Assembly (NCBI GenBank): GCA_945905925.1 | Contig: CAMDQN010000017.1 | Location: 1 to 64,000 of the forward strand | Reading direction: 5' to 3' | Origin: Singulisphaera sp. GP187 | GTDB taxonomy: Bacteria > Planctomycetota > Planctomycetia > Gemmatales > Gemmataceae | DNA: 64,000 nucleotides | Shown: positions 1 to 64,000 of the stretch, piece after piece | Layout: each line of letters opens with the position of its first letter | Position numbering within the stretch: position 1 is the stretch's first letter | The notes under the pieces: generated by a model | Told to the model about the DNA's origin: nothing | Seen by the model: the letters and a program-made list of their open reading frames with translations, nothing else | The model's database searches: none | Made by a program: the position numbers and the translations under genes

Positions 1-411
1 TGCAATGTGGGGAATGGTTTGTGACTCAGGCGACCGAATAGTTTCAGCCATCAACCCGCATCCCACCCAAACGAAAACCGCTGAGTTTTCCAAGGTTTCC
101 CGTGTCAAGCCCAAAGATGTCATGAACTGTCAGCCGTCAGGGAGCGAACGTTCACACACGCCCTGATGGTCGCGGCTCCGCTACGAATTTTTCTGAAAGC
201 GCTCTCGACAATGGGTCCACCATACCGCTTTCCCACGTCCATGCCGTAGGGCACTTCACTCACGCGGTCGTCGATGATCACGCGTTGAGCGTTGCGTCGA
301 ACGGCTTCGCCAGGCACGCGCTTGCTGTCGTATTCAAGCGAGAGTGCCCAACGGAGCGGTTGCGCCGTCGGGCACCACGAACTGTTTCAAGTCATTTCCG
401 GCGTCCGCGCG
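1..411. other. Left edge with no convincing gene
   Basis: No recognisable gene. A minus-strand frame is open from about 398 to 120; its last 65 codons (from a GTG at 317) contain RVIIDDRVSEVPYGMDVGKRYGG. I do not recognise this peptide. It has no signal peptide and no good ribosome binding site, so it could be the tail of a decayed gene or chance coding. I see no tRNA and no clear terminator in this stretch. Confidence 0.4.
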
Positions 412-1452
412 TTACTTCTGGTAGATCGGCAGGTAGTGTGTCGGGACGCTGAGAATCAGCACTGCGATGGAGGTCTGGTAGGAGGCGCCATAGGCGGCTT
501 CCAGTCGCGGGTCGTACCACTCGCCGGTCGCTTTCTGATAACCCGGGGCGAGCAACTTGTCGCGCATCCGCTTGTAGTACTTCTCCCACTGCTCACCGCC
601 GACCTGGTTCATCGCGTGGCACGCGTAGTAGTGGCCGTACCAATAGTGGGCGCGGTCGTCGCCGATTTTCTCCATGTACTCCACCGCTTGCTTGATTTCG
701 TCCGCGTCGTACTCGCCGCACAGTTGGAGAACGCACACGCCCGCGGCCGTCCGCGCGTAGCCAGCGCCCGCCGAATACGGCTGGTACTTGTAGCCGCCCG
801 TGCGCTTGTCGTAACACCGGTTCACGTACTTCAACGCGTCCTTCATCACCTTGTCGGGCACATGAATGCCCGCGTCCTTCGCCCCGCGCAGCGCCATCAC
901 CTGCATGATGGTCACGGAGATGTCCGCGCCGGTCGGGGACGGGTCGTAGCGCCACCCGCCCTCGTTGTTCTGCGTCTTGATGATGAGTTCGATCGCTCGC
1001 TTGGTGATCTTCTTCACGTCCTCGTCGCCGGTCATGCCGTAGGCCTGCGTAAGCGCGAGCGCGGCCATGCCGTGGCAGTACATGTTGCCGCCGCGGGCGC
1101 CGACCAAGTAACCGTCTTCGCGTGCGGTGGAGCACAGGTTGCGCACGCCCTTCGCGACCGCCTTGCCGTGATCGCCTTGGTTCGGCATGTGCCCGTTGGA
1201 CATGAACGCGAGCAGCGTGAATCCGGTGATCGCGGTGTTGCCCCACGAGCCGTCGTTCTCTTGCTTGTCGGCGAGGTACTTGAGCGCCTTCTCGACTGCC
1301 TTCTTGGTGTCGTCGTCCATCTTCACGTTGTCCTTCGGGACAACGCCGATGGGTTTGGGCTCGTCGGCTTTCGGCGGCTGGGTGGCAGCGGGGGTGGCAA
1401 ACAAGCCGCTGAGCGCGGCGGTCAGCATGGACAGGAAGAAGAAGCGACGCAT
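412..1452 (-). CDS. Secreted prenyltransferase/squalene-oxidase repeat protein
   Basis: A 346-residue protein with an N-terminal signal peptide (MRRFFFLSMLTAALSGLFA, then a Pro/Lys-rich linker). The rest is built of alpha/alpha-barrel repeats of the squalene-cyclase/prenyltransferase type, with QW-like motifs DGSWG near residue 75 and GGWRY near residue 165. The catalytic DxDD motif of squalene-hopene cyclases is not visible, so enzymatic cyclase activity is unlikely and a binding or scaffold role in the periplasm is an inference. The ATG at 1452 is preferred over an upstream ATG because it begins the signal peptide. It is the last gene of the MoxR cluster, 128 bp after the coiled-coil gene; such repeat proteins often accompany MoxR/VWA clusters in planctomycetes. 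Confidence 0.8.
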   Translation of the reverse strand: MRRFFFLSMLTAALSGLFATPAATQPPKADEPKPIGVVPKDNVKMDDDTKKAVEKALKYLADKQENDGSWGNTAITGFTLLAFMSNGHMPNQGDHGKAVAKGVRNLCSTAREDGYLVGARGGNMYCHGMAALALTQAYGMTGDEDVKKITKRAIELIIKTQNNEGGWRYDPSPTGADISVTIMQVMALRGAKDAGIHVPDKVMKDALKYVNRCYDKRTGGYKYQPYSAGAGYARTAAGVCVLQLCGEYDADEIKQAVEYMEKIGDDRAHYWYGHYYACHAMNQVGGEQWEKYYKRMRDKLLAPGYQKATGEWYDPRLEAAYGASYQTSIAVLILSVPTHYLPIYQK

Positions 1453-1511
1453 GAGATGCTCCGAATCGAAATGAAGCGCGGGCGGGACGCCCACGGTCCC
1501 GGGGCAGAGAA

Positions 1512-1547
1512 AGGGCCGGTGAACCGACGCGTTCGGTTCCCGGCCCT
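1512..1547 (-). terminator. GC-rich hairpin between two cluster genes
   Basis: Arms AGGGCCGG(T)GAACCGA and TCGGTTCCCGGCCCT pair around a CGCG loop with one bulged base. It lies in the 128-bp spacer after the stop of the coiled-coil gene. There is no T-run, so it may be an attenuator or processing structure rather than a strong terminator. Confidence 0.45.
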
Positions 1548-1580
1548 CGGGGTTGTTAGCGGAACGTCACCACTGGCGGG

Positions 1581-4500
1581 TTACTTGCCGCCCGCGGTCG
1601 GGGCGCCGCCGGCCGGTTTGCCGTTCTTGATGTTGATGTTGTACTGCTTGATCAGTTCGCGGAACTCGGCCGGGAACTGGGTGTCGGTCGTCTGTTGAAC
1701 CTTGTCGCGGTCCTTGTTGCGGAGCTTGATGAAGGCGCTGTCGCCGGTGGCGTTGTTGCCGGACGAGCCGGTGTTCTTCAACTTGTCGCCGCCGTTCATG
1801 TCGCCTTCACCCATCCCCATGTTCATGGGTTGACCCATTCCCATTCCCATTCCCATACCCATACCCATTCCCATACCCATTCCCATTCCCATACCCATAC
1901 CCATTCCCATTCCCATACCCATACCCATTCCCATTCCCATACCCATACCCATTCCCATTCCCATTCCCATTCCCATTCCCATTCCCATTCCCATTCCGGC
2001 CATTGCCATCTGACCCATGCCGGGCTGCGCGCCCATCATGCCCTGAGCCATCGCCGCTTGGTTGAGGGCGTCGAGAGCCTGTTGAAGCCCCATTGCGGCC
2101 TGCTGCTGGTTCATCCCGGCCGGCCCGGGTTGACCCTGTTGCAGTTGGTCGCCAGCCTTCCCGAGTTGTTCGCCGGCTTTCTGCAACTGTCCCTGAACCG
2201 CCATCGGTGCATTCGCCTGGGCCTGTTGCAGCGCGGCCTGAGCAGCAGCGTTCGCCTGCTGCGACTCCTGGAGAGCCTTGGTCGCGTCGAGAACCTTCTG
2301 CTGATCTTTGGCGAGGTCGCCGGGGGTCTTGTTCATGGGCATTCCCATGCCACCCATGGGCATTCCCATACCCATCGGCATCCCCATGGGCATGCCTTTG
2401 TCCATGGGCATTCCCATACCCATGCCCTTGTCCATCGGCATACCCATGCCCTTGTCCATCGGCATGCCCATGCCCTTGTCCATCGGCATGCCCTTGTCCA
2501 TTGGCATTCCCATCATGCCCATTGGCATGCCCATGGGTTGCATGGCGCCCTTCTTCAACTCGTCGAGTGCCTTCTGCTGGTTCTCGATGGCCTTGGGCAG
2601 GTCGCCTTTCTCGAGCGCCTTGGCGGCCATGTCGGCGGCCTTCGCGGCTTCGGGGAGGTTCTGTTTCTCGGCGGCCTTCGCGATCTCCTTCTGCAACTCC
2701 GCGATGTTCGGCTGGCCCATTGGCATCATCGCGGGATCCATCGGCATGCCCTTATCCATCATGTTGGCCATCGGCATGCCCTTGTCCATCATCGGGTTGA
2801 GGGCCATTTCCGCCATCATTGCCTTCTCGGCGGCCATGTTTGCCTGTTCGATGGCCTTGGCGAGTTGCTGAGCCGCTTGCTGCGGGTCCACCTTGTTCGG
2901 TTGGAGAGCGGCCTGGTCCGCAGCCTCCATACCCTTCTTCTCGTCAATCTTCTTCTGAACGTCCTTCGCGGCATCGGTGAGTTTGTCGGCTGCGTCTTTC
3001 GCCTTTTCGCCGCCCATCATCGGCATGTTCATGGCGAGGTCGTTCTTCGCGCCCTCTTGCTTCATGCCAGCTTCATCGACCTTCTTCGCGGCGTCCGGCG
3101 CGAGCTTCTCCAACTGCATCCCCACGTCCTTTGTCGGTGGGGTGAGGTTGTCCTGCTTCTTGGCGATGTCGCCGGTGTCGGGCTTCTTCGGGTCGTTTGC
3201 GGCCTTATCCGCGTCCTTCGCCACTTCCTTCTCGTTCTTCGCCAACTCTTCCAACTTGCCCTTCAACTCTTCGAGTTTGGCGATTTCGGCGCGACGCTCC
3301 TCGATAGCCTTCGCTTGTTTCTCAAGTTCGTCCTTTGCCTCCAACAGTGCCTTCAACGCGTCCTGCTGGTTCGGCTTGGCTTCGTTGGGTTGCTTGGCGT
3401 CGAGTTTGTCACCGGCCTGCTTCTGCGCGTCCACGGCCTTGTCGAGCGCCTTCTTGGCGTCGGTGTTCGGCGGGAGCGGGGTGTTGCGGAGTTCGTCGGT
3501 CTTCTTGGTCACGTCCTTCTGCGCGGTGGCCGCGTCAGGCGTGCGGTTCGGGTTCTCGGCCGCCTTGTCGGTCTTGGTGTTCGCTTCCTTCTGTTCCTTG
3601 ATAATCTGATCGACCTGTTCGATGGCTTGCTTGGTTGCGGCCAGCGGATCGACCTTCGCGAGTTCGGCGGCGGCGATCTGCCGGTCGAGTTCGTCCTTCG
3701 CGGTCTTCAGCGCGTCGAGCGCCTTCTCCTGCGGTTCTTGGGCGCCTGCGATGTCCTTGGCGCGGAGCTTATCTTCAGCCTTCCACTGTTGCGTTTCGGC
3801 TGGCTTGATTGCGTCGGCGACTTCCGGGGCGACCTGTTCGGCAGCCTTGCGGGCGTCGCGGGTGGCGAACTCGGCCTTGGTCTGCTGGTTCGCGAGTTCG
3901 TTGGCACGAGCGGTCTTCGGGTCGGTGCCCTGACGACGAAGTTTGTCGATCTCGGCCTGATCTTGCTTCTCGGTGGTGTCCTTGTTCGCTTTCGTCTGCG
4001 CGTCGATGGCCTTGATCACTTCTTTCTGTGCGATCTTGAGCCCGTCGAGGCGGGTCGCCGGCGGGGTGCGGAGCGCGGCGGCGAGGTCTTTGAGTTCCTT
4101 CGCGTGGCGGCGCTGACGCTCGCCGGCGTCGAGGAAACTACCGGCCCGGAGGGCGGTCAGCGTGTTGTTCATGTCGGCGGACAACTTGATGCCGCGGGGC
4201 AGGGCTTCGGCCTTCTCGACGCGGGCGAGTTGCTCTGGCGTGAGGATCTTCTCCTCGGCCAGGCGCTTCACCTGCTTGAACACCGCGATGACTTCGTTGC
4301 GGAGATCGGCTTGCTCGTTGGCGAGTTCGTCGCGGTCATCGACCACGACCCCGCGTCGGGCCGGCAGCGTGCTGTTCGTGTGGGCTTCGGCGATCAGTTT
4401 GATCTGCTTCTCGGCGGCGCGCTCCAGACGCTCGGCGGCCTCGTCGAGGTTCTTGATCACGTCGAGTTGACCGAGCAGAACCTTGAGTTGGTTGATGACC

Positions 4501-4856
4501 TTCTGGCTCTCGGCGGCGGCGTCCAGTTGTTCCTTTGTCGCGTTCGCGGGGACCGCGACGGCCTTTTCGAGGTGGTCGAGGACCGCCTTGATTTCGGTTT
4601 CGCTCAACCCGCGGAGGTCTTCGGCGACGCCGCGGAGCATCTTCTGCTCAGCATTTGGGGCGAGCCGCTGGAACGTCATGGCGTCGAGCGTGGAGGACGT
4701 GCGGCGGGCCGCTTCGTCCACGCGAGCCTTGATCTTCTTCTGCTCGTCGCGCTGCTTGGCAGCGTCGACGGGCGTCTTGTCCTGGGACACGGCGAGCGGG
4801 ACGATGGTTCCGAGCAGCATCAGCGCAGCCACGAACCAACTTCGGCGGGTAGTCAT
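1581..4856 (-). CDS. Exported coiled-coil Met-rich protein with (Gly-Met)27 tract
   Basis: A 1091-residue protein of unknown biochemical role. The ATG at 4856 is preceded by AAGGAGG at ideal spacing and opens a signal peptide (residues 1-24, MTTRRSWFVAALMLLG...). Residues 25 to about 680 are Ala/Lys/Glu/Asp-rich, with long predicted coiled coil. Residues about 680-845 are methionine-rich (repeats of MPMDKGMGMPM). Then comes a Gln/Ala segment, an uninterrupted (Gly-Met)27-Gly tract at residues 954-1008, and a conserved-looking tail ending QFPAEFRELIKQYN. That tail resembles the ends of partner proteins found next to VWA/BatA genes in planctomycetes. Dense MxM/MxxM motifs in an exported protein suggest Cu(I)/Ag(I) binding or an oxidant sink; this is inference only. 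Confidence 0.75.
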   Translation of the reverse strand: MTTRRSWFVAALMLLGTIVPLAVSQDKTPVDAAKQRDEQKKIKARVDEAARRTSSTLDAMTFQRLAPNAEQKMLRGVAEDLRGLSETEIKAVLDHLEKAVAVPANATKEQLDAAAESQKVINQLKVLLGQLDVIKNLDEAAERLERAAEKQIKLIAEAHTNSTLPARRGVVVDDRDELANEQADLRNEVIAVFKQVKRLAEEKILTPEQLARVEKAEALPRGIKLSADMNNTLTALRAGSFLDAGERQRRHAKELKDLAAALRTPPATRLDGLKIAQKEVIKAIDAQTKANKDTTEKQDQAEIDKLRRQGTDPKTARANELANQQTKAEFATRDARKAAEQVAPEVADAIKPAETQQWKAEDKLRAKDIAGAQEPQEKALDALKTAKDELDRQIAAAELAKVDPLAATKQAIEQVDQIIKEQKEANTKTDKAAENPNRTPDAATAQKDVTKKTDELRNTPLPPNTDAKKALDKAVDAQKQAGDKLDAKQPNEAKPNQQDALKALLEAKDELEKQAKAIEERRAEIAKLEELKGKLEELAKNEKEVAKDADKAANDPKKPDTGDIAKKQDNLTPPTKDVGMQLEKLAPDAAKKVDEAGMKQEGAKNDLAMNMPMMGGEKAKDAADKLTDAAKDVQKKIDEKKGMEAADQAALQPNKVDPQQAAQQLAKAIEQANMAAEKAMMAEMALNPMMDKGMPMANMMDKGMPMDPAMMPMGQPNIAELQKEIAKAAEKQNLPEAAKAADMAAKALEKGDLPKAIENQQKALDELKKGAMQPMGMPMGMMGMPMDKGMPMDKGMGMPMDKGMGMPMDKGMGMGMPMDKGMPMGMPMGMGMPMGGMGMPMNKTPGDLAKDQQKVLDATKALQESQQANAAAQAALQQAQANAPMAVQGQLQKAGEQLGKAGDQLQQGQPGPAGMNQQQAAMGLQQALDALNQAAMAQGMMGAQPGMGQMAMAGMGMGMGMGMGMGMGMGMGMGMGMGMGMGMGMGMGMGMGMGMGMGMGMGMGMGMGQPMNMGMGEGDMNGGDKLKNTGSSGNNATGDSAFIKLRNKDRDKVQQTTDTQFPAEFRELIKQYNINIKNGKPAGGAPTAGGK
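1833..1997 (-). repeat. Hexamer microsatellite encoding (Gly-Met)27
   Basis: On the coding strand this is a pure run of GGN-ATG units, using GGT and GGA in a patterned alternation (ATGGGTATGGGA...). The unit is six bases, so slippage by whole units keeps frame and would vary the length of the Gly-Met tract. The alternation of two Gly codons suggests expansion of 12- to 24-bp blocks rather than of single units. Confidence 0.95.
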
Positions 4857-4985
4857 CGGCGGGCCTCCTTGAGGCGGGTGGGGTGCGGAGAGAAGCACCC
4901 CGGTGAGAATTTTTTAAGTATCCAATCATCGCAATCGGAAAGCAATCGGAAATTATTCAGGATGTTACTTGGGCGTTGCAGGATT

Positions 4986-5043
4986 GGTAGTTTGGTTAGC
5001 CGGAAGCCGAAAGCGAGCGTCGCGTTCGGCTTCCCAAACTACC
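4986..5043. repeat. TTAGCCG-family palindrome in operon spacer
   Basis: Arms GGTAGTTTGG...GGAAGCCGAA and TTCGGCTTCCCAAACTACC form a stem with a TTAGCC bulge. It lies just after the stop of the membrane-protein gene and before the coiled-coil gene. It is related to the copies near 7333, 15010 and 34682. Confidence 0.75.
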
Positions 5044-5051
5044 TCCAACGA

Positions 5052-7262
5052 TTATTTCTTGGGCGGTGTTGTGGTCTGCTTGAACACGTTCGCCTGGTCA
5101 GAGGCGAGGTCGCGCAACTTGTCCTGGAGTCGTTTGTTCTGCTCGTCTCGCATTTTGATCGCTTGACCGGCGTCCTCGCCGTTGACCACGATCTTGCGGC
5201 GGGCCTCCTTCGTGTAGCCGGGTGCGCGACCGGGGATAGGGTTCTTGTCGAACACTTCCACAAATAATTCAACCGTGTCGCCGACCTCAAGTTTCGCGGT
5301 CGTGAAGGTTCCGTCCGGTTGCGGGAGCTTTTTTAATAGTCCGTCGATCTCGAACATGTAGCGCCCCCCGGCTTCCATCCCCGCGGGTTCGGTGTCCGGC
5401 GCGGCCGACGGGAACGAGTAAAACTCGATGTTCACGCGGAACCGGTCCAGTTTGCTCAGTTTGAACCAGGACTGCTCGAACAAACCCAGGTCGGGGACGT
5501 ACGCGCCCACCGTTTTCAGGTCCGCCACGACCGGTTTGAGCGTGAGCCGGGTGAACAGTTTGCCCTCCGGGTCTTGCCGCGGGTGCTGGATGTCCTGAAG
5601 CTCCTTCGAGTAGGCGTCCGGGGCGACACCCTTCGGAATGACGCGGTACGCGACGTTCGCCCGGCTGATGCCCTGTTCCGACCGGGCGTGGTAAATCACC
5701 ATGACGCGCCCACCTTCCGCGAGCGGCAACCGATCGCCCCACTCGTGTGCGACCTTCGCTTCCGGGCGGCCGTCGTAGTCCTCCGGGTCCGGGTGGCGCG
5801 TCGATTCGGGCATGAACGTGACGACCGGTGCGCGGTCCTCCAACATGCGAACGTTACGGCGAATGGGCACCGAGTTCACGAACCCGCGATCATCCACGAG
5901 TTCGAGCCGGTAGCCGATCATGGTCCCCGTGGTTGGGAATAGCCACACAGCGGACTTGCGGTCGGCGGACAGGTCGCGCGGGGCGTGGAAGTCCGCGGGT
6001 CCGTCGCGTTTCGCATTGTGTGCGTAATCCTTTTCGTGGATGCCGTCGCGCACAATGGGAATCAGGCGTGCCTTCTGGAGCGGCTTGTTGAACTTCGCTT
6101 CGACGAGGATTTGCGACATCGGGAGCGCGTCGTTGATCTCGCCGCGAGTCCAGCCGTCGTTCTTGCGGACGAACGGGGCGCCGCCAGTCTGTGTGCCGAG
6201 GAACTTTGGCAGCCATTGCTCGGCGGTGATCGCGTCGCTGTCGCTGTTCAGTTGGGGCGGCGCCTCGAACCGGACGCGACCGGATTCGCGGGTGCGCCCG
6301 TTGTCGAGTCTGGCGGTGAAACTGAAGTCGAGCGACGACGGGGGGAGCCTGGTCACGAAGTACGCGACCTCGGATTCGCCCTCAACGTTGCCGTCGTAGA
6401 CGAGGTCGTAGCTCTCTTCCGGCTGGCCGTCCGGTTCGACGCGCAGGCGCCCGATTGTCGAAGTATCGAACGTGCCGGTCACCTTGTACCGGACTTCCAC
6501 CTCCGCGCCGCTTGGCCACACCTCTTGCGAAACGTTCCGCAAGTGGATGCTTCGCGGGATTTCGACGTTCAGGAGCAACTGGCGCTTTAGGAGTACGGTG
6601 GCCAGGTCGGGTTTCCACAGCGCGTAGGCGCTCCACCCGAGCAGCACCGGCACCACGATAAGCCCCGCGAACAGGAGTCGGGTGAAGTCGACGAGCGTGA
6701 GGAGGTTATGTTTGGCGGCCAACTCGCCAGCTTCGCGTGTGACCTCCGCGATGAGAACCTTCGACATGCCCTGCGTGCGCGCCGTCGGGCGGTTGAGTTG
6801 CACCGCGGTGACGAGCCGGTGCCCGAACGCGGGGATGGCTTTCTCAGCCTGGCTCGCGAGTTCGTCCACCGGGGGAGTGCGACGCCACGGACGCACGAGT
6901 AAGAAGTGCACGAGGCCGAGGCCGATGAAAATCTGCCCGCCGGTCATCAGGACGCGGAGCCACTTCGGGGAATCGTCGATGACCGCGGGGGCCGGGACGC
7001 GGAACCCGTGATCGAGCCGGAGGTGGTCGGTGAACCAGCGTTCTTCGGCCGTCGGCGCCGGCCCAGGCGCGAAGACCCAGGTCGCTTTGAGGAACTTGCG
7101 CCAGGTTTCGGAGCCGAGGTAGCGATCGGCCATCCAGTCCGTGATGCAGGCCATTGTGAGCAGCAGGCCGACGACCGCGACCCACCGCGCACCGCCCCAC
7201 GCGAGCCGGATTAACTGCTCCGTGAACCGCCAGCGTTTCAGTTGTCCGAGTAGGTGTGTCAT
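5052..7262 (-). CDS. Large membrane protein of the MoxR/VWA cluster, three TM helices
   Basis: A 736-residue protein with three predicted membrane helices in its first 220 residues (about 28-44, 105-125 and 200-220). A long exported part of beta-sandwich appearance follows, then a charged C-terminal helix (KMRDEQNKRLQDKLRDLASDQ). No catalytic motif is visible. The arrangement resembles the DUF4175-like proteins often found after BatA/VWA genes; I infer a structural or partner-binding role in the cell envelope. It sits 151 bp after the VWA/amidotransferase-like gene and 195 bp before the coiled-coil protein; both spacers carry palindromic repeats. The start is the ATG at 7262, beginning MTHLLGQLKRWRF. 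Confidence 0.7.
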   Translation of the reverse strand: MTHLLGQLKRWRFTEQLIRLAWGGARWVAVVGLLLTMACITDWMADRYLGSETWRKFLKATWVFAPGPAPTAEERWFTDHLRLDHGFRVPAPAVIDDSPKWLRVLMTGGQIFIGLGLVHFLLVRPWRRTPPVDELASQAEKAIPAFGHRLVTAVQLNRPTARTQGMSKVLIAEVTREAGELAAKHNLLTLVDFTRLLFAGLIVVPVLLGWSAYALWKPDLATVLLKRQLLLNVEIPRSIHLRNVSQEVWPSGAEVEVRYKVTGTFDTSTIGRLRVEPDGQPEESYDLVYDGNVEGESEVAYFVTRLPPSSLDFSFTARLDNGRTRESGRVRFEAPPQLNSDSDAITAEQWLPKFLGTQTGGAPFVRKNDGWTRGEINDALPMSQILVEAKFNKPLQKARLIPIVRDGIHEKDYAHNAKRDGPADFHAPRDLSADRKSAVWLFPTTGTMIGYRLELVDDRGFVNSVPIRRNVRMLEDRAPVVTFMPESTRHPDPEDYDGRPEAKVAHEWGDRLPLAEGGRVMVIYHARSEQGISRANVAYRVIPKGVAPDAYSKELQDIQHPRQDPEGKLFTRLTLKPVVADLKTVGAYVPDLGLFEQSWFKLSKLDRFRVNIEFYSFPSAAPDTEPAGMEAGGRYMFEIDGLLKKLPQPDGTFTTAKLEVGDTVELFVEVFDKNPIPGRAPGYTKEARRKIVVNGEDAGQAIKMRDEQNKRLQDKLRDLASDQANVFKQTTTPPKK

Positions 7263-7413
7263 GAATCGTGTTTGGTGTTTTGGTGTTTTGGTGTTTTGGT
7301 GTTTCGTGTTTGGTGTTTGGTGTTTGGTGTTTGGTAAGCCGCAAGCCGGAGGCGAGCGTCACCAGTGCCACGAAACACGAAACACCAAACACCAAACCAC
7401 AAAACACCAAACA
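7263..7413. repeat. Inverted GTGTTTG heptamer repeat around a TTAGCCG-type core
   Basis: The spacer begins with three GGTGTTTT octamers and four GTGTTTG heptamers. It then has a core resembling GTAAGCCGCAAGCC (about 7333-7363) and ends with the inverted form (ACGAAACACC, AAACACCAAAC). The two halves can fold into a long A/T-rich stem with the GC core at the tip. Related heptamer arrays lie in the spacers at 14967, 17292 and 18338. Confidence 0.85.
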
Positions 7414-10002
7414 CTAACTCAGGCCGTTGAACTTCCGCAGGAACCATTCGAGCGACAGCAGCCCGATGAGCAGGAACAGCGCCCAGCGGTTCCACATGAT
7501 TAGCTCGTCGCGGCGCGTGAAATTCGCGTACTGTGGCTTCACTTCGGCCGGCAGCGTGTGCAGGTCTTCCTCGTGATAGAACTTGCCCGGCTTGTCGGCC
7601 GCGCCGCTGTCGGCGGCGAGTTTCATCAGGTTGGCTTCCGCCAGCCCGCCGGGTGCCTGCTCGTGGTCTGGCGGCAGACTCACGCGGTACTCCAGGTTCG
7701 CCGGTGACCGGTTGTTGGGCGCGACGGCGAGTTTGTATCGGCCCGCCTGGTTGAACGGCAACGGCGACACGTACTCGCCGTCCTGCCCGTGCAACTTCCG
7801 CAACTTCACGGTCGTGAACTTGTCCTTGTCGTTCTGGTCCGCGTCGATCTTCTCAAGGATCGCGTCGATCTCCTCCGCCGTGAACGGCTTGAAGTTCTCG
7901 TCGAGGATGCGGGCGTAAACCTGACCGCTCTTGCCCTGCTGCGGTTCGAGCGTGTCGAGCGAAACTTGCGTGAGCTTCGTGCCCACCATGCGAGGCACGC
8001 CGGCCTGATAAACGCACTGGCTCCAGAACCGACCGAAGTATTTGTCTGACTCGTTGAACCGCCACTTCCAGGTGTCGTCGAACGCGCAGAACAGGACGTA
8101 GCCCTTGCCGTAGTAGTGCCCCGCGAGCAGTGGCATCGGCTTGTTGTCTGGCTCCGGCGTGCGCGCTGTCGGGTGAACCAGGAACGTCTCCGCCCCCGGC
8201 TTCAGCCGCGTTACGGGGTAGTACCACTCGATGGGCTGAAGTTGCTTCTTCTTCTCGACGCGGGTCGGATCGACTGGCGCCGGGGGCGGGTCGTTCGGAC
8301 CGGCCCTGAGCGTGCGCCCCCACAGTTCCGCGTTGTCGAGCGGGTCGTCTTCGAGCGAGACGAGTGGGTTTCGCGTTGCGTTTGGCGCGAGCGCCGGGGT
8401 GAACGGTTGGTAGTACCGGCCCTCCGGCGGCTGAATCGGGAACTTCACCTGCTTCAACTCGACCGGCAGCACGTCGGCGATCGACGCCTGGCCCTTCTCC
8501 GCGTCGAGCCACCCGCCGGGGCCGTTCCACTTCCCCGCGATGTGAACCATGCCGCCGCCTTCTGCGACGAACTCCTTGATCACCTGTTGCTGCTCGCGTG
8601 TGAAGAACTTGCCCGGCACGTCGCCGACGATGAGCAAGTCGTATTCGTTGATGAGCTTGCGAAACTCTTCGCGCTCCAGCGTGAGTTGCCCGTTGAGCTG
8701 GCGCGTGAACTCGGTCAGCCATGGGTAGCCGGCCTTCATTGCTTCGCGGTCGCCTTCGGTGAGGAAGAACCTCGCGTCCACGCGGCGATCGCGCAGCAGC
8801 GCGCGCTGGAGGAACTGGAAGTCTTTTCTTGGCAACCCGTCCAGCACCAGCACCTTCAACTTCTTGGTGACGACCTGCGTGGGCTTGGTGACAGCGTCCG
8901 TGAGCGTGTCGAGTGTGACACCGCCGGCGCCCACGCCGGGCGTCACGGTCACGGTCACGTTGATCTCCTGCTTCTTCGCGGTTGCGTCTTCCTTCGTGGG
9001 CGTGAAGGTCAGCACTTCGCGGATGTCGTCGCCTTCGCGCACCGGGATGCCGCGTTTGGCCGCGACTTCGCGGTCACCGAACTTCACCACGATATCGACC
9101 TTGCCGTCGGCCACGGCCTTGACCGCGTAGCGCACGGGAATGGACACGATGTCGTCGAGGAACACGGACTCCGGCACGCTCGCGTCGCGGAGTTTCAGTT
9201 GGCCGAACGAGGAACTTCCGACGCCATAGATGTACAGCGGAATCCGGCGCTCGCGGTACTTCTCGGCGAGTTCGATGAAGCTCTTGTCGCTGGCGTTCTC
9301 GCGTCCGTCGGTAACGATGACCACTGCGGCGGGTAGATCGTTGTCGTCGCGGTTGATCAACTCGAAGGCCGCGTTCACGATCGCGGTTCGCGGCTGGTCG
9401 GCGGTTACGTCCTTGATCCACGCGGTATCGATGGAGTCGCGCCCGCCACGGCTGGAACCGAACGTGGAGACTTCGAGCGGGCCGACCTTCTTGAGCTTGT
9501 TCAGCAGATCGAGTTTCGGATTGGTGAGGGCCGCGCGCGCGACCTCGATTCGCGACGGGGGCCAGGTGGCCATTTTCTTCTGGTCGACCTTGTGTTTCTC
9601 AAGCGTGGGGTCGAACGATTCGGACGGGAACGGCTTTCCCGGCTCGAGGAGGTCGAACGCGAGCGCGGCGCGCCACTGGTCGTCCGAGTTGGGCCGCGGG
9701 TCTTTTTGACCCATGCTTTCTGACACGTCGATGAGTACCGCGATGGAGCGGGGCCGGTCGCCGCCGCTCTCGCTGACCCACACCGGGCGCAGCAGCAGGA
9801 ACGCGACGACGAGCAGGATCGTCATGCGCACGCCCGCGAGCACGATCCTACGGAACGCGTCGAGGCGCCCGGATTCGAGTGCGTACAGCACCCCGACGGC
9901 GGCGACCCCGGCTAGCCCCAACAAGAGTGCCAGCCACGTGGGGAACCAGCCGCGCCGTTGCATTTCGGCGAACAACGGGGCGTATGCGAACAGGTGCGTC
10001 AT
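7414..10002 (-). CDS. VWA membrane protein with glutamine-amidotransferase-like domain
   Basis: An 862-residue protein. The start is the ATG at 10002 (MTHLFAYAPLFAEMQ), because the upstream frame runs through a palindromic repeat. Two N-terminal membrane helices (about 20-38 and 50-68) precede a von Willebrand A domain with a complete MIDAS start, DVSESM (DxSxS). A class-I glutamine-amidotransferase-like fold follows (KVLVLDGLPRKDFQFLQ, YDLLIVGDVPG, FVAEGGGMVHIAGKW), and a C-terminal helix (WALFLLIGLLSLEWF) anchors the end. No nucleophilic Cys is evident in that fold, so it is probably non-enzymatic. The 202-bp spacer to the upstream BatA gene holds a 147-bp inverted repeat. Confidence 0.85.
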   Translation of the reverse strand: MTHLFAYAPLFAEMQRRGWFPTWLALLLGLAGVAAVGVLYALESGRLDAFRRIVLAGVRMTILLVVAFLLLRPVWVSESGGDRPRSIAVLIDVSESMGQKDPRPNSDDQWRAALAFDLLEPGKPFPSESFDPTLEKHKVDQKKMATWPPSRIEVARAALTNPKLDLLNKLKKVGPLEVSTFGSSRGGRDSIDTAWIKDVTADQPRTAIVNAAFELINRDDNDLPAAVVIVTDGRENASDKSFIELAEKYRERRIPLYIYGVGSSSFGQLKLRDASVPESVFLDDIVSIPVRYAVKAVADGKVDIVVKFGDREVAAKRGIPVREGDDIREVLTFTPTKEDATAKKQEINVTVTVTPGVGAGGVTLDTLTDAVTKPTQVVTKKLKVLVLDGLPRKDFQFLQRALLRDRRVDARFFLTEGDREAMKAGYPWLTEFTRQLNGQLTLEREEFRKLINEYDLLIVGDVPGKFFTREQQQVIKEFVAEGGGMVHIAGKWNGPGGWLDAEKGQASIADVLPVELKQVKFPIQPPEGRYYQPFTPALAPNATRNPLVSLEDDPLDNAELWGRTLRAGPNDPPPAPVDPTRVEKKKQLQPIEWYYPVTRLKPGAETFLVHPTARTPEPDNKPMPLLAGHYYGKGYVLFCAFDDTWKWRFNESDKYFGRFWSQCVYQAGVPRMVGTKLTQVSLDTLEPQQGKSGQVYARILDENFKPFTAEEIDAILEKIDADQNDKDKFTTVKLRKLHGQDGEYVSPLPFNQAGRYKLAVAPNNRSPANLEYRVSLPPDHEQAPGGLAEANLMKLAADSGAADKPGKFYHEEDLHTLPAEVKPQYANFTRRDELIMWNRWALFLLIGLLSLEWFLRKFNGLS

Positions 10003-10044
10003 ATGTCCTTCTCGCCCTACTTCGTTGCCTTCGGTTTTGTCTTC

Positions 10045-10191
10045 CCCTCTCCCCTTGCGGGAGGGGTGGCCGCGCTTCGCGGACGGGTGAGGGGGAAGGC
10101 TAACACGGACGACGCGAAGCTGTTTTAACGCGCGTCGCTTTCCCCTCACACGTCCGCGAAGCGCGGACACCCCTCCCGCAAGGGGAGAGGG
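10045..10191. repeat. 147-bp inverted repeat element, arms about 51 bp
   Basis: Left arm about 10045-10097 (CCCTCTCCCCTTGCGGGAGG...) and right arm about 10141-10191 pair with only a few mismatches, including a CCGCGCTTCGCGG core in each arm. It fills most of the spacer between the BatA-VWA and VWA genes. A short hairpin with the same CCCTCCCCTTGCGGGAG core occurs at 50761-50788. It looks like a non-autonomous palindromic element. Confidence 0.85.
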
Positions 10192-10204
10192 CAAACCCCG
10201 AACC

Positions 10205-12442
10205 TCACTTCGCGCGCCCGCAGGACCACGCCCACGTCGCCTCGACGATGAGCAGGAACAGCAGGAACAGCAGCACCCACTCGGTCCACTCGCCCTTGGT
10301 GCGGCGGTCACGTACCGCGGTCTCGGTGCCGGCCCCAGCCTGGATGATCGTCGGCCGGAAGCCGAGTAACTTCTCCAGATCGCCATCGGAAATCACGTCG
10401 AGGTTTTCCGTCTCGCGAAGGTCCGGATTCACCGCGAACGTGATGCCGTCAATCTCCGGCGCGCCGATGGGCACGATCGCGTACTCGCCGGCCACGAGCG
10501 AATCGTTGGTGCTCACGGACGGTTTCTGCCCGGCCTCGGCCTTCGCTTCCCCGATCTTCACGCGGGGACGCACCTTCTCGCCCGGTTTCGCACCGCGGGG
10601 CCGCGGTTTCACCAGTTCGAATCCCGGCGCGGTCACGTTCGGGAACCACGTCAGCGTGTCGCCAGCCATCCGTGTGCCGCCGGGAACCTTGCGCCCGGTC
10701 AGGTGCGCGACGATGTACGTCGTCATTGGGATCGCGAGTTGTCCGTCGGACATCATGCGACTCCCCCACGCCTCGTCCAGCGCGGTCGCGAAGAAGATCA
10801 CCTCGCCCTCGCCGAACACGCGCGACGTGACTAGCGGCTTGCCGTCGGTCGTGCGCACCAGGACTCGGGAACCGGCCGCGCCAGGCGCCGTTTCGTCCAG
10901 TTGGACCAGACGCGTGCAGGTCGCACGACGGAGCCAGTCCGTGTACGGCTTTACCTGTCCGAACACGGAGTTCTCGTCGATGCTCTCTCCAGCCGTCACG
11001 AACGGGGTCGCGTCGGTGGTGTTCCAGTGTTCGTTCGGCGCCGGCCGCAACGGAATCGGTAACAGTCCCTCGCCGCCGAGGACGCGGTTGTACGCGTCAG
11101 CCTGGACCCGGTCGCCGCAGCCGATGACCAACCCGCCACCGTGTTTCACGAACTCGGTGAGCTTCTTCACGAACGCCGGCGATAGCCCCGTCAGCGGGTC
11201 GTCGGTACGGGCCTGTGCGTTGAGCAGGTACACGATGTCCTTGCCCGCGAGCTTGTCCGGGCCGACTTCGTGCGGAAGGATCGATTCCGTGTCGATGAAG
11301 TACTTTTCGATTTTGTCTTTGTCGCGCTCGGCGTCGAACGGAACCAGCGCCTTGCGCGCGAACCAGTCGCCCGCGTCGGTCGCCGGCAGCCCCGCGAACG
11401 GGTACGCTACGAGCAGCACGCGGACCTTTTCGCGCACGCCGACGATCTTGTAGAGCACGTTGTCGCCTTCGATCCCGTCGCCATCCACGTACACCGCGAG
11501 GAGCCGCGATCCTGCTTCGTCGAGGCTCCCAGTAAGGGTGACTTCCGCGTTCGCGCCGGGGTCGATCTGCTCGACCGACACCACGTTTTCGACCGCCTTG
11601 CCGTCGAGTTCGAGCGACACCTTTACGTTGCGGATTTGCTCGCGGCCCGTGTTGCGGACCGTGACCACGAACGGTACGCGGGTCCGGGTGTGCGGGATCG
11701 CGGCGAGCAACTTCACGTCGATGACGGAGACGTTCGAGATCTTGCGTTCCGGGTTGCCGCACCGGATGAACACGAGATTCGCCTTCGCCTTGATCTCCTC
11801 GCACTTCGCGCGAACGGCCCCCTGCTGCCGCTCGAACCCGACCTTCTGCATGTCGGAGAAGACGTAAATCTCCTTCGCCGGAGCGGTGCCGGTTTCGGCC
11901 GCGGCGAGCGCCTCGTTCAACCCCGGGAGGAAGTCCGTGGAGAGGCTACTCACTTCGAGGGACTGGATGAGCTGTTTCGCCTGGTCGCGGTTGTATCGCG
12001 AAACCGGACCAAGCAGATTGGCGCGGTCGGAGCAGGAATAGACCTGCACGCTCGACTTGTTGGGAAGCGTTTCGAGAACAGCAATCGCGGCGTCTTTGGC
12101 GCGTTCGAGCCGGGTCTTCTCGCCGTCGCGTGCGGACATGCTGTACGACGTATCGAACACGAACACGGCATCGATGGTCTCGCTACTGCCCGCGGAAGAA
12201 ACGTTCTCCCAACCCGGCCTGGCGATCGCGAGCGCGAGAAGAATGAGCGCGAGGCACCGCAATAGCAGCAGCAGCCACTCCTGGAACTTGAGGCGCCGGC
12301 TGGTCTGCTCGATGGCCTCCTTGAGGAACTTCATTGGCGCCCACGGGAGCGGCTTGTACCGCGCGCGGTAGAAGAAGTGCAGCGCGATCGGGACCGTGAT
12401 CGCGGCTGCACCGAGCATCATTAACGGGGCCAGTAACGTCAT
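10205..12442 (-). CDS. BatA-like protein with VWA domain
   Basis: A 745-residue membrane protein. The first 80 residues are a typical BatA N-terminal domain: a helix (LAPLMMLGAAAITVPIALHFF), the YKPLPWAPMKFL segment, then a second helix (LLLLRCLALILLALAIARP). A VWA domain follows with MIDAS motif DTSYSM. Later segments resemble CARDB-like beta domains and a glutamine-amidotransferase-like fold (IVYLLNAQ..., FVKHGGGLVIGCGD). A C-terminal helix (WVLLFLLFLLIVEATWAW) closes the protein. Bat proteins act with MoxR ATPases at the membrane; the substrate here is unknown. It lies 45 bp after the broken lipoprotein gene. Confidence 0.9.
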   Translation of the reverse strand: MTLLAPLMMLGAAAITVPIALHFFYRARYKPLPWAPMKFLKEAIEQTSRRLKFQEWLLLLLRCLALILLALAIARPGWENVSSAGSSETIDAVFVFDTSYSMSARDGEKTRLERAKDAAIAVLETLPNKSSVQVYSCSDRANLLGPVSRYNRDQAKQLIQSLEVSSLSTDFLPGLNEALAAAETGTAPAKEIYVFSDMQKVGFERQQGAVRAKCEEIKAKANLVFIRCGNPERKISNVSVIDVKLLAAIPHTRTRVPFVVTVRNTGREQIRNVKVSLELDGKAVENVVSVEQIDPGANAEVTLTGSLDEAGSRLLAVYVDGDGIEGDNVLYKIVGVREKVRVLLVAYPFAGLPATDAGDWFARKALVPFDAERDKDKIEKYFIDTESILPHEVGPDKLAGKDIVYLLNAQARTDDPLTGLSPAFVKKLTEFVKHGGGLVIGCGDRVQADAYNRVLGGEGLLPIPLRPAPNEHWNTTDATPFVTAGESIDENSVFGQVKPYTDWLRRATCTRLVQLDETAPGAAGSRVLVRTTDGKPLVTSRVFGEGEVIFFATALDEAWGSRMMSDGQLAIPMTTYIVAHLTGRKVPGGTRMAGDTLTWFPNVTAPGFELVKPRPRGAKPGEKVRPRVKIGEAKAEAGQKPSVSTNDSLVAGEYAIVPIGAPEIDGITFAVNPDLRETENLDVISDGDLEKLLGFRPTIIQAGAGTETAVRDRRTKGEWTEWVLLFLLFLLIVEATWAWSCGRAK

Positions 12443-12487
12443 CGCGTGTGAACCTTAATCGTTGTCTGCGAGCGGCGATCGGGTCGG

Positions 12488-12822
12488 TTACTTCTTCTTC
12501 AGGTGTAGCACGAGCACGGGCGTTTCGCGGGTTGTCGGCTTCGGCATCATCACCGGCTTGAACTCGGTCGGTCGGCCCGCGCTTGGGCCGGACGGTAAGG
12601 CGATCACGATCTCGTCGCCCTCGAACTTGTAGATCGCCCGGGGTGGCGGGTGCGTAAACGTCGTGACGGACTGCTTGCCGTACTTGGAGCCGTGAATCTC
12701 GTGCTTCCGCGGCTCACGGCTGTCTTTTCCTTCGGTCCCGATGGAGCTCACCTGACGCGGGGATTTCGTCGCGTCTTCGATCTTCCTATCGACGGTGAGG
12801 ACGATACGGCGAACGCACGCAT
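12488..12822 (-). pseudogene. Frameshifted and truncated lipoprotein paralogue
   Basis: An ATG at 12822 opens MRAFAVSS, like the start of the neighbouring lipoprotein (MRTFALFA). That frame stops after about 24 codons. The adjacent frame, open across the same region, continues RRIVLTVDRKIEDATKSPRQ and ends with IYKFEGDEIVI...PTEFKP...VLVLHLKKK. This tail parallels the upstream lipoprotein's WIYKFEGDTLVV...PAEFKARK...ITVITLKK. The N-terminal half, including the lipobox and the LQGSW motif, is missing. The simplest reading is a tandem duplicate that lost its middle and gained a frameshift. A GTG at 12751 could still give an 87-residue cytoplasmic remnant. Confidence 0.65.
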
Positions 12823-12839
12823 GGGCAGGCTCCTCGGGA

Positions 12840-13505
12840 TCACTTCTTGGTGCCGGGCCGGTAGGTTGCCGTGGTCGGAGTGCCGCGATACGGCCGGTCG
12901 ATTTTCGCCGGCGGCGTGTCGTTCTTTTTCAGCGTGATAACGGTGATGCCGGGCACCATCGGTTTGCCCGGTCCGAACTCGTCTTTGCGAGCCTTGAACT
13001 CGGCCGGCTTCTGAGTCATGTCGTCGTCGTAGTGCGCCACGACGAGCGTGTCGCCCTCGAACTTGTAGATCCATTGTCGCGTTTGCATTTCGCGATTCTC
13101 GGGCGTGGCGGCGGAACTCGTTCGCCTCGTGCCGGGGTGACTGGCCCGCGACGGCACGGCGTCGCGCATCCGGGATAGCGACATCACCTTCGGGTTCGCG
13201 GTCGTATCCAGAGTGAATGTCTCGGGCTCCTCGTCGCGCTCCTGGTCGCGCAAGACGATGAGTTTGTTACCCTCGAATCGGATGCGAATGCCCGCCATTT
13301 GGTCTTGCATCCTCTTCTTCTCTTCGCCGCGAAGGTTCTCGGCGCGGCCGTCTTCGACAAACTCGATGCTCCACGACCCCTGGAGGCGGTCCTGGTCGGT
13401 GGTCGTGACGTCCGCCGAGGGCGTCGTCGGTTCCGTCTTCTTCTTGCAACCGGTGCCGAACGCGGCTCCGGCAACGAGAATCGCGAACAGGGCGAACGTG
13501 CGCAT
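12840..13505 (-). CDS. Lipoprotein with TIGR03067-like beta domain
   Basis: A 221-residue predicted lipoprotein. The ATG at 13505 starts MRTFALFAILVAGAAFGTGC, a short signal peptide ending in a lipobox-like G-T-G-C, so Cys20 would be lipidated. The mature part has LQGSWSIEFVEDGR near residue 42, GIRIRFEGNKLIVL in the middle and a C-terminal WIYKFEGDTLVV segment. This layout is typical of the planctomycete TIGR03067 family, whose function is unknown. It starts 10 bp after the preceding gene and is followed after 17 bp by its own broken copy. An envelope role within the MoxR cluster is inferred from position only. Confidence 0.75.
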   Translation of the reverse strand: MRTFALFAILVAGAAFGTGCKKKTEPTTPSADVTTTDQDRLQGSWSIEFVEDGRAENLRGEEKKRMQDQMAGIRIRFEGNKLIVLRDQERDEEPETFTLDTTANPKVMSLSRMRDAVPSRASHPGTRRTSSAATPENREMQTRQWIYKFEGDTLVVAHYDDDMTQKPAEFKARKDEFGPGKPMVPGITVITLKKNDTPPAKIDRPYRGTPTTATYRPGTKK

Positions 13506-13515
13506 CGGTTGGTTC

Positions 13516-14079
13516 TCACCAGGGTCGTTCGAGGAGCCACACCGGGTCGCCATCGGTCGCGTCGAACGAGGTTGGGCGGGGCAAGGGGTTCGGCGCGACC
13601 AGCAGTTTCACCGTACCGTCTTGGATCAAGTAGATCCCGCGGAGCGTGACCGGTGTGAACTCTTCGCCGACACGTTTCTCCAGTCGTGGGTTGTCGTTGG
13701 GGGCGAGTTGCACGAGGTCGATCTCTTTCGGGTTCGCGTCCGGGCGGAGCGTCATCGTGTAGCGGTTCTGCGGCTTGTCCCCGACCAGCCACACCCACCG
13801 GTCGCCGGTCACGCGCACGGTGATTGGTGGTTGCTTCTCACGCTCGGCGAGAGTGAGCCGCCACTCGCCCTGGAACCGGCTGGCGTCGTCGCGTTGGCGC
13901 AGCGCGAAGTACAGGATCGCAAACGCAAACGCCCCGACGACGGCGACCAGAACGAGGGCGAGCCGGCGCGAAGAACCTCTCCCCCCAACCCCCTCCCCTA
14001 CGAAGGGAGGGGGAGCCTGCATTGCTTCCCCTCCCTTCTTAGGGGAGGGGGTTGGGGGGAGAGGTTCTTCCGCCGTCAT
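13516..14079 (-). CDS. Small membrane-anchored protein carrying an in-frame palindromic insert
   Basis: A 187-residue protein whose ATG (14077-14079) overlaps the DUF58 stop in an ATGA arrangement, which fixes the start. After MTA come 34 residues encoded by a palindromic DNA element (EEPLPPTPSPKKGG...PPPFVGEGVGGRGSS). A membrane helix follows (RRLALVLVAVVGAFAFAILYF) and then a periplasmic beta-rich domain starting FQGEWRLTLAERE. That FQGEW start recalls the LQGSW motif of the next gene's TIGR03067-like domain, so the two may be relatives. The insert lies in the presumed cytoplasmic tail, where extra residues should be tolerated. Molecular function is unknown. Confidence 0.7.
   Translation of the reverse strand: MTAEEPLPPTPSPKKGGEAMQAPPPFVGEGVGGRGSSRRLALVLVAVVGAFAFAILYFALRQRDDASRFQGEWRLTLAEREKQPPITVRVTGDRWVWLVGDKPQNRYTMTLRPDANPKEIDLVQLAPNDNPRLEKRVGEEFTPVTLRGIYLIQDGTVKLLVAPNPLPRPTSFDATDGDPVWLLERPW
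13969..14070. repeat. In-frame palindromic element, copy 1
   Basis: A 102-bp near-perfect inverted repeat with ends GAAGAACCTCTCCCCCCAAC and its complement. It is entirely inside the small membrane protein gene and adds 34 codons. The two arms differ at only a few positions (for example CCCTACGAAGG versus CCCTAAGAAGG). It is almost the same sequence as the copy at 57105-57206 inside an unrelated gene. Confidence 0.95.
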
Positions 14080-14966
14080 CGGCGCCCCGTTTGCAGCCGG
14101 CGCACGAGATACTCCGAAAGCGAGATGTCGAGCGGCCGGTTGGTGAGCATCTGCACGTAGTCCACGCCGCTCCCATCGCACCCTCTTTGGATGTCCGCGA
14201 GGTACTTCTTCACGATGCGGAGGTACGCCGGACGCAGCAAGTGCGGGCGTGTCATGAGTTCTTCGAACCCTTCCAGCCCGATGAAGCGGATGTTGCCGTC
14301 GAGCGGGAACTGCACTTCGTCAGGGTGCAGGATGTGGAACAGAATCACCTCGTGTCCACGGAATCGCAGGTGCCGAAGTGCCGCGAGAATCGGTTCGAGG
14401 TCTTCGAGGCAGTCGGAGATCAGACACACGATCCCACGCCGGCTGATCCGGTCCGCGACTTCATCGAGCAGCGGCCCGATCGCGGTGCGGTCGCGGGGTT
14501 GAGTGTCTTCGAGCGTGTGTGTGATCGCGTTGATGTGGGCCATTGAACTGCTCGACGGCAGTTCCGCGACCCAACTCGTATTGAAGATCCGCAGGCTGAC
14601 CGCGTCGCGCTGGCGGACGGTCAGGAACGCGAGCGACGCGGTCAGCAGTTTCGCGAACTCCAGTTTGTTCGTGTCGCCGCGACCATACCGCATCGAGTTA
14701 CTGCCGTCGAGCAGGAGGTGACACAGGAAGTTGGTTTCCTGTTCGTACTGCTTGATGGTGTAGCGTTCGGAGCGGCCGTAGCTCTTCCAGTCGATGTGCC
14801 TGATGTCGTCGCCAGGGACGTATTCGCGGTGTTGAACGAACTCGACCGAGAAGCCCTTGTAGGGGCTTTTGTGGTCGCCGACGCGCAGTCCCTCAACCAC
14901 CTGCCGGGCTTTGAGGCCCAGGGCTTCGGCGCGGGACAGGACTTTGGGATCGAGGTAGGAAGGCAT
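14076..14966 (-). CDS. DUF58 protein of the MoxR cluster
   Basis: A 296-residue cytoplasmic protein with the hallmark DUF58 stretch EYVPGDDIRHIDWKSYGRS near residues 50-68. Later it has a VWA-like strand with DGSNSMRYG near residue 88, a degenerate MIDAS. DUF58 proteins are regular partners of MoxR AAA+ ATPases and are thought to help them act on membrane or VWA clients. The gene follows moxR by 113 bp (a palindromic spacer) and overlaps the next gene by four bases, so the two are translationally coupled. Confidence 0.92.
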   Translation of the reverse strand: MPSYLDPKVLSRAEALGLKARQVVEGLRVGDHKSPYKGFSVEFVQHREYVPGDDIRHIDWKSYGRSERYTIKQYEQETNFLCHLLLDGSNSMRYGRGDTNKLEFAKLLTASLAFLTVRQRDAVSLRIFNTSWVAELPSSSSMAHINAITHTLEDTQPRDRTAIGPLLDEVADRISRRGIVCLISDCLEDLEPILAALRHLRFRGHEVILFHILHPDEVQFPLDGNIRFIGLEGFEELMTRPHLLRPAYLRIVKKYLADIQRGCDGSGVDYVQMLTNRPLDISLSEYLVRRLQTGRR

Positions 14967-15009
14967 CGTTGGTCGTGTTTGGTGTTTCGTATGTGGTGTT
15001 TCGGATGTT
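14967..15009. repeat. GTGTTTGGTGTTTCG heptamer array
   Basis: The sequence reads GTGTTTGGTGTTTCGTATG, then GTGGTGTTTCGG. It belongs to the same heptamer family as 7263-7413 and again abuts a TTAGCCGCAAGCC palindrome (15010-15071). Confidence 0.7.
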
Positions 15010-15071
15010 GGTTAGCCGCAAGCCGAAGGCGAGCGTGGATGTCCGCGCTCGCCTTCGGCTTGCGGCTAACC
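15010..15071. repeat. Perfect 26-bp-arm palindrome, TTAGCCGCAAGCC family
   Basis: Arms 15010-15035 and 15046-15071 are perfect reverse complements (each contains TTAGCCGCAAGCCGAAGGCG or its complement) around a 10-base loop. It lies between the moxR stop and the DUF58 start and may reduce read-through or stabilise the upstream mRNA end. Diverged copies are at 4986, 7333 and 34682. Confidence 0.92.
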
Positions 15072-15079
15072 AGACACCT

Positions 15080-16078
15080 TTAAGCAGCCACGGCCTTCGC
15101 CGCGCTCTTCACCAGTTGGCGAATGACCTCGTCGATGGTGACGCCTTCGCTCTGCGCGGCGAAGTTGAGGATGAGTCGGTGTCGCAGGATCGGCGTGGCG
15201 ACCGCGACGATGTCGTCGCCGGCCACGTGGTTCGCCCCGCGAAGCAGCGCGTGCGCCTTCGCCGCGAGGATCAGGTTCATGCTCGCACGTGGGCCGGCGC
15301 CCCACGTCAGCCACTTCTGCACGAACTCGGCCGCTTCCGGGGTGCCCGGCCGCGACAGCCGCGTGATCCGCTTCGCGAAGTGGAACACCTTGTCCGAAAC
15401 TGGCACGCGGCGCACGATGTGCTGCAACCCGATGATGTCTTCACCGGTGAGTACCGGGTTCACGGTCACCTTCGTGTCCGAGGTGCCCATCCGCATGATC
15501 TGTTCTTCTTCCGCGTCGGTCGGGTAATCGACCTTGATGAGGAACAGGAACCGGTCGAGCTGCGCCTCGGGCAGCGGGTAAGTACCTTCCTGTTCGATTG
15601 GGTTCTGCGTGGCGAGTACGAAGAACGGGTTGGGCATCGGGTGATCGATGCCGCCGATAGAGGCTTTCCGCTCCTGCATTGCTTCGAGAAGTGCGGCTTG
15701 CGTCTTCGGCGGTGTGCGGTTGATTTCGTCAGCCAGCACGATGTTCGCGAAGATCGGCCCAGCCATGAACTTGAACATGCGCTCCCGCGTCACCGGGTCG
15801 TCCTGGATGACTTCCGAGCCGGTGATGTCCGACGGCATCAGGTCGGGGGTGAACTGAATCCGCTTGAACTTGAGGTCGAGCGCCTGAGCCAGCGTGGAGA
15901 CCATGAGCGTCTTCGCCAGTCCCGGCACACCCATCAAGAGCGCGTGACTGCGGCAGAAGATCGCCATGAGCAGTTCATCGACCACCTTCTCCTGACCGAC
16001 GATGATCTTGCCGATTTCCTTCTTCAATTTCTGGTGCGCGGCCCGAAGTTTCTCGATCATCTCAACGTCGTTTTCCAC
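15080..16078 (-). CDS. MoxR-family AAA+ ATPase
   Basis: A 332-residue MoxR ATPase of normal length. Walker A is GVPGLAKT (residues 50-57). Walker B is IVLADEIN, followed by the family signature RTPPKTQAALLEAMQE. Sensor 1 is FVLATQNPIEQEGTYPLPEAQLDRF. It is the first gene of the cluster with DUF58, BatA-VWA and VWA proteins; such ATPases act as chaperones that mature or insert metal cofactors or assemble VWA-containing complexes. The real client in this organism cannot be told from the sequence. A galE gene lies upstream on the same strand, 229 bp away, with a palindromic element between. Confidence 0.95.
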   Translation of the reverse strand: MENDVEMIEKLRAAHQKLKKEIGKIIVGQEKVVDELLMAIFCRSHALLMGVPGLAKTLMVSTLAQALDLKFKRIQFTPDLMPSDITGSEVIQDDPVTRERMFKFMAGPIFANIVLADEINRTPPKTQAALLEAMQERKASIGGIDHPMPNPFFVLATQNPIEQEGTYPLPEAQLDRFLFLIKVDYPTDAEEEQIMRMGTSDTKVTVNPVLTGEDIIGLQHIVRRVPVSDKVFHFAKRITRLSRPGTPEAAEFVQKWLTWGAGPRASMNLILAAKAHALLRGANHVAGDDIVAVATPILRHRLILNFAAQSEGVTIDEVIRQLVKSAAKAVAA

Positions 16079-16223
16079 GGTTGGCGCTCACGGTTTGCGG
16101 ATCGGGTGATTGTAAAGGCAGTCGTTCGGAGAAAAGCGGTTGGCGGGTAGGGCACTATCTAACCACACAAGACGAACCGACGCAAAGGATTAAACTTAAA
16201 CCTCGTCGGAAAAGTAGTGGCCC

Positions 16224-16305
16224 GAAGAACCCCTCTCCAACCCCTCCCCTAAGAATGGAGGGACTTCAGCATTTAGCCCCTCCATTCTTAGGGGAGGGGT
16301 TCTTC
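16224..16305. repeat. Shorter relative of the in-frame palindromic element
   Basis: An 82-bp inverted repeat with ends GAAGAACCCCTCTCC and its inverse, and arms sharing CCCCTCCCCTAAGAATGGAG. It begins two bases past the galE stop on the transcript and could act as a 3' stem. It shares the end GAAGAACC...CCCTCCCCTAAGAA with the copies at 13969 and 57105, but the arms are shorter. Read in the equivalent frame it is also open and would give EEPLSNPSPKNGG. Confidence 0.85.
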
Positions 16306-16307
16306 TG

Positions 16308-17291
16308 TTACTCTCCGAAGCCGTTGGGGTGGGTCTTGTGCCAGCGCCATGCGGTTCCGAGGATCGATTTCAGGTTGTCGTACTTCGCGGACCAGCCGAG
16401 TTCTTTGCGAATTTTGCTCGCGTCGGCCACGAGCACGGGCGGGTCGCCGGCGCGGCGCGGACCTTCCTTGACCGGCACCTTCAGGCCGGTTACCTCTTCG
16501 ACGGTCGCGATCACTTCGCGCACGCTGTACCCGCGACCGATTCCCACATTGTACGCGAGTTTCGTCCCCGGCCCGATTTTGCCGAGCGCGAGGACGTGCG
16601 CGGCGGCCAGATCATCGACGTGGATGTAGTCGCGAACGCAGGTGCCGTCGGGCGTGGGGTAGTCGGTGCCGAACACAGTAACGTGCGGAATCTTCCCGGC
16701 CGCGGCCTGGAACACGAGCGGGATCAGGTGCGGCTCCGGTGTGTGGTCTTCGCCGATGGTGCCGTCTTCCGCGGCCCCGGCCGCATTGAAGTACCGCAAC
16801 GCGCAGAACCCAAAGGGATACGCCCCGGCGTAGTCCGCAAGCGCTCGCTCGAACGCGAGCTTCGTGTTGCCATAGGGGCTCACTGGCAACTGCTTCTCGT
16901 CCTCGGTGATCGGCACCGTGTTAGTCACGCCATAGGTCGCGCAGGTGCTGGAGAAGACGAACTTTTGCACGCCGTTGCGCCTGCACCGGTCGAGCAGTTG
17001 CAGTGAGTAAATGAGGTTGTTGGTGTAGTATTTCGCGGGGTTCGTGATGGACTCGCCAACATACGCGAACGCGGCGAAGTGAACGACCGCTTCGATGCGG
17101 TTGACCACGAGCAGGTTATCGACGTGGTCGATGTCGCGGAGGTCGCCGACGACGAGGTTCGCGGCCGGGACCGCCTGCCGGTGGCCGAATTCGAGGCTGT
17201 CGTACGCGGTGACTTCGTGCCCGGCGGCGAGCAGTTGCCGGACCGTGTGTGAGCCGATGTAGCCGGCCCCGCCAGTGACCAAAATGCGCAT
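16308..17291 (-). CDS. galE: UDP-glucose 4-epimerase
   Basis: A 327-residue short-chain dehydrogenase/reductase of typical GalE length. The NAD-binding Rossmann start is GGAGYIGSH (residues 7-15). The catalytic YxxxK is in SPYGNTKLAFE near residue 145, with the conserved Ser/Thr in SSTCATYG before it. The substrate-side motif RYFNAAGA is present. It should interconvert UDP-glucose and UDP-galactose for surface polysaccharide. It lies 104 bp downstream of the ABC ATPase on the same strand; the spacer carries heptamer repeats. The short C-terminus ends with WHKTHPNGFGE. Confidence 0.95.
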   Translation of the reverse strand: MRILVTGGAGYIGSHTVRQLLAAGHEVTAYDSLEFGHRQAVPAANLVVGDLRDIDHVDNLLVVNRIEAVVHFAAFAYVGESITNPAKYYTNNLIYSLQLLDRCRRNGVQKFVFSSTCATYGVTNTVPITEDEKQLPVSPYGNTKLAFERALADYAGAYPFGFCALRYFNAAGAAEDGTIGEDHTPEPHLIPLVFQAAAGKIPHVTVFGTDYPTPDGTCVRDYIHVDDLAAAHVLALGKIGPGTKLAYNVGIGRGYSVREVIATVEEVTGLKVPVKEGPRRAGDPPVLVADASKIRKELGWSAKYDNLKSILGTAWRWHKTHPNGFGE

Positions 17292-17395
17292 GAGAGTGTT
17301 TAGTGTTTCGTGTTTGGTGTTCAGTACGGCAGTTGTACGGCGCGAAGGATGAGGCGAAAGCCGTCTTCACTAAACACTACACCCCAAACACGGCC
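17292..17395. repeat. Diverged GTTTGGT heptamer inverted repeat
   Basis: The spacer starts with GTGTTTAGTGTTTCGTGTTTGG and ends with CACTAAACACTACACCCC and AAACACGG, so the two ends are inverted versions of one another. It belongs to the heptamer family of 7263-7413 but is more decayed. Confidence 0.65.
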
Positions 17396-18337
17396 TTAAC
17401 TGGTGATGCCCTTCGTGATGGTCAGGAAGATGTGCTGGATGTTGATTTCTTCTTCGCGGAAGCTGTGGAGTTTGAACTTGTCGGCGATGAGCCGTTCCGG
17501 GATGAAACTGCCGTCTTCCAGACCGGCGCGGAGTGCGACGCGAATGAGACGCGTTTTTGGGTCGATTGCGGCGAGGGCGACTTCTTTGAACGCGCTGAGT
17601 TTGGGCAGTGCTTCTGCGTTGCGGTCGCCGACCGAGACGAGGAAGATGCGCCCGCCACGCACCTTGCGGACCTCGTTCTCGGCCTCCTCGACGGTGCCGT
17701 TGAAGATCAACTTGCCGCGCTCGATGATGCCGAGCGTGTTGCAGATTTCGGCCAGTTCCGGGAGGATGTGCGACGAGAGCATGATCGTCTTGCGCTCCTG
17801 GCGGAGTCGTTTAATCAGTTCTTGCATCTCGATGCGCGCTCGCGGGTCGAGACCACTGGCGGGTTCGTCGAGCAGCAACACCTGCGGGTCGTGGAGCAGC
17901 ACGCGGGCCAAGCCGAGGCGCTGCGTCATCCCGCGACTGAGGCTCGTCACGAGCGCGTCGCGCTTGTAGCCGAGATCGACGTAGTCGAGAACTTGCTCGA
18001 CTTTCTTCTTGCGTTCCGTGCCCTGGATGCGATACGCGGCGGCGAAGAATTCGAGGTACTCGGTGACCTTCATGTCGTCGTACACGCCGAATGCGTCCGG
18101 CATGTACCCGATCGCGCGGCGGATTTCCTTCGACCCAGTGTAGATCGAGTGTCCGCACACGGTCGCCTCGCCCCAACTCGGGTTGAGGAGCGTGGCGAGC
18201 ATTCGCATGGTGGTGGTTTTGCCGGCCCCGTTCGGGCCGATGAAGCCGTACACGTCGCCCGGTTCGAGCTTCAGAGACAGCCGTTCCACCGCGAACAGCT
18301 CGCCGTATTTCTTCGTCAGGTCGCGGCACTCGATCAT
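17396..18337 (-). CDS. ABC transporter ATP-binding protein
   Basis: A 313-residue ATPase. The start ATG at 18337 gives MIECRDLTKKYGELFAVERL; the open frame extends upstream only through a repeat. Walker A is GPNGAGKTT, the signature is LSRGMTQRLGLAR, Walker B is VLLLDEPASGLDP and the switch His is in SSHILPELAEI. The long C-terminal extension resembles the CcmA/GldA-type ATPases of ABC-2 exporters. No ABC-2 permease is present in the window; the only membrane neighbour is the upstream 794-residue protein, so the permease partner may be elsewhere or that protein may act with it. Confidence 0.92.
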   Translation of the reverse strand: MIECRDLTKKYGELFAVERLSLKLEPGDVYGFIGPNGAGKTTTMRMLATLLNPSWGEATVCGHSIYTGSKEIRRAIGYMPDAFGVYDDMKVTEYLEFFAAAYRIQGTERKKKVEQVLDYVDLGYKRDALVTSLSRGMTQRLGLARVLLHDPQVLLLDEPASGLDPRARIEMQELIKRLRQERKTIMLSSHILPELAEICNTLGIIERGKLIFNGTVEEAENEVRKVRGGRIFLVSVGDRNAEALPKLSAFKEVALAAIDPKTRLIRVALRAGLEDGSFIPERLIADKFKLHSFREEEINIQHIFLTITKGITS

Positions 18338-18444
18338 GGCTCGCTTCGCTCGCTGTGTTTGATGTTTGGTGTTTCGTGTTTGGTGTACGAGGTATGCGAA
18401 CTGAACTCGCACTGGTTCGAGGACGAAACACCAAACACCAAACA
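18338..18444. repeat. GTTTGGT heptamer inverted repeat
   Basis: GTTTGATGTTTGGTGTTTCG and GTGTTTGGTG at one end are mirrored by ACGAAACACCAAACACCAAA at the other. It fills the spacer between the 794-residue membrane protein and the ABC ATPase. Confidence 0.8.
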
Positions 18445-20829
18445 CTAACGGACGGGAATGTAAAACCGGACCCACGTTTCCTGGCGCGCGGTGCCGGGGG
18501 TCGGGCGGCGCTCGCCGGAACCCGGGAGCGATTTCAGCCACAACTTCGCGGGCGCGTTCGGGCCGGTGAGGACGCCTTCGGCTGGGCCGAGCGGCGGCGC
18601 GACGCGGCCTACGACAATTACTTCGTCGCGGTTCTCAGGCGAGAGCCGCCACGATTGATCCAGCCGCCGGAACGACGCGTTTCGTGCGGTCACGCCTTCG
18701 TCGTTCCGCAACGAACCTTCGTGAAACAGCATCCCCATCAGCGGGAGCGGTCCGGTGCTCGCCGCTTGTTGCTGCCGCTGCACGTTCTTCTGCCCCGGTC
18801 GCTCCGCGTAGGACTGCACGAGGCTGAGTAGCGGCTCCAACTTCGCGTTCGTCTGGAGCCACTGCGTCGAGGGCGTGCCCTGATCGAGAACCAACCGCAC
18901 CGGGTAACCGCGAACGATCACCTCGCCCGGGAGCGGGTACGCTTGGCCCGCGTAGAACGCGACGCAGTCTGTCAGCTCTGGCAGCGGCAAGTTGTGGGTG
19001 AACGTGCCGATCGCTTTCGTCCGGTCGCCCGGCGGGTGAACGAGGTTCGATGTGAACCGGAATGGTACACCGGGCAGTTCAAAGAGAGGGTCCAAACGAG
19101 CCGACCAGTTCGCGGAGAACGACTTCGTGGACCACACCTGAATCGGCACGTTCTCCAGACCGTTCGCGCCGGCCGCGTACTTGCGGCGTGTGAGACCGGC
19201 GCGCCCGACTCGCGGCGCGCCGATCGACGCGACCACTGTGCCTTCGGGCTGTTCTTCCGTGCTCCACCCGTCGCCGGGCGTCACACCGACCGCGTACGAG
19301 TCGATGCGCGGGCTGAACACCGTGAACCACGTCGTACCGTAGATTCGCGCCGATGCCGGGTCCACGTCCACCACGTCGAGTTTGTTCACTTTCAGTTCAC
19401 GGCCCTTCACGGCGGACGCGGAGAGGTACGCGAGCACGCTGACCGTTATTACGATGATCGGGAACGTGATCCAGGTGAGTTCGAGCCGCCCCAGAACTCG
19501 CTTGAGGAAGTAATACTCGATCGGTCCGATTAACAGGATGTACAGCACGATGAGGACCGCGACCCAGCCGAACGACACCACCGGCACGCCGTCGAACGTG
19601 TCGTTGTGCGTTCGCAGTGCGACAGCGGCTTCGTCCTCGTCTTCGGTCATGCTGCCGGGGGGACGCGGTTTGCCTTCGCCCGCATTCGACGCGCGATTCG
19701 CGCCGGCTTCGCGCAGTACGAAGTCCCAGAATTCCTTCCGCGCACCGAACTCGGCGAACGGGGAACCGTCGAGGTCGAACCCGACGACCGTGACGCGCCC
19801 GAGGCCGAGGGCGCTTTGCACCACGACCGGTTCGCGAGTGTCCTCGGATCGTCCCGGCGGCGGAATGAGTACGCGGGCTGCCTTCCCCAGTTGCGGAACG
19901 AAGTTCGCCATTGGGAACGTCGCCCCCCGCGCGCCGATCGCGCCGCTCGCGGTGTTCGCTTGCCCCACACCCACGGACCACACCAACCCCACGACCTCCA
20001 CCTGCCGCACCGGCGCGGAACTGATCAACGGGAACGATAGCATCGGCTTCAGTGCGAACGGGAGCAGCGGCTCCAGCGCGGGAAGTTGCGCGACGATCGC
20101 GGCGCTTGTGCCGACGGAGGTCACGATGCGCCCGCCGCGGCGTACCCATTCGAGCAGCGCCTCGCGTTTCTGCTTGTTTGCGGGCGTCGCGTCGTCGCCG
20201 AAGAGTTGCTTCACAAATTCGGGCGTGCCGGTGTTCAGCATGACGAGGTCCGCGGCTTCGTAGCCGTACCAGCGGTCGGGAAGTTGCGCCACGCTTGCGA
20301 TGTGCGCGAGTTCGACGCGGCCGGCGCGGAGCGATCCGGTTTCGGCCGGTGCGGTCGCGGGCTTGGGTAACTCGAAGCCGGCCGGGGCCCGGCCCAGCGC
20401 GAGGACGACGTATTGAAGCGGTTCGCGCGGTCGTACGCGGGCGCGGAACGGTTCGGACAGTGCGACCCCCTTCGCGGTGCGCACGGTGGCGGTGACTTCG
20501 CTTGCTGCGCCGCCGGGCCGAACGTAGCCGATCGTGCTGCGGTCGCTCGCGAGGTTCAGCGGGATCGTGAAGGTGGTGGTGACTTCGTCCGCATCGGGCG
20601 CTTCGATGACGAGTTCCGCTGGCTCGGTCACGTCGCCGAGTATTTCGAGTTGAACGTGGACGGGCGCCCACGCGCCGAACTTCGCGACGTGCGCGTCGTC
20701 GCGCCCGGTTGGGAATCCGACCGTGACGCCGGTGATCTTCACCTTGTCTTTGGCGAACGCGGGCGTGGCGAATATCAGGAGTACGAACGCGACCGCGAGA
20801 ATGCGCCCGATGGTGGCCGCCGTTGACAT
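18445..20829 (-). CDS. Exported membrane protein, function unknown
   Basis: A 794-residue protein with a signal peptide (to about residue 26, ...ATPAFAKDKV). It has a large periplasmic N-terminal part containing a stretch reminiscent of an amidotransferase-like fold (LLEWVRRGGRIVTSVG). Two membrane helices lie around residues 430-485 (VSFGWVAVLIVLYILLIGP and WITFPIIVITVSVLAYL). A beta-rich C-terminal region follows. No catalytic motif is seen. The layout recalls the large membrane proteins encoded next to ABC-2 ATPases in planctomycetes, and the ABC ATPase is the next gene; joint function is inferred. Confidence 0.65.
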   Translation of the reverse strand: MSTAATIGRILAVAFVLLIFATPAFAKDKVKITGVTVGFPTGRDDAHVAKFGAWAPVHVQLEILGDVTEPAELVIEAPDADEVTTTFTIPLNLASDRSTIGYVRPGGAASEVTATVRTAKGVALSEPFRARVRPREPLQYVVLALGRAPAGFELPKPATAPAETGSLRAGRVELAHIASVAQLPDRWYGYEAADLVMLNTGTPEFVKQLFGDDATPANKQKREALLEWVRRGGRIVTSVGTSAAIVAQLPALEPLLPFALKPMLSFPLISSAPVRQVEVVGLVWSVGVGQANTASGAIGARGATFPMANFVPQLGKAARVLIPPPGRSEDTREPVVVQSALGLGRVTVVGFDLDGSPFAEFGARKEFWDFVLREAGANRASNAGEGKPRPPGSMTEDEDEAAVALRTHNDTFDGVPVVSFGWVAVLIVLYILLIGPIEYYFLKRVLGRLELTWITFPIIVITVSVLAYLSASAVKGRELKVNKLDVVDVDPASARIYGTTWFTVFSPRIDSYAVGVTPGDGWSTEEQPEGTVVASIGAPRVGRAGLTRRKYAAGANGLENVPIQVWSTKSFSANWSARLDPLFELPGVPFRFTSNLVHPPGDRTKAIGTFTHNLPLPELTDCVAFYAGQAYPLPGEVIVRGYPVRLVLDQGTPSTQWLQTNAKLEPLLSLVQSYAERPGQKNVQRQQQAASTGPLPLMGMLFHEGSLRNDEGVTARNASFRRLDQSWRLSPENRDEVIVVGRVAPPLGPAEGVLTGPNAPAKLWLKSLPGSGERRPTPGTARQETWVRFYIPVR

Positions 20830-20847
20830 GAATCGTCTCGTCTGTGT

Positions 20848-20887
20848 TCTTGGTGAGTGGGGGCTGATGCCCCCGCTCGCCTTTGGA
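20848..20887. repeat. Degenerate TCTTGGCGAGCGG-family hairpin
   Basis: The sequence TCTTGGTGAGTGGGGGC-TGAT-GCCCCCGCTCGCC is a shortened, partly decayed copy of the palindromes at 25612-25707 and 60703-60742. It lies between the MazG-like gene and the membrane protein gene. Confidence 0.6.
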
Positions 20888-20892
20888 CAGGC

Positions 20893-21195
20893 TCACGGCT
20901 TTGCCGCAACGCACGCGCACGGCGTTGCGTGGCATTTGGGACAACCGGTACCGTATTTGCGCCGCATCGCGTCTTCGAGGTCCACGCCCGCGATGTTCGC
21001 GAGGGTCGCCAGCCACGCCAACACGTCCGCGAACTCCAGCGCGAGGTTACCGGCGTCCGTCGCGCGGTCGCGGAGCGCGGCCGACAACTCGCCGACCTCC
21101 TCCATGAACCACATGAACGTGCCTTCGGCGCCGCGCGTGCCGTCCTTTGCGCCGAACAGTTCGCGAATACGCGCTTGCACGTCCCGGAGGGTCAT
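20893..21195 (-). CDS. MazG-like nucleotide pyrophosphohydrolase
   Basis: A 100-residue all-alpha NTP pyrophosphatase-like protein. The core EEVGELSAAL (near residue 30) and EFADVLAWLATLANIAGVDLE give the ExxE...ExxD pattern of MazG/dUTPase-type enzymes that bind Mg2+. The C-terminus has CPKCHATPCAC, four Cys that could bind a metal. The ATG at 21195 is taken as start; an in-frame GTG eight codons upstream is an alternative. Such enzymes clean up aberrant nucleotides. It lies 122 bp after the histidine kinase gene. Confidence 0.82.
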   Translation of the reverse strand: MTLRDVQARIRELFGAKDGTRGAEGTFMWFMEEVGELSAALRDRATDAGNLALEFADVLAWLATLANIAGVDLEDAMRRKYGTGCPKCHATPCACVAAKP

Positions 21196-21317
21196 CGGCG
21201 GTCGCGTGGGTTCCGTCACGCACACGATTCTACGACCGCGCGCGCCCGACGGCAGCGGGGCATCACTGATACGCGGAGCGAAGGGCGGGAGTTCGGTTTG
21301 CTTGATGACTTGCGAGT

Positions 21318-23942
21318 TTACGACTGAGGGAGTTCGAGGCGGAAGCACGCGCCCGGCGCGCCATCGGCCGGGCGATACGCGACCGTGCCGCCCAGCACTT
21401 CCGCCCACTGCTTCGCCAGCGCCAGACCTAGACCCGCGCCGCCGGCGGTGGTCTCCGCCCTCGTGCCGCGGCGGAACGGCTTGAAGATTGATTTTCGCTC
21501 GTTCGCGGGAACGCCGGCGCCGCGGTCTTCCACCTCGAAGATCACGCGGTTCGAGCCGTCCGGTTTGGCCCACAGCCAGATGCGTTTGTCGTCGGCGTCG
21601 CGCGTGTACTTGCGGGCGTTGTCGATCAGGTTGCCGACAATCTGCTGAACCATCGCCAGGTCGGTGCAGACTTCCAGATCGGCTGGGAGTGTCGAGATGA
21701 CCACCAGTACCTTGTCGTCGGCCGCAACGCGATCCGCCCACGTCTTCTGCAACTGGTCGAGCAACTCGCCGACCTTCACTGGCTTCAGGTCGCCGTTCTT
21801 GCGGCGCTTTTCGAGTTTCGCGAAGTCCAGCACGTTGTCGATGAGCCGGTGTAACCGGTCGGACTCGGTCGCGAGCGTGTTCAGGTACTCTTGCCGCTTC
21901 GCCTCGTCGTGAATCATGCCACTGGTGAGCAGGTCGAGGTACAAGCGGAGCGACGTGAGCGGAGTGCGAAGCTCGTGCGTGACGGCCGACACGAACCTGA
22001 TGCGGCGCTCCGCGAGGTCGATGAGTGACCACCCGCTGAGGCCGACCGCCGTGAACGCGATGAACGCCGCGATCCATACCAGCACCAACCCGAACCGGAG
22101 CGGCGTCCACCCGCAGGGTGGCAGTTCGGCGGTGGGTCCGGGATCGAGCTGCACGGGGAGAGCGGTCATCGCGCGATCCGGCGACACGCCATGCGGGTTC
22201 TTCACCGGGACGAGCTTCGCGTCTGGGAACAAGTCTTTCACTTCGTCCTTGAGCACCAACTCCAGTTTGGACCAGTCGAGGATCACACCCTGATAGACCG
22301 ACTTGTTGTCGAGCCGCGCGATGCGCACGAGCACGAGCGTTTCGGTGCCGTCGGCGGCGGTGATCCACTGCGGGCGCATCGAGCCGAGGTGGATGTTGAC
22401 CGCTGGCGGGCCGACGAGTGCGTTGTTCCCGAAGTTGTTGTTCTGAATCGCGTTCGTGAAGTTCTTCGCGGGGGCCGGACGATCTTCCGCGGGCGGGACC
22501 AATCGCGGCGCGAAGAAGTCGTGCGCGCCTTTGGCGAGGCTCCACGGCGCGGTGAACAGCATCTGCGCTTCGATTCGCGCGAGTTTTCGGCACTCGTCGG
22601 TGACTTCGTCGAGGCACCGCCGGCGTTCAAGGCCCAACCGCAAGGTCGCGAGGTGTTCCGAGAAGGTGCCGCGGAACTGCTCCGTCTGCACCTTCTTCAT
22701 CGTGTCGATCGCCTTCGCGTTCTCGGCTTCTTTCCTGGTTTTTTCGTTCACCGGGTCGGCCGTTGCGCCGGCCTTACTGGGTGCGAACGGCCTCTTGCCG
22801 TCCTTGCTGTTCTTGTCGTTGTCGCCGCCGATTCCGGGCGGTACGGTGGGCACCCCACCCGGACCGGGAAGCGGCACGTCGGGCGCCATCGGCACCCCGG
22901 TGAGCGGGTTGCCGGTATTCGGCGGTTTCGGGTCGGGGTTAAGTTGGTTTTGCTGATAGCCTTTGCCGTAGGGGTATTCGAGGCCCGCGTTCTTGGACTC
23001 CTGAATCGCACGCTGGATGGTGCCCGCGCGGTTCAAGTAATCGGTGCGCCCTCGGTCGTTCTCCGGCACCTGCGAGAAGCCGCCGCGCCCGACACCCGCG
23101 CTTGGCGCCTGAGCGACCGGCGCCGGTGGCAGACCCGGTCCCGGCATCTGCGGTATGGGTGGCACCGGAGAGGTTTGCACCGTGGGCACCTCTTTCTTCG
23201 CGCCCGGCAGATCGTTGTCGCGCAGATTGTTGGCGACCGCGTCGCGGCGCTTGAACTCCCACCCGAACATGCGGAAGGAATTGGAGGTCGCGTCGAGCGG
23301 CGGAAGCCCGCTGACAGGTCCCATGTCCGGCGGCGGAGGCGGCTTGGGGAGCGAACTCGGAGCGTACTGCTGCAACGAGTCGGTGGTGAACAGCGGGACC
23401 GCGAACGGGGGCGAATCGGCGGGGATGGCTCGCTCGCGCGCCGCGAGCAGGTCACACGTCCAGTTCGCCGGGTGCTTCGCGCGGACGCCATCGAGTGCGT
23501 TCGCGCGTTCCGTGGTGTCGTTCCGCAACGGCAGTTCGGGCCACGCGAGTTTCACGCGGTCGCGCGCCTCGGGCACGAGTACTTGCGGCGAGTCCCACCC
23601 GGTCGCGGGGTCGAGTTGCACGTGCAGTTTCATCCAGTCGGGGAACGGCGCCGCGAGCAGTGGCGTGGGGCCGTTGGTGGAACCCGAAAGTGGATCAGCC
23701 GAGGTGTAGTGGTAGAACGGGCGGCTGTCTTCGACGCCGAGCGCGGGGAGCATGCGCCCGTCGAGGCGCCACAGTGCGACGCGCAGGTTGTTCCCGAGTT
23801 CCGCTTGCGCGGCGGCTTCGCGCTGGGCCTGTTCGACGCGCAGGGCGACGATTGTGACCCAGCCCAGACCCGCGAACACGAGGGCGGCGACGAGGAAGAA
23901 CACAACTGGACCGCCGACCGGACCGAGCAAACGCCGGGACAT
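21318..23942 (-). CDS. Sensor histidine kinase with long Pro-rich periplasmic region
   Basis: An 874-residue membrane kinase. The ATG at 23942 (MSRRLLGPVGG) precedes the first helix (VVFFLVAALVFAGLGWVTIVAL). A sensor region of about 590 residues follows, rich in proline and glycine in its middle, and then a second helix (LVLVWIAAFIAFTAVGLSGW). HisKA has FVSAVTHELRTPLTSL with the phosphoacceptor His near residue 656. The ATPase domain shows NLIDNARKY, EVEDRGAGVP and GAGLGLALAK. There is almost no linker between the helix and HisKA, so a normal HAMP domain is missing. It lies 75 bp after its response regulator gene. The signal is unknown. Confidence 0.92.
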   Translation of the reverse strand: MSRRLLGPVGGPVVFFLVAALVFAGLGWVTIVALRVEQAQREAAAQAELGNNLRVALWRLDGRMLPALGVEDSRPFYHYTSADPLSGSTNGPTPLLAAPFPDWMKLHVQLDPATGWDSPQVLVPEARDRVKLAWPELPLRNDTTERANALDGVRAKHPANWTCDLLAARERAIPADSPPFAVPLFTTDSLQQYAPSSLPKPPPPPDMGPVSGLPPLDATSNSFRMFGWEFKRRDAVANNLRDNDLPGAKKEVPTVQTSPVPPIPQMPGPGLPPAPVAQAPSAGVGRGGFSQVPENDRGRTDYLNRAGTIQRAIQESKNAGLEYPYGKGYQQNQLNPDPKPPNTGNPLTGVPMAPDVPLPGPGGVPTVPPGIGGDNDKNSKDGKRPFAPSKAGATADPVNEKTRKEAENAKAIDTMKKVQTEQFRGTFSEHLATLRLGLERRRCLDEVTDECRKLARIEAQMLFTAPWSLAKGAHDFFAPRLVPPAEDRPAPAKNFTNAIQNNNFGNNALVGPPAVNIHLGSMRPQWITAADGTETLVLVRIARLDNKSVYQGVILDWSKLELVLKDEVKDLFPDAKLVPVKNPHGVSPDRAMTALPVQLDPGPTAELPPCGWTPLRFGLVLVWIAAFIAFTAVGLSGWSLIDLAERRIRFVSAVTHELRTPLTSLRLYLDLLTSGMIHDEAKRQEYLNTLATESDRLHRLIDNVLDFAKLEKRRKNGDLKPVKVGELLDQLQKTWADRVAADDKVLVVISTLPADLEVCTDLAMVQQIVGNLIDNARKYTRDADDKRIWLWAKPDGSNRVIFEVEDRGAGVPANERKSIFKPFRRGTRAETTAGGAGLGLALAKQWAEVLGGTVAYRPADGAPGACFRLELPQS

Positions 23943-24017
23943 TTCGTTCTCCGTCTCGAGTCCGCGGGTCTCAAGTCCCAAGTCGAAGATTCTGCTCCGT
24001 GTCTTCGGCTTGAGACT

Positions 24018-24758
24018 TTACGACTTGAGACTTGTGACTTCTTCCGGGACGGTAAGCGCGGGTCCGGCCATGTACCCGTGCGCGCGTACCGTGACAATGG
24101 CCTCGGGCTGATCGTCGCCCGTGGCCGGGTCTTTGAGTTTGGCCCGCAGTCGGGCCACGTGCATATCGACGGCACGCGTTTCGAGTCCCGCGGTGCCGAT
24201 CCCCCAGACGCGGGAGAGGAGTTCTTCGCGGGACACCGCGCGCTCGCGGTTGCACACCAGATACTTTAACAGCGCCGCTTCTGTTTCTGACAGATCAGCG
24301 CGGGAACTGTCCGCCCATCTGATCTCGCGGCGCAGAAGATCGATTGTCCCGGTGCCGACCTCGACCAACCGTACATCGGGCACCGCCCGCATCGTGCGCC
24401 GCAGAATCGCTTCGACCCTCGCGATCAGTTCCTTCGCGGAGAATGGTTTCACAACGTAATCGTCGGCGCCCATTTTGAGACCGCGAACGCGATCGTCTTC
24501 GCTGCCGCGGGCCGTGAGCAGAATGACCGGGCGTGTTGGGTTGGTGCGGCGCAGTTCGCTCAGCACTTCCAGCCCGTCGCGCTTCGGAAGCATGATGTCG
24601 AGCAGCACCAAATCGACGCCCGCGGCGCCGGCCTCGCGCAGCCCGACGGCGCCGTCGGCGGCTTCCGTGACCTCGTAACCGCTGAGCCGGAGAGCGTCGG
24701 ACACCCCGCGGCGGATGGCCGGCTCGTCTTCCACCACTACGATGCGTGCCTTCGGCAT
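24018..24758 (-). CDS. OmpR-family response regulator
   Basis: A 246-residue two-domain regulator. The receiver domain has the acidic pair EDE (residues 10-12), phosphoacceptor Asp54 in LLDIMLP, the switch Thr in LLTARG and Lys in VVKPFS. The C-terminal winged helix carries LSETEAALLKYLVCNRERAVSREELLSRVWG and the recognition-helix segment RAVDMHVARLRAKL. It is the upstream partner of the histidine kinase. Its target genes cannot be told; the surrounding same-strand genes are candidates. Confidence 0.95.
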   Translation of the reverse strand: MPKARIVVVEDEPAIRRGVSDALRLSGYEVTEAADGAVGLREAGAAGVDLVLLDIMLPKRDGLEVLSELRRTNPTRPVILLTARGSEDDRVRGLKMGADDYVVKPFSAKELIARVEAILRRTMRAVPDVRLVEVGTGTIDLLRREIRWADSSRADLSETEAALLKYLVCNRERAVSREELLSRVWGIGTAGLETRAVDMHVARLRAKLKDPATGDDQPEAIVTVRAHGYMAGPALTVPEEVTSLKS

Positions 24759-24881
24759 GGGATCACCGAACCTCGGGGACGGGGCCGGAACTAGCGGTCA
24801 GAAGGGAGACGAGTATCGCGGGCCTCTGTTGACGCGATTTTCGGCTTTTCCGCAGCCGGTTTCTTGGTCCCGCGTTCGTAC

Positions 24882-25598
24882 TCACTTTTTCTGAGCCGCC
24901 GAGAGTACGACGTCGAACACACCCGTTTCGATTGTCGCTCCGCCTACTTTCACCCCTTCCAGTGCGACCACCAGTGACGCTTTGATGAACTCGTCCTTCG
25001 CGTTGAGCGGATCGCCCTTGAAGTACAGTTGGGTAACGAGGTTCGTGTATCCGGCTTTGCGCACGAGGTAATGAATGTGCGACGGGCGCCAGGCGTTCGG
25101 CCCGGTCTGGTACGGTCCGGGGTGAATCGTCTCGAACTCGTAGTACCCGGTCTCGTCGGTCAGCACTCGCGTGCGGTTCACGTAGACGCCCTTCGCGGGC
25201 GGCCTCTTCGGGTCGTCGTTGTCGTACCGCCCGTCGGCGTCGGCCTGCCAGATGTCCAGCACCGCGTTGACCAGCGGCTTCTTCGTGTCGAACCCCCACA
25301 CCCGACCGCGAATCACCAGCGTGATGCCTTTCGCCAGCGGCGGGGTGGCCTTCGCCCGGTACGGCGCGCCTTCGCGGAAGTATGGACCGAGGATATTCTC
25401 TTCCGTGGGTTTCACGTTTCCCGGCAGCGCTCCCGGTACCACGAACGGCAGCGGCGAGTCGGCGAATGCCTGATACTCCGGGTAGCGCTTCAGCGTGCCG
25501 CTGGACAGCGTAGGCAGTGCATCGGCCCTGAGCGTGAGTGCGGCGGTGCCGGCCGTGGCCAGACCGCCCAGGATCACTTCGCGGCGGGAAACGGGCAT
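24882..25598 (-). CDS. Tat-exported intradiol ring-cleavage dioxygenase-like protein
   Basis: A 238-residue protein. The ATG at 25598 gives MPVSRREVILGGLATAGTAA, a twin-arginine signal. The mature domain shows the intradiol dioxygenase beta-sandwich pattern: NILGPYFREGAPYR, VLDIWQADADGRYDN, TDETGYYEFETIHPGPY and the iron-ligand motif RPSHIHYLV. Candidate Fe(III) ligands are Tyr and His residues in these motifs. Family members open catechol or protocatechuate rings. Export by Tat implies a folded, cofactor-loaded extracytoplasmic enzyme, perhaps acting on plant or humic phenolics. It lies between the MuiA-like gene and the response regulator, on the same strand. Confidence 0.85.
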   Translation of the reverse strand: MPVSRREVILGGLATAGTAALTLRADALPTLSSGTLKRYPEYQAFADSPLPFVVPGALPGNVKPTEENILGPYFREGAPYRAKATPPLAKGITLVIRGRVWGFDTKKPLVNAVLDIWQADADGRYDNDDPKRPPAKGVYVNRTRVLTDETGYYEFETIHPGPYQTGPNAWRPSHIHYLVRKAGYTNLVTQLYFKGDPLNAKDEFIKASLVVALEGVKVGGATIETGVFDVVLSAAQKK

Positions 25599-25611
25599 TG
25601 CGAACTCCTTT

Positions 25612-25707
25612 TCTTGGCGAGCGGGGGGGTAAGCCCCGTGATTCAACGCAATCGCAACCTTGCGTTTGGAGGTCCATGAGGGGGCTTACGCGCCCCGCTC
25701 GCCAAGA
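25612..25707. repeat. TCTTGGCGAGCGG-family palindrome
   Basis: Outer arms TCTTGGCGAGCGGGG and CCCCGCTCGCCAAGA pair, and inner GTAAGCCCC/GGGGCTTAC extend the stem. It fills the spacer between the MuiA-like gene and the dioxygenase. The same arms occur in a compact form at 60703-60742. Confidence 0.85.
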
Positions 25708-25713
25708 GCAAGT

Positions 25714-27597
25714 TCACTTCGCCAGGAACCCGCCGATGTTTACATTCTTGTCGAGTTCCATCTTGAACTCGTAGTCGATGAACAACGACTTCTCGCCGTG
25801 CTGCTTCGGGTCGATGGTCACGTCCCAGCGCAGCAACCCGCGTGCCTTCTCATCGCGGACGTACAGCGCGTCGGTACTCAGTTCCGGCTTCGGGTTGATC
25901 AGGTTGATCGCGATCGTCTGTGCCGTTTCCGCGTGCGGCGTGCGGTCCCACACTTGCACCGGCACCGGCGTCGTCTTGTAGCTCGACAGCATGGTCCGGT
26001 ATTTGAAGGTGAGAACCTGGTTGCCGCCCTGCGTGGTGCGGGTCTTGTCCACCAGGATGCGCGACACCTGCAACTGCGGATCGACGCCGAAGCCGACCGT
26101 GAACGGCTTGCCGGCCGCAACCAGAGGCAACCGCGTCTGACCTACGAAGTCGCCGTTGAGGTACATCGTCGCGTCGCCGGGGAGCAGCACGTACTCGCTG
26201 TTGTTGATGAGGTCCGCGAGCCGGTACACGTTGGGCGTCAGGATCGGCACGGCCTTGTAGTAGAACTTCGGCGTCAGGTCGACCTTGGCGATCTCGATCA
26301 CCTGCTCGTCGTTGCGGCTCGGGATCGTGAGACGCGTCGGGAGCTTGTAAGTCACGCTCGGGCCTTCACCGACGGCGCCCGCGGGCGCGGCGGCGGAGAT
26401 TATCATCTCTTCCTTCGGGGTGAAGAGGTCGCGGAACTGCTCCAGCGCGGCCGCGTTGTTGGCGAGGTCGCCGGCCTTCTGTTCGTTCTTCTCGCGGTAG
26501 TTCTGGGCCACCTGACCGCGCAGGTCCTTCGACAACTTGTCCAGGTCACGCGCGTATTCGGTCGCGCTGGGCATTTGCGCGCCGCCGAAGCCGCCGCCGG
26601 GGCCGGGGAGACCGGGCTGCGACGGCTTCTGGGCCGGGACTGGGATGCCGGTCGTCGGATCGACCGGGACCGCCGCGACAGCACCGACCGGGCTGATGTT
26701 CACCGCGAGGGCTTTCAGATCCGGCGGGGCCGCGTTCAACAGCGGTTGCGCGGTCGAGAGTGTGATGAACGCGTTGACCCAGTCCTCGCCGGTGCGCTGG
26801 TCGATCGCGGCCTGGTACTCGGCCACGACCGGGTCTTTGTCCTTCCCGGTGGCGCGGAACTTGTACTGCGGACGCCACGACGCGCTACTGACCAGGTAGT
26901 TTAGTTTCACCGTTCCGCCGCCAACCTTCTTATCGAGCAGAATCACCGCGTCGCGCTCGGTGCGAACGCTCCCGCCGGACCGCTCGGCGAGCAGGCGCTG
27001 CGTGAACGCGATCTTCGCCTGAATATCTTCGAGCTGTTGCTTGACGAGGAGTTGCTCTTTCGTCCGCTTGGCGCGGTCCTCTTGCACGAACTTCGCCAGC
27101 GCGATGATCTTCTCCGGGTCGAGCATGCCCTTGTCGGTGACATTGTCGAGCGCCTTCGCGGTGAATCCTTCGAGTTTGTCGAGCAACTTCAGGTTCTCGC
27201 CCATCGCCTTGAGGTCGGACTCTAGCGCCTGGGACTTCGTCTGGAGCGTCTTGATTTCGGCATCGAGTTTGCGAACTTCTTCGCGGGTGTCTTCGGCGAT
27301 GGCCCGCGTGCGGTAACGGACGCTGAGGACGCGGATGTTGTCGTTCCCCTCCGCGTAGAGAGAGCTTTGCATCGTGAGCGGCGGCATCGGGGAGACGACG
27401 ACTTCCGTGAGGCCGGCGGCGTCGGGCACGGTGACTTCACGCGTGATGAGCGCGGTGTTCGCGTACACCGTGACCGCGGTCACCTTGCTGGGCGAGGGTT
27501 TCACCGTGTCGGCCTTGTCCTGTGCGCCGCTTCGCGCGGCGGAGGTGAAGAACGCAAGCCCGAGAGCGAGAACCGAGAGCCGGAGGAACATGAGCAT
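25714..27597 (-). CDS. MuiA-family protein (DUF4140/DUF4139)
   Basis: A 627-residue protein with a signal peptide (LRLSVLALGLAFFTSAARSGA). The DUF4140-like start follows (VTAVTVYANTALITREVTV, then VVVSPMPPL), then a coiled coil (about residues 105-215) and a DUF4139-type beta domain with LNYLVSSASWRPQYKFRA, GEDWVNAFITLSTAQP and a conserved-looking C-terminus. The family is known as mucoidy inhibitor A because of an enteric homologue that suppresses capsule production; the biochemical activity is unknown. GGAG lies 4 bp before the first ATG and 10 bp before a second at 27591, so the second may be the true start. Confidence 0.85.
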   Translation of the reverse strand: MLMFLRLSVLALGLAFFTSAARSGAQDKADTVKPSPSKVTAVTVYANTALITREVTVPDAAGLTEVVVSPMPPLTMQSSLYAEGNDNIRVLSVRYRTRAIAEDTREEVRKLDAEIKTLQTKSQALESDLKAMGENLKLLDKLEGFTAKALDNVTDKGMLDPEKIIALAKFVQEDRAKRTKEQLLVKQQLEDIQAKIAFTQRLLAERSGGSVRTERDAVILLDKKVGGGTVKLNYLVSSASWRPQYKFRATGKDKDPVVAEYQAAIDQRTGEDWVNAFITLSTAQPLLNAAPPDLKALAVNISPVGAVAAVPVDPTTGIPVPAQKPSQPGLPGPGGGFGGAQMPSATEYARDLDKLSKDLRGQVAQNYREKNEQKAGDLANNAAALEQFRDLFTPKEEMIISAAAPAGAVGEGPSVTYKLPTRLTIPSRNDEQVIEIAKVDLTPKFYYKAVPILTPNVYRLADLINNSEYVLLPGDATMYLNGDFVGQTRLPLVAAGKPFTVGFGVDPQLQVSRILVDKTRTTQGGNQVLTFKYRTMLSSYKTTPVPVQVWDRTPHAETAQTIAINLINPKPELSTDALYVRDEKARGLLRWDVTIDPKQHGEKSLFIDYEFKMELDKNVNIGGFLAK

Positions 27598-27717
27598 GGA
27601 CTCCAGAGGTCAGTGGCGAGTGGTCAGCAGAATGTGGGCAGGGGCAGAAAGAGAAGACAGCAGATAGTGTGCCGTGGTTTTCTACCCACTGCACACTATC
27701 TGCGGACCACGAACGGA

Positions 27718-28923
27718 TTACTTCTTCTCTGGTGCGACGTCGAAGCCCTTGGCCTTGGCCTGGTCGCGGATGACCGATTTGAACGCGTCGTCGAGCGCCT
27801 TCTCGCCGTCCGTCTTCGGCTTCTTGGCGAGATCCTCGTCGATCTTCTTCTGACGCGACGCCGACAACTCCGCGATCTTCTTCTGGAGTTCGGCTCGCTC
27901 TTCGGCCTTCTTCTTCAGGTATGCGAGCCGTTCTTCCGGCTTGATCTTCTTCAACTCGTCGCACAGGTCTTCTTCCTTCACTTTCGTGATGTCGAAGTCC
28001 TTCTCCTTCATCTTGTCCACGAGATCCCAGGTGCTGTTGCGGTAGAGTGCGCCGGCTTTCGTGACGCTCCGCTCGATGGCGGCAGTCGGGGCGGCGCCCG
28101 GCGCGGCGGGTACGCCGCCCGCGTTCTTGTCTTGCGCGTACTGATTGTCGGCCTTCGCCTTGCCGTCCTTGCCGTAGGCGACGTAGGTCCTGTTCAGTTG
28201 CTCGCCCAGTTTGATGATCTGATCGTCGAACTCGGTCTTCACCACCACTTGAGCCGCCGCCCGGTTCTGGTCGATGTTGACGTGCCGGCCGCCGCAGTTC
28301 TCGGCGAACGCGGCCCACGCCGGGATTTCGCTGTCCTGACCGTATTTGCAGTAGATCGTGTTGACGACGATCCCGGCCTTCTTCGCCATCACCGCGACAT
28401 CGTCGAGTTGAACCACTTTGTCCTGGTTCACAGCTTCGTTACCGCACACGAAGACGATCTTCAGCGCGCCTTTTTCGGCACTCCATTTCTGGTCTTCAAT
28501 CGCGGTCTTGGTGACGCGTGCGACCAGTTCGTCGCCGCCGCCGGTCTTCAGCGCGTTAAGCATCTTGTAGACTTCGTCGAGGTCTTCGGTGAGATCGACC
28601 TCCTTGTTGACCCAACCCTTCTTGGCGTCGTATTTGTTGGCGCCGTACGCGTAGAGGCCGACGCGTAGTTGCGGGGTCGGTTTGATGCGGGCCAGTTCGT
28701 TCACCACGTTCCAGAGTTGAATCTTCGCGGAGTCGATCAAGCCGTTCATGCTGCCGGACACGTCGAGGCAGATGACGATGTCGATGGGTTTGCCGGTTTC
28801 AGCGGCGGCGGGCTTGGCGACATCGACCGGTTGTTTGGGTTCTTCGGCAGCCAGTGGGAGCGCGACGCCGAGCGCCAGAGCGACGACCGCCGCAAGTGCG
28901 GCGAGACGGAGAGCGAGTGACAT
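27718..28923 (-). CDS. Secreted VWA-domain protein
   Basis: A 401-residue protein. The ATG at 28923, with GGAGG seven bases upstream, begins a signal peptide (MSLALRLAALAAVVALALG). A VWA domain follows with DVSGSMNG (intact DxSxS), then the segment YGANKYDAKKGWVNKEVDLTEDLDEVYKML. The C-terminal 130 residues are a Lys/Glu-rich predicted coiled coil (EERLAYLKKKAEERAELQKK). It probably binds partners through the metal site in the periplasm. The gene lies 120 bp upstream of the MuiA-like gene on the same strand. Confidence 0.88.
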   Translation of the reverse strand: MSLALRLAALAAVVALALGVALPLAAEEPKQPVDVAKPAAAETGKPIDIVICLDVSGSMNGLIDSAKIQLWNVVNELARIKPTPQLRVGLYAYGANKYDAKKGWVNKEVDLTEDLDEVYKMLNALKTGGGDELVARVTKTAIEDQKWSAEKGALKIVFVCGNEAVNQDKVVQLDDVAVMAKKAGIVVNTIYCKYGQDSEIPAWAAFAENCGGRHVNIDQNRAAAQVVVKTEFDDQIIKLGEQLNRTYVAYGKDGKAKADNQYAQDKNAGGVPAAPGAAPTAAIERSVTKAGALYRNSTWDLVDKMKEKDFDITKVKEEDLCDELKKIKPEERLAYLKKKAEERAELQKKIAELSASRQKKIDEDLAKKPKTDGEKALDDAFKSVIRDQAKAKGFDVAPEKK

Positions 28924-29071
28924 GTAAACCTCCAAAGAGCGATGGCGGATACGGGTGCGGGCGCAGTAGCCCGCTTCGTCATATCCGACGAGATTGTAAG
29001 CGAATTGGCTTGCGGGGGGTGTAACGCTTCGGTAACTGCTGTGGTGGAAGCAGGATGAGGGAGAACACGAT

Positions 29072-29100
29072 TGGTTTTAGCCCGGAAGGGGCTAAAACCA
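29072..29100 (-). terminator. Hairpin after the DUF1080 gene
   Basis: Arms TGGTTTTAGCCC (29072-29083) and GGGCTAAAACCA (29089-29100) pair perfectly around a 5-base loop. It lies 26 bp past the DUF1080 stop, reading minus. The A/T ends of the stem give the transcript a short run of U, so it is a plausible intrinsic terminator. Confidence 0.65.
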
Positions 29101-29126
29101 GAACACGTCTGCGGTCCCGCGTTTCC

Positions 29127-29936
29127 TCACTTCTTCAACACCTTGATCTCGACCTTGCGGAATTCACACGGGTGGCTCTCGGCTTGCAGCGAAATGTACC
29201 CTTCTTCGAGCAGCAGTTTGGTCTCGTCCTTGATGAGCTTCTTCGCGTCCGCGTCCTTCGGGTCGAGTTGCGGCTTCTCGTACTGCATCACCAACTCGCC
29301 CTCGACGAAGTGCTTCACGGTGCCGGAGCCGTTCACTTCGATCTCCGCAGTTACCCACACGTCGCCGTTGTAGGTCTTCGACTTCGAGTTCGTGCAGTGC
29401 GTCGTGAAGAGCTTGCCGTCCAGCACGATGTTCGTGCCGGGCGAACACATGTTGTTCGTCGTGCGGTTACCCTTGCCCAACCCGCCGAGGAACTGCGCCT
29501 CGATCGACACCGGGAACTTCTGTTCCTTCGCCATTGTTTTCGGATCCTGGCAGTGGAACATGATGCCGCTGTTGCGGATCGCCCAGCCCTCGCCGCCTTT
29601 GCATTGCTCGCCGACGAACCGGTACTCCACCTTGAGCCGGTAGTGTGAGAACTTGTCCTTGTAGAAGATGTGCCCGAACTTGCCGCCGAAATCTTTGTAC
29701 TTGTCGTAGCTCACCTTCATCACGCCGTCCTCGACGCGGAACGTGTCCGCGTGGTTGTCGCCGAGTTCGTAGCCGGTGATCTTGGGGGTCCAGCCGTCCA
29801 TGTTCTTGCCGTTGAACAGCGGCACCCAGCCGTCTTTGGGTTCGTCGGCGGCCGGAGCGCTCGGCAGCGGTGCGATTGCGGCGGCGCAAAGCAATGCGAA
29901 CATGGGGACGGCAAGAGGGGAGATGAGGGCACGCAT
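29127..29936 (-). CDS. Secreted DUF1080 (3-keto-disaccharide hydrolase-like) protein
   Basis: A 269-residue protein. The ATG at 29936 begins a signal peptide (MRALISPLAVPMFALLCAAA). The mature DUF1080 domain opens with the typical GWVPLFNGKNMDGW and continues with a concanavalin-like fold: FSHYRLKVEYRFVGE, GWAIRNSGIMFHCQDP, SIEAQFLGG. Members include 3-keto-glucoside hydrolases and many planctomycete sugar-active proteins; substrate here is unknown. It is the first gene of the long run of minus-strand genes that extends to the left end. Confidence 0.88.
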   Translation of the reverse strand: MRALISPLAVPMFALLCAAAIAPLPSAPAADEPKDGWVPLFNGKNMDGWTPKITGYELGDNHADTFRVEDGVMKVSYDKYKDFGGKFGHIFYKDKFSHYRLKVEYRFVGEQCKGGEGWAIRNSGIMFHCQDPKTMAKEQKFPVSIEAQFLGGLGKGNRTTNNMCSPGTNIVLDGKLFTTHCTNSKSKTYNGDVWVTAEIEVNGSGTVKHFVEGELVMQYEKPQLDPKDADAKKLIKDETKLLLEEGYISLQAESHPCEFRKVEIKVLKK

Positions 29937-30181
29937 GAGAGATGGCTCGTGTTGACGGAAAGTGAACCCCGCCATCAGTGTACGGCGCAGCCCACGACCG
30001 GTCGGAATAACAGATTTTGGAGTTGCGACCGGTCCTTCCCGGCGTGACTATTTGAAGTGAGACGCGAAGGCGAACTTGTCGCTGACTTTCACTCTGTCAC
30101 GATAATGCTGTATTCACACACCTCGCCGTTGTTGTCGGCGGGCGTGAAAATCCTACCCGCCCACACCACGAGGATTGCGTC
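29937..30181. promoter_or_regulatory. Divergent intergenic region
   Basis: A 245-bp spacer between the diverging DUF1080 and surface-protein genes; it must hold promoters for both. I see no confident -35/-10 pair. GAGG lies eight bases before the GTG start of the plus-strand gene. Confidence 0.4.
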
Positions 30182-33100
30182 GTGAGTTTTCGTACCAAGT
30201 CGCCTGGGTCGAAGAACCGCTCCGTGGCCCGCCTCTGGCTCGAACCGCTCGAAGACCGCTCGCTGCCCGCGCCGTTCACGGCCGGGAACCTGGTGATCTA
30301 CCGCATCGGCGACGGCAGCGCCACACTGAACGCCGCCGCGACGGCGGTGTTCCTGGATGAGTACCAGACAACAGGACTGGCCCAAACTCCCGTACAGTCG
30401 ATCGCGGCCCCGACCGCGGACAGCGGTTCCAACCAGACCCTCACCGCGAGTTGGGCCACGACCGGGACCGCCACCGCGGAAGGGTTGTTGACTCGCTCCG
30501 TCGACGGCCAATACCTCATTTTCACCGGTTACGATGCGGCAACAGGGACGACCAGCGTCGCCACATCCTCGTCGCTTACCACCGCGCGCGTCGTCGGTCG
30601 CGTTGCCGCGTCCGGTATCATCGACACCTCCACCACCACAACGGGTTTAACCGCCAGCATCCGCGGGGCAACGAGTACGAATGGCACCGACATCTGGCTG
30701 ACGGGGTCCACCGGCGGCGTGATCTACACGACCTTCGGAGGGAGTGGGGCCGGCACCGCCGTGAGTACCGCGCCGTCCAACCTGCGCGCGGTTTCAATCT
30801 TTGACGGGCAACTCTACATCTCAACGCAGTCTGGCTCGACGATCCGGATCGGTTCGGTGGGGACGGGCACCCCAACAACGGCTGGGCAGACGATCACCAA
30901 CATCCCCGGTGGTCCGACGTCCGTCGCGGGCAACGGCTTCTTCTTCGCGGACCTGAGCAGTAGCGTGGCGGGCGTCGATACGCTCTACATCGCCGATGTC
31001 GGCGAAGGCATTCACAAATACTCTTTGACGAGTACGGGAGGAAATTGGGGATCGAACAGTCCCGTCGCACTGCTCAACGTCAGCGGCATTACGGGCGTCG
31101 TGAACGGTTCGACCGTCTCTCTCTACGCGACGACCCCCACCTCGCTGGTGTCGCTGACTGATTCGACCGGCCACAACGGCTCCGTCCTTAGCCTGTCAAC
31201 CACGACACTCGCCACCGCCACTACGAACACAACGTTCCGCGGGGTGGCGTTCGCGCCCGTCGCGCCCGCCGCGCCCACCGCGGGCACCCCGACGGTCACA
31301 AACGCGACGACAGTCGAAGACATTCAGAGCAGCGGTGGTCTGGTCATCACCGCGAGCACGACCTCCGGCGACGGGACCACGCACTACAAGGTCACAGGCA
31401 TCAGCAACGGCACGCTGTACCAGAACGACGGGACGACCGCGATCAGCAACGGCACGTTCATCACGAAATCGCAGGGCGCAGCGGGTCTGAAGTTCACCCC
31501 CGCCTCGAACCTGAACAGCCCCGGCAGCGTCTTCAGTTTCAAGGTCCAGGCCTCGACCACCAATACCGACGCCGGGTTGGGCGGCAGCGAGGCGACGGCC
31601 ACCATCACCGTCAACTCGGTTAACGACGCGCCGTCGGGTGCGAACAAGACGGTGACGACGAACGAGAACACCGCCTTCACGTTCGCCGCCGCCGACTTCG
31701 GGTTCACCGACCCGAACGACTCCCCCGCGAACACCCTGCTGGCGGTGAAGATCGCGACACTGCCGGCGCTCGGCACGCTGACGAACAACGGCAGTCCCGT
31801 CACCGCCGGCGCCAGCATCTCTGTGGCGGACCTCAACGGCGGTCTGCTAGTGTTCACGCCCGCAACTAACGCCAGCGGCAGCCCCTTCACCACCTTCACT
31901 TTCCAGGTGCAGGACGCCGGCGGCACCGCGAGCACTGGGGTCGATCTCGACCAGACGCCGAACACCATCACGATCAACGTGACCGCAGTGGCCGACAACT
32001 CGCCGGTGATTACGAGTAACGGTGCCGGCCCTTCGGCGCTGGTGAACGTGGCGGAGAACACGACTGCGGTGACCACGGTCACGGCAACGGACGCGGACAT
32101 CCCGGCGCAGACGTTCACTTACTCCCTCAGCGGCGCGGACGCCTTGAAGTTCAACATCTCGACCTCTGGCGTCCTCACCTTCGTCACAGCGCCGGACTTC
32201 GAGAGCCCGACCGATGCGGGCCCGAACAACGTCTACGATGTGATCGTGACCGTGACCGACAGCGGTTCCCCGGCGCTCACTGACACCCAGGCGTTGGCAG
32301 TGGCCGTGACCGCAGTGAATGACAACGCGCCGGTGATTGCGAGCAACGGTGCCGGCCCTTCGGCGCTGGTGAACGTGGCGGAGAACATGACTGCGGTGAC
32401 CACGGTTACGCAGACCGACACGGACATGCCGGCGCAGACGTTCACTTACTCGCTGAGTGGCACGGACGCCTTGAAGTTCAGCATCTCGACCTCTGGCGTC
32501 CTCACTTTCGCCACTGCACCGGACTTCGAGAACCCGACCGATGCGGGCCCGAACAACGTCTACGACGTGACCGTGACCGTGACCGACAGTGGTTCCCCGT
32601 CGCTCGCCGATAGTCAGACGCTCGCGGTCACCGTGACCAATGTCAACGACGTGCCGGCAGGCGTGGACAAGATCATCACCGCTACGGAGGACGTGGACTA
32701 CGTATTCAGTGTCACCGACTTCCTGTTGACCGACGCGAACGATTCACCGGCGAACACGCTCGCCGGGGTGAAGCTCGCCTCGCTGCCGGCGCTTGGTGTG
32801 CTCAGGAACAACGGTGTGCCCCTGCTCGCTGGGGATACCGTGTCGCTCGCGGGCATCACGGTGGGGAACTTCACGTATCGCGGCGCGCTGAACGGGAACG
32901 GCAGCCCGTACACGACGTTTACCTTCCAGGTACAAGACAACGGCGGCACGAGCAACGGCGGCATCGATCTCGACCCAACGCCGAACACGATCACCGTGAA
33001 TGTGACCCCGGTGAACGACGAGCCGTCGTTCACCGCGTCGAACCCGCCGGCGGTCGACGAGGACGCGCTCCCGCAGACGGTGACTGGGTTCGTGAGCGTC

Positions 33101-34672
33101 TTCAGCCCCGGCCCCGCCAACGAATCGGGCCAGACGGTTTCCTCATATGCCGTGGGCGTTACCGGAATGACGGGGAACCTGATGTTCACCACCGCGCCGG
33201 CCATCGATCCGAGCGGGGTGCTGACCTATGAGGTTGCCCCGAACACGAACGGCACGGCGACCATCGAGGTGACGGTCACCGATAGCGGGAGCGGCACCGC
33301 GCCGAACGCGAACACCACCGCCGCGCAGACGTTCATGATCACCGTGACCGCGATCAACGACGAGCCGTCGGTCACACTGGCGAGTAGCGCCCTCACCGTC
33401 GCGCAGGACAGCGGCGCGTTTAGTCAGAACGGTTTCGCGACGTTCGCGCCCGGTGGCGGCGCCGATGAGGTAGGCCAGACGCCGACCTACACGCTCACCA
33501 ACACGAACAACGCGCTGTTCAGCAGCCAGCCGACGATCGACGCGACGGGCAGCCTTGCGTTCGCGACAGCACCCGGGGCGAGCGGCACCGCAGTCGTCAC
33601 GGTGAACGTCATGGACAGCGGGTCGAACGCGGCCCCGAATGACAACACCGGGGCCCCGAATCTGTTCACCATCATCGTGACCCCGGCTCCGGTGGTCACT
33701 GCTCCAGCGGTGCGCGCGCAGCTCATCGTGATGGGGACGGACGCGGGAACACCGGCGACCGTGCACGTGCTCGACGCGACCACTCACGCCGTGGTTCGCG
33801 AGATCGTGCCGTTCGCTGGGTTCATGGGCGGGGTCCGGGTGGCGCTCGGCGACGTGAACGGCGACGATCGAGACGACGTGATTGTGGGAACCGCGACCGG
33901 CGGGTCGCACGTGAAGGTGTTCGACGGTGTCAGTGGCGCTGAGGTTCAGTCGTTCTTCGCGTTCGAGGGGTTCACGGGTGGTATCGCTGTGGCGGCCGGC
34001 GACGTGAACGGCGACGGTCGAGACGACGTGATTGTGGGAACCGCGACGGGCGCGTCGCACGTGAAAGTGTTCGACGGCGTCAGTGGCGCTGTGGTTCAGT
34101 CGTTCTTCGCGTTTGAAGGGTTCACGGGCGGGGTGAAGGTCGCGGCTGGGGACGTGAACGGCGACGGGAAGGCCGACATCGCGGTTCTGGCCGGGCCGGG
34201 CGGCAACGGGCACGTGAAGGTGTTCGATGCCGTGTCGAGCGTGCTGGTTGGCTCGTTCCTCGGTTACACGAGTTACACGGGCGAGATCGATCTCGCGGTC
34301 GGCGACGTGACCGGCGACGGGTTCGGTGAGGTCATCACGACCGCGCAGAACCCGACGGAGGGCACGCACGTGAAGGCGTTCGACACGCAGGGCGAGACCG
34401 TGCGGAGTTTCTTCGCGCCGACCACAGTCGATACGGTCGCGACTGAACCGGGTTTCCGGCGGACCGCCACGTTTCCGGTCGCGCCGACGGGGAACGCCCG
34501 CGTCGGCGCAGCGGACCTGGACGGCGACCGGGTCGCGGACTACCTGCTCGTCAGCGTGTCCGGCACAGGGACGAGCCAACTCGTTCTGGTGAACGGGGCA
34601 ACCGGGGTCACGAGCACCGAGTCCGTCTTCGACGCGCTGGACGGAATCGGCGTCTATGTCGATGTGAACTGA
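30182..34672 (+). CDS. Giant surface protein with cadherin-like and FG-GAP-like repeats
   Basis: A 1496-residue extracellular protein starting at GTG 30182 (GAGG eight bases upstream). Its N-terminus carries RLWLEPLEDRSLPAPF, the planctomycete extracellular-protein motif. Residues about 380-1160 are cadherin/VCBS-like beta modules with repeated NDAPSG/NDEPS linkers and calcium-type acidic motifs. Two modules near 32001 and 32328 are almost identical at DNA level. The last 300 residues contain three tandem 50-residue FG-GAP-like repeats with GDVNGDGRDDVIVG, the DxNxDGxxD calcium loop. No transmembrane anchor is evident. It is probably a Ca2+-stiffened adhesin or stalk/envelope protein. Confidence 0.9.
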   Translation: MSFRTKSPGSKNRSVARLWLEPLEDRSLPAPFTAGNLVIYRIGDGSATLNAAATAVFLDEYQTTGLAQTPVQSIAAPTADSGSNQTLTASWATTGTATAEGLLTRSVDGQYLIFTGYDAATGTTSVATSSSLTTARVVGRVAASGIIDTSTTTTGLTASIRGATSTNGTDIWLTGSTGGVIYTTFGGSGAGTAVSTAPSNLRAVSIFDGQLYISTQSGSTIRIGSVGTGTPTTAGQTITNIPGGPTSVAGNGFFFADLSSSVAGVDTLYIADVGEGIHKYSLTSTGGNWGSNSPVALLNVSGITGVVNGSTVSLYATTPTSLVSLTDSTGHNGSVLSLSTTTLATATTNTTFRGVAFAPVAPAAPTAGTPTVTNATTVEDIQSSGGLVITASTTSGDGTTHYKVTGISNGTLYQNDGTTAISNGTFITKSQGAAGLKFTPASNLNSPGSVFSFKVQASTTNTDAGLGGSEATATITVNSVNDAPSGANKTVTTNENTAFTFAAADFGFTDPNDSPANTLLAVKIATLPALGTLTNNGSPVTAGASISVADLNGGLLVFTPATNASGSPFTTFTFQVQDAGGTASTGVDLDQTPNTITINVTAVADNSPVITSNGAGPSALVNVAENTTAVTTVTATDADIPAQTFTYSLSGADALKFNISTSGVLTFVTAPDFESPTDAGPNNVYDVIVTVTDSGSPALTDTQALAVAVTAVNDNAPVIASNGAGPSALVNVAENMTAVTTVTQTDTDMPAQTFTYSLSGTDALKFSISTSGVLTFATAPDFENPTDAGPNNVYDVTVTVTDSGSPSLADSQTLAVTVTNVNDVPAGVDKIITATEDVDYVFSVTDFLLTDANDSPANTLAGVKLASLPALGVLRNNGVPLLAGDTVSLAGITVGNFTYRGALNGNGSPYTTFTFQVQDNGGTSNGGIDLDPTPNTITVNVTPVNDEPSFTASNPPAVDEDALPQTVTGFVSVFSPGPANESGQTVSSYAVGVTGMTGNLMFTTAPAIDPSGVLTYEVAPNTNGTATIEVTVTDSGSGTAPNANTTAAQTFMITVTAINDEPSVTLASSALTVAQDSGAFSQNGFATFAPGGGADEVGQTPTYTLTNTNNALFSSQPTIDATGSLAFATAPGASGTAVVTVNVMDSGSNAAPNDNTGAPNLFTIIVTPAPVVTAPAVRAQLIVMGTDAGTPATVHVLDATTHAVVREIVPFAGFMGGVRVALGDVNGDDRDDVIVGTATGGSHVKVFDGVSGAEVQSFFAFEGFTGGIAVAAGDVNGDGRDDVIVGTATGASHVKVFDGVSGAVVQSFFAFEGFTGGVKVAAGDVNGDGKADIAVLAGPGGNGHVKVFDAVSSVLVGSFLGYTSYTGEIDLAVGDVTGDGFGEVITTAQNPTEGTHVKAFDTQGETVRSFFAPTTVDTVATEPGFRRTATFPVAPTGNARVGAADLDGDRVADYLLVSVSGTGTSQLVLVNGATGVTSTESVFDALDGIGVYVDVN
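32001..32640 (+). repeat. Tandem cadherin-like repeat, 327-bp period
   Basis: A block starting CGCCGGTGATTACGAG at 32001 recurs as CGCCGGTGATTGCGAG at 32328, with long stretches of identity (for example CTTCGGCGCTGGTGAACGTG). The period is 327 bp, or 109 residues, one cadherin-like module. The near identity implies recent duplication or gene conversion. Confidence 0.85.
33854..34303 (+). repeat. Tandem FG-GAP-like repeat, 150-bp period
   Basis: GTGAACGGCGACG starts at 33854, 34004 and 34154, exactly 150 bp apart (50 residues). The first two copies are nearly identical, with GACGACGTGATTGTGGGAAC in both. Each encodes a Ca2+-binding DVNGDxRDD loop followed by HVKVFD. Confidence 0.88.
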
Positions 34673-34681
34673 GTGGACTGT

Positions 34682-34739
34682 TTAGCCGCAGGCGAGTTCG
34701 CCAGTCCCACGTAGAACTGGCGCGCTCGCCTGCGGCTAA
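34682..34739. terminator. Bidirectional hairpin between convergent genes (TTAGCCGC family)
   Basis: Arms TTAGCCGCAGGCGAG (34682-34696) and CTCGCCTGCGGCTAA (34725-34739) enclose a second hairpin, CGCCAGT...ACTGGCG. It lies between the ends of the convergent surface-protein and DUF1549/1553 genes, a natural place for termination in both directions. It belongs to the palindrome family of 15010-15071. Confidence 0.75.
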
Positions 34740-34752
34740 CCTGCTTTCAGAG

Positions 34753-37173
34753 TTACCGAACCAACAAGAAGTCTTTGCTGTTGAGCAGCGCCCACATCAG
34801 GTCTTGCGCGCCGGCGGTGCGGTTCTCGCTCGCCTTCAGGAAGTCCAGACCGAGTTCCAGTTCCTTCACGTTCGGATGCCGCGCCAGAGACCACAGGTAG
34901 ATTTCCTTCACCAATTCCTCGTCGGTCGTCTTCTTCGCGAGCAGCAGGGCCGGGCGGGCCGCTGGGTTCTGCACGCGGCCCAGGATGCTCTTACCGTTGA
35001 GGAAGTGCAGTGCCTGGAGCATGTTCGAGCCGTTGTCGCGCTCGCACTCGCACGCATCCATCCGCTGCGGCTTCCCGAACAACCGGAGGAAGATGTTCTC
35101 CACACTCGCGTCAGGGAGTTGCGCGGCCCGGAACCCGTTGGGCAACCCCTCCGAAATCGCGGTTGCCTGCACGAGGGAATCGAGCAGCGCTTCGGCCGGG
35201 ACGCGCCGCGGGATTGCGTGCGAGAAGTTCTGGTCGTCGGCCTTGTTGCTCGCGTTCGGCACGCCGGTCCGCTGGTACGTCTGCGAAGTGACGATGCGGC
35301 GCATGAGGTGTCGGGTGTCGAAGCCACTTTGTACGAAGTCCGCGGTCAGCGCGTCGAGCAGTGCCGGATTGATGGGCGGGTTCGTGCTGCGGATGTCGTC
35401 CACGGGGTCGATGATGCCGCGATGGAAGAAGTAGCTCCAGTAGCGGTTCACGATGCCGCGCGCGAAGAACGGGTTTTTCGCGTCGGTGAGCCACTTTGCG
35501 TAAGACTCGCGGCGGTCCACACCGGCTTCGAGGTTCGGTTCGTCGCCACCGAGGAACCGTGGTGGTTGCACGCGCCCGCTCCGCGGGTTGGTCGCGGATC
35601 CGGCCGCGACGTTGAGCGTGACGACCTTCGTGTTCGCGACGCCGGGCGCACGCGGGTCTTGCTTCGCCGCGACTTGCGTGAAGAAACTCGCAAGACCGAA
35701 GTAGTCCGCCTGCGTCCAGTTCTCCATTGGGTGCGAGTGACATCGCGCGCACAGCATCCGCACGCCGCAGAACACCTGCGTCACGCGCTCGACAGTGTCG
35801 TTCGTGTCCTTGCTGATGGTGAGGTACACGCTCGCGGGGTCGTCCGTGATGCCGCCCTTCGCGGTGAGGAGTTGCTTCGCGAACTTGTCCATCGGGGTGT
35901 TCGACGAGATTGCGCTCCGAATGAACTCGCGGAACTGGAACAGCGCGGGCGCGCTCACGGAGGTGCGCGAGTTCTGGAGCAAATCACCCCACTTCAACGA
36001 CCAGTGATCCACGAACTCCGGTCGCTCGAAGAGCGTGTCGACGACCTTCTCGCGCTTCTTTGGGTCTTTGTCCGCGAGGAACGCCCGCACCTCGTCCGGC
36101 TTCGGCTGAAGCCCGATCAGGTCGAGGTACGCGCGGCGCAGAAACTCCTCGTCGCCCGCGAGGCCGCTCGACGCGATCTTGAGCCGGTTCAGTTTCTCGA
36201 TGATGGGCTTGTCGATGACGTTGTCGGGAACGGGCGTGGGCGTGAACGGGCCGGTCTCGCTCAGTGTGGTGACGCCGGTGGCCGCGAAGGTGCGCTCGAA
36301 CCGACCAATGACGGCGGTTTCACCGGCGACCACGGCTGTGACTTTCCCATCGTCGTCCACCGCCGCGAAGCGGTCGTTGTTCACCGCGAAGAGTCCCAGA
36401 CGGGTCACGTCCCGCTTGGTGCCGTCGGTGTATTCGGCGATCAGTTGGACGCGGTGCGACTGGCCCGGCTTCAGCACGAGTTTGTTGGGCACCATTGTGA
36501 CACCGACAACCTGCGCCGTGTCCTTCACGTCAGACGGCGCGCCTTGCCTAATCCAGTTGTTGAAGATGGTGTCGGAGAGCGAACCGCGAGCGAACCGTGA
36601 GCCGCCTTCGTGGAGCGCATCGCCGCGCGCCTTCGCGACGAGCAGGCTGCTACCGGGAACCTGGAAGTTCACGCGGCGCCCGGCGGAATCCTTCACGACG
36701 GCAAAGAAGTCCGGCTCCGGGTCTGCACCGCGGAGCGAGAGCTTGAAGCCGTTCTTGCCGAGCGAGTACCCGTGGCACGCGCCCGCGTTGCACCCAGCCC
36801 GCGTGAACACCGGCATCACCTCGTGGCGGAAACTGATCGGCGGTTCCTTATCGGGTAGCGAGACAGTGACCGGCACGACGAACGACTTGCCGTTCGCGGT
36901 GACGGTGATCTTCGCGGTTCCGCTGCTGACGGGTTTCACCCAACCGGCTTCGACCGTCGCGACCTTCGCATTGTCACTCGCGAAAGTGGCAGTGTCTCGC
37001 AGGTCGAGTGAGTAGCCGTCGGGGGAAGTACCAAGAACCTGAATCGCGTGAGGTTGCCGGTGCTGCTTGATCTCGATGGCAGATGGCGACACCGACACTG
37101 AAGCAACGGGGTCCGCCGCGCCGAGCGGGAACGGCAGCATCGCGACGAGCAGAACGGCGGAGAGGCGGGTCAT
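34753..37173 (-). CDS. DUF1549/DUF1553 cytochrome-type secreted protein
   Basis: An 806-residue protein with a signal peptide (MTRLSAVLLVAMLPFPLGAA). A Big_2-like Ig domain follows (residues about 22-110), then a planctomycete cytochrome-type segment with GCNAGACHG. DUF1549 comes next, with LCARCHSHPMENWTQ, a CxxCH heme motif. DUF1553 at the C-terminus has WLTDAKNPFFARGIVNRYWSYFF and NGKSILGRVQ. These proteins are paired with DUF1501 proteins in planctomycetes and are thought to function in extracytoplasmic polymer or redox metabolism, unproven. It is the last gene of the operon that begins at 41368. Confidence 0.92.
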   Translation of the reverse strand: MTRLSAVLLVAMLPFPLGAADPVASVSVSPSAIEIKQHRQPHAIQVLGTSPDGYSLDLRDTATFASDNAKVATVEAGWVKPVSSGTAKITVTANGKSFVVPVTVSLPDKEPPISFRHEVMPVFTRAGCNAGACHGYSLGKNGFKLSLRGADPEPDFFAVVKDSAGRRVNFQVPGSSLLVAKARGDALHEGGSRFARGSLSDTIFNNWIRQGAPSDVKDTAQVVGVTMVPNKLVLKPGQSHRVQLIAEYTDGTKRDVTRLGLFAVNNDRFAAVDDDGKVTAVVAGETAVIGRFERTFAATGVTTLSETGPFTPTPVPDNVIDKPIIEKLNRLKIASSGLAGDEEFLRRAYLDLIGLQPKPDEVRAFLADKDPKKREKVVDTLFERPEFVDHWSLKWGDLLQNSRTSVSAPALFQFREFIRSAISSNTPMDKFAKQLLTAKGGITDDPASVYLTISKDTNDTVERVTQVFCGVRMLCARCHSHPMENWTQADYFGLASFFTQVAAKQDPRAPGVANTKVVTLNVAAGSATNPRSGRVQPPRFLGGDEPNLEAGVDRRESYAKWLTDAKNPFFARGIVNRYWSYFFHRGIIDPVDDIRSTNPPINPALLDALTADFVQSGFDTRHLMRRIVTSQTYQRTGVPNASNKADDQNFSHAIPRRVPAEALLDSLVQATAISEGLPNGFRAAQLPDASVENIFLRLFGKPQRMDACECERDNGSNMLQALHFLNGKSILGRVQNPAARPALLLAKKTTDEELVKEIYLWSLARHPNVKELELGLDFLKASENRTAGAQDLMWALLNSKDFLLVR

Positions 37174-37205
37174 GGTGGGCTACCTGTTGTGCTGGGCGGT
37201 GTCTT

Positions 37206-37262
37206 CTTGTGCCGCTTGCGGCTTCGCGGGCAGTTTCCCCGCGAAGCCGCAAGCGGCACAAG
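37206..37262. repeat. Perfect 25-bp-arm hairpin in operon spacer
   Basis: Arms 37206-37230 (CTTGTGCCGCTTGCGGCTTC...) and 37238-37262 are exact reverse complements with a 7-base loop. It sits in the spacer between the PPC-like and DUF1549/1553 genes. It contains GCCGCTTGCGGC, related to other spacer palindromes here. Confidence 0.9.
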
Positions 37263-37272
37263 ATAATTGGTA

Positions 37273-39558
37273 TCACTTCGGCGGCGGGATCACGTTCAGG
37301 GTCACTTCCACATCGCGCCCCTTGACTCGCACGGCGGGCAACTTCGGGTCGATCGCGGTCGCGGAGAGCTTCAGTTTCGCGTCGCCAAGTGGTGTCGTTA
37401 CGGGGAGCGTCAGTTTGAACACGAACGCGGTTTCGCCCGCCTTCACGGTTATCGGCGCAGGAACCGGCACGCCGGCGGGCACGCCCGTCAGTGACACCGC
37501 GATGTCACCGGCGAAGCCGTTCAGTCGCTCGACGGCGCCCTTCACCTCGACCATTGCGCCGGTCTTGGTGTCGAGTTTTGCATCGATCTTGGCGCTCGCG
37601 AGTTTCATCGCGACCGGCAGTTTCACGGGGAGTGTTCGCACTGAGGTGACCGCGTTAGCAAGCACCCGTTGCTTGTCGGCCGAGAGCAATTCGGCCAGCA
37701 CCGCGACCTGATACGCGTCGGCCGGCAGATCGACCGGAATGAGGAGAGGAACGTCGCCTTCGCTCACCTTCGCGCCGAACTCGGTGGGCCGCTCGACGCG
37801 GAGGGCGTTTGCCACGACCGGTTGGTTGTTCACCACCGGAGTCGTTTGATTGGTGAGCAGCGTGAGACGCACCGGGGACGCGACATCGGTTCGCGTGAGC
37901 TTCACCGGCAGCGCGAGTTTTCCGCCAGGCGAAAGTCCCGCGCCTGGTGGAAGACTCTTCCAGTCGATGCTGAAGTCGGCGGTTTTGGCGGAGGTCGGCG
38001 CGACCGCGAACTCGGTCGCGAGCCACGGTTGCAGGCGTTCGAGCGGGTGACCCTTGAGGGTTACCGGTTGCTCAGTCGGACCACTGCGCCCCTTCCACGC
38101 GAGCAACCCCGCGGGCACTTCCCCGGTCGAGGTCACGGTGACGAGCGCGCCTTCGGCGTCGGGCGCGATCGTCGCGCCTTCGAGCTTCACGCCTGCGGGC
38201 AAGCCGTCGGCAAGAAGGTCGATCTTGCCCACAAAGCCGCGGCGCTCGACGAACACCGGCACGACGGCCTTTCCGCCGGCGGGCAAACTCAGCCGTTGAA
38301 GCGGCGTCGTGAGGCGGAAGTCGCCGAGTCCTTCGCCCTTCAAGGGATCGACCGTGAGCCGGTAATGACCCCGTGCACCGCCGCGCTTTTGCGAATCGAT
38401 CACGCAGACCGTGATCGCGGTCACCTTGTCCGGCACTGTGTATTCCAGCACGGGGTCGAGCGTGCCGGGCGAGTCTTCGGCTTGCGCGAGCGTGGCGCCC
38501 ATGTCGTTGCGGATCACGAGCGCGGCATCGACGTGCGAACCGAGGCGCTCCGCGAACACCTCGAACCGCACCTTCGTGTTCGGGATCACCGCGACGCTGT
38601 AGCGGTCTTCGCTCTCGCCCATCAGTTTGCCGGACACCGCGATTCGCCCGGCGGGAAGTTCTTGCGGCTTGCCCGGCTTCGCGGAGGCGTTCACCTCCTC
38701 GAACTCCTGGCGCGTGCTGTATTCCACAAACGGCCGCGGGCCGGTCCACGAGCCGTCCTTCGGCCACGGCAGCGCGACGATGGTTCCCTTCGTGTTCGGC
38801 ACCGCGACCTGCTCGAACCGCGTCCCGATCAACTCCACGGTCTTCCGGTTCTTGTCGATCGCGGGCGGGAACACCTGATCGACGAACGCGAAGTCCCCGA
38901 TTTTGAGCCGGAAGTTACCGGGCGCGGGCCCGGCGTACTCCGCGTCGTGAAGCGCGACGGTGTACGTGCCGTCGGCCGGGAGAGTCGCGGTGAGTCGCGT
39001 ATCGCCACTGAGCGCGGGCTTGCCCCATGCCCATTCGATCTGGAGTTTCTTGGCGTTGTAGAGGTGAATGACCGGCCGAAGTTTGCCGCCGAGACGCTGC
39101 GATTCGACCTCCACTGTGATCTTCTGGCCAGTCTTGCCGGTGAACGTCGTTTCCAGCACCGCGCTGCCGGTGAGTGTGCCGTGCAGCGCGACCGGCAGCG
39201 TTTCGACCTTCACCGCGAACGGCAGTTGCGGCAGCGCGTCCACGCCGATGACCGTAGGCAGACTCACGCCGCCGTCGGTGACGATGCGGAGGTGATGCAA
39301 TCCCGGTGTTGTGGCTTCGAGTGTGACCTCGAACACCACGAGTTTGTCGGTGTTGCCTGGCTTGAGTGCTTGTTTCGCGGGGAAGGGCAGGAGCAGTTTT
39401 GGTGTTTTGCCGAGGTCGTCGCCGGTCACGGTGACGGTGGTGGTGCCGTTAGTCTGAAGGCCGCGCACGTTGATCTCGCGCACCGTCGGTTCGGCCGCCG
39501 TCAGCCGGAGCGTGAGTACGAGAAGAGCGACACAGGAGAGAATGCGAGGTGTGGTCAT
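37273..39558 (-). CDS. Secreted beta-domain protein with pre-peptidase C-terminal-like modules
   Basis: A 761-residue exported protein (signal MTTPRILSCVALLVLTLRLTAA). It is built of Ig/PPC-type beta modules: an IPT-like start (VREINVRGLQTNGTTTVTVTG) and pre-peptidase C-terminal-like domains with RYSVAVIPNTKVRFEVFAERLGS and PVLEYTVPDKV. The FAVKVETLPVALHGTL region resembles the prototypical PPC strand order. There is no catalytic residue pattern. It is encoded between DUF1501 and DUF1549/1553 genes, a common planctomycete trio, and probably provides binding or structural modules for them. Confidence 0.8.
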   Translation of the reverse strand: MTTPRILSCVALLVLTLRLTAAEPTVREINVRGLQTNGTTTVTVTGDDLGKTPKLLLPFPAKQALKPGNTDKLVVFEVTLEATTPGLHHLRIVTDGGVSLPTVIGVDALPQLPFAVKVETLPVALHGTLTGSAVLETTFTGKTGQKITVEVESQRLGGKLRPVIHLYNAKKLQIEWAWGKPALSGDTRLTATLPADGTYTVALHDAEYAGPAPGNFRLKIGDFAFVDQVFPPAIDKNRKTVELIGTRFEQVAVPNTKGTIVALPWPKDGSWTGPRPFVEYSTRQEFEEVNASAKPGKPQELPAGRIAVSGKLMGESEDRYSVAVIPNTKVRFEVFAERLGSHVDAALVIRNDMGATLAQAEDSPGTLDPVLEYTVPDKVTAITVCVIDSQKRGGARGHYRLTVDPLKGEGLGDFRLTTPLQRLSLPAGGKAVVPVFVERRGFVGKIDLLADGLPAGVKLEGATIAPDAEGALVTVTSTGEVPAGLLAWKGRSGPTEQPVTLKGHPLERLQPWLATEFAVAPTSAKTADFSIDWKSLPPGAGLSPGGKLALPVKLTRTDVASPVRLTLLTNQTTPVVNNQPVVANALRVERPTEFGAKVSEGDVPLLIPVDLPADAYQVAVLAELLSADKQRVLANAVTSVRTLPVKLPVAMKLASAKIDAKLDTKTGAMVEVKGAVERLNGFAGDIAVSLTGVPAGVPVPAPITVKAGETAFVFKLTLPVTTPLGDAKLKLSATAIDPKLPAVRVKGRDVEVTLNVIPPPK

Positions 39559-39565
39559 GAGCGTT

Positions 39566-39668
39566 GGCGAACCCCGGCCGCAAGGCCCGGGGTGTCGCAG
39601 AGCGGGTGTTCCGCGGGCGGGATGGGTTGGTATCGCGCCCCGGCCTTGCGGCCGGGGTGCGCCAAGTG
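39566..39668. repeat. CCCCGGCCGCAAGGCC palindrome in operon spacer
   Basis: The element carries ACCCCGGCCGCAAGGCCCGG at one end and CCCCGGCCTTGCGGCCGGGG at the other, inverse forms that differ by one base. It lies between the DUF1501 and PPC-like genes and would fold into a very stable RNA stem. Confidence 0.75.
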
Positions 39669-39670
39669 GG

Positions 39671-41050
39671 TCACATGAACAACTGGCGGATTGGTTCGGC
39701 TTCGACCAACCGCACGGGCCGGTCGCCGATGCCGGGCATCATCGTGGCGTCGAGGTTGATGCCCATACCGTGGTACAGCGACGCGAGCATCTGTGGCGGT
39801 TCCACCGGCGTATCGATCGGCCGGCTACCGATCTTGTCCGTAGCACCGATGACCTGACCGCCCTTGAAGTTCCCGCCCGCGAAGAAGTTCGTCCACGCGG
39901 CCGGGTAGTGGTCGCGTCCGCTCTTGCCGTTCAGTCGCGGCGTGCGCCCGAACTCGCTGAACACCGCGACCACCGTTTCTTCCAGCATCCCGCGTTCGGC
40001 GAGGTCCGTGATGAGTGCCGTGAACGCCCAGTCGAACTGCGGGCACAGGAACCGTTCGTAGTCCGAGTAGGTGTTGTTCAACCCGCCACCATCGGCGTGC
40101 ATGTCCCAGCACGAGAGCCCGAACACCGTGTCGAAGTGGTTAACGGTGACGAACCGCACTCCGCCTTCGATTAACCTCCGCGCCATCAGGCACGACTGGC
40201 CGAACGTGTTGCGACCGTAGCGATCGCGGGTCTTGTCCGGTTCGTCGGCGAGGTTGAACGCTTTCTTGGCTTCTGGCGAAGTTAACAGCCGGAAGGCACG
40301 CTGGTACGCCGCGTCGTGTTCGCCGACGGCCCGCGTTTCGGTGTGCTTTTGCAACTCATCGACCTGTTCGAGCAACCGCTTGCGGGCATCTAAGCGAGAG
40401 GCGGATTCGCCGGCGGGCACTTCGAGGTCACCGATCTTGAACTTCGGCAGTGCTGGGTCCGCGTTCAGGAAGAACGGTTCGTGCGCGCTGCCGAGGTATC
40501 CGGCGGTCTGCCCGTGCAGCGGGCCGGCACCGGTGTTCCCGATCGGACTGGGGAGGATCACGTTCGCGGGCAGGTCACCTTTCGCGCCGAAGACACGCGA
40601 GATCACGCTCCCGATGTGCGGCTTCATGCTGTCCGCGTTGAAGTCGTGACCGGTCATCATCCAGCGCTGGCCGTTCTCGTGCGTCGCGCCCGTCTTGTGA
40701 TGGAGGCTCCTGACCAGCGCAACCCGATCCATCATCTTCGCCATCAGCGGGAAGTGTTCGCAGATTTGAATGCCGTTGACGTTCGTCTTGATCGGCTTGA
40801 ACTTGCCGCGCACTTCCGCGGGCGCGTCAGGCTTCATGTCCCAGGTGTCGAGCGCGCCAGGCGAGCCGACAAGGAATAACGTGATGCAGTTCTTGATCTT
40901 GGCTTTGTTCGCGTCCGCGGCGCCGGCCTGTTGCAGCCGGAAGAACGTGGGCAATGCGAGCGCGCCGGCACCCGCGGCGCCGGCGGTGAGGAAACTGCGG
41001 CGCGAAGGTCCTTCGCAGAGCGGAACCTTCTCGTTGCCGATGTTGAGCAT
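39671..41050 (-). CDS. DUF1501 protein, Tat-type signal
   Basis: A 459-residue protein. The signal has SRRSFLTAGAAGAGALALPTF near residues 16-36, a twin-arginine export signal. The DUF1501 (sulfatase-like alkaline-phosphatase superfamily) domain shows NCITLFLVGSPGALDTWDMKPDAP, VALVRSLHHKTGATHENG, the C-terminal VVAVFSEFGRTPRLN and GRDHYPAAW. The family's enzymatic activity has not been established. It follows the 101-residue gene by 12 bp and belongs to the same operon as the PPC-like and DUF1549/1553 genes. Confidence 0.92.
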   Translation of the reverse strand: MLNIGNEKVPLCEGPSRRSFLTAGAAGAGALALPTFFRLQQAGAADANKAKIKNCITLFLVGSPGALDTWDMKPDAPAEVRGKFKPIKTNVNGIQICEHFPLMAKMMDRVALVRSLHHKTGATHENGQRWMMTGHDFNADSMKPHIGSVISRVFGAKGDLPANVILPSPIGNTGAGPLHGQTAGYLGSAHEPFFLNADPALPKFKIGDLEVPAGESASRLDARKRLLEQVDELQKHTETRAVGEHDAAYQRAFRLLTSPEAKKAFNLADEPDKTRDRYGRNTFGQSCLMARRLIEGGVRFVTVNHFDTVFGLSCWDMHADGGGLNNTYSDYERFLCPQFDWAFTALITDLAERGMLEETVVAVFSEFGRTPRLNGKSGRDHYPAAWTNFFAGGNFKGGQVIGATDKIGSRPIDTPVEPPQMLASLYHGMGINLDATMMPGIGDRPVRLVEAEPIRQLFM

Positions 41051-41062
41051 TGGCCCGCTCCT

Positions 41063-41368
41063 TTAGATGGTGTAAGTGACGGCATTGGAAATCACGACGA
41101 ACTTGCTGACGGTGTATTCGCCGGCGGGGTTCTTCGCGTAGTTCACGTACTTGAACTGCTCCAACACGATCTCGTAGACGCCGGGCGTCGTGTCCGGGTG
41201 TTCGTAGGTGTGTTCGCCACGGGCCGGCGCGGTGCCGATTTCCTTGCCGTCTCGCTTGACGACCCATCGCAGTTGGAGACCCCAGTCTCCACTCACGTCA
41301 GTGCGCGCCACCATGCGCCCTTTGAGACGCAGTTCGGCTTTGGGCGTGGCGTCGAACTTCTGTTCCAT
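41063..41368 (-). CDS. Small conserved-looking protein heading the DUF1501 operon
   Basis: A 101-residue protein beginning at the ATG at 41368 with GAGGAG eight bases upstream. It has no signal peptide and no membrane helix. The sequence is beta-rich (AELRLKGRMVARTDVSGDWG, EIGTAPARGEHTYEH, GVYEIVLEQFKYVNY), suggesting an Ig-like sandwich. I do not recognise a family. The 12-bp spacing to the DUF1501 gene indicates co-transcription and perhaps a partner role. Confidence 0.7.
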   Translation of the reverse strand: MEQKFDATPKAELRLKGRMVARTDVSGDWGLQLRWVVKRDGKEIGTAPARGEHTYEHPDTTPGVYEIVLEQFKYVNYAKNPAGEYTVSKFVVISNAVTYTI

Positions 41369-41530
41369 GGGAACGGCTCCTCGCGGCGGGAATGACGGTG
41401 GGAAGGATTCGCGGAAGCTTACAGGTGGGAGACCCTGGTGAGAGTCGTATGAAGAGCCTACTCTGGCGTTGGTCGCGTTGCAAGCGATTCCTTAGATTCT
41501 GCGCGGCGCTACGCGTGGAACGTGGACAAA

Positions 41531-41546
41531 CGTTCCACGTGGAACG
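41531..41546. promoter_or_regulatory. parS-like centromere palindrome
   Basis: CGTTCCACGTGGAACG is a perfect 16-bp palindrome that fits the bacterial parS pattern (GTTNCACGTGNAAC) in its central 14 bases; Pseudomonas-type parS is TGTTCCACGTGGAACA/C. It lies in the 230-bp divergent spacer between the DUF1501 operon and the AhpD-like gene. ParB binding is inferred. No parA, parB or dnaA lies in the window. A 16-bp palindrome could also be an operator. Confidence 0.55.
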
Positions 41547-41598
41547 TTGTTTGGAGCTACGAACGTTCCGAAACAAGTCGTTTTCGAGGGGATCCGTC

Positions 41599-42030
41599 AT
41601 GATCGCTGGACGAATCGCGACCGTCACGCCGGTGTCTGAAGAGTCCGCGACTGGTAAGGTCGCGATGATCTTCGCCGACATTAAAGCGACGAAGAACATT
41701 ACCTTCGTGCCGAATCTGTGGCGGGTTCTGGCGACCAACCCGGACCACCTTGAACTGGTGTGGTCGCGGTTGAAACTGATCATGCACCCGGAGGCGTGTG
41801 GTCGCGCTTCAAAACTGGATCCGCTGACGCGCGAAATTATTGCCCTCGCGGTGAGCGCGACGAACGGCTGTGCGTACTGCGTGAACTCGCACACCACGGC
41901 CGTGCGGAAACTCGGTCTGGACGTGGAGGCGCTCGGCGAAGTGATGGCCGTTGTGGGGTTGTTCAACAGCACGAACGCGATCGCGGAAGGGTATCAGGTG
42001 GAACCCGACATCCTTCCGCCTCTGGAGTGA
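41599..42030 (+). CDS. Carboxymuconolactone decarboxylase/AhpD-like protein
   Basis: A 143-residue all-helical protein. The ATG at 41599 with GAGGGGA upstream is preferred over earlier in-frame starts. The helical core ends in LTREIIALAVSATNGCAYCVNSHTTAVRKLG, with the CxxC-xx-H motif of AhpD-type peroxidase reductants (Cys pair and a nearby His). It should be a thiol-based peroxidase-like or AhpD-like enzyme for redox protection, but many homologues have unknown substrates. It stands alone on the plus strand and is followed after 20 bp by a lipoprotein gene. Confidence 0.87.
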   Translation: MIAGRIATVTPVSEESATGKVAMIFADIKATKNITFVPNLWRVLATNPDHLELVWSRLKLIMHPEACGRASKLDPLTREIIALAVSATNGCAYCVNSHTTAVRKLGLDVEALGEVMAVVGLFNSTNAIAEGYQVEPDILPPLE

Positions 42031-42050
42031 ACGCGTACTATGCTCGTGGC

Positions 42051-42509
42051 ATGAAACGCATCCCGTTCATCGCCGTCGTGTTCCTGGCCGGTTGCGCCGA
42101 TGCGCCGTCGCTCTCGGACGCGGATCGCATTTTGGGCGATTGGGTGGTGGTCGATTTCCATTCGCCGAAGGCGACGGAGGATCGCAGCCAGCTTCACAAG
42201 CTCGCGATTATTTCGGAGGGCACGTGGTCGGAGCAATTCCAGGGTGAGACGTTCGAGGACTTCGAGTACACGCTCGACCCGAACAAGTTCCCGAAGGAAC
42301 TGAACCTCACGTTCACCGGTTCGGACGGGAAGCGGTTAACGGTTCGCGCGATCTACGAGGTACTCGACGACGACCGCTTGCGGGTGTGTTTCGGCTCGCC
42401 GCCGGTTGTAAGGACGAATGGGAAGGTAGAGCGCGTGGAGAGCGTGCGCCCGACTGCGTTCGCGCCGAAGGACGGTCCGCTCATCCGCTACCACCGCAAG
42501 ACGAAGTGA
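42051..42509 (+). CDS. Small lipoprotein, TIGR03067-like
   Basis: A 152-residue predicted lipoprotein. The signal MKRIPFIAVVFLAGC ends in a lipobox (L-A-G-C), so Cys15 is the likely lipid site. The mature part begins with RILGDWVVVDFHS, the (L/I)xGxW opening of TIGR03067-like domains, followed by beta strands (KLAIISEGTWSEQF, FEYTLDPNKFPKELNLTF, AIYEVLDDDRLRVCFG). Its length and layout match that family. It sits 20 bp after the AhpD-like gene, probably in one transcript. Function is unknown. Confidence 0.75.
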   Translation: MKRIPFIAVVFLAGCADAPSLSDADRILGDWVVVDFHSPKATEDRSQLHKLAIISEGTWSEQFQGETFEDFEYTLDPNKFPKELNLTFTGSDGKRLTVRAIYEVLDDDRLRVCFGSPPVVRTNGKVERVESVRPTAFAPKDGPLIRYHRKTK

Positions 42510-42610
42510 GGCGAGAAACCTTCGCCCGCGAAACTGCGGAACGCGTTCTGCCGCTTGCGGCGTTGCGGGCGCTTTTGGGGAACTCCAATCGATTGCCCTG
42601 TCAATCGTTT

Positions 42611-44071
42611 TCACCCTCCTGCGGTCAGCGCTTTCGGTTCGCCCATCGCGCCGAACTTGCGCAGGAACACCAGGAACTGCTCCATCAGGCTTGACGGGTT
42701 CCCAGCGTGGCCCTCGATTGTCACCGCGTCGCGGGTCACGTTGATCTTGCCCGCGAAGCCGGTCAGCGCGATCACCGCCGCGCCCAGGTCGCTCGCGATA
42801 CTCACCTTCACGCCCTCAGGCGGCGCGTCTTCGATGCGGTCCACGAAGTCGGCCACATCCACCGGCACCGCGAACTCGAACACCAACTTGTCGAACATCG
42901 TTCCGAACACATTGCGGAAACCTTCACCCCGCACGAAATCCGGCCCAGAGAGGCGGCTCACCTCACGGCGCCAGACTATTTCCGACGGGTCGTCTTCGTG
43001 GACACTCAGCGACACCGTGTACTCGAAGTCCGGCGTGCGGATGAAACCCATCCCGTCGCGTTCGGCGGACACGTCGAGGTCTTTCCGCTTGTAGCCGAAC
43101 GTCTCGCGAACCATGTCGAACGTGTTGTCGAGATCGGCCTTGATGTCGGCCGTCGCGATACGGTTCACGTACTTTCGCGCCCACTCGTTCGCGCGATCGG
43201 GAATCGGCTGGCCCTTGCGGTAGCCCGTGAGGTTCTTCACGTCGCTTCGGCTCTCGGCGCGGAACACGACGCGCCTCATGCGCGTCGGGTCGAGCAGGTC
43301 GCCACCTGGACCGAGCAACTTGTCCAACTCCGCGACAACCGCGGCACCGTTTGCTTCGCCGTAAAGCGTTGGCGTTTGCTCCTGCTGTGTTTCGTAGGTG
43401 CGGCGTAGCGTTCGCGGCACGGCGTCCGCAAGGAACTCCTGAAGTGCTGCTGCGGTAAACGTCCCGTCCTTGCTCACGCCCGTGCGTGTCTTGCCGGTGA
43501 ACGCTTCGATGAGGTGGTGCCGCCAGATGCCGTGCCTGAGTTGAGCGGACTCGAAGGAACGCTCGCCTTCGGTGCACGCTGTCAAGCCCACGCACTTCGG
43601 CGACTTCTCAAGTAAAGCCGCGAGTTCCGCGTCATCGAGGCCCGGATGCACCAACTTGTTCTCCGCGAGGCTGAGCGGGTCGATGTCGAGGAGTACGGTG
43701 ATTTCCTTCGCTTTCACTTTGCCGAGCGCCGCGAAGAGATCGGCTACCGACAACGCCGTTTCGAGCGGGTCGAGGGCGATGGTGTCGGCGCACGCGATGT
43801 ACCCGCGACCCTTCACGTTGAAGCCGCGCGATACGATCAGCACGAGCAGCGATCCCGCGTCGCCCGCGATTTTGGGAAGCCGTTTCAGAGTGGCTTCGAT
43901 GACGGCTTTCGTGGTGCGGTGCGCCGCGAGCAGCGTGCATCGCTCTTGCGCGTAGCCAACGGCGGGCAGCGCACGAAGCAACTCGGCGCAGTCGGCCGCC
44001 GCGTACTGCACGAGCGGCCCGGCTTCAAAGAACGTTTCGACTGCTACCAAGAACGCGGCACGGTTCGGCAC
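42611..44071 (-). CDS. Caspase-fold protein lacking the catalytic His and Cys
   Basis: A 486-residue protein. The GTG at 44071 gives MPNRAAFLVAVETFFEAGPL, matching the usual start of caspase-like p20 domains (RxALLxGV..Y...L). The strand where active members carry SGHG here reads LLVLIVSRGFNVKGRGYI (residues 75-92). The strand that should hold LLDxCxSG reads VLLDIDPLSLAE (residues 126-137), so both catalytic residues are absent. Later KCVGLTACTEGERSFE and HGIWRHHLIEAFTGK match the rest of an EACC1/metacaspase-type domain. A C-terminal domain of about 230 residues is unrecognised. A regulatory or decoy role is inferred. Confidence 0.7.
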   Translation of the reverse strand: MPNRAAFLVAVETFFEAGPLVQYAAADCAELLRALPAVGYAQERCTLLAAHRTTKAVIEATLKRLPKIAGDAGSLLVLIVSRGFNVKGRGYIACADTIALDPLETALSVADLFAALGKVKAKEITVLLDIDPLSLAENKLVHPGLDDAELAALLEKSPKCVGLTACTEGERSFESAQLRHGIWRHHLIEAFTGKTRTGVSKDGTFTAAALQEFLADAVPRTLRRTYETQQEQTPTLYGEANGAAVVAELDKLLGPGGDLLDPTRMRRVVFRAESRSDVKNLTGYRKGQPIPDRANEWARKYVNRIATADIKADLDNTFDMVRETFGYKRKDLDVSAERDGMGFIRTPDFEYTVSLSVHEDDPSEIVWRREVSRLSGPDFVRGEGFRNVFGTMFDKLVFEFAVPVDVADFVDRIEDAPPEGVKVSIASDLGAAVIALTGFAGKINVTRDAVTIEGHAGNPSSLMEQFLVFLRKFGAMGEPKALTAGG

Positions 44072-44280
44072 GAAGCACCCCAATTGTTGTGGTGGGGGGA
44101 TTCTACCGTGAAGCGGGAGTGCGATACGAGGTGAGTGGCCAGAGTGCAGGGAGTTGCCCGAGCACGCCTGTGTGGGACACGCACCTATTGGTTCGCGATC
44201 TCGGCGCAGATGGTTCGGCGCCGGGCTACGGTTCACGTTGAGGTGATACACATTTCCTGAAACGTACTCGCCGCGGGCCG

Positions 44281-46356
44281 TCAACGCCCAACGGTCAGCA
44301 CGTGCGGCGTCTTCTCGACGTTACCAGCCGCGTCCTCGGCCAGCGCCGTCAGTTTGACCGCACCGGTCTTCGTGCCATCGAGCGTGATCTCCCACGCACC
44401 GCCGGTTCCGAGTTTCGCGTCCTTGCCATTCACCGTCACTCGCTTCAACGGGCCGTTGTCCGAGGTGGTGCCTCGCACGCTGAACTTTTCTCCGTCCTTG
44501 CGAACGTCGGTGACGACGGTGGTAGGCGGTAACTTGTCGAGTGGATCCAGCTTTGCGACTTCGACCTCAGGCCCGGCGAACGCGGTACCGCCGGCCCCGG
44601 TGCCCTGCGGGAAGCCGGGGAGTCGCGTGCGATTCAACTGCCCAATGGCGCGGTAGTCGTCCAGACCCGCCATCGTGTACTTCCCGCTGATCCCCGTGAA
44701 CCGCACGTCCCGGTAATCGTGCCCGACGAACCGCGACCGATACACCTCGTAGCCGCAGTGGTGGATGCGCAACCCGTCAATGCGCACGTGCGGAACATCA
44801 ACCGTGTACCCGCGCCCGCTGAACCAGACCTTCATGTCGCGAACCACGAACGGGTGGTCCCGCTCGGGACCGACGCCCCCGGAGTCTTGACCGAGATTCA
44901 AGCCGTAGGTGCCGATGTGGTGCGCCTCGTTGCCGTCGAACCTGACGAACGGCATGGTGCGGATGTCCACGGCCTCGCGTTGGCCGTTCTGCTGACGGAC
45001 GCTCAGCCTCAGGTCGAACGGCTCCGGGCGCGGCTCGCCCTTCTTGGGTTTCACGAACGGCCCCGCTTGCGGCGTTGCCTCGAAGCGAAACCCGTACCCG
45101 TCGCACTCGGCCGCGACGTTCCCCGTGAACGTGTTGTGGCTGTTAGCCCACCAGAACCCGGCCCCCTCGTTCTTGTCGAACGGCAGCGGTTGCTTCGGGA
45201 GCGCCGCACCTTCGCGCGCCTGAACCGCGAGGTTTCGATCGAACACGTTGTAAACCTCGGTGCCATCTTCGAGGAAGAATCCGTGCCCGGTGCTCTGGTA
45301 GCCGACGCAGTCGCGAACGACCATGTACTCAGTGCCGTGAACGGTGACCCAGCGGTTGTGGCTGTCCCAGACGGACGCGCCGACCACCGACGAGCCGCGC
45401 ATCGTGTCGCGGCACAGGTGGAAGTGGATCGGGTAGCGCCCGAGCACGCCCTTCTTGCCGAGGTGCCGGAACTCCGCGAAGTGAATGCTCCCGGCCGAAC
45501 CCGCGTGGTACATCGTGTGGCCCCGCACACCGTCTGGCGAAGCCGATTCGACGACGACGTTCCTGGTCAAGTTCGCCACCTCGGCGCGGAACTCTCCTTC
45601 GCCAGCACGACGCGATTCGAGCGGCTGGTTTAGTGTGATTTTCGCCTCGTCGATCGCGCGAATCGTGTGAACCTCCGTCCCCCGACTCCCGAACGAAGCC
45701 GCCGACGTGGTCACGATGACGCGGTCGCCGACGCGCCAGCCGGTCACCGCTTCGCTCAGCGTCAGTTCGGCCCCGGTCGCGTCCTTGCCGAGCTTCACCC
45801 ACGTGCGAGACAGCGGTTGCCCGTGGAAGTCCATGCGCCCGCCACAACAGACGATCGAGGGACACGATTCCTTGTCCATGCCATCGATGTAGTGCAGCCG
45901 AATCGTGGCGGTTTTCCCCGCGGCGATGGGGGTGCCGGGTGCGCCGACGAGCAGCGCCGGTCGGCCGTCACAGCACAGACACGCGACCGTCGCGGGCCGA
46001 CCGGTGCTGGGTTTCGTGTCCGCGGGGTGGGTGGCGCAATCGAAGCCGGTTTCGTCGAGTTCCTCGCCGTGCTGAATCTTGATCAGGCCGACGTTCAGTT
46101 CGGTGTTCTTGTCCGGGGCGAAGGTCAGCGTTCCGACGACGAACAGCGAGCGGATCACCGCGTCCGACTTCGCGTCGTAGGTGACCGTGTGTCCCTCGCG
46201 CACCAGCACTTTGTCGCCGGTCGCGGGCACCTTGCCGTCAACCCAGGTGCTGCCGTCGGACCAGTTGCCGGACTTCGCGGACTTGGCCACGTTCGGCGCC
46301 GCGTGCGCGCTGGCGGGGAACAGGAGCAAGAGCGCAACGAAAAGGGACAGACGCAT
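44281..46356 (-). CDS. Secreted G8-domain beta-helix protein
   Basis: A 691-residue protein. The ATG at 46356 starts a signal peptide (MRLSLFVALLLLFPASAHA). A G8 domain follows (residues about 22-190), with SAKSGNWSDGSTWVDGKVPATGDKV and Cys pairs in CLCCDGRP and IVCCGG that could form disulfides or bind metal. The middle is a right-handed parallel beta-helix with HFHLCRD and HNRWVTVHGTEYMVVRDCVGYQ. The C-terminal 70 residues form an Ig-like module. G8/beta-helix proteins include vertebrate hyaluronan-binding and depolymerising proteins, so binding or cleavage of an acidic polysaccharide is likely but unproven. Confidence 0.87.
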   Translation of the reverse strand: MRLSLFVALLLLFPASAHAAPNVAKSAKSGNWSDGSTWVDGKVPATGDKVLVREGHTVTYDAKSDAVIRSLFVVGTLTFAPDKNTELNVGLIKIQHGEELDETGFDCATHPADTKPSTGRPATVACLCCDGRPALLVGAPGTPIAAGKTATIRLHYIDGMDKESCPSIVCCGGRMDFHGQPLSRTWVKLGKDATGAELTLSEAVTGWRVGDRVIVTTSAASFGSRGTEVHTIRAIDEAKITLNQPLESRRAGEGEFRAEVANLTRNVVVESASPDGVRGHTMYHAGSAGSIHFAEFRHLGKKGVLGRYPIHFHLCRDTMRGSSVVGASVWDSHNRWVTVHGTEYMVVRDCVGYQSTGHGFFLEDGTEVYNVFDRNLAVQAREGAALPKQPLPFDKNEGAGFWWANSHNTFTGNVAAECDGYGFRFEATPQAGPFVKPKKGEPRPEPFDLRLSVRQQNGQREAVDIRTMPFVRFDGNEAHHIGTYGLNLGQDSGGVGPERDHPFVVRDMKVWFSGRGYTVDVPHVRIDGLRIHHCGYEVYRSRFVGHDYRDVRFTGISGKYTMAGLDDYRAIGQLNRTRLPGFPQGTGAGGTAFAGPEVEVAKLDPLDKLPPTTVVTDVRKDGEKFSVRGTTSDNGPLKRVTVNGKDAKLGTGGAWEITLDGTKTGAVKLTALAEDAAGNVEKTPHVLTVGR

Positions 46357-46578
46357 TGCGAGCCTCGCGGAGGAGGAATAGGCGCACACGATGATATGCC
46401 GCGAGAGGCGCGATTGGGTTGGCAATTCTGCCGAATGTGGCCAAATGTGGTTCGAACGCAGGCCGTCAAATCGCCGGAGACCGCAGACGCGGGGTATCAC
46501 CTTGGGCGCGGTCCCCGGGCACGATACATGGGCGCCTGGGCAGATGTCGCGATATCTATCTGGATCGCGCCCGAAACC

Positions 46579-47029
46579 ATGAACTCATTCAACCCTCGCG
46601 TTCCGTGACTGCTCCTGACTCTCGCGATCGCCGCGCCGAACGCTGCCCGTGCTGCCGACATCGGTATCATTTCCCCGGCCGAGGCGAAGCAGTTGACTGA
46701 GGACGGCGACGTGGTCAGGCGGCCGATCGTCCTCGACACACGCGGCTACGAGGACTACTTCCGCGGCCACCTGCCAACGGCACACCACCTGGACTTCGAC
46801 ACCCTTCGCGGCACGGACAACGCCCCGTACAGTACTCGCCACGCGATTCGGGTTTCCCGTCTCGACCACGTACGCACTCGTCGGCGCGCTCGCTGGTGCG
46901 GGGCTGGCGAGCATGGGTGCGGCGGCGCACTGGCGGAAGGTCGGTGAAATCCTGCTGGCGTGGGTCAGCACCGCGCCGTGCGGGGCCGCGCTCGCGGCGC
47001 TCGCGTATGCGGTGATCCACCTCGTGTGA
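46579..47029 (+). pseudogene. Decayed rhodanese-like gene joined to a phosphate-permease C-terminal fragment
   Basis: An ATG at 46579 opens MNSFNPRVP and then meets a TGA at 46606. Past the stop, the same frame reads LLLTLAIAAPNAARAADIGI, a signal-peptide-like stretch, and a rhodanese fragment (VLDTRGYEDYFRGHLPTAHH). From 46844, in another frame, comes RFGFPVSTTYALVGALAGAG...GEILLAWVSTAPCGAALAALAYAV, ending at TGA 47027-47029. This matches the last 60 residues of PiT-type inorganic phosphate transporters (PVSTTH..VG motif). The locus is therefore two gene remnants joined by deletion, with at least one nonsense and one frame change. Confidence 0.7.
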
Positions 47030-47184
47030 CGAATGTGACCAGTGAACGTGAAGTTGGTGGGTGGAAACGCACCACATAGCGAGTGCGATCTGACGGTCTG
47101 GGTGGTATTCTAATCTTCAACGGGTTCGCGCGGAACAGCGCCGGTTCCGCCGAACGGACGTCGTGGCACACCCCGGAGCGCCCC

Positions 47185-49308
47185 GTGCTTGCTCTCATCG
47201 ACAACACCGCTCCGCTCGCGACCCGCGTTTCGCGCCGGGAGTGGCTCCGCGTTGGCGGATTGAGCGCGATCGGGTTGTCGCTCCCGGCGCTGTTGGGTGC
47301 GAGCGGCCACGCGCCTGCCGCGCCGACGCTCGCGAACGACCTCGGCTCGACGTTCGGTCGAGCGAAGAACTGCATTTTCCTGTGGTTGCAGGGCGGGCCA
47401 CCGCAGCACGAGACGTTCGACCCGAAGCCGGACGCGCCGGTCGAAATCCGCGGGCTGTTCAAGCCGATCGCCACGAACGTCCCAGGAATCCGCTTCTGCG
47501 AACTCCTGCCGCGCACCGCTGGCCACGCGGACAAACTCGCCGTCGTCCGGTCGCTCTCCACTCGCGACGACAACCACGACGTGAGCGGGTACTGGCTGCT
47601 CACCGGTTACCCCTACGGTCCCGGCAGCGCGCGCCAGATCAAGCCGAGCGACTGGCCCTACTTCGGTTCCGTCGTCAAGATGCTGAAGCCGAGCGAGAAG
47701 TTGCCTGCGCTCACGTCGGTCTGGATTCCAGACGTGATGCGCCTGAACGACAACGTGACCCCGGCCGGGCAGACCGCCGGGTTCCTCGGGAAGCAGTGGG
47801 AACCGACGCGGTTCGTCGGCGACCCGGCCGTGCCCGACTACCACATCGAGGGACTGGGGCTGACCGGCGACCTGACCAGGGTCCGCGTGGACGGGCGCCG
47901 CGAGCTACTGAGTGGACTGGACCGGTCCTTCTCGAAGGCTGGGCGGAGCGAAGCGGTCGAAACCTGGGATCGGCTCTCCCACCACGCCCTCGATCTCGTC
48001 ACATCGGGGAAAGCACGCGCCGCGTTCGATCTCCGCCGGGAAACCGACAAGACCCGCGATCGTTATGGCCGGTACACGTGGGGCCAGTCGTGCCTCCTGG
48101 CTCGACGGCTGATCGAGGCCGGGGTGCGCCTCGTTCACGTCAACTGGGCGCGCGACCCGGGCGACTCGGCGGTGGACAACCCCCTCTGGGACACGCACGC
48201 CCAGAACGCCGACCGGCTTCAGGACTCGCTGTGCCCGATGTTCGACGTGACGTTCGACGCGCTGATGACCGACCTCGCGGACCGTGGGCTGCTGGCGGAA
48301 ACGCTCGTCGTGGTGATCGGTGAGTTCGGGCGCACGCCAAAGATCAACAAGCAGGGCGGACGCGACCACTGGGGACACGTCTTCAGCACGGCGCTCGCCG
48401 GCGCCGGCATCCGTGGCGGGCAAGTGATCGGAGCGAGCGACAAGAACGGCGCGTACCCGGCTTCGGACCCGATCCGGGGCGGCGACTTCACGGCGACGAT
48501 CTTTCATCTGCTCGGCATCGACCCGAACGGCATGTTCCGCGACAAGGCCAACCGACCGCACCCGATCACGAAGGGCGAGCCGATCGTCGCGGCGCTGGGG
48601 ACCGGTCCAGTGACCACTGCGCGCTGCGCGCCGGGTGGGAATGTCGCCTTCGTGCCGCCCTACGATTCCAGTCTGATCCTCGATATCGAGTTCGACGCGA
48701 AACTCCCTCTGGTACCGCCGACTCCGCCTTCGCGCGCGAAGGGGTGGCGGGCCGAACCAATCTGGAACGGGAAGGCCGCCAACGGCTTCGCGATCCGCAA
48801 GGAATCAGGCGGTGTCGTGGTGGGGTACGGGCTTGGAAATGCGAATTCGGGTGCTGTGGTCGCGGTCGGAATCCGTGGCGTGCTGGCACAAGAGATCCGC
48901 AACGCTCGCGGCGGTCAGTACACGTTCACGGTCGAGGCAGATGGTGAGGCAAGTTCGGCGGACGAGTTCGAGAAGTTCTTCCTCGCGAATTTTTCCTGTC
49001 GTCTGGTTCTGTTCCGGTTCCGCGACGCGGCCAAGGATCCGCGAGCGGTCGATGAACTGGCCTCGGTGGAGTTCCTACCGGAGTACGGCAAGGTCGGCCG
49101 TTTCCAACTCGACCGGTTCCTCGGTTCGCGCGGCGGCGGGGCAAACTTCTCGATCGGCAACGGCCTGGGGGTTGCGGTGGTCGTGGCGAAGAAGACACCC
49201 GGTCCTCTGACGTTCCCCAAGAACGAGCCACGCCGCGCGGCCGTCCGCGTCCGTTCGGTGAAGCTCGAATTCGGCGCTGCTCCGCGCGACGAGAACAACA
49301 CGGCATGA
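47185..49308 (+). CDS. DUF1501 protein with extra C-terminal domain
   Basis: A 707-residue protein. The GTG at 47185, with CGGAG upstream, gives MLALIDNTAPLATRVSRREW, a twin-arginine signal; earlier in-frame starts would add an implausible tail. The DUF1501 domain has NCIFLWLQGGPPQHETFDPKPDAP, AVVRSLSTRDDNHD, SCLLARRLIEAGVRLVHVNW and VVVIGEFGRTPKI. It is longer than the 459-residue DUF1501 protein at 39671 by a C-terminal region of about 230 residues, beta-rich and unrecognised. It lies downstream of the rhodanese/permease remnant and converges with the DUF1552 gene. Confidence 0.88.
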   Translation: MLALIDNTAPLATRVSRREWLRVGGLSAIGLSLPALLGASGHAPAAPTLANDLGSTFGRAKNCIFLWLQGGPPQHETFDPKPDAPVEIRGLFKPIATNVPGIRFCELLPRTAGHADKLAVVRSLSTRDDNHDVSGYWLLTGYPYGPGSARQIKPSDWPYFGSVVKMLKPSEKLPALTSVWIPDVMRLNDNVTPAGQTAGFLGKQWEPTRFVGDPAVPDYHIEGLGLTGDLTRVRVDGRRELLSGLDRSFSKAGRSEAVETWDRLSHHALDLVTSGKARAAFDLRRETDKTRDRYGRYTWGQSCLLARRLIEAGVRLVHVNWARDPGDSAVDNPLWDTHAQNADRLQDSLCPMFDVTFDALMTDLADRGLLAETLVVVIGEFGRTPKINKQGGRDHWGHVFSTALAGAGIRGGQVIGASDKNGAYPASDPIRGGDFTATIFHLLGIDPNGMFRDKANRPHPITKGEPIVAALGTGPVTTARCAPGGNVAFVPPYDSSLILDIEFDAKLPLVPPTPPSRAKGWRAEPIWNGKAANGFAIRKESGGVVVGYGLGNANSGAVVAVGIRGVLAQEIRNARGGQYTFTVEADGEASSADEFEKFFLANFSCRLVLFRFRDAAKDPRAVDELASVEFLPEYGKVGRFQLDRFLGSRGGGANFSIGNGLGVAVVVAKKTPGPLTFPKNEPRRAAVRVRSVKLEFGAAPRDENNTA

Positions 49309-49339
49309 GCGCCATGGTTGGTGTTGTCTGTGTTGTCGC

Positions 49340-49362
49340 GGTGCAGGTGGGCCGCCTGCACC
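49340..49362. terminator. Hairpin between convergent DUF1501 and DUF1552 genes
   Basis: Arms GGTGCAGG (49340-49347) and CCTGCACC (49355-49362) with a 7-base loop lie 31 bp after the plus-strand stop and 30 bp from the minus-strand stop. There is no T-run. A shared terminator is plausible. Confidence 0.5.
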
Positions 49363-49392
49363 ACGAAAAGACACCCCCCATCGGATTGTGAA

Positions 49393-50724
49393 TCAACTCA
49401 GGCCGGACAACTTGCCGGTGCCGTCGCCTAGCCCGGTCACCTTGAGTTCCATGCGGTCGAGCATCGACAACCACAGGTTGTTCAGCGGTGTTTCCTTCGC
49501 GTATCGGATGTGGCGCCCGGTCTTCAGCGTACCGCAACCGCCGCCCGCCAGGAGGATGGGCAGGTCGTCGTGGTTGTGCGCGTTGCCGTCCGAGTTGCCG
49601 CTGCCGTAAGCGATCATTGAGTGGTCGAGAAGATTCCCGTCGCCTTCCTTGACGCCCTTCAGTTTCTCCAGCAGGTACGCGAGTTGCGACACGTGGAACT
49701 TGTTGATGTCGCGAATCTTCGCTTTCTTCTCGGGCTTGTTGTCGTGGTGCGAAAGTTCGTGGTGCGCCTCGTTCACACCCACCATTGGGTACGTCTTGTT
49801 GCTCCCCTCGTTCGCGAGCACGAAGGTAACGACTCGCGTCACGTCGGACTGGAACGCGAGCGCGATGAGGTCGTACATCATGCGGACGTGTTCGTCGTAC
49901 TTCGCGGGGATGCTGGTGGGCGCCTTGTAATCCGGCGTCTTCACTGGCGGCAGTTTCTCGGCTCGCTCGATGCGCTGCTCGATGTCGCGCACCGCGGAGA
50001 GGTACTCGTCGAGCTTCCGCTTGTCGCTCGCGCCGAGTTTTACTTCGAGGTCTTTGGAGTCTTCGCGAACGAAGTCCAGTACGCTCTTGCGTTTCGCGTC
50101 CTGTGCGGCGCGTTCGGCCGGCGGCTTCGTGGAGAACAGCCGCTCGAAGACGATCTTCGGGCTGACTTCCTTCGGCAGCGGTTGCGTGGCGGAGCGCCAC
50201 GACATCGTTGAAGAGTAGACGCAGCTGTAACCGGAGTCGCAGTTGCCGGCCATCGCGCCGTGTTCGCCGCCGAGTTCGAGTGACGGCAGTCGCGTCCGGT
50301 CTGCCAGTCGCGCCGCGGCCACCTGATCGACCGAGATGCCGGCCCGGATGTCGGTGCCGTCGGTCTTCTTCGCCTGGGTGCCGGTGAGGAACGCGCCCAG
50401 TGCGCGGGCGTGGTCGCCACCACCGTCGCCGTGTGCTCGTGCCTTGTCCGCGGTCAGCCCCGTTAGTACGAGCACCTGATCGCGCACCGGCTTGAGCGGT
50501 TCGAGGATCGCCGGCAGGTCGAAGTCTTTGCCTTCGGCCTTTGGCGTCCAGTCGGCCATGTTCTTGCCGTTGGGCACGTAGCAGAAGCACATGCGGTTCG
50601 GCGCGGGCGACTTGGTGTCGCCACCGGCGCCCCACGCGTTCACCGGCCCCATCGCTTCGAGCCACGGCAGCGCGAGCGAGACGCCAAGCCCCTTGAGGGC
50701 GGTCCGGCGGGAAATCGTGGGCAT
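49393..50724 (-). CDS. DUF1552 protein, Tat-type signal
   Basis: A 443-residue protein with signal SRRTALKGLGVSLALPWLEAM (twin arginine). The DUF1552 domain is clear: PNRMCFCYVPNGKNMADWTP, LVLTGLTADKARAHGDGGGDHARA, LPSLELGGEHG, the Cys-containing DSGYSCVYSSTMSW and ERLFSTKP. Its function is undetermined; it is commonly encoded with the planctomycete cytochrome-type DUF1592 protein, as here (70 bp downstream of it). Tat export suggests the protein folds before crossing the membrane. Confidence 0.92.
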   Translation of the reverse strand: MPTISRRTALKGLGVSLALPWLEAMGPVNAWGAGGDTKSPAPNRMCFCYVPNGKNMADWTPKAEGKDFDLPAILEPLKPVRDQVLVLTGLTADKARAHGDGGGDHARALGAFLTGTQAKKTDGTDIRAGISVDQVAAARLADRTRLPSLELGGEHGAMAGNCDSGYSCVYSSTMSWRSATQPLPKEVSPKIVFERLFSTKPPAERAAQDAKRKSVLDFVREDSKDLEVKLGASDKRKLDEYLSAVRDIEQRIERAEKLPPVKTPDYKAPTSIPAKYDEHVRMMYDLIALAFQSDVTRVVTFVLANEGSNKTYPMVGVNEAHHELSHHDNKPEKKAKIRDINKFHVSQLAYLLEKLKGVKEGDGNLLDHSMIAYGSGNSDGNAHNHDDLPILLAGGGCGTLKTGRHIRYAKETPLNNLWLSMLDRMELKVTGLGDGTGKLSGLS

Positions 50725-50760
50725 GGTCGTTAATCTCCAAAGGCGGAACGGTGTCTTTGT

Positions 50761-50788
50761 TTGCCCCTCCCCTTGCGGGAGAGGGCAA
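50761..50788. repeat. Short hairpin with CCCTCCCCTTGCGGGAG core
   Basis: TTGCCC-CTCCCC-TTGC-GGGAG-AGGGCAA pairs with one offset, in the 70-bp spacer between the DUF1592 and DUF1552 genes. It shares its core with the arms of the 147-bp element at 10045. Confidence 0.65.
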
Positions 50789-50794
50789 TACCAA

Positions 50795-53227
50795 TCACTG
50801 GCCCTTCCCGCGTCTCATGCGGAACGGGTCGCTCTTCACCAGTTCGGTCACGAGCGCGGAGAACTTGTAGTCGTTCTTCGCTAGCGCGTCTGTGATCGTA
50901 TCGACGGCGCGGCGGTCGTAGAACTCCAGTCCGCGACCGAGCGCGTAGGTCAGCATCTTCTCGGTCAAGCACTTCGCGAACAAATCCTTTTTGCCCAGGA
51001 GCACGTTCTTCAGTTCCGCGGGGCCGGTGAACTTCACATTGCCCGGCAACTCCCCGCTCGAATCAATCGGCGCGTCACCGTCCTTCGTGCGGTAGCCGCC
51101 GAGCGCGTCGAAGTTCTCCAGACCGAAGCCGAGTCCGTCCATCTTCGCGTGGCAGTTCGCGCACGCCGGGTTCGCACGGTGCGCTTCCATCTGCTGGCGC
51201 AGTGTGCCCGCGGTGACCGGCTTGCCGTCCTTCTCCAATTCCGGCACGTTCGGCGGCGGGGGTGGCGGGGGCGTTCCCAACAGTTGTTCCAGAACGTAGC
51301 GTCCGCGCTTCACCGGCGACGTGCGGCCCGGGTTCGAGGTTACCGTCAAGACGCTCGCTTGTGTGAGGACGCCGCCTCGGTTCGTGCCCTTCAAATCGAC
51401 GCGAACGAAGTCCTCGTTGTTGCGGAACTTCAGACCCTTCGGGCCGGTCGCGAGACCGTAGTGCCTGGCGAGCGGAGCATTCACATAAGTGAAATCGGCT
51501 TCCAAGATGTCGAGGATGCGACGGTCCTCGCGGATAATCTCTCCGAAAAAGAGATTCGTCTCCTTCAGCATCGCGGAGCGGAGTTGTTCGTTGAACTGCG
51601 GGAACTTCTTCGGGTCCGGCTGCGCGTTCTTCAGCGGTTGAAGCTGGAGCCACTGCATCACGAAGTTATCCACGAGCGCGGTTGCGCGCGGGTCGCGCAG
51701 CATGCGCTTCACCTGAGCGTCGATGTTCGCGGTGAGTTGCTTCTTCGCGGCGAGGTCGAACAACTCCTGATCGGGCATGCTCGACCAGAGGAAGTACGAC
51801 ATACGCGACGCGAGTTGATACTCGTCAAGCGGCTTTGGCGAGCCGGGAGCGTCAGCGACCGGAGTGTTATCCAACTCCACCCGGAACAAGAATTTCGGCG
51901 ACACGAGTGTAGCGGTCATCGCGAGTTGCATCGCGGCTTCCCACTTCTCGCCCTTCGCGATTGCGGCGTCCGCGAGTTTCAACAACCGGTCGAGTTCGTC
52001 CTTCGTCACGGGTCGGCGGTACGCGCGAGTTGCGAATCGTTCGAGCACTTCGCGCGAACGATCCGCGACCGGCTTCTTTTCGTCGCACGCGAGCAGTTTG
52101 CGGTGCGTCGCCGGGCGGCTGTCGAGCGGGCCGGTGAGCGACATGTAGCGGACATAGAGCGTCGGAGCCGGTTCGCCGTCTTCGGGTTTCACCAGCGCGA
52201 CCGCGAGTTTGTCGAGACCGATGTCCGCGGGAACCTCGACGCGGAACGTGTCGCCCGCTTTCTCCACGCGTGACTTCACTTCCAGCGTCTTCAGAATGAT
52301 GAACGGCCGCAGGTTCTTCACCGCGGCGCCCGCGAGCGCGTCCGCTTCGGCGTCGGTGGCCGCGCCCTTTGCGTCCTTGTCGCACCCGGCGAGAATAGCG
52401 ACCTTCACCGGTTTGGTGCCGGTCGTCTCGACGTACACCGTGGTCTGCGCGTTGTACACACCGTCGCGTGGCAGGTTGTTGAACCGCGTGAAGATCGGGC
52501 CGGTTTCGACCGGCGTGCCGTCCTTCTTGAAGATCACGACGCGGTGATTGTTCTTCATCGGGATGTTCGGACCGGCCGGTTCGGTGAACTGCGTGCCGAC
52601 ACCGCGCGACGCGGGCGGTGGCGGAACCGGTGTGACCGCGCGCGCCATGATCGTTTCGGCCGCCGCGAGGTAGCGCTCGAGCAGCACCGGCGGGAGCGTG
52701 AGCACGTCGCCGATGTTGTCGAAACCGTGGCCGACATCGTCGGAGGGGAAGTCTTCGGCTGGGTTGAAGTCGATGCCGACGAGGTCGCGGACGGTGTTGT
52801 TGTACTCGTTGCGGTTGAGCCGCCGCATCGTGACGCGACCGGGGTCCGGCTTCGCGGTGCGGTCGTGCTTCTCGAACACATCGCTCACAACCTTCGTGAA
52901 CGCGTCTCGCTCACCCACGGCGGGTTGCGGCTTCCCCTGCGGCGGCATCTCGCCGGACTTCAGCGCGTCGAGAACGCGCAGCCACGTCTTGCGGTCCTTC
53001 AATAGCGCCACGTCGTCGGCGTACTTGTCGAGCGCGAGATCGGCCTTCGCCTTCTCGCCCGAGTGACACGCAAGGCAGTACTTCTTGAGGAACGCGACGC
53101 CGTCGGTCTTGAACACGGGTTCCGCTTTGGGCTGCGCGGCGACCCTGAGCGGTTCCGGGACGCAGAAGAAGTACACGACCGCGACCAGCGCGACCGGCAG
53201 CAGAAGGAACTCGCGGCGCACGCGCAT
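50795..53227 (-). CDS. Planctomycete cytochrome-type protein, DUF1587/1592/1588/1585
   Basis: An 810-residue exported protein. The ATG at 53227 gives [21 protein letters not shown], a signal or anchor. A heme site [20 protein letters not shown] lies near residue 52, followed by [18 protein letters not shown] (DUF1587). Then come [16 protein letters not shown] (DUF1595), [21 protein letters not shown] (DUF1592) and a C-terminal DUF1588/1585 region with [26 protein letters not shown], a second CxxCH. It probably binds two c-type hemes and works in an extracytoplasmic redox process with the DUF1552 protein, which follows by 70 bp. Confidence 0.92.
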
Positions 53228-53347
53228 CGGGTTGTCCGTGAGGCGGGGAGCGGTTTGTTCGTGGAGAGGGCATCCGGCGGTACGTTCAGGATACCATTCG
53301 ATTCCGCACGCGACCAATCCAAACCTGTCGGACACCACGATGAACGC

Positions 53348-53379
53348 GAAAACCCCGCGGGCGAACCCGCGGGGTTTTC
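53348..53379 (-). terminator. Intrinsic terminator of the desaturase gene
   Basis: GAAAACCCCGCGGG (53348-53361) and CCCGCGGGGTTTTC (53366-53379) form a perfect 14-bp stem with a CGAA loop, about 30 bp past the desaturase stop. Reading minus, the stem ends in TTTTC, a classical intrinsic terminator. Confidence 0.85.
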
Positions 53380-53409
53380 TGTGGTTCAAGAATCCGAACG
53401 GTACGTGCG

Positions 53410-54429
53410 TTACGACGCGGTTCCGACCGCGGGCATCGGACCGGCGGGGTTCTCCGCGCGTGCGATCTGCTCGCCGCGCGACGGCAGCCGGACCTTCCAC
53501 GCGAGCCGGCAGATCACCAGCGCGCGGATCACTAACCAACTCAGGTCGAACTGCCACCACCGGAGACCGTGCCGGGCCGACAGCGGGAACGCGTGGTGGT
53601 TGTTGTGCCACCCCTCGCCCAGCGCCACGATCCCGACGAACAGATTGTTCCGGCTCTCGTCGCCGCACGCGTAGGTTTTACTGCCCCACAGGTGGCAGAT
53701 CGAGTTCACGCTCCAGGTTGCGTGGTGGCCGAGCAGGATGCGAACCAACCCGCCCCAGATGAAACCGGTGATGGCGCCTTGCCAGCCGCCGAAGCACAGC
53801 CCGATCACCGAGGGGACGAGGACGCCGATAAACGCCCATAGCGGGAACAGCGCGCTCACGGTGCGGATCACGCGGTCGCGTCGCCAGTCGCCGGCGTAGC
53901 GGTCGAGGTCGTCGGGCATCGGGGTGAATGCCCAGCCGATGTGCGAGTGCCAGAACCCCGCGAGCCAGCCCTTCAGTCCGCGCGTGTGCGGGTATGGCGA
54001 GTGCGGGTCGCCCTCCTTGTCGCTGTGTTGGTGGTGCAACCGGTGCCGCCCGACCCAGTCGAGCAGCGGTCCCTGAAAGGACATGGACCCGCACGCGGCG
54101 AGAAGAACCTGGATAGGACGCACGGTCTGGAACGAGCGGTGCGTAAACAGCCGGTGGAACCCGACTGTGATGCCAAGCATTGACGCCAGGTACATCCCGA
54201 CGAGCAACCCGAAATCGACCCACCCGAAGCCCCAACCCCACGCCAAGTACATTCCCACACCCAGGCCCACCAGCGGAACCGTGACCCCGATGAACGTCGT
54301 CACGAACGACATCACCTTGCGCCCGGTGCTGTACAACTGCGGCGGCGGTGGAAGGATCGGTTCGGGAACTGGCTCGTTCGGAGGAGACGGAGAAACGCTC
54401 GGCAAACTGGTGTCGGACGGAGTAGGCAA
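53410..54429 (-). CDS. Acyl-CoA/fatty acid delta-9-type desaturase
   Basis: A 339-residue membrane di-iron desaturase. The three histidine boxes are present: HRLFTH (HxxxxH) near residue 92, HRLHHQH near residue 129 and HNNHH near residue 272. There are two pairs of hydrophobic helices (VTTFIGVTVPLVGLGVGMYLAW, VDFGLLVGMYLASMLGI, and LFPLWAFIGVLVPSVIGLCF, AITGFIWGGLVRILLG). A Pro-rich N-terminal tail precedes the first helix. It should introduce a double bond into acyl chains to adjust membrane fluidity. It is transcribed from the same strand as the RRM gene upstream (132 bp) and ends at a strong terminator. Confidence 0.95.
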   Translation of the reverse strand: MPTPSDTSLPSVSPSPPNEPVPEPILPPPPQLYSTGRKVMSFVTTFIGVTVPLVGLGVGMYLAWGWGFGWVDFGLLVGMYLASMLGITVGFHRLFTHRSFQTVRPIQVLLAACGSMSFQGPLLDWVGRHRLHHQHSDKEGDPHSPYPHTRGLKGWLAGFWHSHIGWAFTPMPDDLDRYAGDWRRDRVIRTVSALFPLWAFIGVLVPSVIGLCFGGWQGAITGFIWGGLVRILLGHHATWSVNSICHLWGSKTYACGDESRNNLFVGIVALGEGWHNNHHAFPLSARHGLRWWQFDLSWLVIRALVICRLAWKVRLPSRGEQIARAENPAGPMPAVGTAS

Positions 54430-54561
54430 AGTTGGGGTTCCCGATAGAAGTGAAGACGCCTACTCGACGGGAAGCGAGTCCCGGTAGCTGGCGCCCGAAG
54501 TAGCGGGCGAGGGGCGGCGACACTCGCCGCCCCCAAAATGATTTAGCTCAAACGCGACTGT

Positions 54562-54945
54562 TTAGTAGCGGCGACCGCCACCACCGCCGCCACCGCCGTA
54601 ACCACCACCGCCGCCACCACCGCCGCCGCCGCCGTAGCCGCCACCGCCGCCACCGCGACGGCCACCGCCACCGCCACCGCTACCGCCACCGCCACCCTCC
54701 TTCGGGCGGGCCTCATTCACCGTCAGCGGGCGGCCTTCGATGACCTGTCCGTGCATCCCGGTGATGGCGGCTTGGGCCTCTTGATCGGTGCCCATCTCGA
54801 CGAAGCCGAAGCCCTTCGAGCGGCCAGTGTCACGGTCCATGATCACCTGGGCCGAAACGACGGCGCCATACGGGGTGAACATGTCTTGCAGTTGTGAGTC
54901 GGTGACGCCCCAACTCAGGTTGCCGACATACAATTTCTTACCCAC
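54562..54945 (-). CDS. RRM RNA-binding protein with glycine-rich tail
   Basis: A 127-residue protein, most likely from the GTG at 54945 because the RRM begins right there (MGKKLYVGNLSWGVTD) and GGGAGAG lies upstream. RNP2 is LYVGNL and RNP1 is KGFGFVEM, both intact, so RNA binding through aromatic residues is likely. After the RRM (residues 1-80) comes a tail of about 47 residues that is nearly all Gly with Arg and Tyr (GGGGGRRGGGGGGYGG). It resembles cyanobacterial cold-inducible Rbp proteins. Its long upstream leader is consistent with cold or post-transcriptional control, not proven. Confidence 0.88.
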   Translation of the reverse strand: MGKKLYVGNLSWGVTDSQLQDMFTPYGAVVSAQVIMDRDTGRSKGFGFVEMGTDQEAQAAITGMHGQVIEGRPLTVNEARPKEGGGGGSGGGGGGRRGGGGGGYGGGGGGGGGGGYGGGGGGGGRRY

Positions 54946-55327
54946 GACGAACTCTCCCGCGGCCCGGTCCCGGCCGCTTCTTGAATCTACTTCCCGCGCG
55001 GGACCGCGAGCGGGGACGAACGAACTGGCGAGTGGGTGAACCACCGCTGGCAACACCTGTCGGGCGATCCCGGCCCACGTGGTCCGGGACTCTTCGAGCG
55101 GGAGAAGCGAGCGTTCGGCGTCGGTCAACGGATCAACTCCGTTGGTTGTGGTAGACTTTATCAGGATGAACGGCCCGTCGCGCGATGATTTTTCGCGAAA
55201 TCTTTCCGCGTGTGTCAAGCCCGGTTTTCGCGCTGTGGTGGTATAGGTAAGAGACGCTGACCCTGATAGGACAGCGACCGACGTGTATCTCGTCTACGGG
55301 CCGAACGCTCGCGAAGCCGCAAGCGGC
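54946..55327. other. Long leader region upstream of the RRM gene
   Basis: A 382-bp stretch with no convincing gene; the RRM frame extends into it but the residues look non-coding. It must carry the RRM gene's promoter and an untranslated leader. The left edge of the AAA ATPase gene is marked by a hairpin, AAGCCGC-AA-GCGGCTT (55314-55329), that overlaps its stop codon. I see no riboswitch I can name. Confidence 0.5.
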
Positions 55328-56368
55328 TTACGCGTCGCCCAGATACTCCGGCACTTTGGTTCGTAGGTGTTCGATCTCCTGGTGCGTTTCGCCGAGGTAA
55401 GCGAGCAACCGCAGATCGTCCTTCGTCACGGCGCCTCCGCTGAACAGCCACGAGCGCACGCGGAACAGCTTGTAGAGCTTCACCAGTTTGCGGTCGCTGA
55501 TGAAAATCTTGTCCTCGCGAACGAGCGTCTTCACGAGCCGCTGGAACTCCTTGAACACGTCCGCCGGGAAGAACCGGTGACGGTCGTTCTCCTCCTCCCC
55601 GCGACCGTCGCCCGTCTTTCGCGAGAACAGGTGCGTCATGTACCGGTTCGCCTTCAGGAAGTCTTCGAGGGTCGCGTGCCCCTCCACCCACGGCTTCTGG
55701 TTCAAACCTTTATTGGCTTCGCCTTGAAGGCCCGCATCGATCAACTCGGAGAAATATTCCTCCTGCACGCTGCGGCTCTGGACCTTCAGCACAAACCGGT
55801 CCTTGAGCGCAGCGAGTTCGCCTTGCTCCGGGATTTCGTTCGTCGCGGCGAACATGATCCGCAACGGCACCGGTTCTGGCTTGCCCTCCTGGTAGAACTT
55901 CTTCTCGTTGATGATCGTGAGAAGGATGTTCAGGATGGCGGAGTTCGACTTGAAGATTTCGTCGAGGAACACGAGCTTCGCGGTCGGCAGTTTGCCCTCC
56001 TTCCGGCGGATGTACTTGCCGTCGCGAAGTTCCCTGATGTCGATGGCGCCGATGATTTCGCTCGGTTCGGTGAACCGCGTGAGCATGTATTCGAAGTAAT
56101 CGCCCTGCTCGATCCCGAGCGCGTCCTTGAATTTCACGACGATGTCAGACTTGGCGGTTCCGGGCGGGCCGATGAGCAATAAGGGTTCTTGCGCGACGGC
56201 CGCGACGCACATCAGGTCGATGATCTCTTGCTTGTTCACGAAGAACCGCCCGAGCGACTCGCGAAAGCGATTAACCCGCTTGCGGATCGTTTCGGCTTCC
56301 GATTGCAGGTCCGCGAGCGACAGTTCTTCGGGGTTCACGGTGGGCTGGGCTTTGGCGGCAGGCGGCAT
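55328..56368 (-). CDS. Lone MoxR/RavA-type AAA+ ATPase
   Basis: A 346-residue AAA+ ATPase. The ATG at 56368 gives MPPAAKAQPTVNPEELSLAD, with a short unstructured tail. Walker A is GPPGTAKSD, Walker B is LVFLDEIFKSNSAILNILLTIINE, and sensor 1 and arginine finger regions are in FAATNEIPEQGELAALKDRF. The FKSNSAILNILLTIINE signature is that of the RavA/MoxR group. The C-terminal helical region has KVKLYKLFRVRSWLF-like character (KLVKLYKLFRVRSWLFSGGA). RavA normally pairs with a VWA protein (ViaA); no such gene adjoins it here. Confidence 0.85.
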   Translation of the reverse strand: MPPAAKAQPTVNPEELSLADLQSEAETIRKRVNRFRESLGRFFVNKQEIIDLMCVAAVAQEPLLLIGPPGTAKSDIVVKFKDALGIEQGDYFEYMLTRFTEPSEIIGAIDIRELRDGKYIRRKEGKLPTAKLVFLDEIFKSNSAILNILLTIINEKKFYQEGKPEPVPLRIMFAATNEIPEQGELAALKDRFVLKVQSRSVQEEYFSELIDAGLQGEANKGLNQKPWVEGHATLEDFLKANRYMTHLFSRKTGDGRGEEENDRHRFFPADVFKEFQRLVKTLVREDKIFISDRKLVKLYKLFRVRSWLFSGGAVTKDDLRLLAYLGETHQEIEHLRTKVPEYLGDA

Positions 56369-56567
56369 GGCTGATCGGCTTCCGTGAGTGTAGATGAAAG
56401 ACAGTGCGTGCGGGCACTGGCGCGGTTCGCGTGGTTCGGATGCTTCCAGGGGAATGATAAGGGGTTTGGCGTGCGGTGGGAATGTCGGCGGGCGACGCGA
56501 TTCGGGTTGATTCCTTTCGCGCCAGAGCTTATCAGTTCCGGTTCCGAACGATGTTGGAGCCGTGCCG
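56369..56567. promoter_or_regulatory. Divergent intergenic region
   Basis: A 199-bp spacer between the diverging AAA ATPase and GT39-like genes that must hold both promoters. No confident promoter boxes. TTGGAG lies nine bases before the ATG at 56568. Confidence 0.35.
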
Positions 56568-58322
56568 ATGGTGCCGAGCCTGAACCCAGTTGTCGCGCGG
56601 CTGCCCGCGGGCGCCGCAGATTCGTTCGCGGGAAAATTCACCGATCTCGCCTGTCAGCGCGTCGCGTGCGTTCTCATTCTCACATCGGTCGTACTCCACA
56701 TCGCGTACCTGATTATTGGTTGCCCGCTCGACCTCGCACCGGACGAGGCGCACTACTGGCAGTGGTCGCGCCACCTCGCGTGGAGCTACTACAGCAAGGG
56801 GCCGCTGGTCGCGTGGCTCATCCGCGCGTCGTGCGAAGTGTTCGGGCCGCTCAGCAACGCGCTGATTGGTTCGCCGATGTTCGCGGTGCGCCTACCGGCG
56901 GTGGCGTGCCACGCGGCGCTGCTCGCGGGCTGGTATGTCCTCGCGGCTTCAACGCTGAAGAGTCATCGGGCGGCGCTCGCAACTGTGGCGCTGGCAATGA
57001 CGCTTCCGCCGGTGATCGCGGGCGCGGTTCTGATGACCATCGACCCGCCGTTCCTCGCGTGCTGGTGCTGGGCCGCGATCGGCGTGTGGAAGGGGTTGCG
57101 GCTGGAAGAACCTCTCCCCCCAACCCCCTCCCCTAAGAAGGGAGGGGGAGCCGGACTTTCTCCCCCTCCCTTCTTAGGGGAGGGGGTTGGGGGGAGAGGT
57201 TCTTCCCTGCGCTGGTGGCTGCTCGCAGCCGTGTGTTCCGCGTGTGGCGTGATGGCGAAGTACCCGATGGTGCTGCTCCCGTGCGGTGTGTTCGGCTACT
57301 TGCTCTTCACGCGGCGCTCTGAGTTGACGCGTCCGGGCTTCTGGCTGTTCGTTCTCGGCTCCGTTGTGGGATTGGTGCCGGTTCTGATCTGGAACGCGAC
57401 GAACGACTGGGTCACGTTCCGGCACGTCGGCACGCAAGCGGCCGGCACCGGCGGAAGCGGGATTCGGTGGTTCGGGCCACTCACCTACGCGGCCGGGCAG
57501 TTCGCGTTTTTGATCGGCGTGTGGTTCGTGGTGTGGGTCGCCGCCGCGTGGCGGGCGCGCCGGGCAACCGACTCGGCCACGGCTTTTCTGTGGTGGACCT
57601 CGGTGCCGGTGTGGTTCGTGTTCGCGGTCGCGAGCTTCAAAGCGTCCGGGCAGATCAACTGGCCGGCCGCAGCCTACGTCACCGGGTTCGTGCTGTGCGT
57701 CGCGTGGGTGCGCGACCAACTTGCGGGGCCGAACCACAAGTACGTCGCGCGCCTGGTGAGCGTTGGCATCGCCATCGGCCTCGCGCTCTCGGCACTTGTG
57801 CATTTCCCCGGGTTGATGCGGTCGGCACTGGCAAGCGCCGCCGGATCACCGACGGAGAAAGACCCAACCCCAATCCGCAAGTTCGACCCGACGGCGCGGC
57901 TCCGCGGGTGGAAGACACTCGCGACCGAAGTGGACGTGATTCGTGATCGCGTGCGATCCGAGACCGGTGAAGAACCACTCGTTGCGGGGACCGTGTGGAA
58001 CGTGCCCGGCGAACTGGGCGTGTATTGCAAGGGCCACCCGGAGACGTATTCGTTCGGCCTCGCGATGGCCGACCGGCACTCGCAGTACGACATGTGGCAC
58101 CCGAATCCCGTTGCCGACGCGCAAGCATTTCGCGGGCGCACGTTCGTGTTCGTCGGGGACGGACTCCCCGCCGACACCAAAGTCTTCGATCGCGTGGAAC
58201 TGGCGATAATCGTCGTTCACCGCGAAGAGGGCGTCCCGGTGGCGGTCTGGTGGGTGTGGGTCGGGCATGGGTTCCGGGGATTCCCCGAGAAGCCGCTCGC
58301 GCCCGGCACTAAACGCTATTAA
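56568..58322 (+). CDS. GT39/ArnT-like membrane glycosyltransferase with in-frame palindromic insert
   Basis: A 584-residue polytopic protein. ATG 56568 is chosen (GGAG nine bases upstream) over a GTG at 56562. The first helix (VACVLILTSVVLHIAYLII) leads into the lumenal loop PDEAHYWQWSRHLAWSYYSKGPLVAWLI, the acidic catalytic loop of lipid-linked-sugar transferases of the ArnT/PMT group. Several helices follow. Between them a 34-residue segment (57105-57206) is encoded by a palindromic element and would otherwise leave GVWKGLRL joined to LRWWLLAAVC, so it sits in a loop. It should move a sugar from a polyprenyl carrier to a cell-surface acceptor. Confidence 0.82.
   Translation: MVPSLNPVVARLPAGAADSFAGKFTDLACQRVACVLILTSVVLHIAYLIIGCPLDLAPDEAHYWQWSRHLAWSYYSKGPLVAWLIRASCEVFGPLSNALIGSPMFAVRLPAVACHAALLAGWYVLAASTLKSHRAALATVALAMTLPPVIAGAVLMTIDPPFLACWCWAAIGVWKGLRLEEPLPPTPSPKKGGGAGLSPPPFLGEGVGGRGSSLRWWLLAAVCSACGVMAKYPMVLLPCGVFGYLLFTRRSELTRPGFWLFVLGSVVGLVPVLIWNATNDWVTFRHVGTQAAGTGGSGIRWFGPLTYAAGQFAFLIGVWFVVWVAAAWRARRATDSATAFLWWTSVPVWFVFAVASFKASGQINWPAAAYVTGFVLCVAWVRDQLAGPNHKYVARLVSVGIAIGLALSALVHFPGLMRSALASAAGSPTEKDPTPIRKFDPTARLRGWKTLATEVDVIRDRVRSETGEEPLVAGTVWNVPGELGVYCKGHPETYSFGLAMADRHSQYDMWHPNPVADAQAFRGRTFVFVGDGLPADTKVFDRVELAIIVVHREEGVPVAVWWVWVGHGFRGFPEKPLAPGTKRY
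57105..57206. repeat. In-frame palindromic element, copy 2
   Basis: Arms 57104-57150 and 57160-57206 are perfect 47-bp reverse complements around a nine-base spacer. The element encodes EEPLPPTPSPKKGG, a five-residue spacer and PPPFLGEGVGGRGSS inside the glycosyltransferase. Of the three forward frames, the other two each contain a stop (TAG or TAA), so this is the only open one. Confidence 0.96.
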
Positions 58323-58359
58323 CCCGCGCACGCGGATAATTCAATCAAGCGGTGACAGA

Positions 58360-58569
58360 GTGGGTACTGTGGGGTATTGGTCGTTGACATGCGCGTCTTG
58401 CGCTCTGAGTTGGAACCGGACCGGGACCTTGACGGACTACGAACGGCAGGCAATTGAGTCCCGACCGTGTTCGGGGTGCGGTGCGTACACCCTCAGATGC
58501 TCCGAACCGCGCCCTAATACGACCCGGCGCGACACGCGGGATGCCGCCCGCCCGCGCCGGGCCGCTTAA
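58360..58569 (+). CDS. Small zinc-ribbon-like protein
   Basis: A possible 69-residue protein from GTG 58360 (another GTG is at 58369). It has two Cys pairs, TCASC and PCSGC, about 28 residues apart, a zinc-ribbon spacing, followed by a basic C-terminal tail (RRDTRDAARPRRAA). It lies 37 bp after the glycosyltransferase stop in a spacer otherwise non-coding. No ribosome binding site is obvious, so it is a candidate rather than a certain gene. Confidence 0.4.
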   Translation: MGTVGYWSLTCASCALSWNRTGTLTDYERQAIESRPCSGCGAYTLRCSEPRPNTTRRDTRDAARPRRAA

Positions 58570-58590
58570 ACGCGAACACAATTTGGCTTC

Positions 58591-58707
58591 AGTCTTTCAA
58601 AGTAGTAGGCACACTCCGAGTGCCGTGGCAAAGCGAGTCAGAAACGCGATGCGTTCTTGAGTTGCGAAGCCACGTCACTCGGAGTGTGCCTACTACTTTG
58701 AAAGACT
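58591..58707. repeat. 117-bp element with perfect 32-bp inverted arms
   Basis: Arms 58591-58622 and 58676-58707 are exact reverse complements (AGTCTTTCAAAGTAGTAGGC... and its inverse), separated by 53 bp. It lies upstream of the HtrA-like gene. Size and symmetry fit a MITE-like element or a large cruciform; no target-site duplication is obvious. Confidence 0.9.
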
Positions 58708-58763
58708 CGGCGTTTTCGCGTCTGGTACAATCACTTCAAGTTACCGCACCCCGGAGCCGCACC

Positions 58764-60143
58764 ATGAAACGCTGGCCGCTCGCCGTCGGGTTCCTCTCGC
58801 TCGGTCTTGCGGCGGGAATGTTCGCCACGCCACAACTCGCCAGCCAGCCCGCGGTGCCAAAACTCGATGCGCCCTTACCGGGGCGTGAGTGGCAATCGTT
58901 CTCGCCCGTCGTGAAGCGTGTCCTTCCGGGTGTGGTGTGCATCGAAGGCAAGGGCCGCGCGAAGCATGCCGCGGGCGAAGGCACCGACCCCGGCTTCGGC
59001 TCCGGTGTACTCATCGACGCGTCCGGCGTCATCCTTACGAACAACCACGTCGTCGCGGACCTCGACTCGGTCGAAGTCACGCTCGCCGACGGCCGCAAGT
59101 TCACCACTGCCGACATCCGACGCGACCCGAAGACCGACCTCGCGCTCGTGAAGATCGAATCGAAAGACCCCCTACCTTTTCTCGAATTCGGCGACAGCGA
59201 CGCGATGGAGGTCGGTGATCGCGTCCTCGCTGTGGGCGCGCCATTCGGCCTCACGGGTTCGGTCACGAGCGGCATCGTGAGCGCGAAGAGCCGCAACAAC
59301 CTGAAGCTGAATGCGTTCGAGGACTTCATCCAGACGGACGCCGCGATGAATCCCGGCAACAGCGGTGGACCGCTCGTGAACCTCGACGGCCGGGTGATCG
59401 GTCTGACATCAGCGATCAAGACTCGCACAGGCGGGTTCCAGGGTGTGGGCCTCGCGGTTTCCAGCAATCTTGCGAAGAAGATCGCTGACGACCTGCTCAA
59501 GAACGGCGTGGTGCGCCGTGCCTCTTTCGGCATCCTGGTGCGCGACCTCGACGCCGAGAGTGCCAAGAAAGCCGGTGCGAAGAACACCGAGGGTGTGGTG
59601 GTCACGAAGGTGTTCGACGATTCGCCCGCCGCGAAAGCCGGCGTCGTGATCGGCGACGTGATTACGAAGATCAACGGCGAGGCAGTGAAAGATTCGCGAG
59701 ACGTGCAGAAGGTCACCGCGGCGTTACCGTTCAACGATGTGGTGGACGTGTTTCTGTGGCGCGACGGCAAGTTCTACGTCGGTAAAGTGAAGGTCGAAGA
59801 GGAACGCCAGGTGCTGAAGCCCGAAACGCCACCGGCTCCGAGCGGCGCGACCGCGGGCACGGTCGGGCTGACGCTGCTCGACCTCACGCCCGAATCCGTG
59901 AAGAAGAACGGGTGGCCGATGGGTCTCAAGGGCGCCGCGATCACCGACGTGAAGAAGAACAGCCTCGCGGATCAATCCGGCCTTGCACGTGGGCTGATCG
60001 TGCTGAAGGTGGACAAGACGGTTGTCACATCGGCCGCGACCTTCGACCAGGCGCTCCAGCAAGCGGACACCGAAAAAGGCGCGTTGCTGCACGTGCTTCG
60101 CGCAAACGGTGACGTGGACTTCATCGTCTTGAGAGTGAAGTGA
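58764..60143 (+). CDS. HtrA/DegP-like serine protease with PDZ domain
   Basis: A 459-residue exported protease. The signal is MKRWPLAVGFLSLGLAAGMF. The trypsin-like domain has a complete catalytic triad: His95 (LTNNHVV), Asp125 (DLALVKI) and Ser200 (NPGNSGGPL). A PDZ domain (FGILVRDLDAESAKK..., AGVVIGDVITKINGEAV) covers residues about 265-360, and a second PDZ-like region lies at the end (GLARGLIVLKVDKTVV). It probably degrades or refolds misfolded periplasmic proteins. Promoter signals likely lie near the 117-bp palindromic element upstream. Confidence 0.93.
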   Translation: MKRWPLAVGFLSLGLAAGMFATPQLASQPAVPKLDAPLPGREWQSFSPVVKRVLPGVVCIEGKGRAKHAAGEGTDPGFGSGVLIDASGVILTNNHVVADLDSVEVTLADGRKFTTADIRRDPKTDLALVKIESKDPLPFLEFGDSDAMEVGDRVLAVGAPFGLTGSVTSGIVSAKSRNNLKLNAFEDFIQTDAAMNPGNSGGPLVNLDGRVIGLTSAIKTRTGGFQGVGLAVSSNLAKKIADDLLKNGVVRRASFGILVRDLDAESAKKAGAKNTEGVVVTKVFDDSPAAKAGVVIGDVITKINGEAVKDSRDVQKVTAALPFNDVVDVFLWRDGKFYVGKVKVEEERQVLKPETPPAPSGATAGTVGLTLLDLTPESVKKNGWPMGLKGAAITDVKKNSLADQSGLARGLIVLKVDKTVVTSAATFDQALQQADTEKGALLHVLRANGDVDFIVLRVK

Positions 60144-60236
60144 GTTCGTTACCATCGTGCCAAGCCAGTCGTCAGCAGGTCGCGGTTTAGCGTCAGACCC
60201 GGAGGGGCTGTCTGCCCACCGCCAGAGACCCATCCA

Positions 60237-60698
60237 ATGATTCCCTTACCCACGATCGACGCGCTCGATGCGGTGACCATTCCCGTTACGTGTCCGGTCT
60301 CATGGGACGCGATGCGCGGCGACAGCCGCACGCGGTTCTGCGACCAGTGCAGCCAGAGCGTTCACGACGTGAGCGAACTCACCCGCACCGAAGCGCTGGA
60401 GTTGCTCGCCGACGGTGACAAGTTGCCGTGCCTTCGCATCTACAAGCGGCAGGACGGGCGCGTGATGACCGCCGACTGCGCCACGAAGCGCGATCGCGCC
60501 TGGAAGTGGCTGCACAATCGCTCGAAGTGGGCCGCGGCGCTCTTCGCGCTCGTGTTCTTCGCGGGGTGCGGAGCTAACTCAGGCGAGCCGAAGTGCGTGA
60601 TGGGAGACGTCCCGGCACCGCTCACGCCGAAGTACGTGACGGAACAGAGTGCCCAGAGCATCGTCGAAGGAATCACTTCCGAAGCGCGAACGCGATAG
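60237..60698 (+). CDS. Cys-rich small membrane protein, planctomycete type
   Basis: A 153-residue protein. The N-terminal half has VTCPVSWDAMRGDSRTRFCDQCSQSVHDVSEL, a four-Cys-like cluster (C..FCDQC) seen at the start of many planctomycete proteins, followed by LPCLRIYKRQDGR. One membrane helix (WAAALFALVFFAGCG) comes near residue 105. The Cys pattern could bind zinc or form a redox disulfide; this is inferred. It lies 93 bp after the HtrA-like gene on the same strand, and its role is unknown. Confidence 0.65.
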   Translation: MIPLPTIDALDAVTIPVTCPVSWDAMRGDSRTRFCDQCSQSVHDVSELTRTEALELLADGDKLPCLRIYKRQDGRVMTADCATKRDRAWKWLHNRSKWAAALFALVFFAGCGANSGEPKCVMGDVPAPLTPKYVTEQSAQSIVEGITSEARTR

Positions 60699-60702
60699 CA
60701 TC

Positions 60703-60742
60703 TCTTGGCGAGCGGGGGGCGTAAGCCCTCCGCTCGCCAAGA
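60703..60742. repeat. TCTTGGCGAGCGG-family hairpin
   Basis: Arms TCTTGGCGAGCGG (60703-60715) and CCGCTCGCCAAGA (60730-60742) are perfect inverse forms, with GGGCGTAAGCCC in the loop. It begins five bases after the Cys-rich gene's stop and may terminate its transcript. It is the compact version of the palindrome at 25612-25707. Confidence 0.85.
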
Positions 60743-60810
60743 TTCAATGCTCGCGTATGTTACCATCTGCCTATCTTTCGTAGCTTCTCAACCCCTTCAA
60801 GGCGTTCATC

Positions 60811-63800
60811 ATGAAACGCTCGCTCCGGTTCGCACTGCTCGCGGCGGTGGGGCTATTCGCCCCTGCCAGCGCGAAAGCCCAACCCGACGCGACCGACACG
60901 CGGTTGCTCACCATGCCGGCCGTGAGCGCGAAGAACATCGCGTTCATCTACGCCGAAGACCTGTGGGTCGCCAATCTCGATGGCAAGAACCCCAGACGGC
61001 TCACCACCGACCTCGGCCTCGAATCCAACCCGGTGTTCACGCCGGACGGACAGACCATCGCGTTCAGCGCGCAGTACGACGGCAACACCGACGTGTACAC
61101 CATCCCGCTCGCGGGCGGCACACCGACGCGACTCACCTCGCACCCGTCGCCGGACACGGTGCGCGGGTTCACGCCAGACGGCAAGAGCGTGCTGTTCTCG
61201 TCGGCGAGGCACGTTTACAGCAACCGCTATCAGCAACTTTTCACGGTGCCGCTCACCGGAGGAATGCCGACTCAACTCCCCATTCCTTGGGGCTTCGAGG
61301 CGGTGTACTCGCCGGACGGCGACTTCATCGCGTACACGCCGGTGCGCGACGTCACGTTCCAGTGGAAGCACTATCGCGGCGGCACGCACTCGCGCATCTG
61401 GATCTACAACGTCAAGACGCATGATGTGACCGAAATCTCGCAGCCAAAGGACCGGTGCAACGACCTCGATCCAAACTGGATCGGACACACGCTGTATTTC
61501 CGCTCGGACCGCGCCGGCGAGTACAACGTGTTCGCGTATGACACCGACAACAAGGACGTGAAACAACTCACCAAGTACAAGGACTTCCCAGTTCTCGACA
61601 TCAACACCGACGGCAAGCAACTCATCTTCGAGCAGACCGGTTACCTGCACCTGATGACCCCGCCGATGACGGAGAGCACGCGGTTGAAAGTCGGCATTGC
61701 TACTGACAATGGCGAAGCCCGCGCGCGGTTCGCGAAGGGCGCGAAGTACGTTCGCGACGTGAGTATTTCGCCAAGCGGCTCGCGCGTCGCGGTGGAGTTC
61801 CGCGGCGAGATTGTGACTGTTCCGGCCGAGAAGGGCGATGCCCGCATCCTCACCAACACCGCCGATACGCACGAACGCAACCCCGCGTGGTCGCCGGACG
61901 GCAAGACGATCGCGTACTTCTCCGACGCTGGCGGCGAGTACCAGATGGTTCTCGCACCGCAATCCGGCAAAGGCGAAGCGAGGAAGGTGAAGCTCACCGG
62001 CAGCGGCTTCTACTTCAATCCGATCTGGTCGCGCGACTCCAAGAAGATTCTCTTCCGCGACAACTCGCAAACCGTGTTCTGGCTCGATGTCGAAACGAGC
62101 AAGATCACGAAGATCGTGGAGCCACGGCACGGGTTGGGTCAAGGGCTGAAGCCGTCGAGTTGGTCGCCGGATTCAAAGTGGGTCACCTACGCGATCAACA
62201 CCCCGGCGCAGATTTCGCGCGTCTACGCCTACTCGCTCGAACAGAACAAGTCCACCGCGATCACCGACGGCTTGACCGAAGCGACGGAACCCACGTTCGA
62301 TGCGAGTGGGAAGTACCTGTACTTTCTCGCTTCCGACGACACCGGGATGAGCAAACACCGGTTCAGTCAGTCGGCCGCGGACAGTCGCAACCCGCGCTGG
62401 TCGATCAACCTCGTGGTGCTGAACAAGAACCTGCCGAGTCCGTTCCTGCGCGAGAGCGACGAAGAAAAAGGCGACGGCGAAAAGCCCACACCCAAGATCG
62501 AACCAAAGAAGGACGCGGCGTTCGCGATCGACTTCGCGGACATCGACCAGCGTATCCTGTCGTTCCCGCTACCGACCGGTAGTTATGCCGGACTCAACGC
62601 CGGGAGCGCGGGGCAAATCTTCTATGTGACGCGACCGGAACCTGGCGCCGGGGCCGGACCCGTTGGCGCTACGCTGTTCCGCTACGACCTCGACCGCAAG
62701 CGCGCGACGCTGGTGCAAGCGGGCGTGCAAGGCTACGAACTCACGCCCGACGGCCGCAAGCTCTTGTACAGCACCGGCGGCGGCAACTGGTTCATCACGT
62801 CATCGACCGGAGGTGGCGGCACGCCGGTTGGCGCGCGTCCGCCGACAGCGCCGGCCCCGATCGCTGGCGGCGACGGCAAGGTGAACTTCGACGGCATCGA
62901 GGTTCGCGTCGAGCCGCGTGCGGAGTGGAAGCAAATCTTCGAGGAGGCGTGGCGCATCAACCGCGACTTCTTCTACGACCCGAACATGCACGGCGCCGAC
63001 TGGCCCGCCATGAAGAAGAAGTACGAAGTATTCCTCCCGCACCTGACGAGCAGCGCCGATCTCTATCGAGTGATCCGGTGGATGCTGTCGGAACTCGCGG
63101 TCGGGCACAGCTACATCACGAGCTTCGGCGAACGCACCTTCGAGCGCAAGACCGTGCCCGGCGGGTTGCTCGGTGCGGACTTCGAGTTGTCCGGCGACCG
63201 CTACAAGTTCAAGAAGATTTACGGCGGCCTCAACTGGAGCGCGACGATGCGTTCACCGCTCACCGCGCCGGGCGTGAACGTGAAGGAAGGCGAGTTCCTG
63301 CTCGCGGTCAACGGCAAGGAACTGAAAGCGCCGACGGAAATCTACGCGCTGTTCGAGAACACTGCGGGCAAACTCACGGAACTGACCGTCGGCCCGAACG
63401 CGGACGGCACCAAGTCGCGCACCGTCAGCGTGGAGCCGATCGCGAGCGAGTACAACCTCCGCAACATGGACTGGGTGGAAGGAAACTTGAAGAAGGTCGA
63501 GAAAGCGACCGGCGGGAAGGTCGGGTACGTTCACGTGCGCGACACTGCGGCCGGCGGCATGGCCGACTTCAAGCGGTACTTCTTCCCGCAAGTCGATAAG
63601 GACGCGCTCATCATCGACGAACGGTTCAACAGCGGCGGGCAGATCGCGGACTACTACATCGACATTCTGCGCCGTCCGTTCGCATCGTACTGGGCGCCGC
63701 GCTACGGTGCGGACAACCGCTCGCCGAGTGCCGCGGTCTTCGGCCCGAAGGTGATGATCATCGACGAAGGCGCCGGCAGCGGCGGCGACATGTTGCCGTG

Positions 63801-64000
63801 GATGTTCCGCAAGTTCGGCGTTGGCCCGCTGGTCGGCAAACGCACCTGGGGCGGGCTGGTCGGCATTTCGGGCTACCCGGAACTCATGGACGGCGGCCGC
63901 GTGACCGCGCCGGGCTTCGCGATCTGGTCGCCGGAGGGCGGATTCATCGTGGAGAACGAGGGCGTCGCGCCCGACCACGACGTGACGATGTGGCCGAAAG
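60811..64000 (+). CDS. Tricorn-like protease (partial, runs off the right end)
   Basis: At least 1063 codons with no stop before the window end. The ATG at 60811 starts a signal peptide (MKRSLRFALLAAVGLFAPAS). N-terminal beta-propeller repeats follow (NPVFTPDGQTIAFSAQYDGN, FTPDGKSVLFSSARH, YSPDGDFIAYTPV). A PDZ-like region comes later (KEGEFLLAVNGKELKA), then a Ser-protease core with candidate His766 (LAVGHSYIT) and nucleophile Ser990 in GAGSGGDM, as in tricorn. The remaining C-terminal catalytic Glu should lie beyond 64000. It is a large peptidase that trims peptides; the signal peptide implies a periplasmic or secreted form. Confidence 0.92.
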   Translation, partial: MKRSLRFALLAAVGLFAPASAKAQPDATDTRLLTMPAVSAKNIAFIYAEDLWVANLDGKNPRRLTTDLGLESNPVFTPDGQTIAFSAQYDGNTDVYTIPLAGGTPTRLTSHPSPDTVRGFTPDGKSVLFSSARHVYSNRYQQLFTVPLTGGMPTQLPIPWGFEAVYSPDGDFIAYTPVRDVTFQWKHYRGGTHSRIWIYNVKTHDVTEISQPKDRCNDLDPNWIGHTLYFRSDRAGEYNVFAYDTDNKDVKQLTKYKDFPVLDINTDGKQLIFEQTGYLHLMTPPMTESTRLKVGIATDNGEARARFAKGAKYVRDVSISPSGSRVAVEFRGEIVTVPAEKGDARILTNTADTHERNPAWSPDGKTIAYFSDAGGEYQMVLAPQSGKGEARKVKLTGSGFYFNPIWSRDSKKILFRDNSQTVFWLDVETSKITKIVEPRHGLGQGLKPSSWSPDSKWVTYAINTPAQISRVYAYSLEQNKSTAITDGLTEATEPTFDASGKYLYFLASDDTGMSKHRFSQSAADSRNPRWSINLVVLNKNLPSPFLRESDEEKGDGEKPTPKIEPKKDAAFAIDFADIDQRILSFPLPTGSYAGLNAGSAGQIFYVTRPEPGAGAGPVGATLFRYDLDRKRATLVQAGVQGYELTPDGRKLLYSTGGGNWFITSSTGGGGTPVGARPPTAPAPIAGGDGKVNFDGIEVRVEPRAEWKQIFEEAWRINRDFFYDPNMHGADWPAMKKKYEVFLPHLTSSADLYRVIRWMLSELAVGHSYITSFGERTFERKTVPGGLLGADFELSGDRYKFKKIYGGLNWSATMRSPLTAPGVNVKEGEFLLAVNGKELKAPTEIYALFENTAGKLTELTVGPNADGTKSRTVSVEPIASEYNLRNMDWVEGNLKKVEKATGGKVGYVHVRDTAAGGMADFKRYFFPQVDKDALIIDERFNSGGQIADYYIDILRRPFASYWAPRYGADNRSPSAAVFGPKVMIIDEGAGSGGDMLPWMFRKFGVGPLVGKRTWGGLVGISGYPELMDGGRVTAPGFAIWSPEGGFIVENEGVAPDHDVTMWPK

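Follow-up and report, generated by a model that had tools for sequence, protein, structure and literature searches.

How does a long perfect palindrome come to lie, in frame, within the gene of a membrane protein? To our knowledge, palindromes that code for protein have so far been treated mainly as a peculiarity of Rickettsia. The question is raised by positions 57104-57206 of the window (the whole 64,000-nt stretch of DNA analysed), where a palindromic dimer, itself without strand, consists of two inverted hairpin units and a 9-nt loop. Half-unit 1 (57104-57150, plus strand) is a hairpin, CCCCCTCCC-CTAAGAA-GGGAGGGGG, with the 5′ tail GAAGAACCTCTCCCCCCAA; half-unit 2 (57160-57206, minus strand) is its exact reverse complement. 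The first-pass annotation had described a 47-bp perfect inverted repeat, and the two 47-nt arms were indeed 100% complementary; the span of 103 nt is one base longer than the 57105-57206 given there. Folded as DNA, the whole palindrome formed a single extended hairpin (-64.4 kcal/mol; z = -13.9 versus dinucleotide shuffles), and each arm alone was also foldable as a small hairpin.

The palindrome is read as 34 residues (EEPLPPTPSPKKGGGAGLSPPPFLGEGVGGRGSS) in frame with the ORF at 56562-58322 (plus strand). This ORF encodes a GT39-like membrane glycosyltransferase of 586 aa that matched Pfam PMT_2 (E 2.6e-15), in agreement with the earlier description of a 34-residue contribution to a membrane enzyme. 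Six-frame translation also agreed with the claim that the only stop-free frame is the one in use: the second (middle) frame was the sole stop-free one on each strand, and both orientations gave nearly identical peptides. In the structural model of the glycosyltransferase, the insert forms a predicted linker (residues about 181-211) between helices H161-180 and H212-232. The model was confident around the linker and not inside it (pLDDT < 50 at 189-212), and the fold was kept. We infer that both helices are transmembrane; on this model they are joined by the insert as a disordered linker.

The segment had been taken for an insertion, and alignment of orthologues showed that it is not universal: ten glycosyltransferase orthologues within the genus lacked it. 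The site was empty in the sister genome G003 and filled in G000 (the genome of the window; 6.47 Mb, 251 contigs), G007 and G012. Relative to the empty G003 orthologue, the net gain was 32 residues rather than 34 because the junction sequence changed too. The loop held other palindrome-type sequences in G007, G012, G016, G009, G010 and G015 (family labels assigned by eye) and a degenerate stretch in G001. Loci L023 and L032 (G010 and G015) had, in frame at the same residue, an inverted low-complexity insert of a third type, GTGAGGAGTGAGGAG.../...CTCCTCACTCCTCAC.

A dispersed palindrome family in Gemmata

A search of G000 with core CCCCCTCCCCTAAGAAGGGAGGGGG (25 nt, up to 3 mismatches) revealed 133 + 131 = 264 half-unit matches, versus 0 for a reversed control pattern, an excess far above chance; the element count was about 130. 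The earlier suggestion of a dispersed palindrome family is thereby confirmed genome-wide, and the mobility that it implied is presumed. Two further copies lie in the window, at 13970-14071 (arms 96% complementary) and at 16221-16318 (diverged subfamily c, AACCCCTCCCCTAAGAATGGAGGG...), neither assigned to a strand; coding was detected on one side only of each.

Architecture and reading frames were determined in a subset of all copies, namely 60 stretches around listed core matches plus the window (1.2 Mb, 93 element groups). The 180 half-units of this sample fell into the 93 groups, 84 of which were inverted dimers in the order '+-'; the order '-+' never occurred. Dimer spacers measured 7-65 nt, and the consensus of the 180 half-units was GAAGAACCTCTCCCCCCAACCCCCTCCCCTAAGAAGGGAGGGGGAG. 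Several subfamilies were present, in one of which the stem had changed in a compensatory way (CTTCCC/GGAAG), and mixed dimers were found too. Arm-to-arm correction as a general process was rejected, since only 5/33 private variants were common to both arms; that such variants are mostly unshared says little about the origin of the dimer. Some copies were single half-units (L059 13628, L061 13803 and L089 1072), and the tail of subfamily c contained tandem AACCCCTCCCC repeats; these two observations suggest decay or slippage.

The core was found in 12 of the 18 other genomes of the genus, whose records carry the names Gemmata sp. or Gemmataceae, and in none of the 293 other planctomycete genomes that were sampled beyond the genus. 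As far as sampled, the family is thus restricted to Gemmata. G007, a single contig of 10.1 Mb, had 61 core copies. Counts exceeded 60 in G000, G003, G007, G009 (80 core matches), G012 and G015, and were 0 in G005, G008, G011, G013, G014 and G017. Sister species prefer other subfamilies (CCCCCTTCCC...), and family types track the genome: a in G000 and G003, and b, c and d in G007, G012 and G009 (Gemmata sp. IIL30). A literature search by peptide and DNA strings gave no match.

Candidate mobilisers were sought among Y1 transposases and near the copies themselves. Of 32 PF01797 (Y1_Tnp) loci from G000 and the rest of the genus, 0 had the unit within about 1.5 kb; the Y1-transposase genes of G000 likewise carried no C-rich unit, and the RAYT loci L050 and L051 had their own, different inverted repeats. 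The Y1_Tnp search of single-contig G007 gave no match, despite its core copies. No GTAG/CGTC tag was present at the hairpin foot in the half-unit consensus, and no enriched flanking direct repeat indicative of target-site duplication was detected over the 84 dimers. When the longest ORFs in gaps between neighbouring copies of the 1.2-Mb sample were judged by eye on their first residues, none was transposase-like.

Reading frames and host linkers

Coding context was assigned by a hexamer score trained on long ORFs, not by curated annotation. By this score, both flanks were coding on one strand in 47 of the 84 dimers of the 1.2-Mb sample, versus the 67% expected from random cuts in the same DNA. 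The frame was kept across the insert in 43 of these 47 (P about 1e-16 versus one third). In all, 39/84 dimers were in a gene, in frame and stop-free; the frame was shifted in 4, and a stop was carried in 4. Genes are therefore only mildly depleted of copies, whereas frame-breaking copies are strongly depleted. The 39 in-frame stop-free dimers used frame 2 in 27 cases, frame 0 in 12 and frame 1 in none. Counting of copies in genes thus revealed non-random frame use, as the first-pass annotation had anticipated. These frame and stop statistics point to translation of the insert.

Which frame is read depends on the stops and on the length of the spacer: frame 1, in which every arm has a TAA or TAG, is never read, and copies whose spacer phase keeps both other frames open are divided between them (11 versus 8). 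The number of open frames out of six was 2.29 in non-genic copies versus 2.15 in shuffles, and 2.41 versus 2.24 for genic copies; random genomic stretches had 3.36. Since open frames match those of shuffles, and copies with two open frames use both, selection after insertion is enough to produce the frame pattern.

Among the hosts that Pfam identified were SMC (hinge domain), a NuoL-type antiporter subunit, RecD2 helicase, an AcrB-family pump and UbiD, together with Lnt, an MgsA-type AAA ATPase, a P-type ATPase, an FAD-linked oxidase and three PMT-type transferases. Conserved Pfam domains continued across the insert in the AcrB-type, SMC hinge, UbiD and PSD1 hosts. Two PSCyt2/PSD1 paralogues (L065 7690-10968 and L071 9448-11889) each carried an element at one shared site in the PSD1 domain region (THPELLDWLA-EFQ), and the spacers of the two elements differed. 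At L098, two 694-aa genes in opposite orientation (7152-9233 and 12118-14199) had the same element in the same place; either the region is duplicated in inverted orientation or the assembly has produced this arrangement.

Orthologous junctions were compared for 12 further host genes, picked solely because G000 carries an element there. Inserted DNA was almost always present at these junctions in G003, G007, G012 and G009, often belonging to another family or consisting of 2-3 families in a row. Unrelated families (GAAGCCGC..., GCGAACGGCC... and GTGAGGAG...) and nested arrays of 2-3 families occurred at the same sites. Palindromy exceeded that of shuffles in 29/47 orthologous inserts. The inserts were in frame in 33/35 cases in G003, G007 and G012. 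This count leaves out G009 (L177-L188), in which 6/12 orthologous inserts were out of frame, unlike in other genomes; we judged these breaks to resemble homopolymer errors, and they are likely to be errors of sequencing. The pattern recurs in single-contig G007 and is therefore not an assembly artefact. Loose regular-expression matching yields too many calls of C-rich families, and no family count relies on it.

In the outgroups G017 and G011, in which the core search found no copy, the 12 host sites contained a polar variable loop of about 10-86 residues. Indels of at least 8 residues elsewhere in the flanks numbered 2 in 8,003 aligned residues. These two findings indicate that the inserts occupy linkers that vary naturally, and that they have for the most part taken the place of these linkers. 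Several hosts had lost the residues of the ancestral loop; the event was therefore not a simple insertion but a replacement, or an insertion with later trimming. In host 2, spacers were similar in G000 and G003, and some insertions are therefore inherited.

Origin of the inserts

The family is probably a Gemmata-specific non-autonomous palindromic repeat, moved in trans and filtered by selection into permissive variable linkers. The best reading is a REPIN-like non-autonomous element, whose architecture and dispersion suggest mobility of the REPIN or MITE kind. Elements would be mobilised by an activity in trans and would insert widely; they were carried by none of the 32 Y1/RAYT loci. Gene-breaking copies would be purged, and the survivors would be those in naturally variable linkers, translated as proline/glycine-rich peptides. 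Elements lay in variable linkers at all 13 host sites compared. Such linkers may be hit repeatedly, with nesting, trimming and, in sister species, replacement by palindromes of other families, because a linker that accepted one insert can accept another. Recurrent refilling is most simply explained by tolerance, these linkers being the sole permissive places that accept inserts. By analogy with what is thought of Rickettsia palindromes, the inserted peptide is probably a tolerated filler that has no dedicated function. We are more doubtful of a standing process of linker replacement in Gemmata, in which several unrelated palindrome families would preferentially and repeatedly return to the same disordered linkers of conserved proteins, entering or overwriting them, and cassette exchange of linker sequences between species would outpace point mutation. 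Its cause is possibly that existing palindromes attract new ones, or that they are converted to the resident type.

Filled orthologous sites in several species, family types that follow the genome and the inherited insertions suggested by the host 2 spacers could also be the outcome of ancestral clade-wide insertions, homogenised within each species by gene conversion or template switching between copies. However, G003 is empty at the glycosyltransferase site where three other genomes are filled, and conversion between like copies would not produce unrelated families or nested arrays at the same sites; we consider this history unlikely. Mobilisation of a true REPIN by a RAYT transposase appears quite improbable. 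The two inverted hairpin units, the variable spacer and the existence of RAYT-type Y1 genes in the genus fit it, whereas the Y1 loci lacked the unit nearby, the consensus lacked the tag, G007 combined numerous core copies with no Y1_Tnp match, and L050 and L051 had repeats of their own.

The first-pass annotation had favoured a family adapted to coding, in which the element itself is selected for an open frame and harmlessness in proteins. About half of the copies are inside genes, and the peptide hardly changes with orientation, which fits such a family. Its central claim failed, however: open frames were no more numerous than in shuffles and fewer than in random genomic DNA, one frame of every arm is closed by TAA or TAG, and copies with two open frames use both. 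We therefore hold this reading to be very improbable. Removal of the insert by RNA splicing, or its skipping by ribosomal bypassing, would leave it absent from the protein. The hairpin is strong enough to invite comparison with the ribosome-bypassed hairpin elements of Magnusiomyces capitatus mitochondria, as these are cited in PMC6649704. Bypassed or spliced elements need no frame, yet the frame is kept in nearly all dimers within coding sequence; byp-type bypassed elements and introns differ from the Gemmata copies in this respect, and such an explanation is exceedingly improbable. A repeat moved in trans and retained in permissive linkers is thus our preferred reading.

Relation to known palindromic elements

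The Rickettsia palindromic elements (RPEs; Ogata et al. 2000/2002, Claverie & Ogata 2003), as cited in PMC6649704 and PMC3733652, are ~100-bp palindromes translated in frame in Rickettsia genes. The Gemmata family resembles them in being dispersed, of similar length, in frame in unrelated genes and tolerated by the host protein; nearly half of its dimers are in frame and stop-free, and the inserts lie outside the conserved core, in loops that are variable in outgroups at 12 hosts. The parallel with RPEs drawn earlier holds as a way of working. Gemmata differs in belonging to another phylum, in its GC-rich two-hairpin dimer and in that sister species refill linkers with other families. In Nematomorpha mitochondria, perfect inverted repeats also occur in functional genes, but the arms there encode conserved residues and do not form one dispersed family (PMC6649704), whereas the Gemmata insert replaces a non-conserved linker.

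MITEs likewise are short, have terminal inverted repeats, reach many copies and lack a transposase of their own; the Gemmata family differs from them in showing no target-site duplication signal over the 84 dimers. Gaps between neighbouring copies in the 1.2-Mb sample, read by eye, revealed no candidate parental transposon. REPINs share the pair of inverted repeat units flanking a spacer and the dispersion in the genome (PMC3116915), and differ from the present family, for which no RAYT partner was found and which has a 7-65-nt spacer and a frequent in-gene location. Intragenic REP dimers of the GTAG and CGTC families are known, including in repair genes and in a Verrucomicrobium, and in one case, recB of X. 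campestris and X. oryzae, different REPs occupy about the same site (PMC3733652). These too are inverted dimers of small hairpins, some within ORFs. However, the Gemmata family has neither the tag nor a RAYT association, about half of its copies are in genes whereas REPs are mostly extragenic, and the same linkers are filled recurrently across at least 5 species.

The statement that such elements are undescribed in planctomycetes stands in part: REPs in Planctomycetes, and ORF-internal REP dimers elsewhere, have been published (PMC3733652). New here are the clade and element type, the high in-gene share, the occurrence in core genes and the finding that, from species to species, the same linkers are refilled again and again. 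In this environmental bacterial clade, genomes are large and contain in-frame copies by the dozen, with SMC, NuoL and RecD2 among the core genes affected; short repeats thus go on rewriting parts of the proteins that are not critical. Sites that are empty in one sister species and refilled in another are natural replicates that make the origin of new protein segments from selfish repeats directly testable. For annotation, PLPPTPSPKKGGG-type peptides in Gemmata should be regarded as repeat-derived. Another palindrome, TTAGCCGCAAGCCGAAGGCGAGCG, has copies at 15009-15072 and 7339-7362 of the window and also borders the Y1-transposase gene at L050 of G000; a RAYT-type REP family therefore coexists with the C-rich family.
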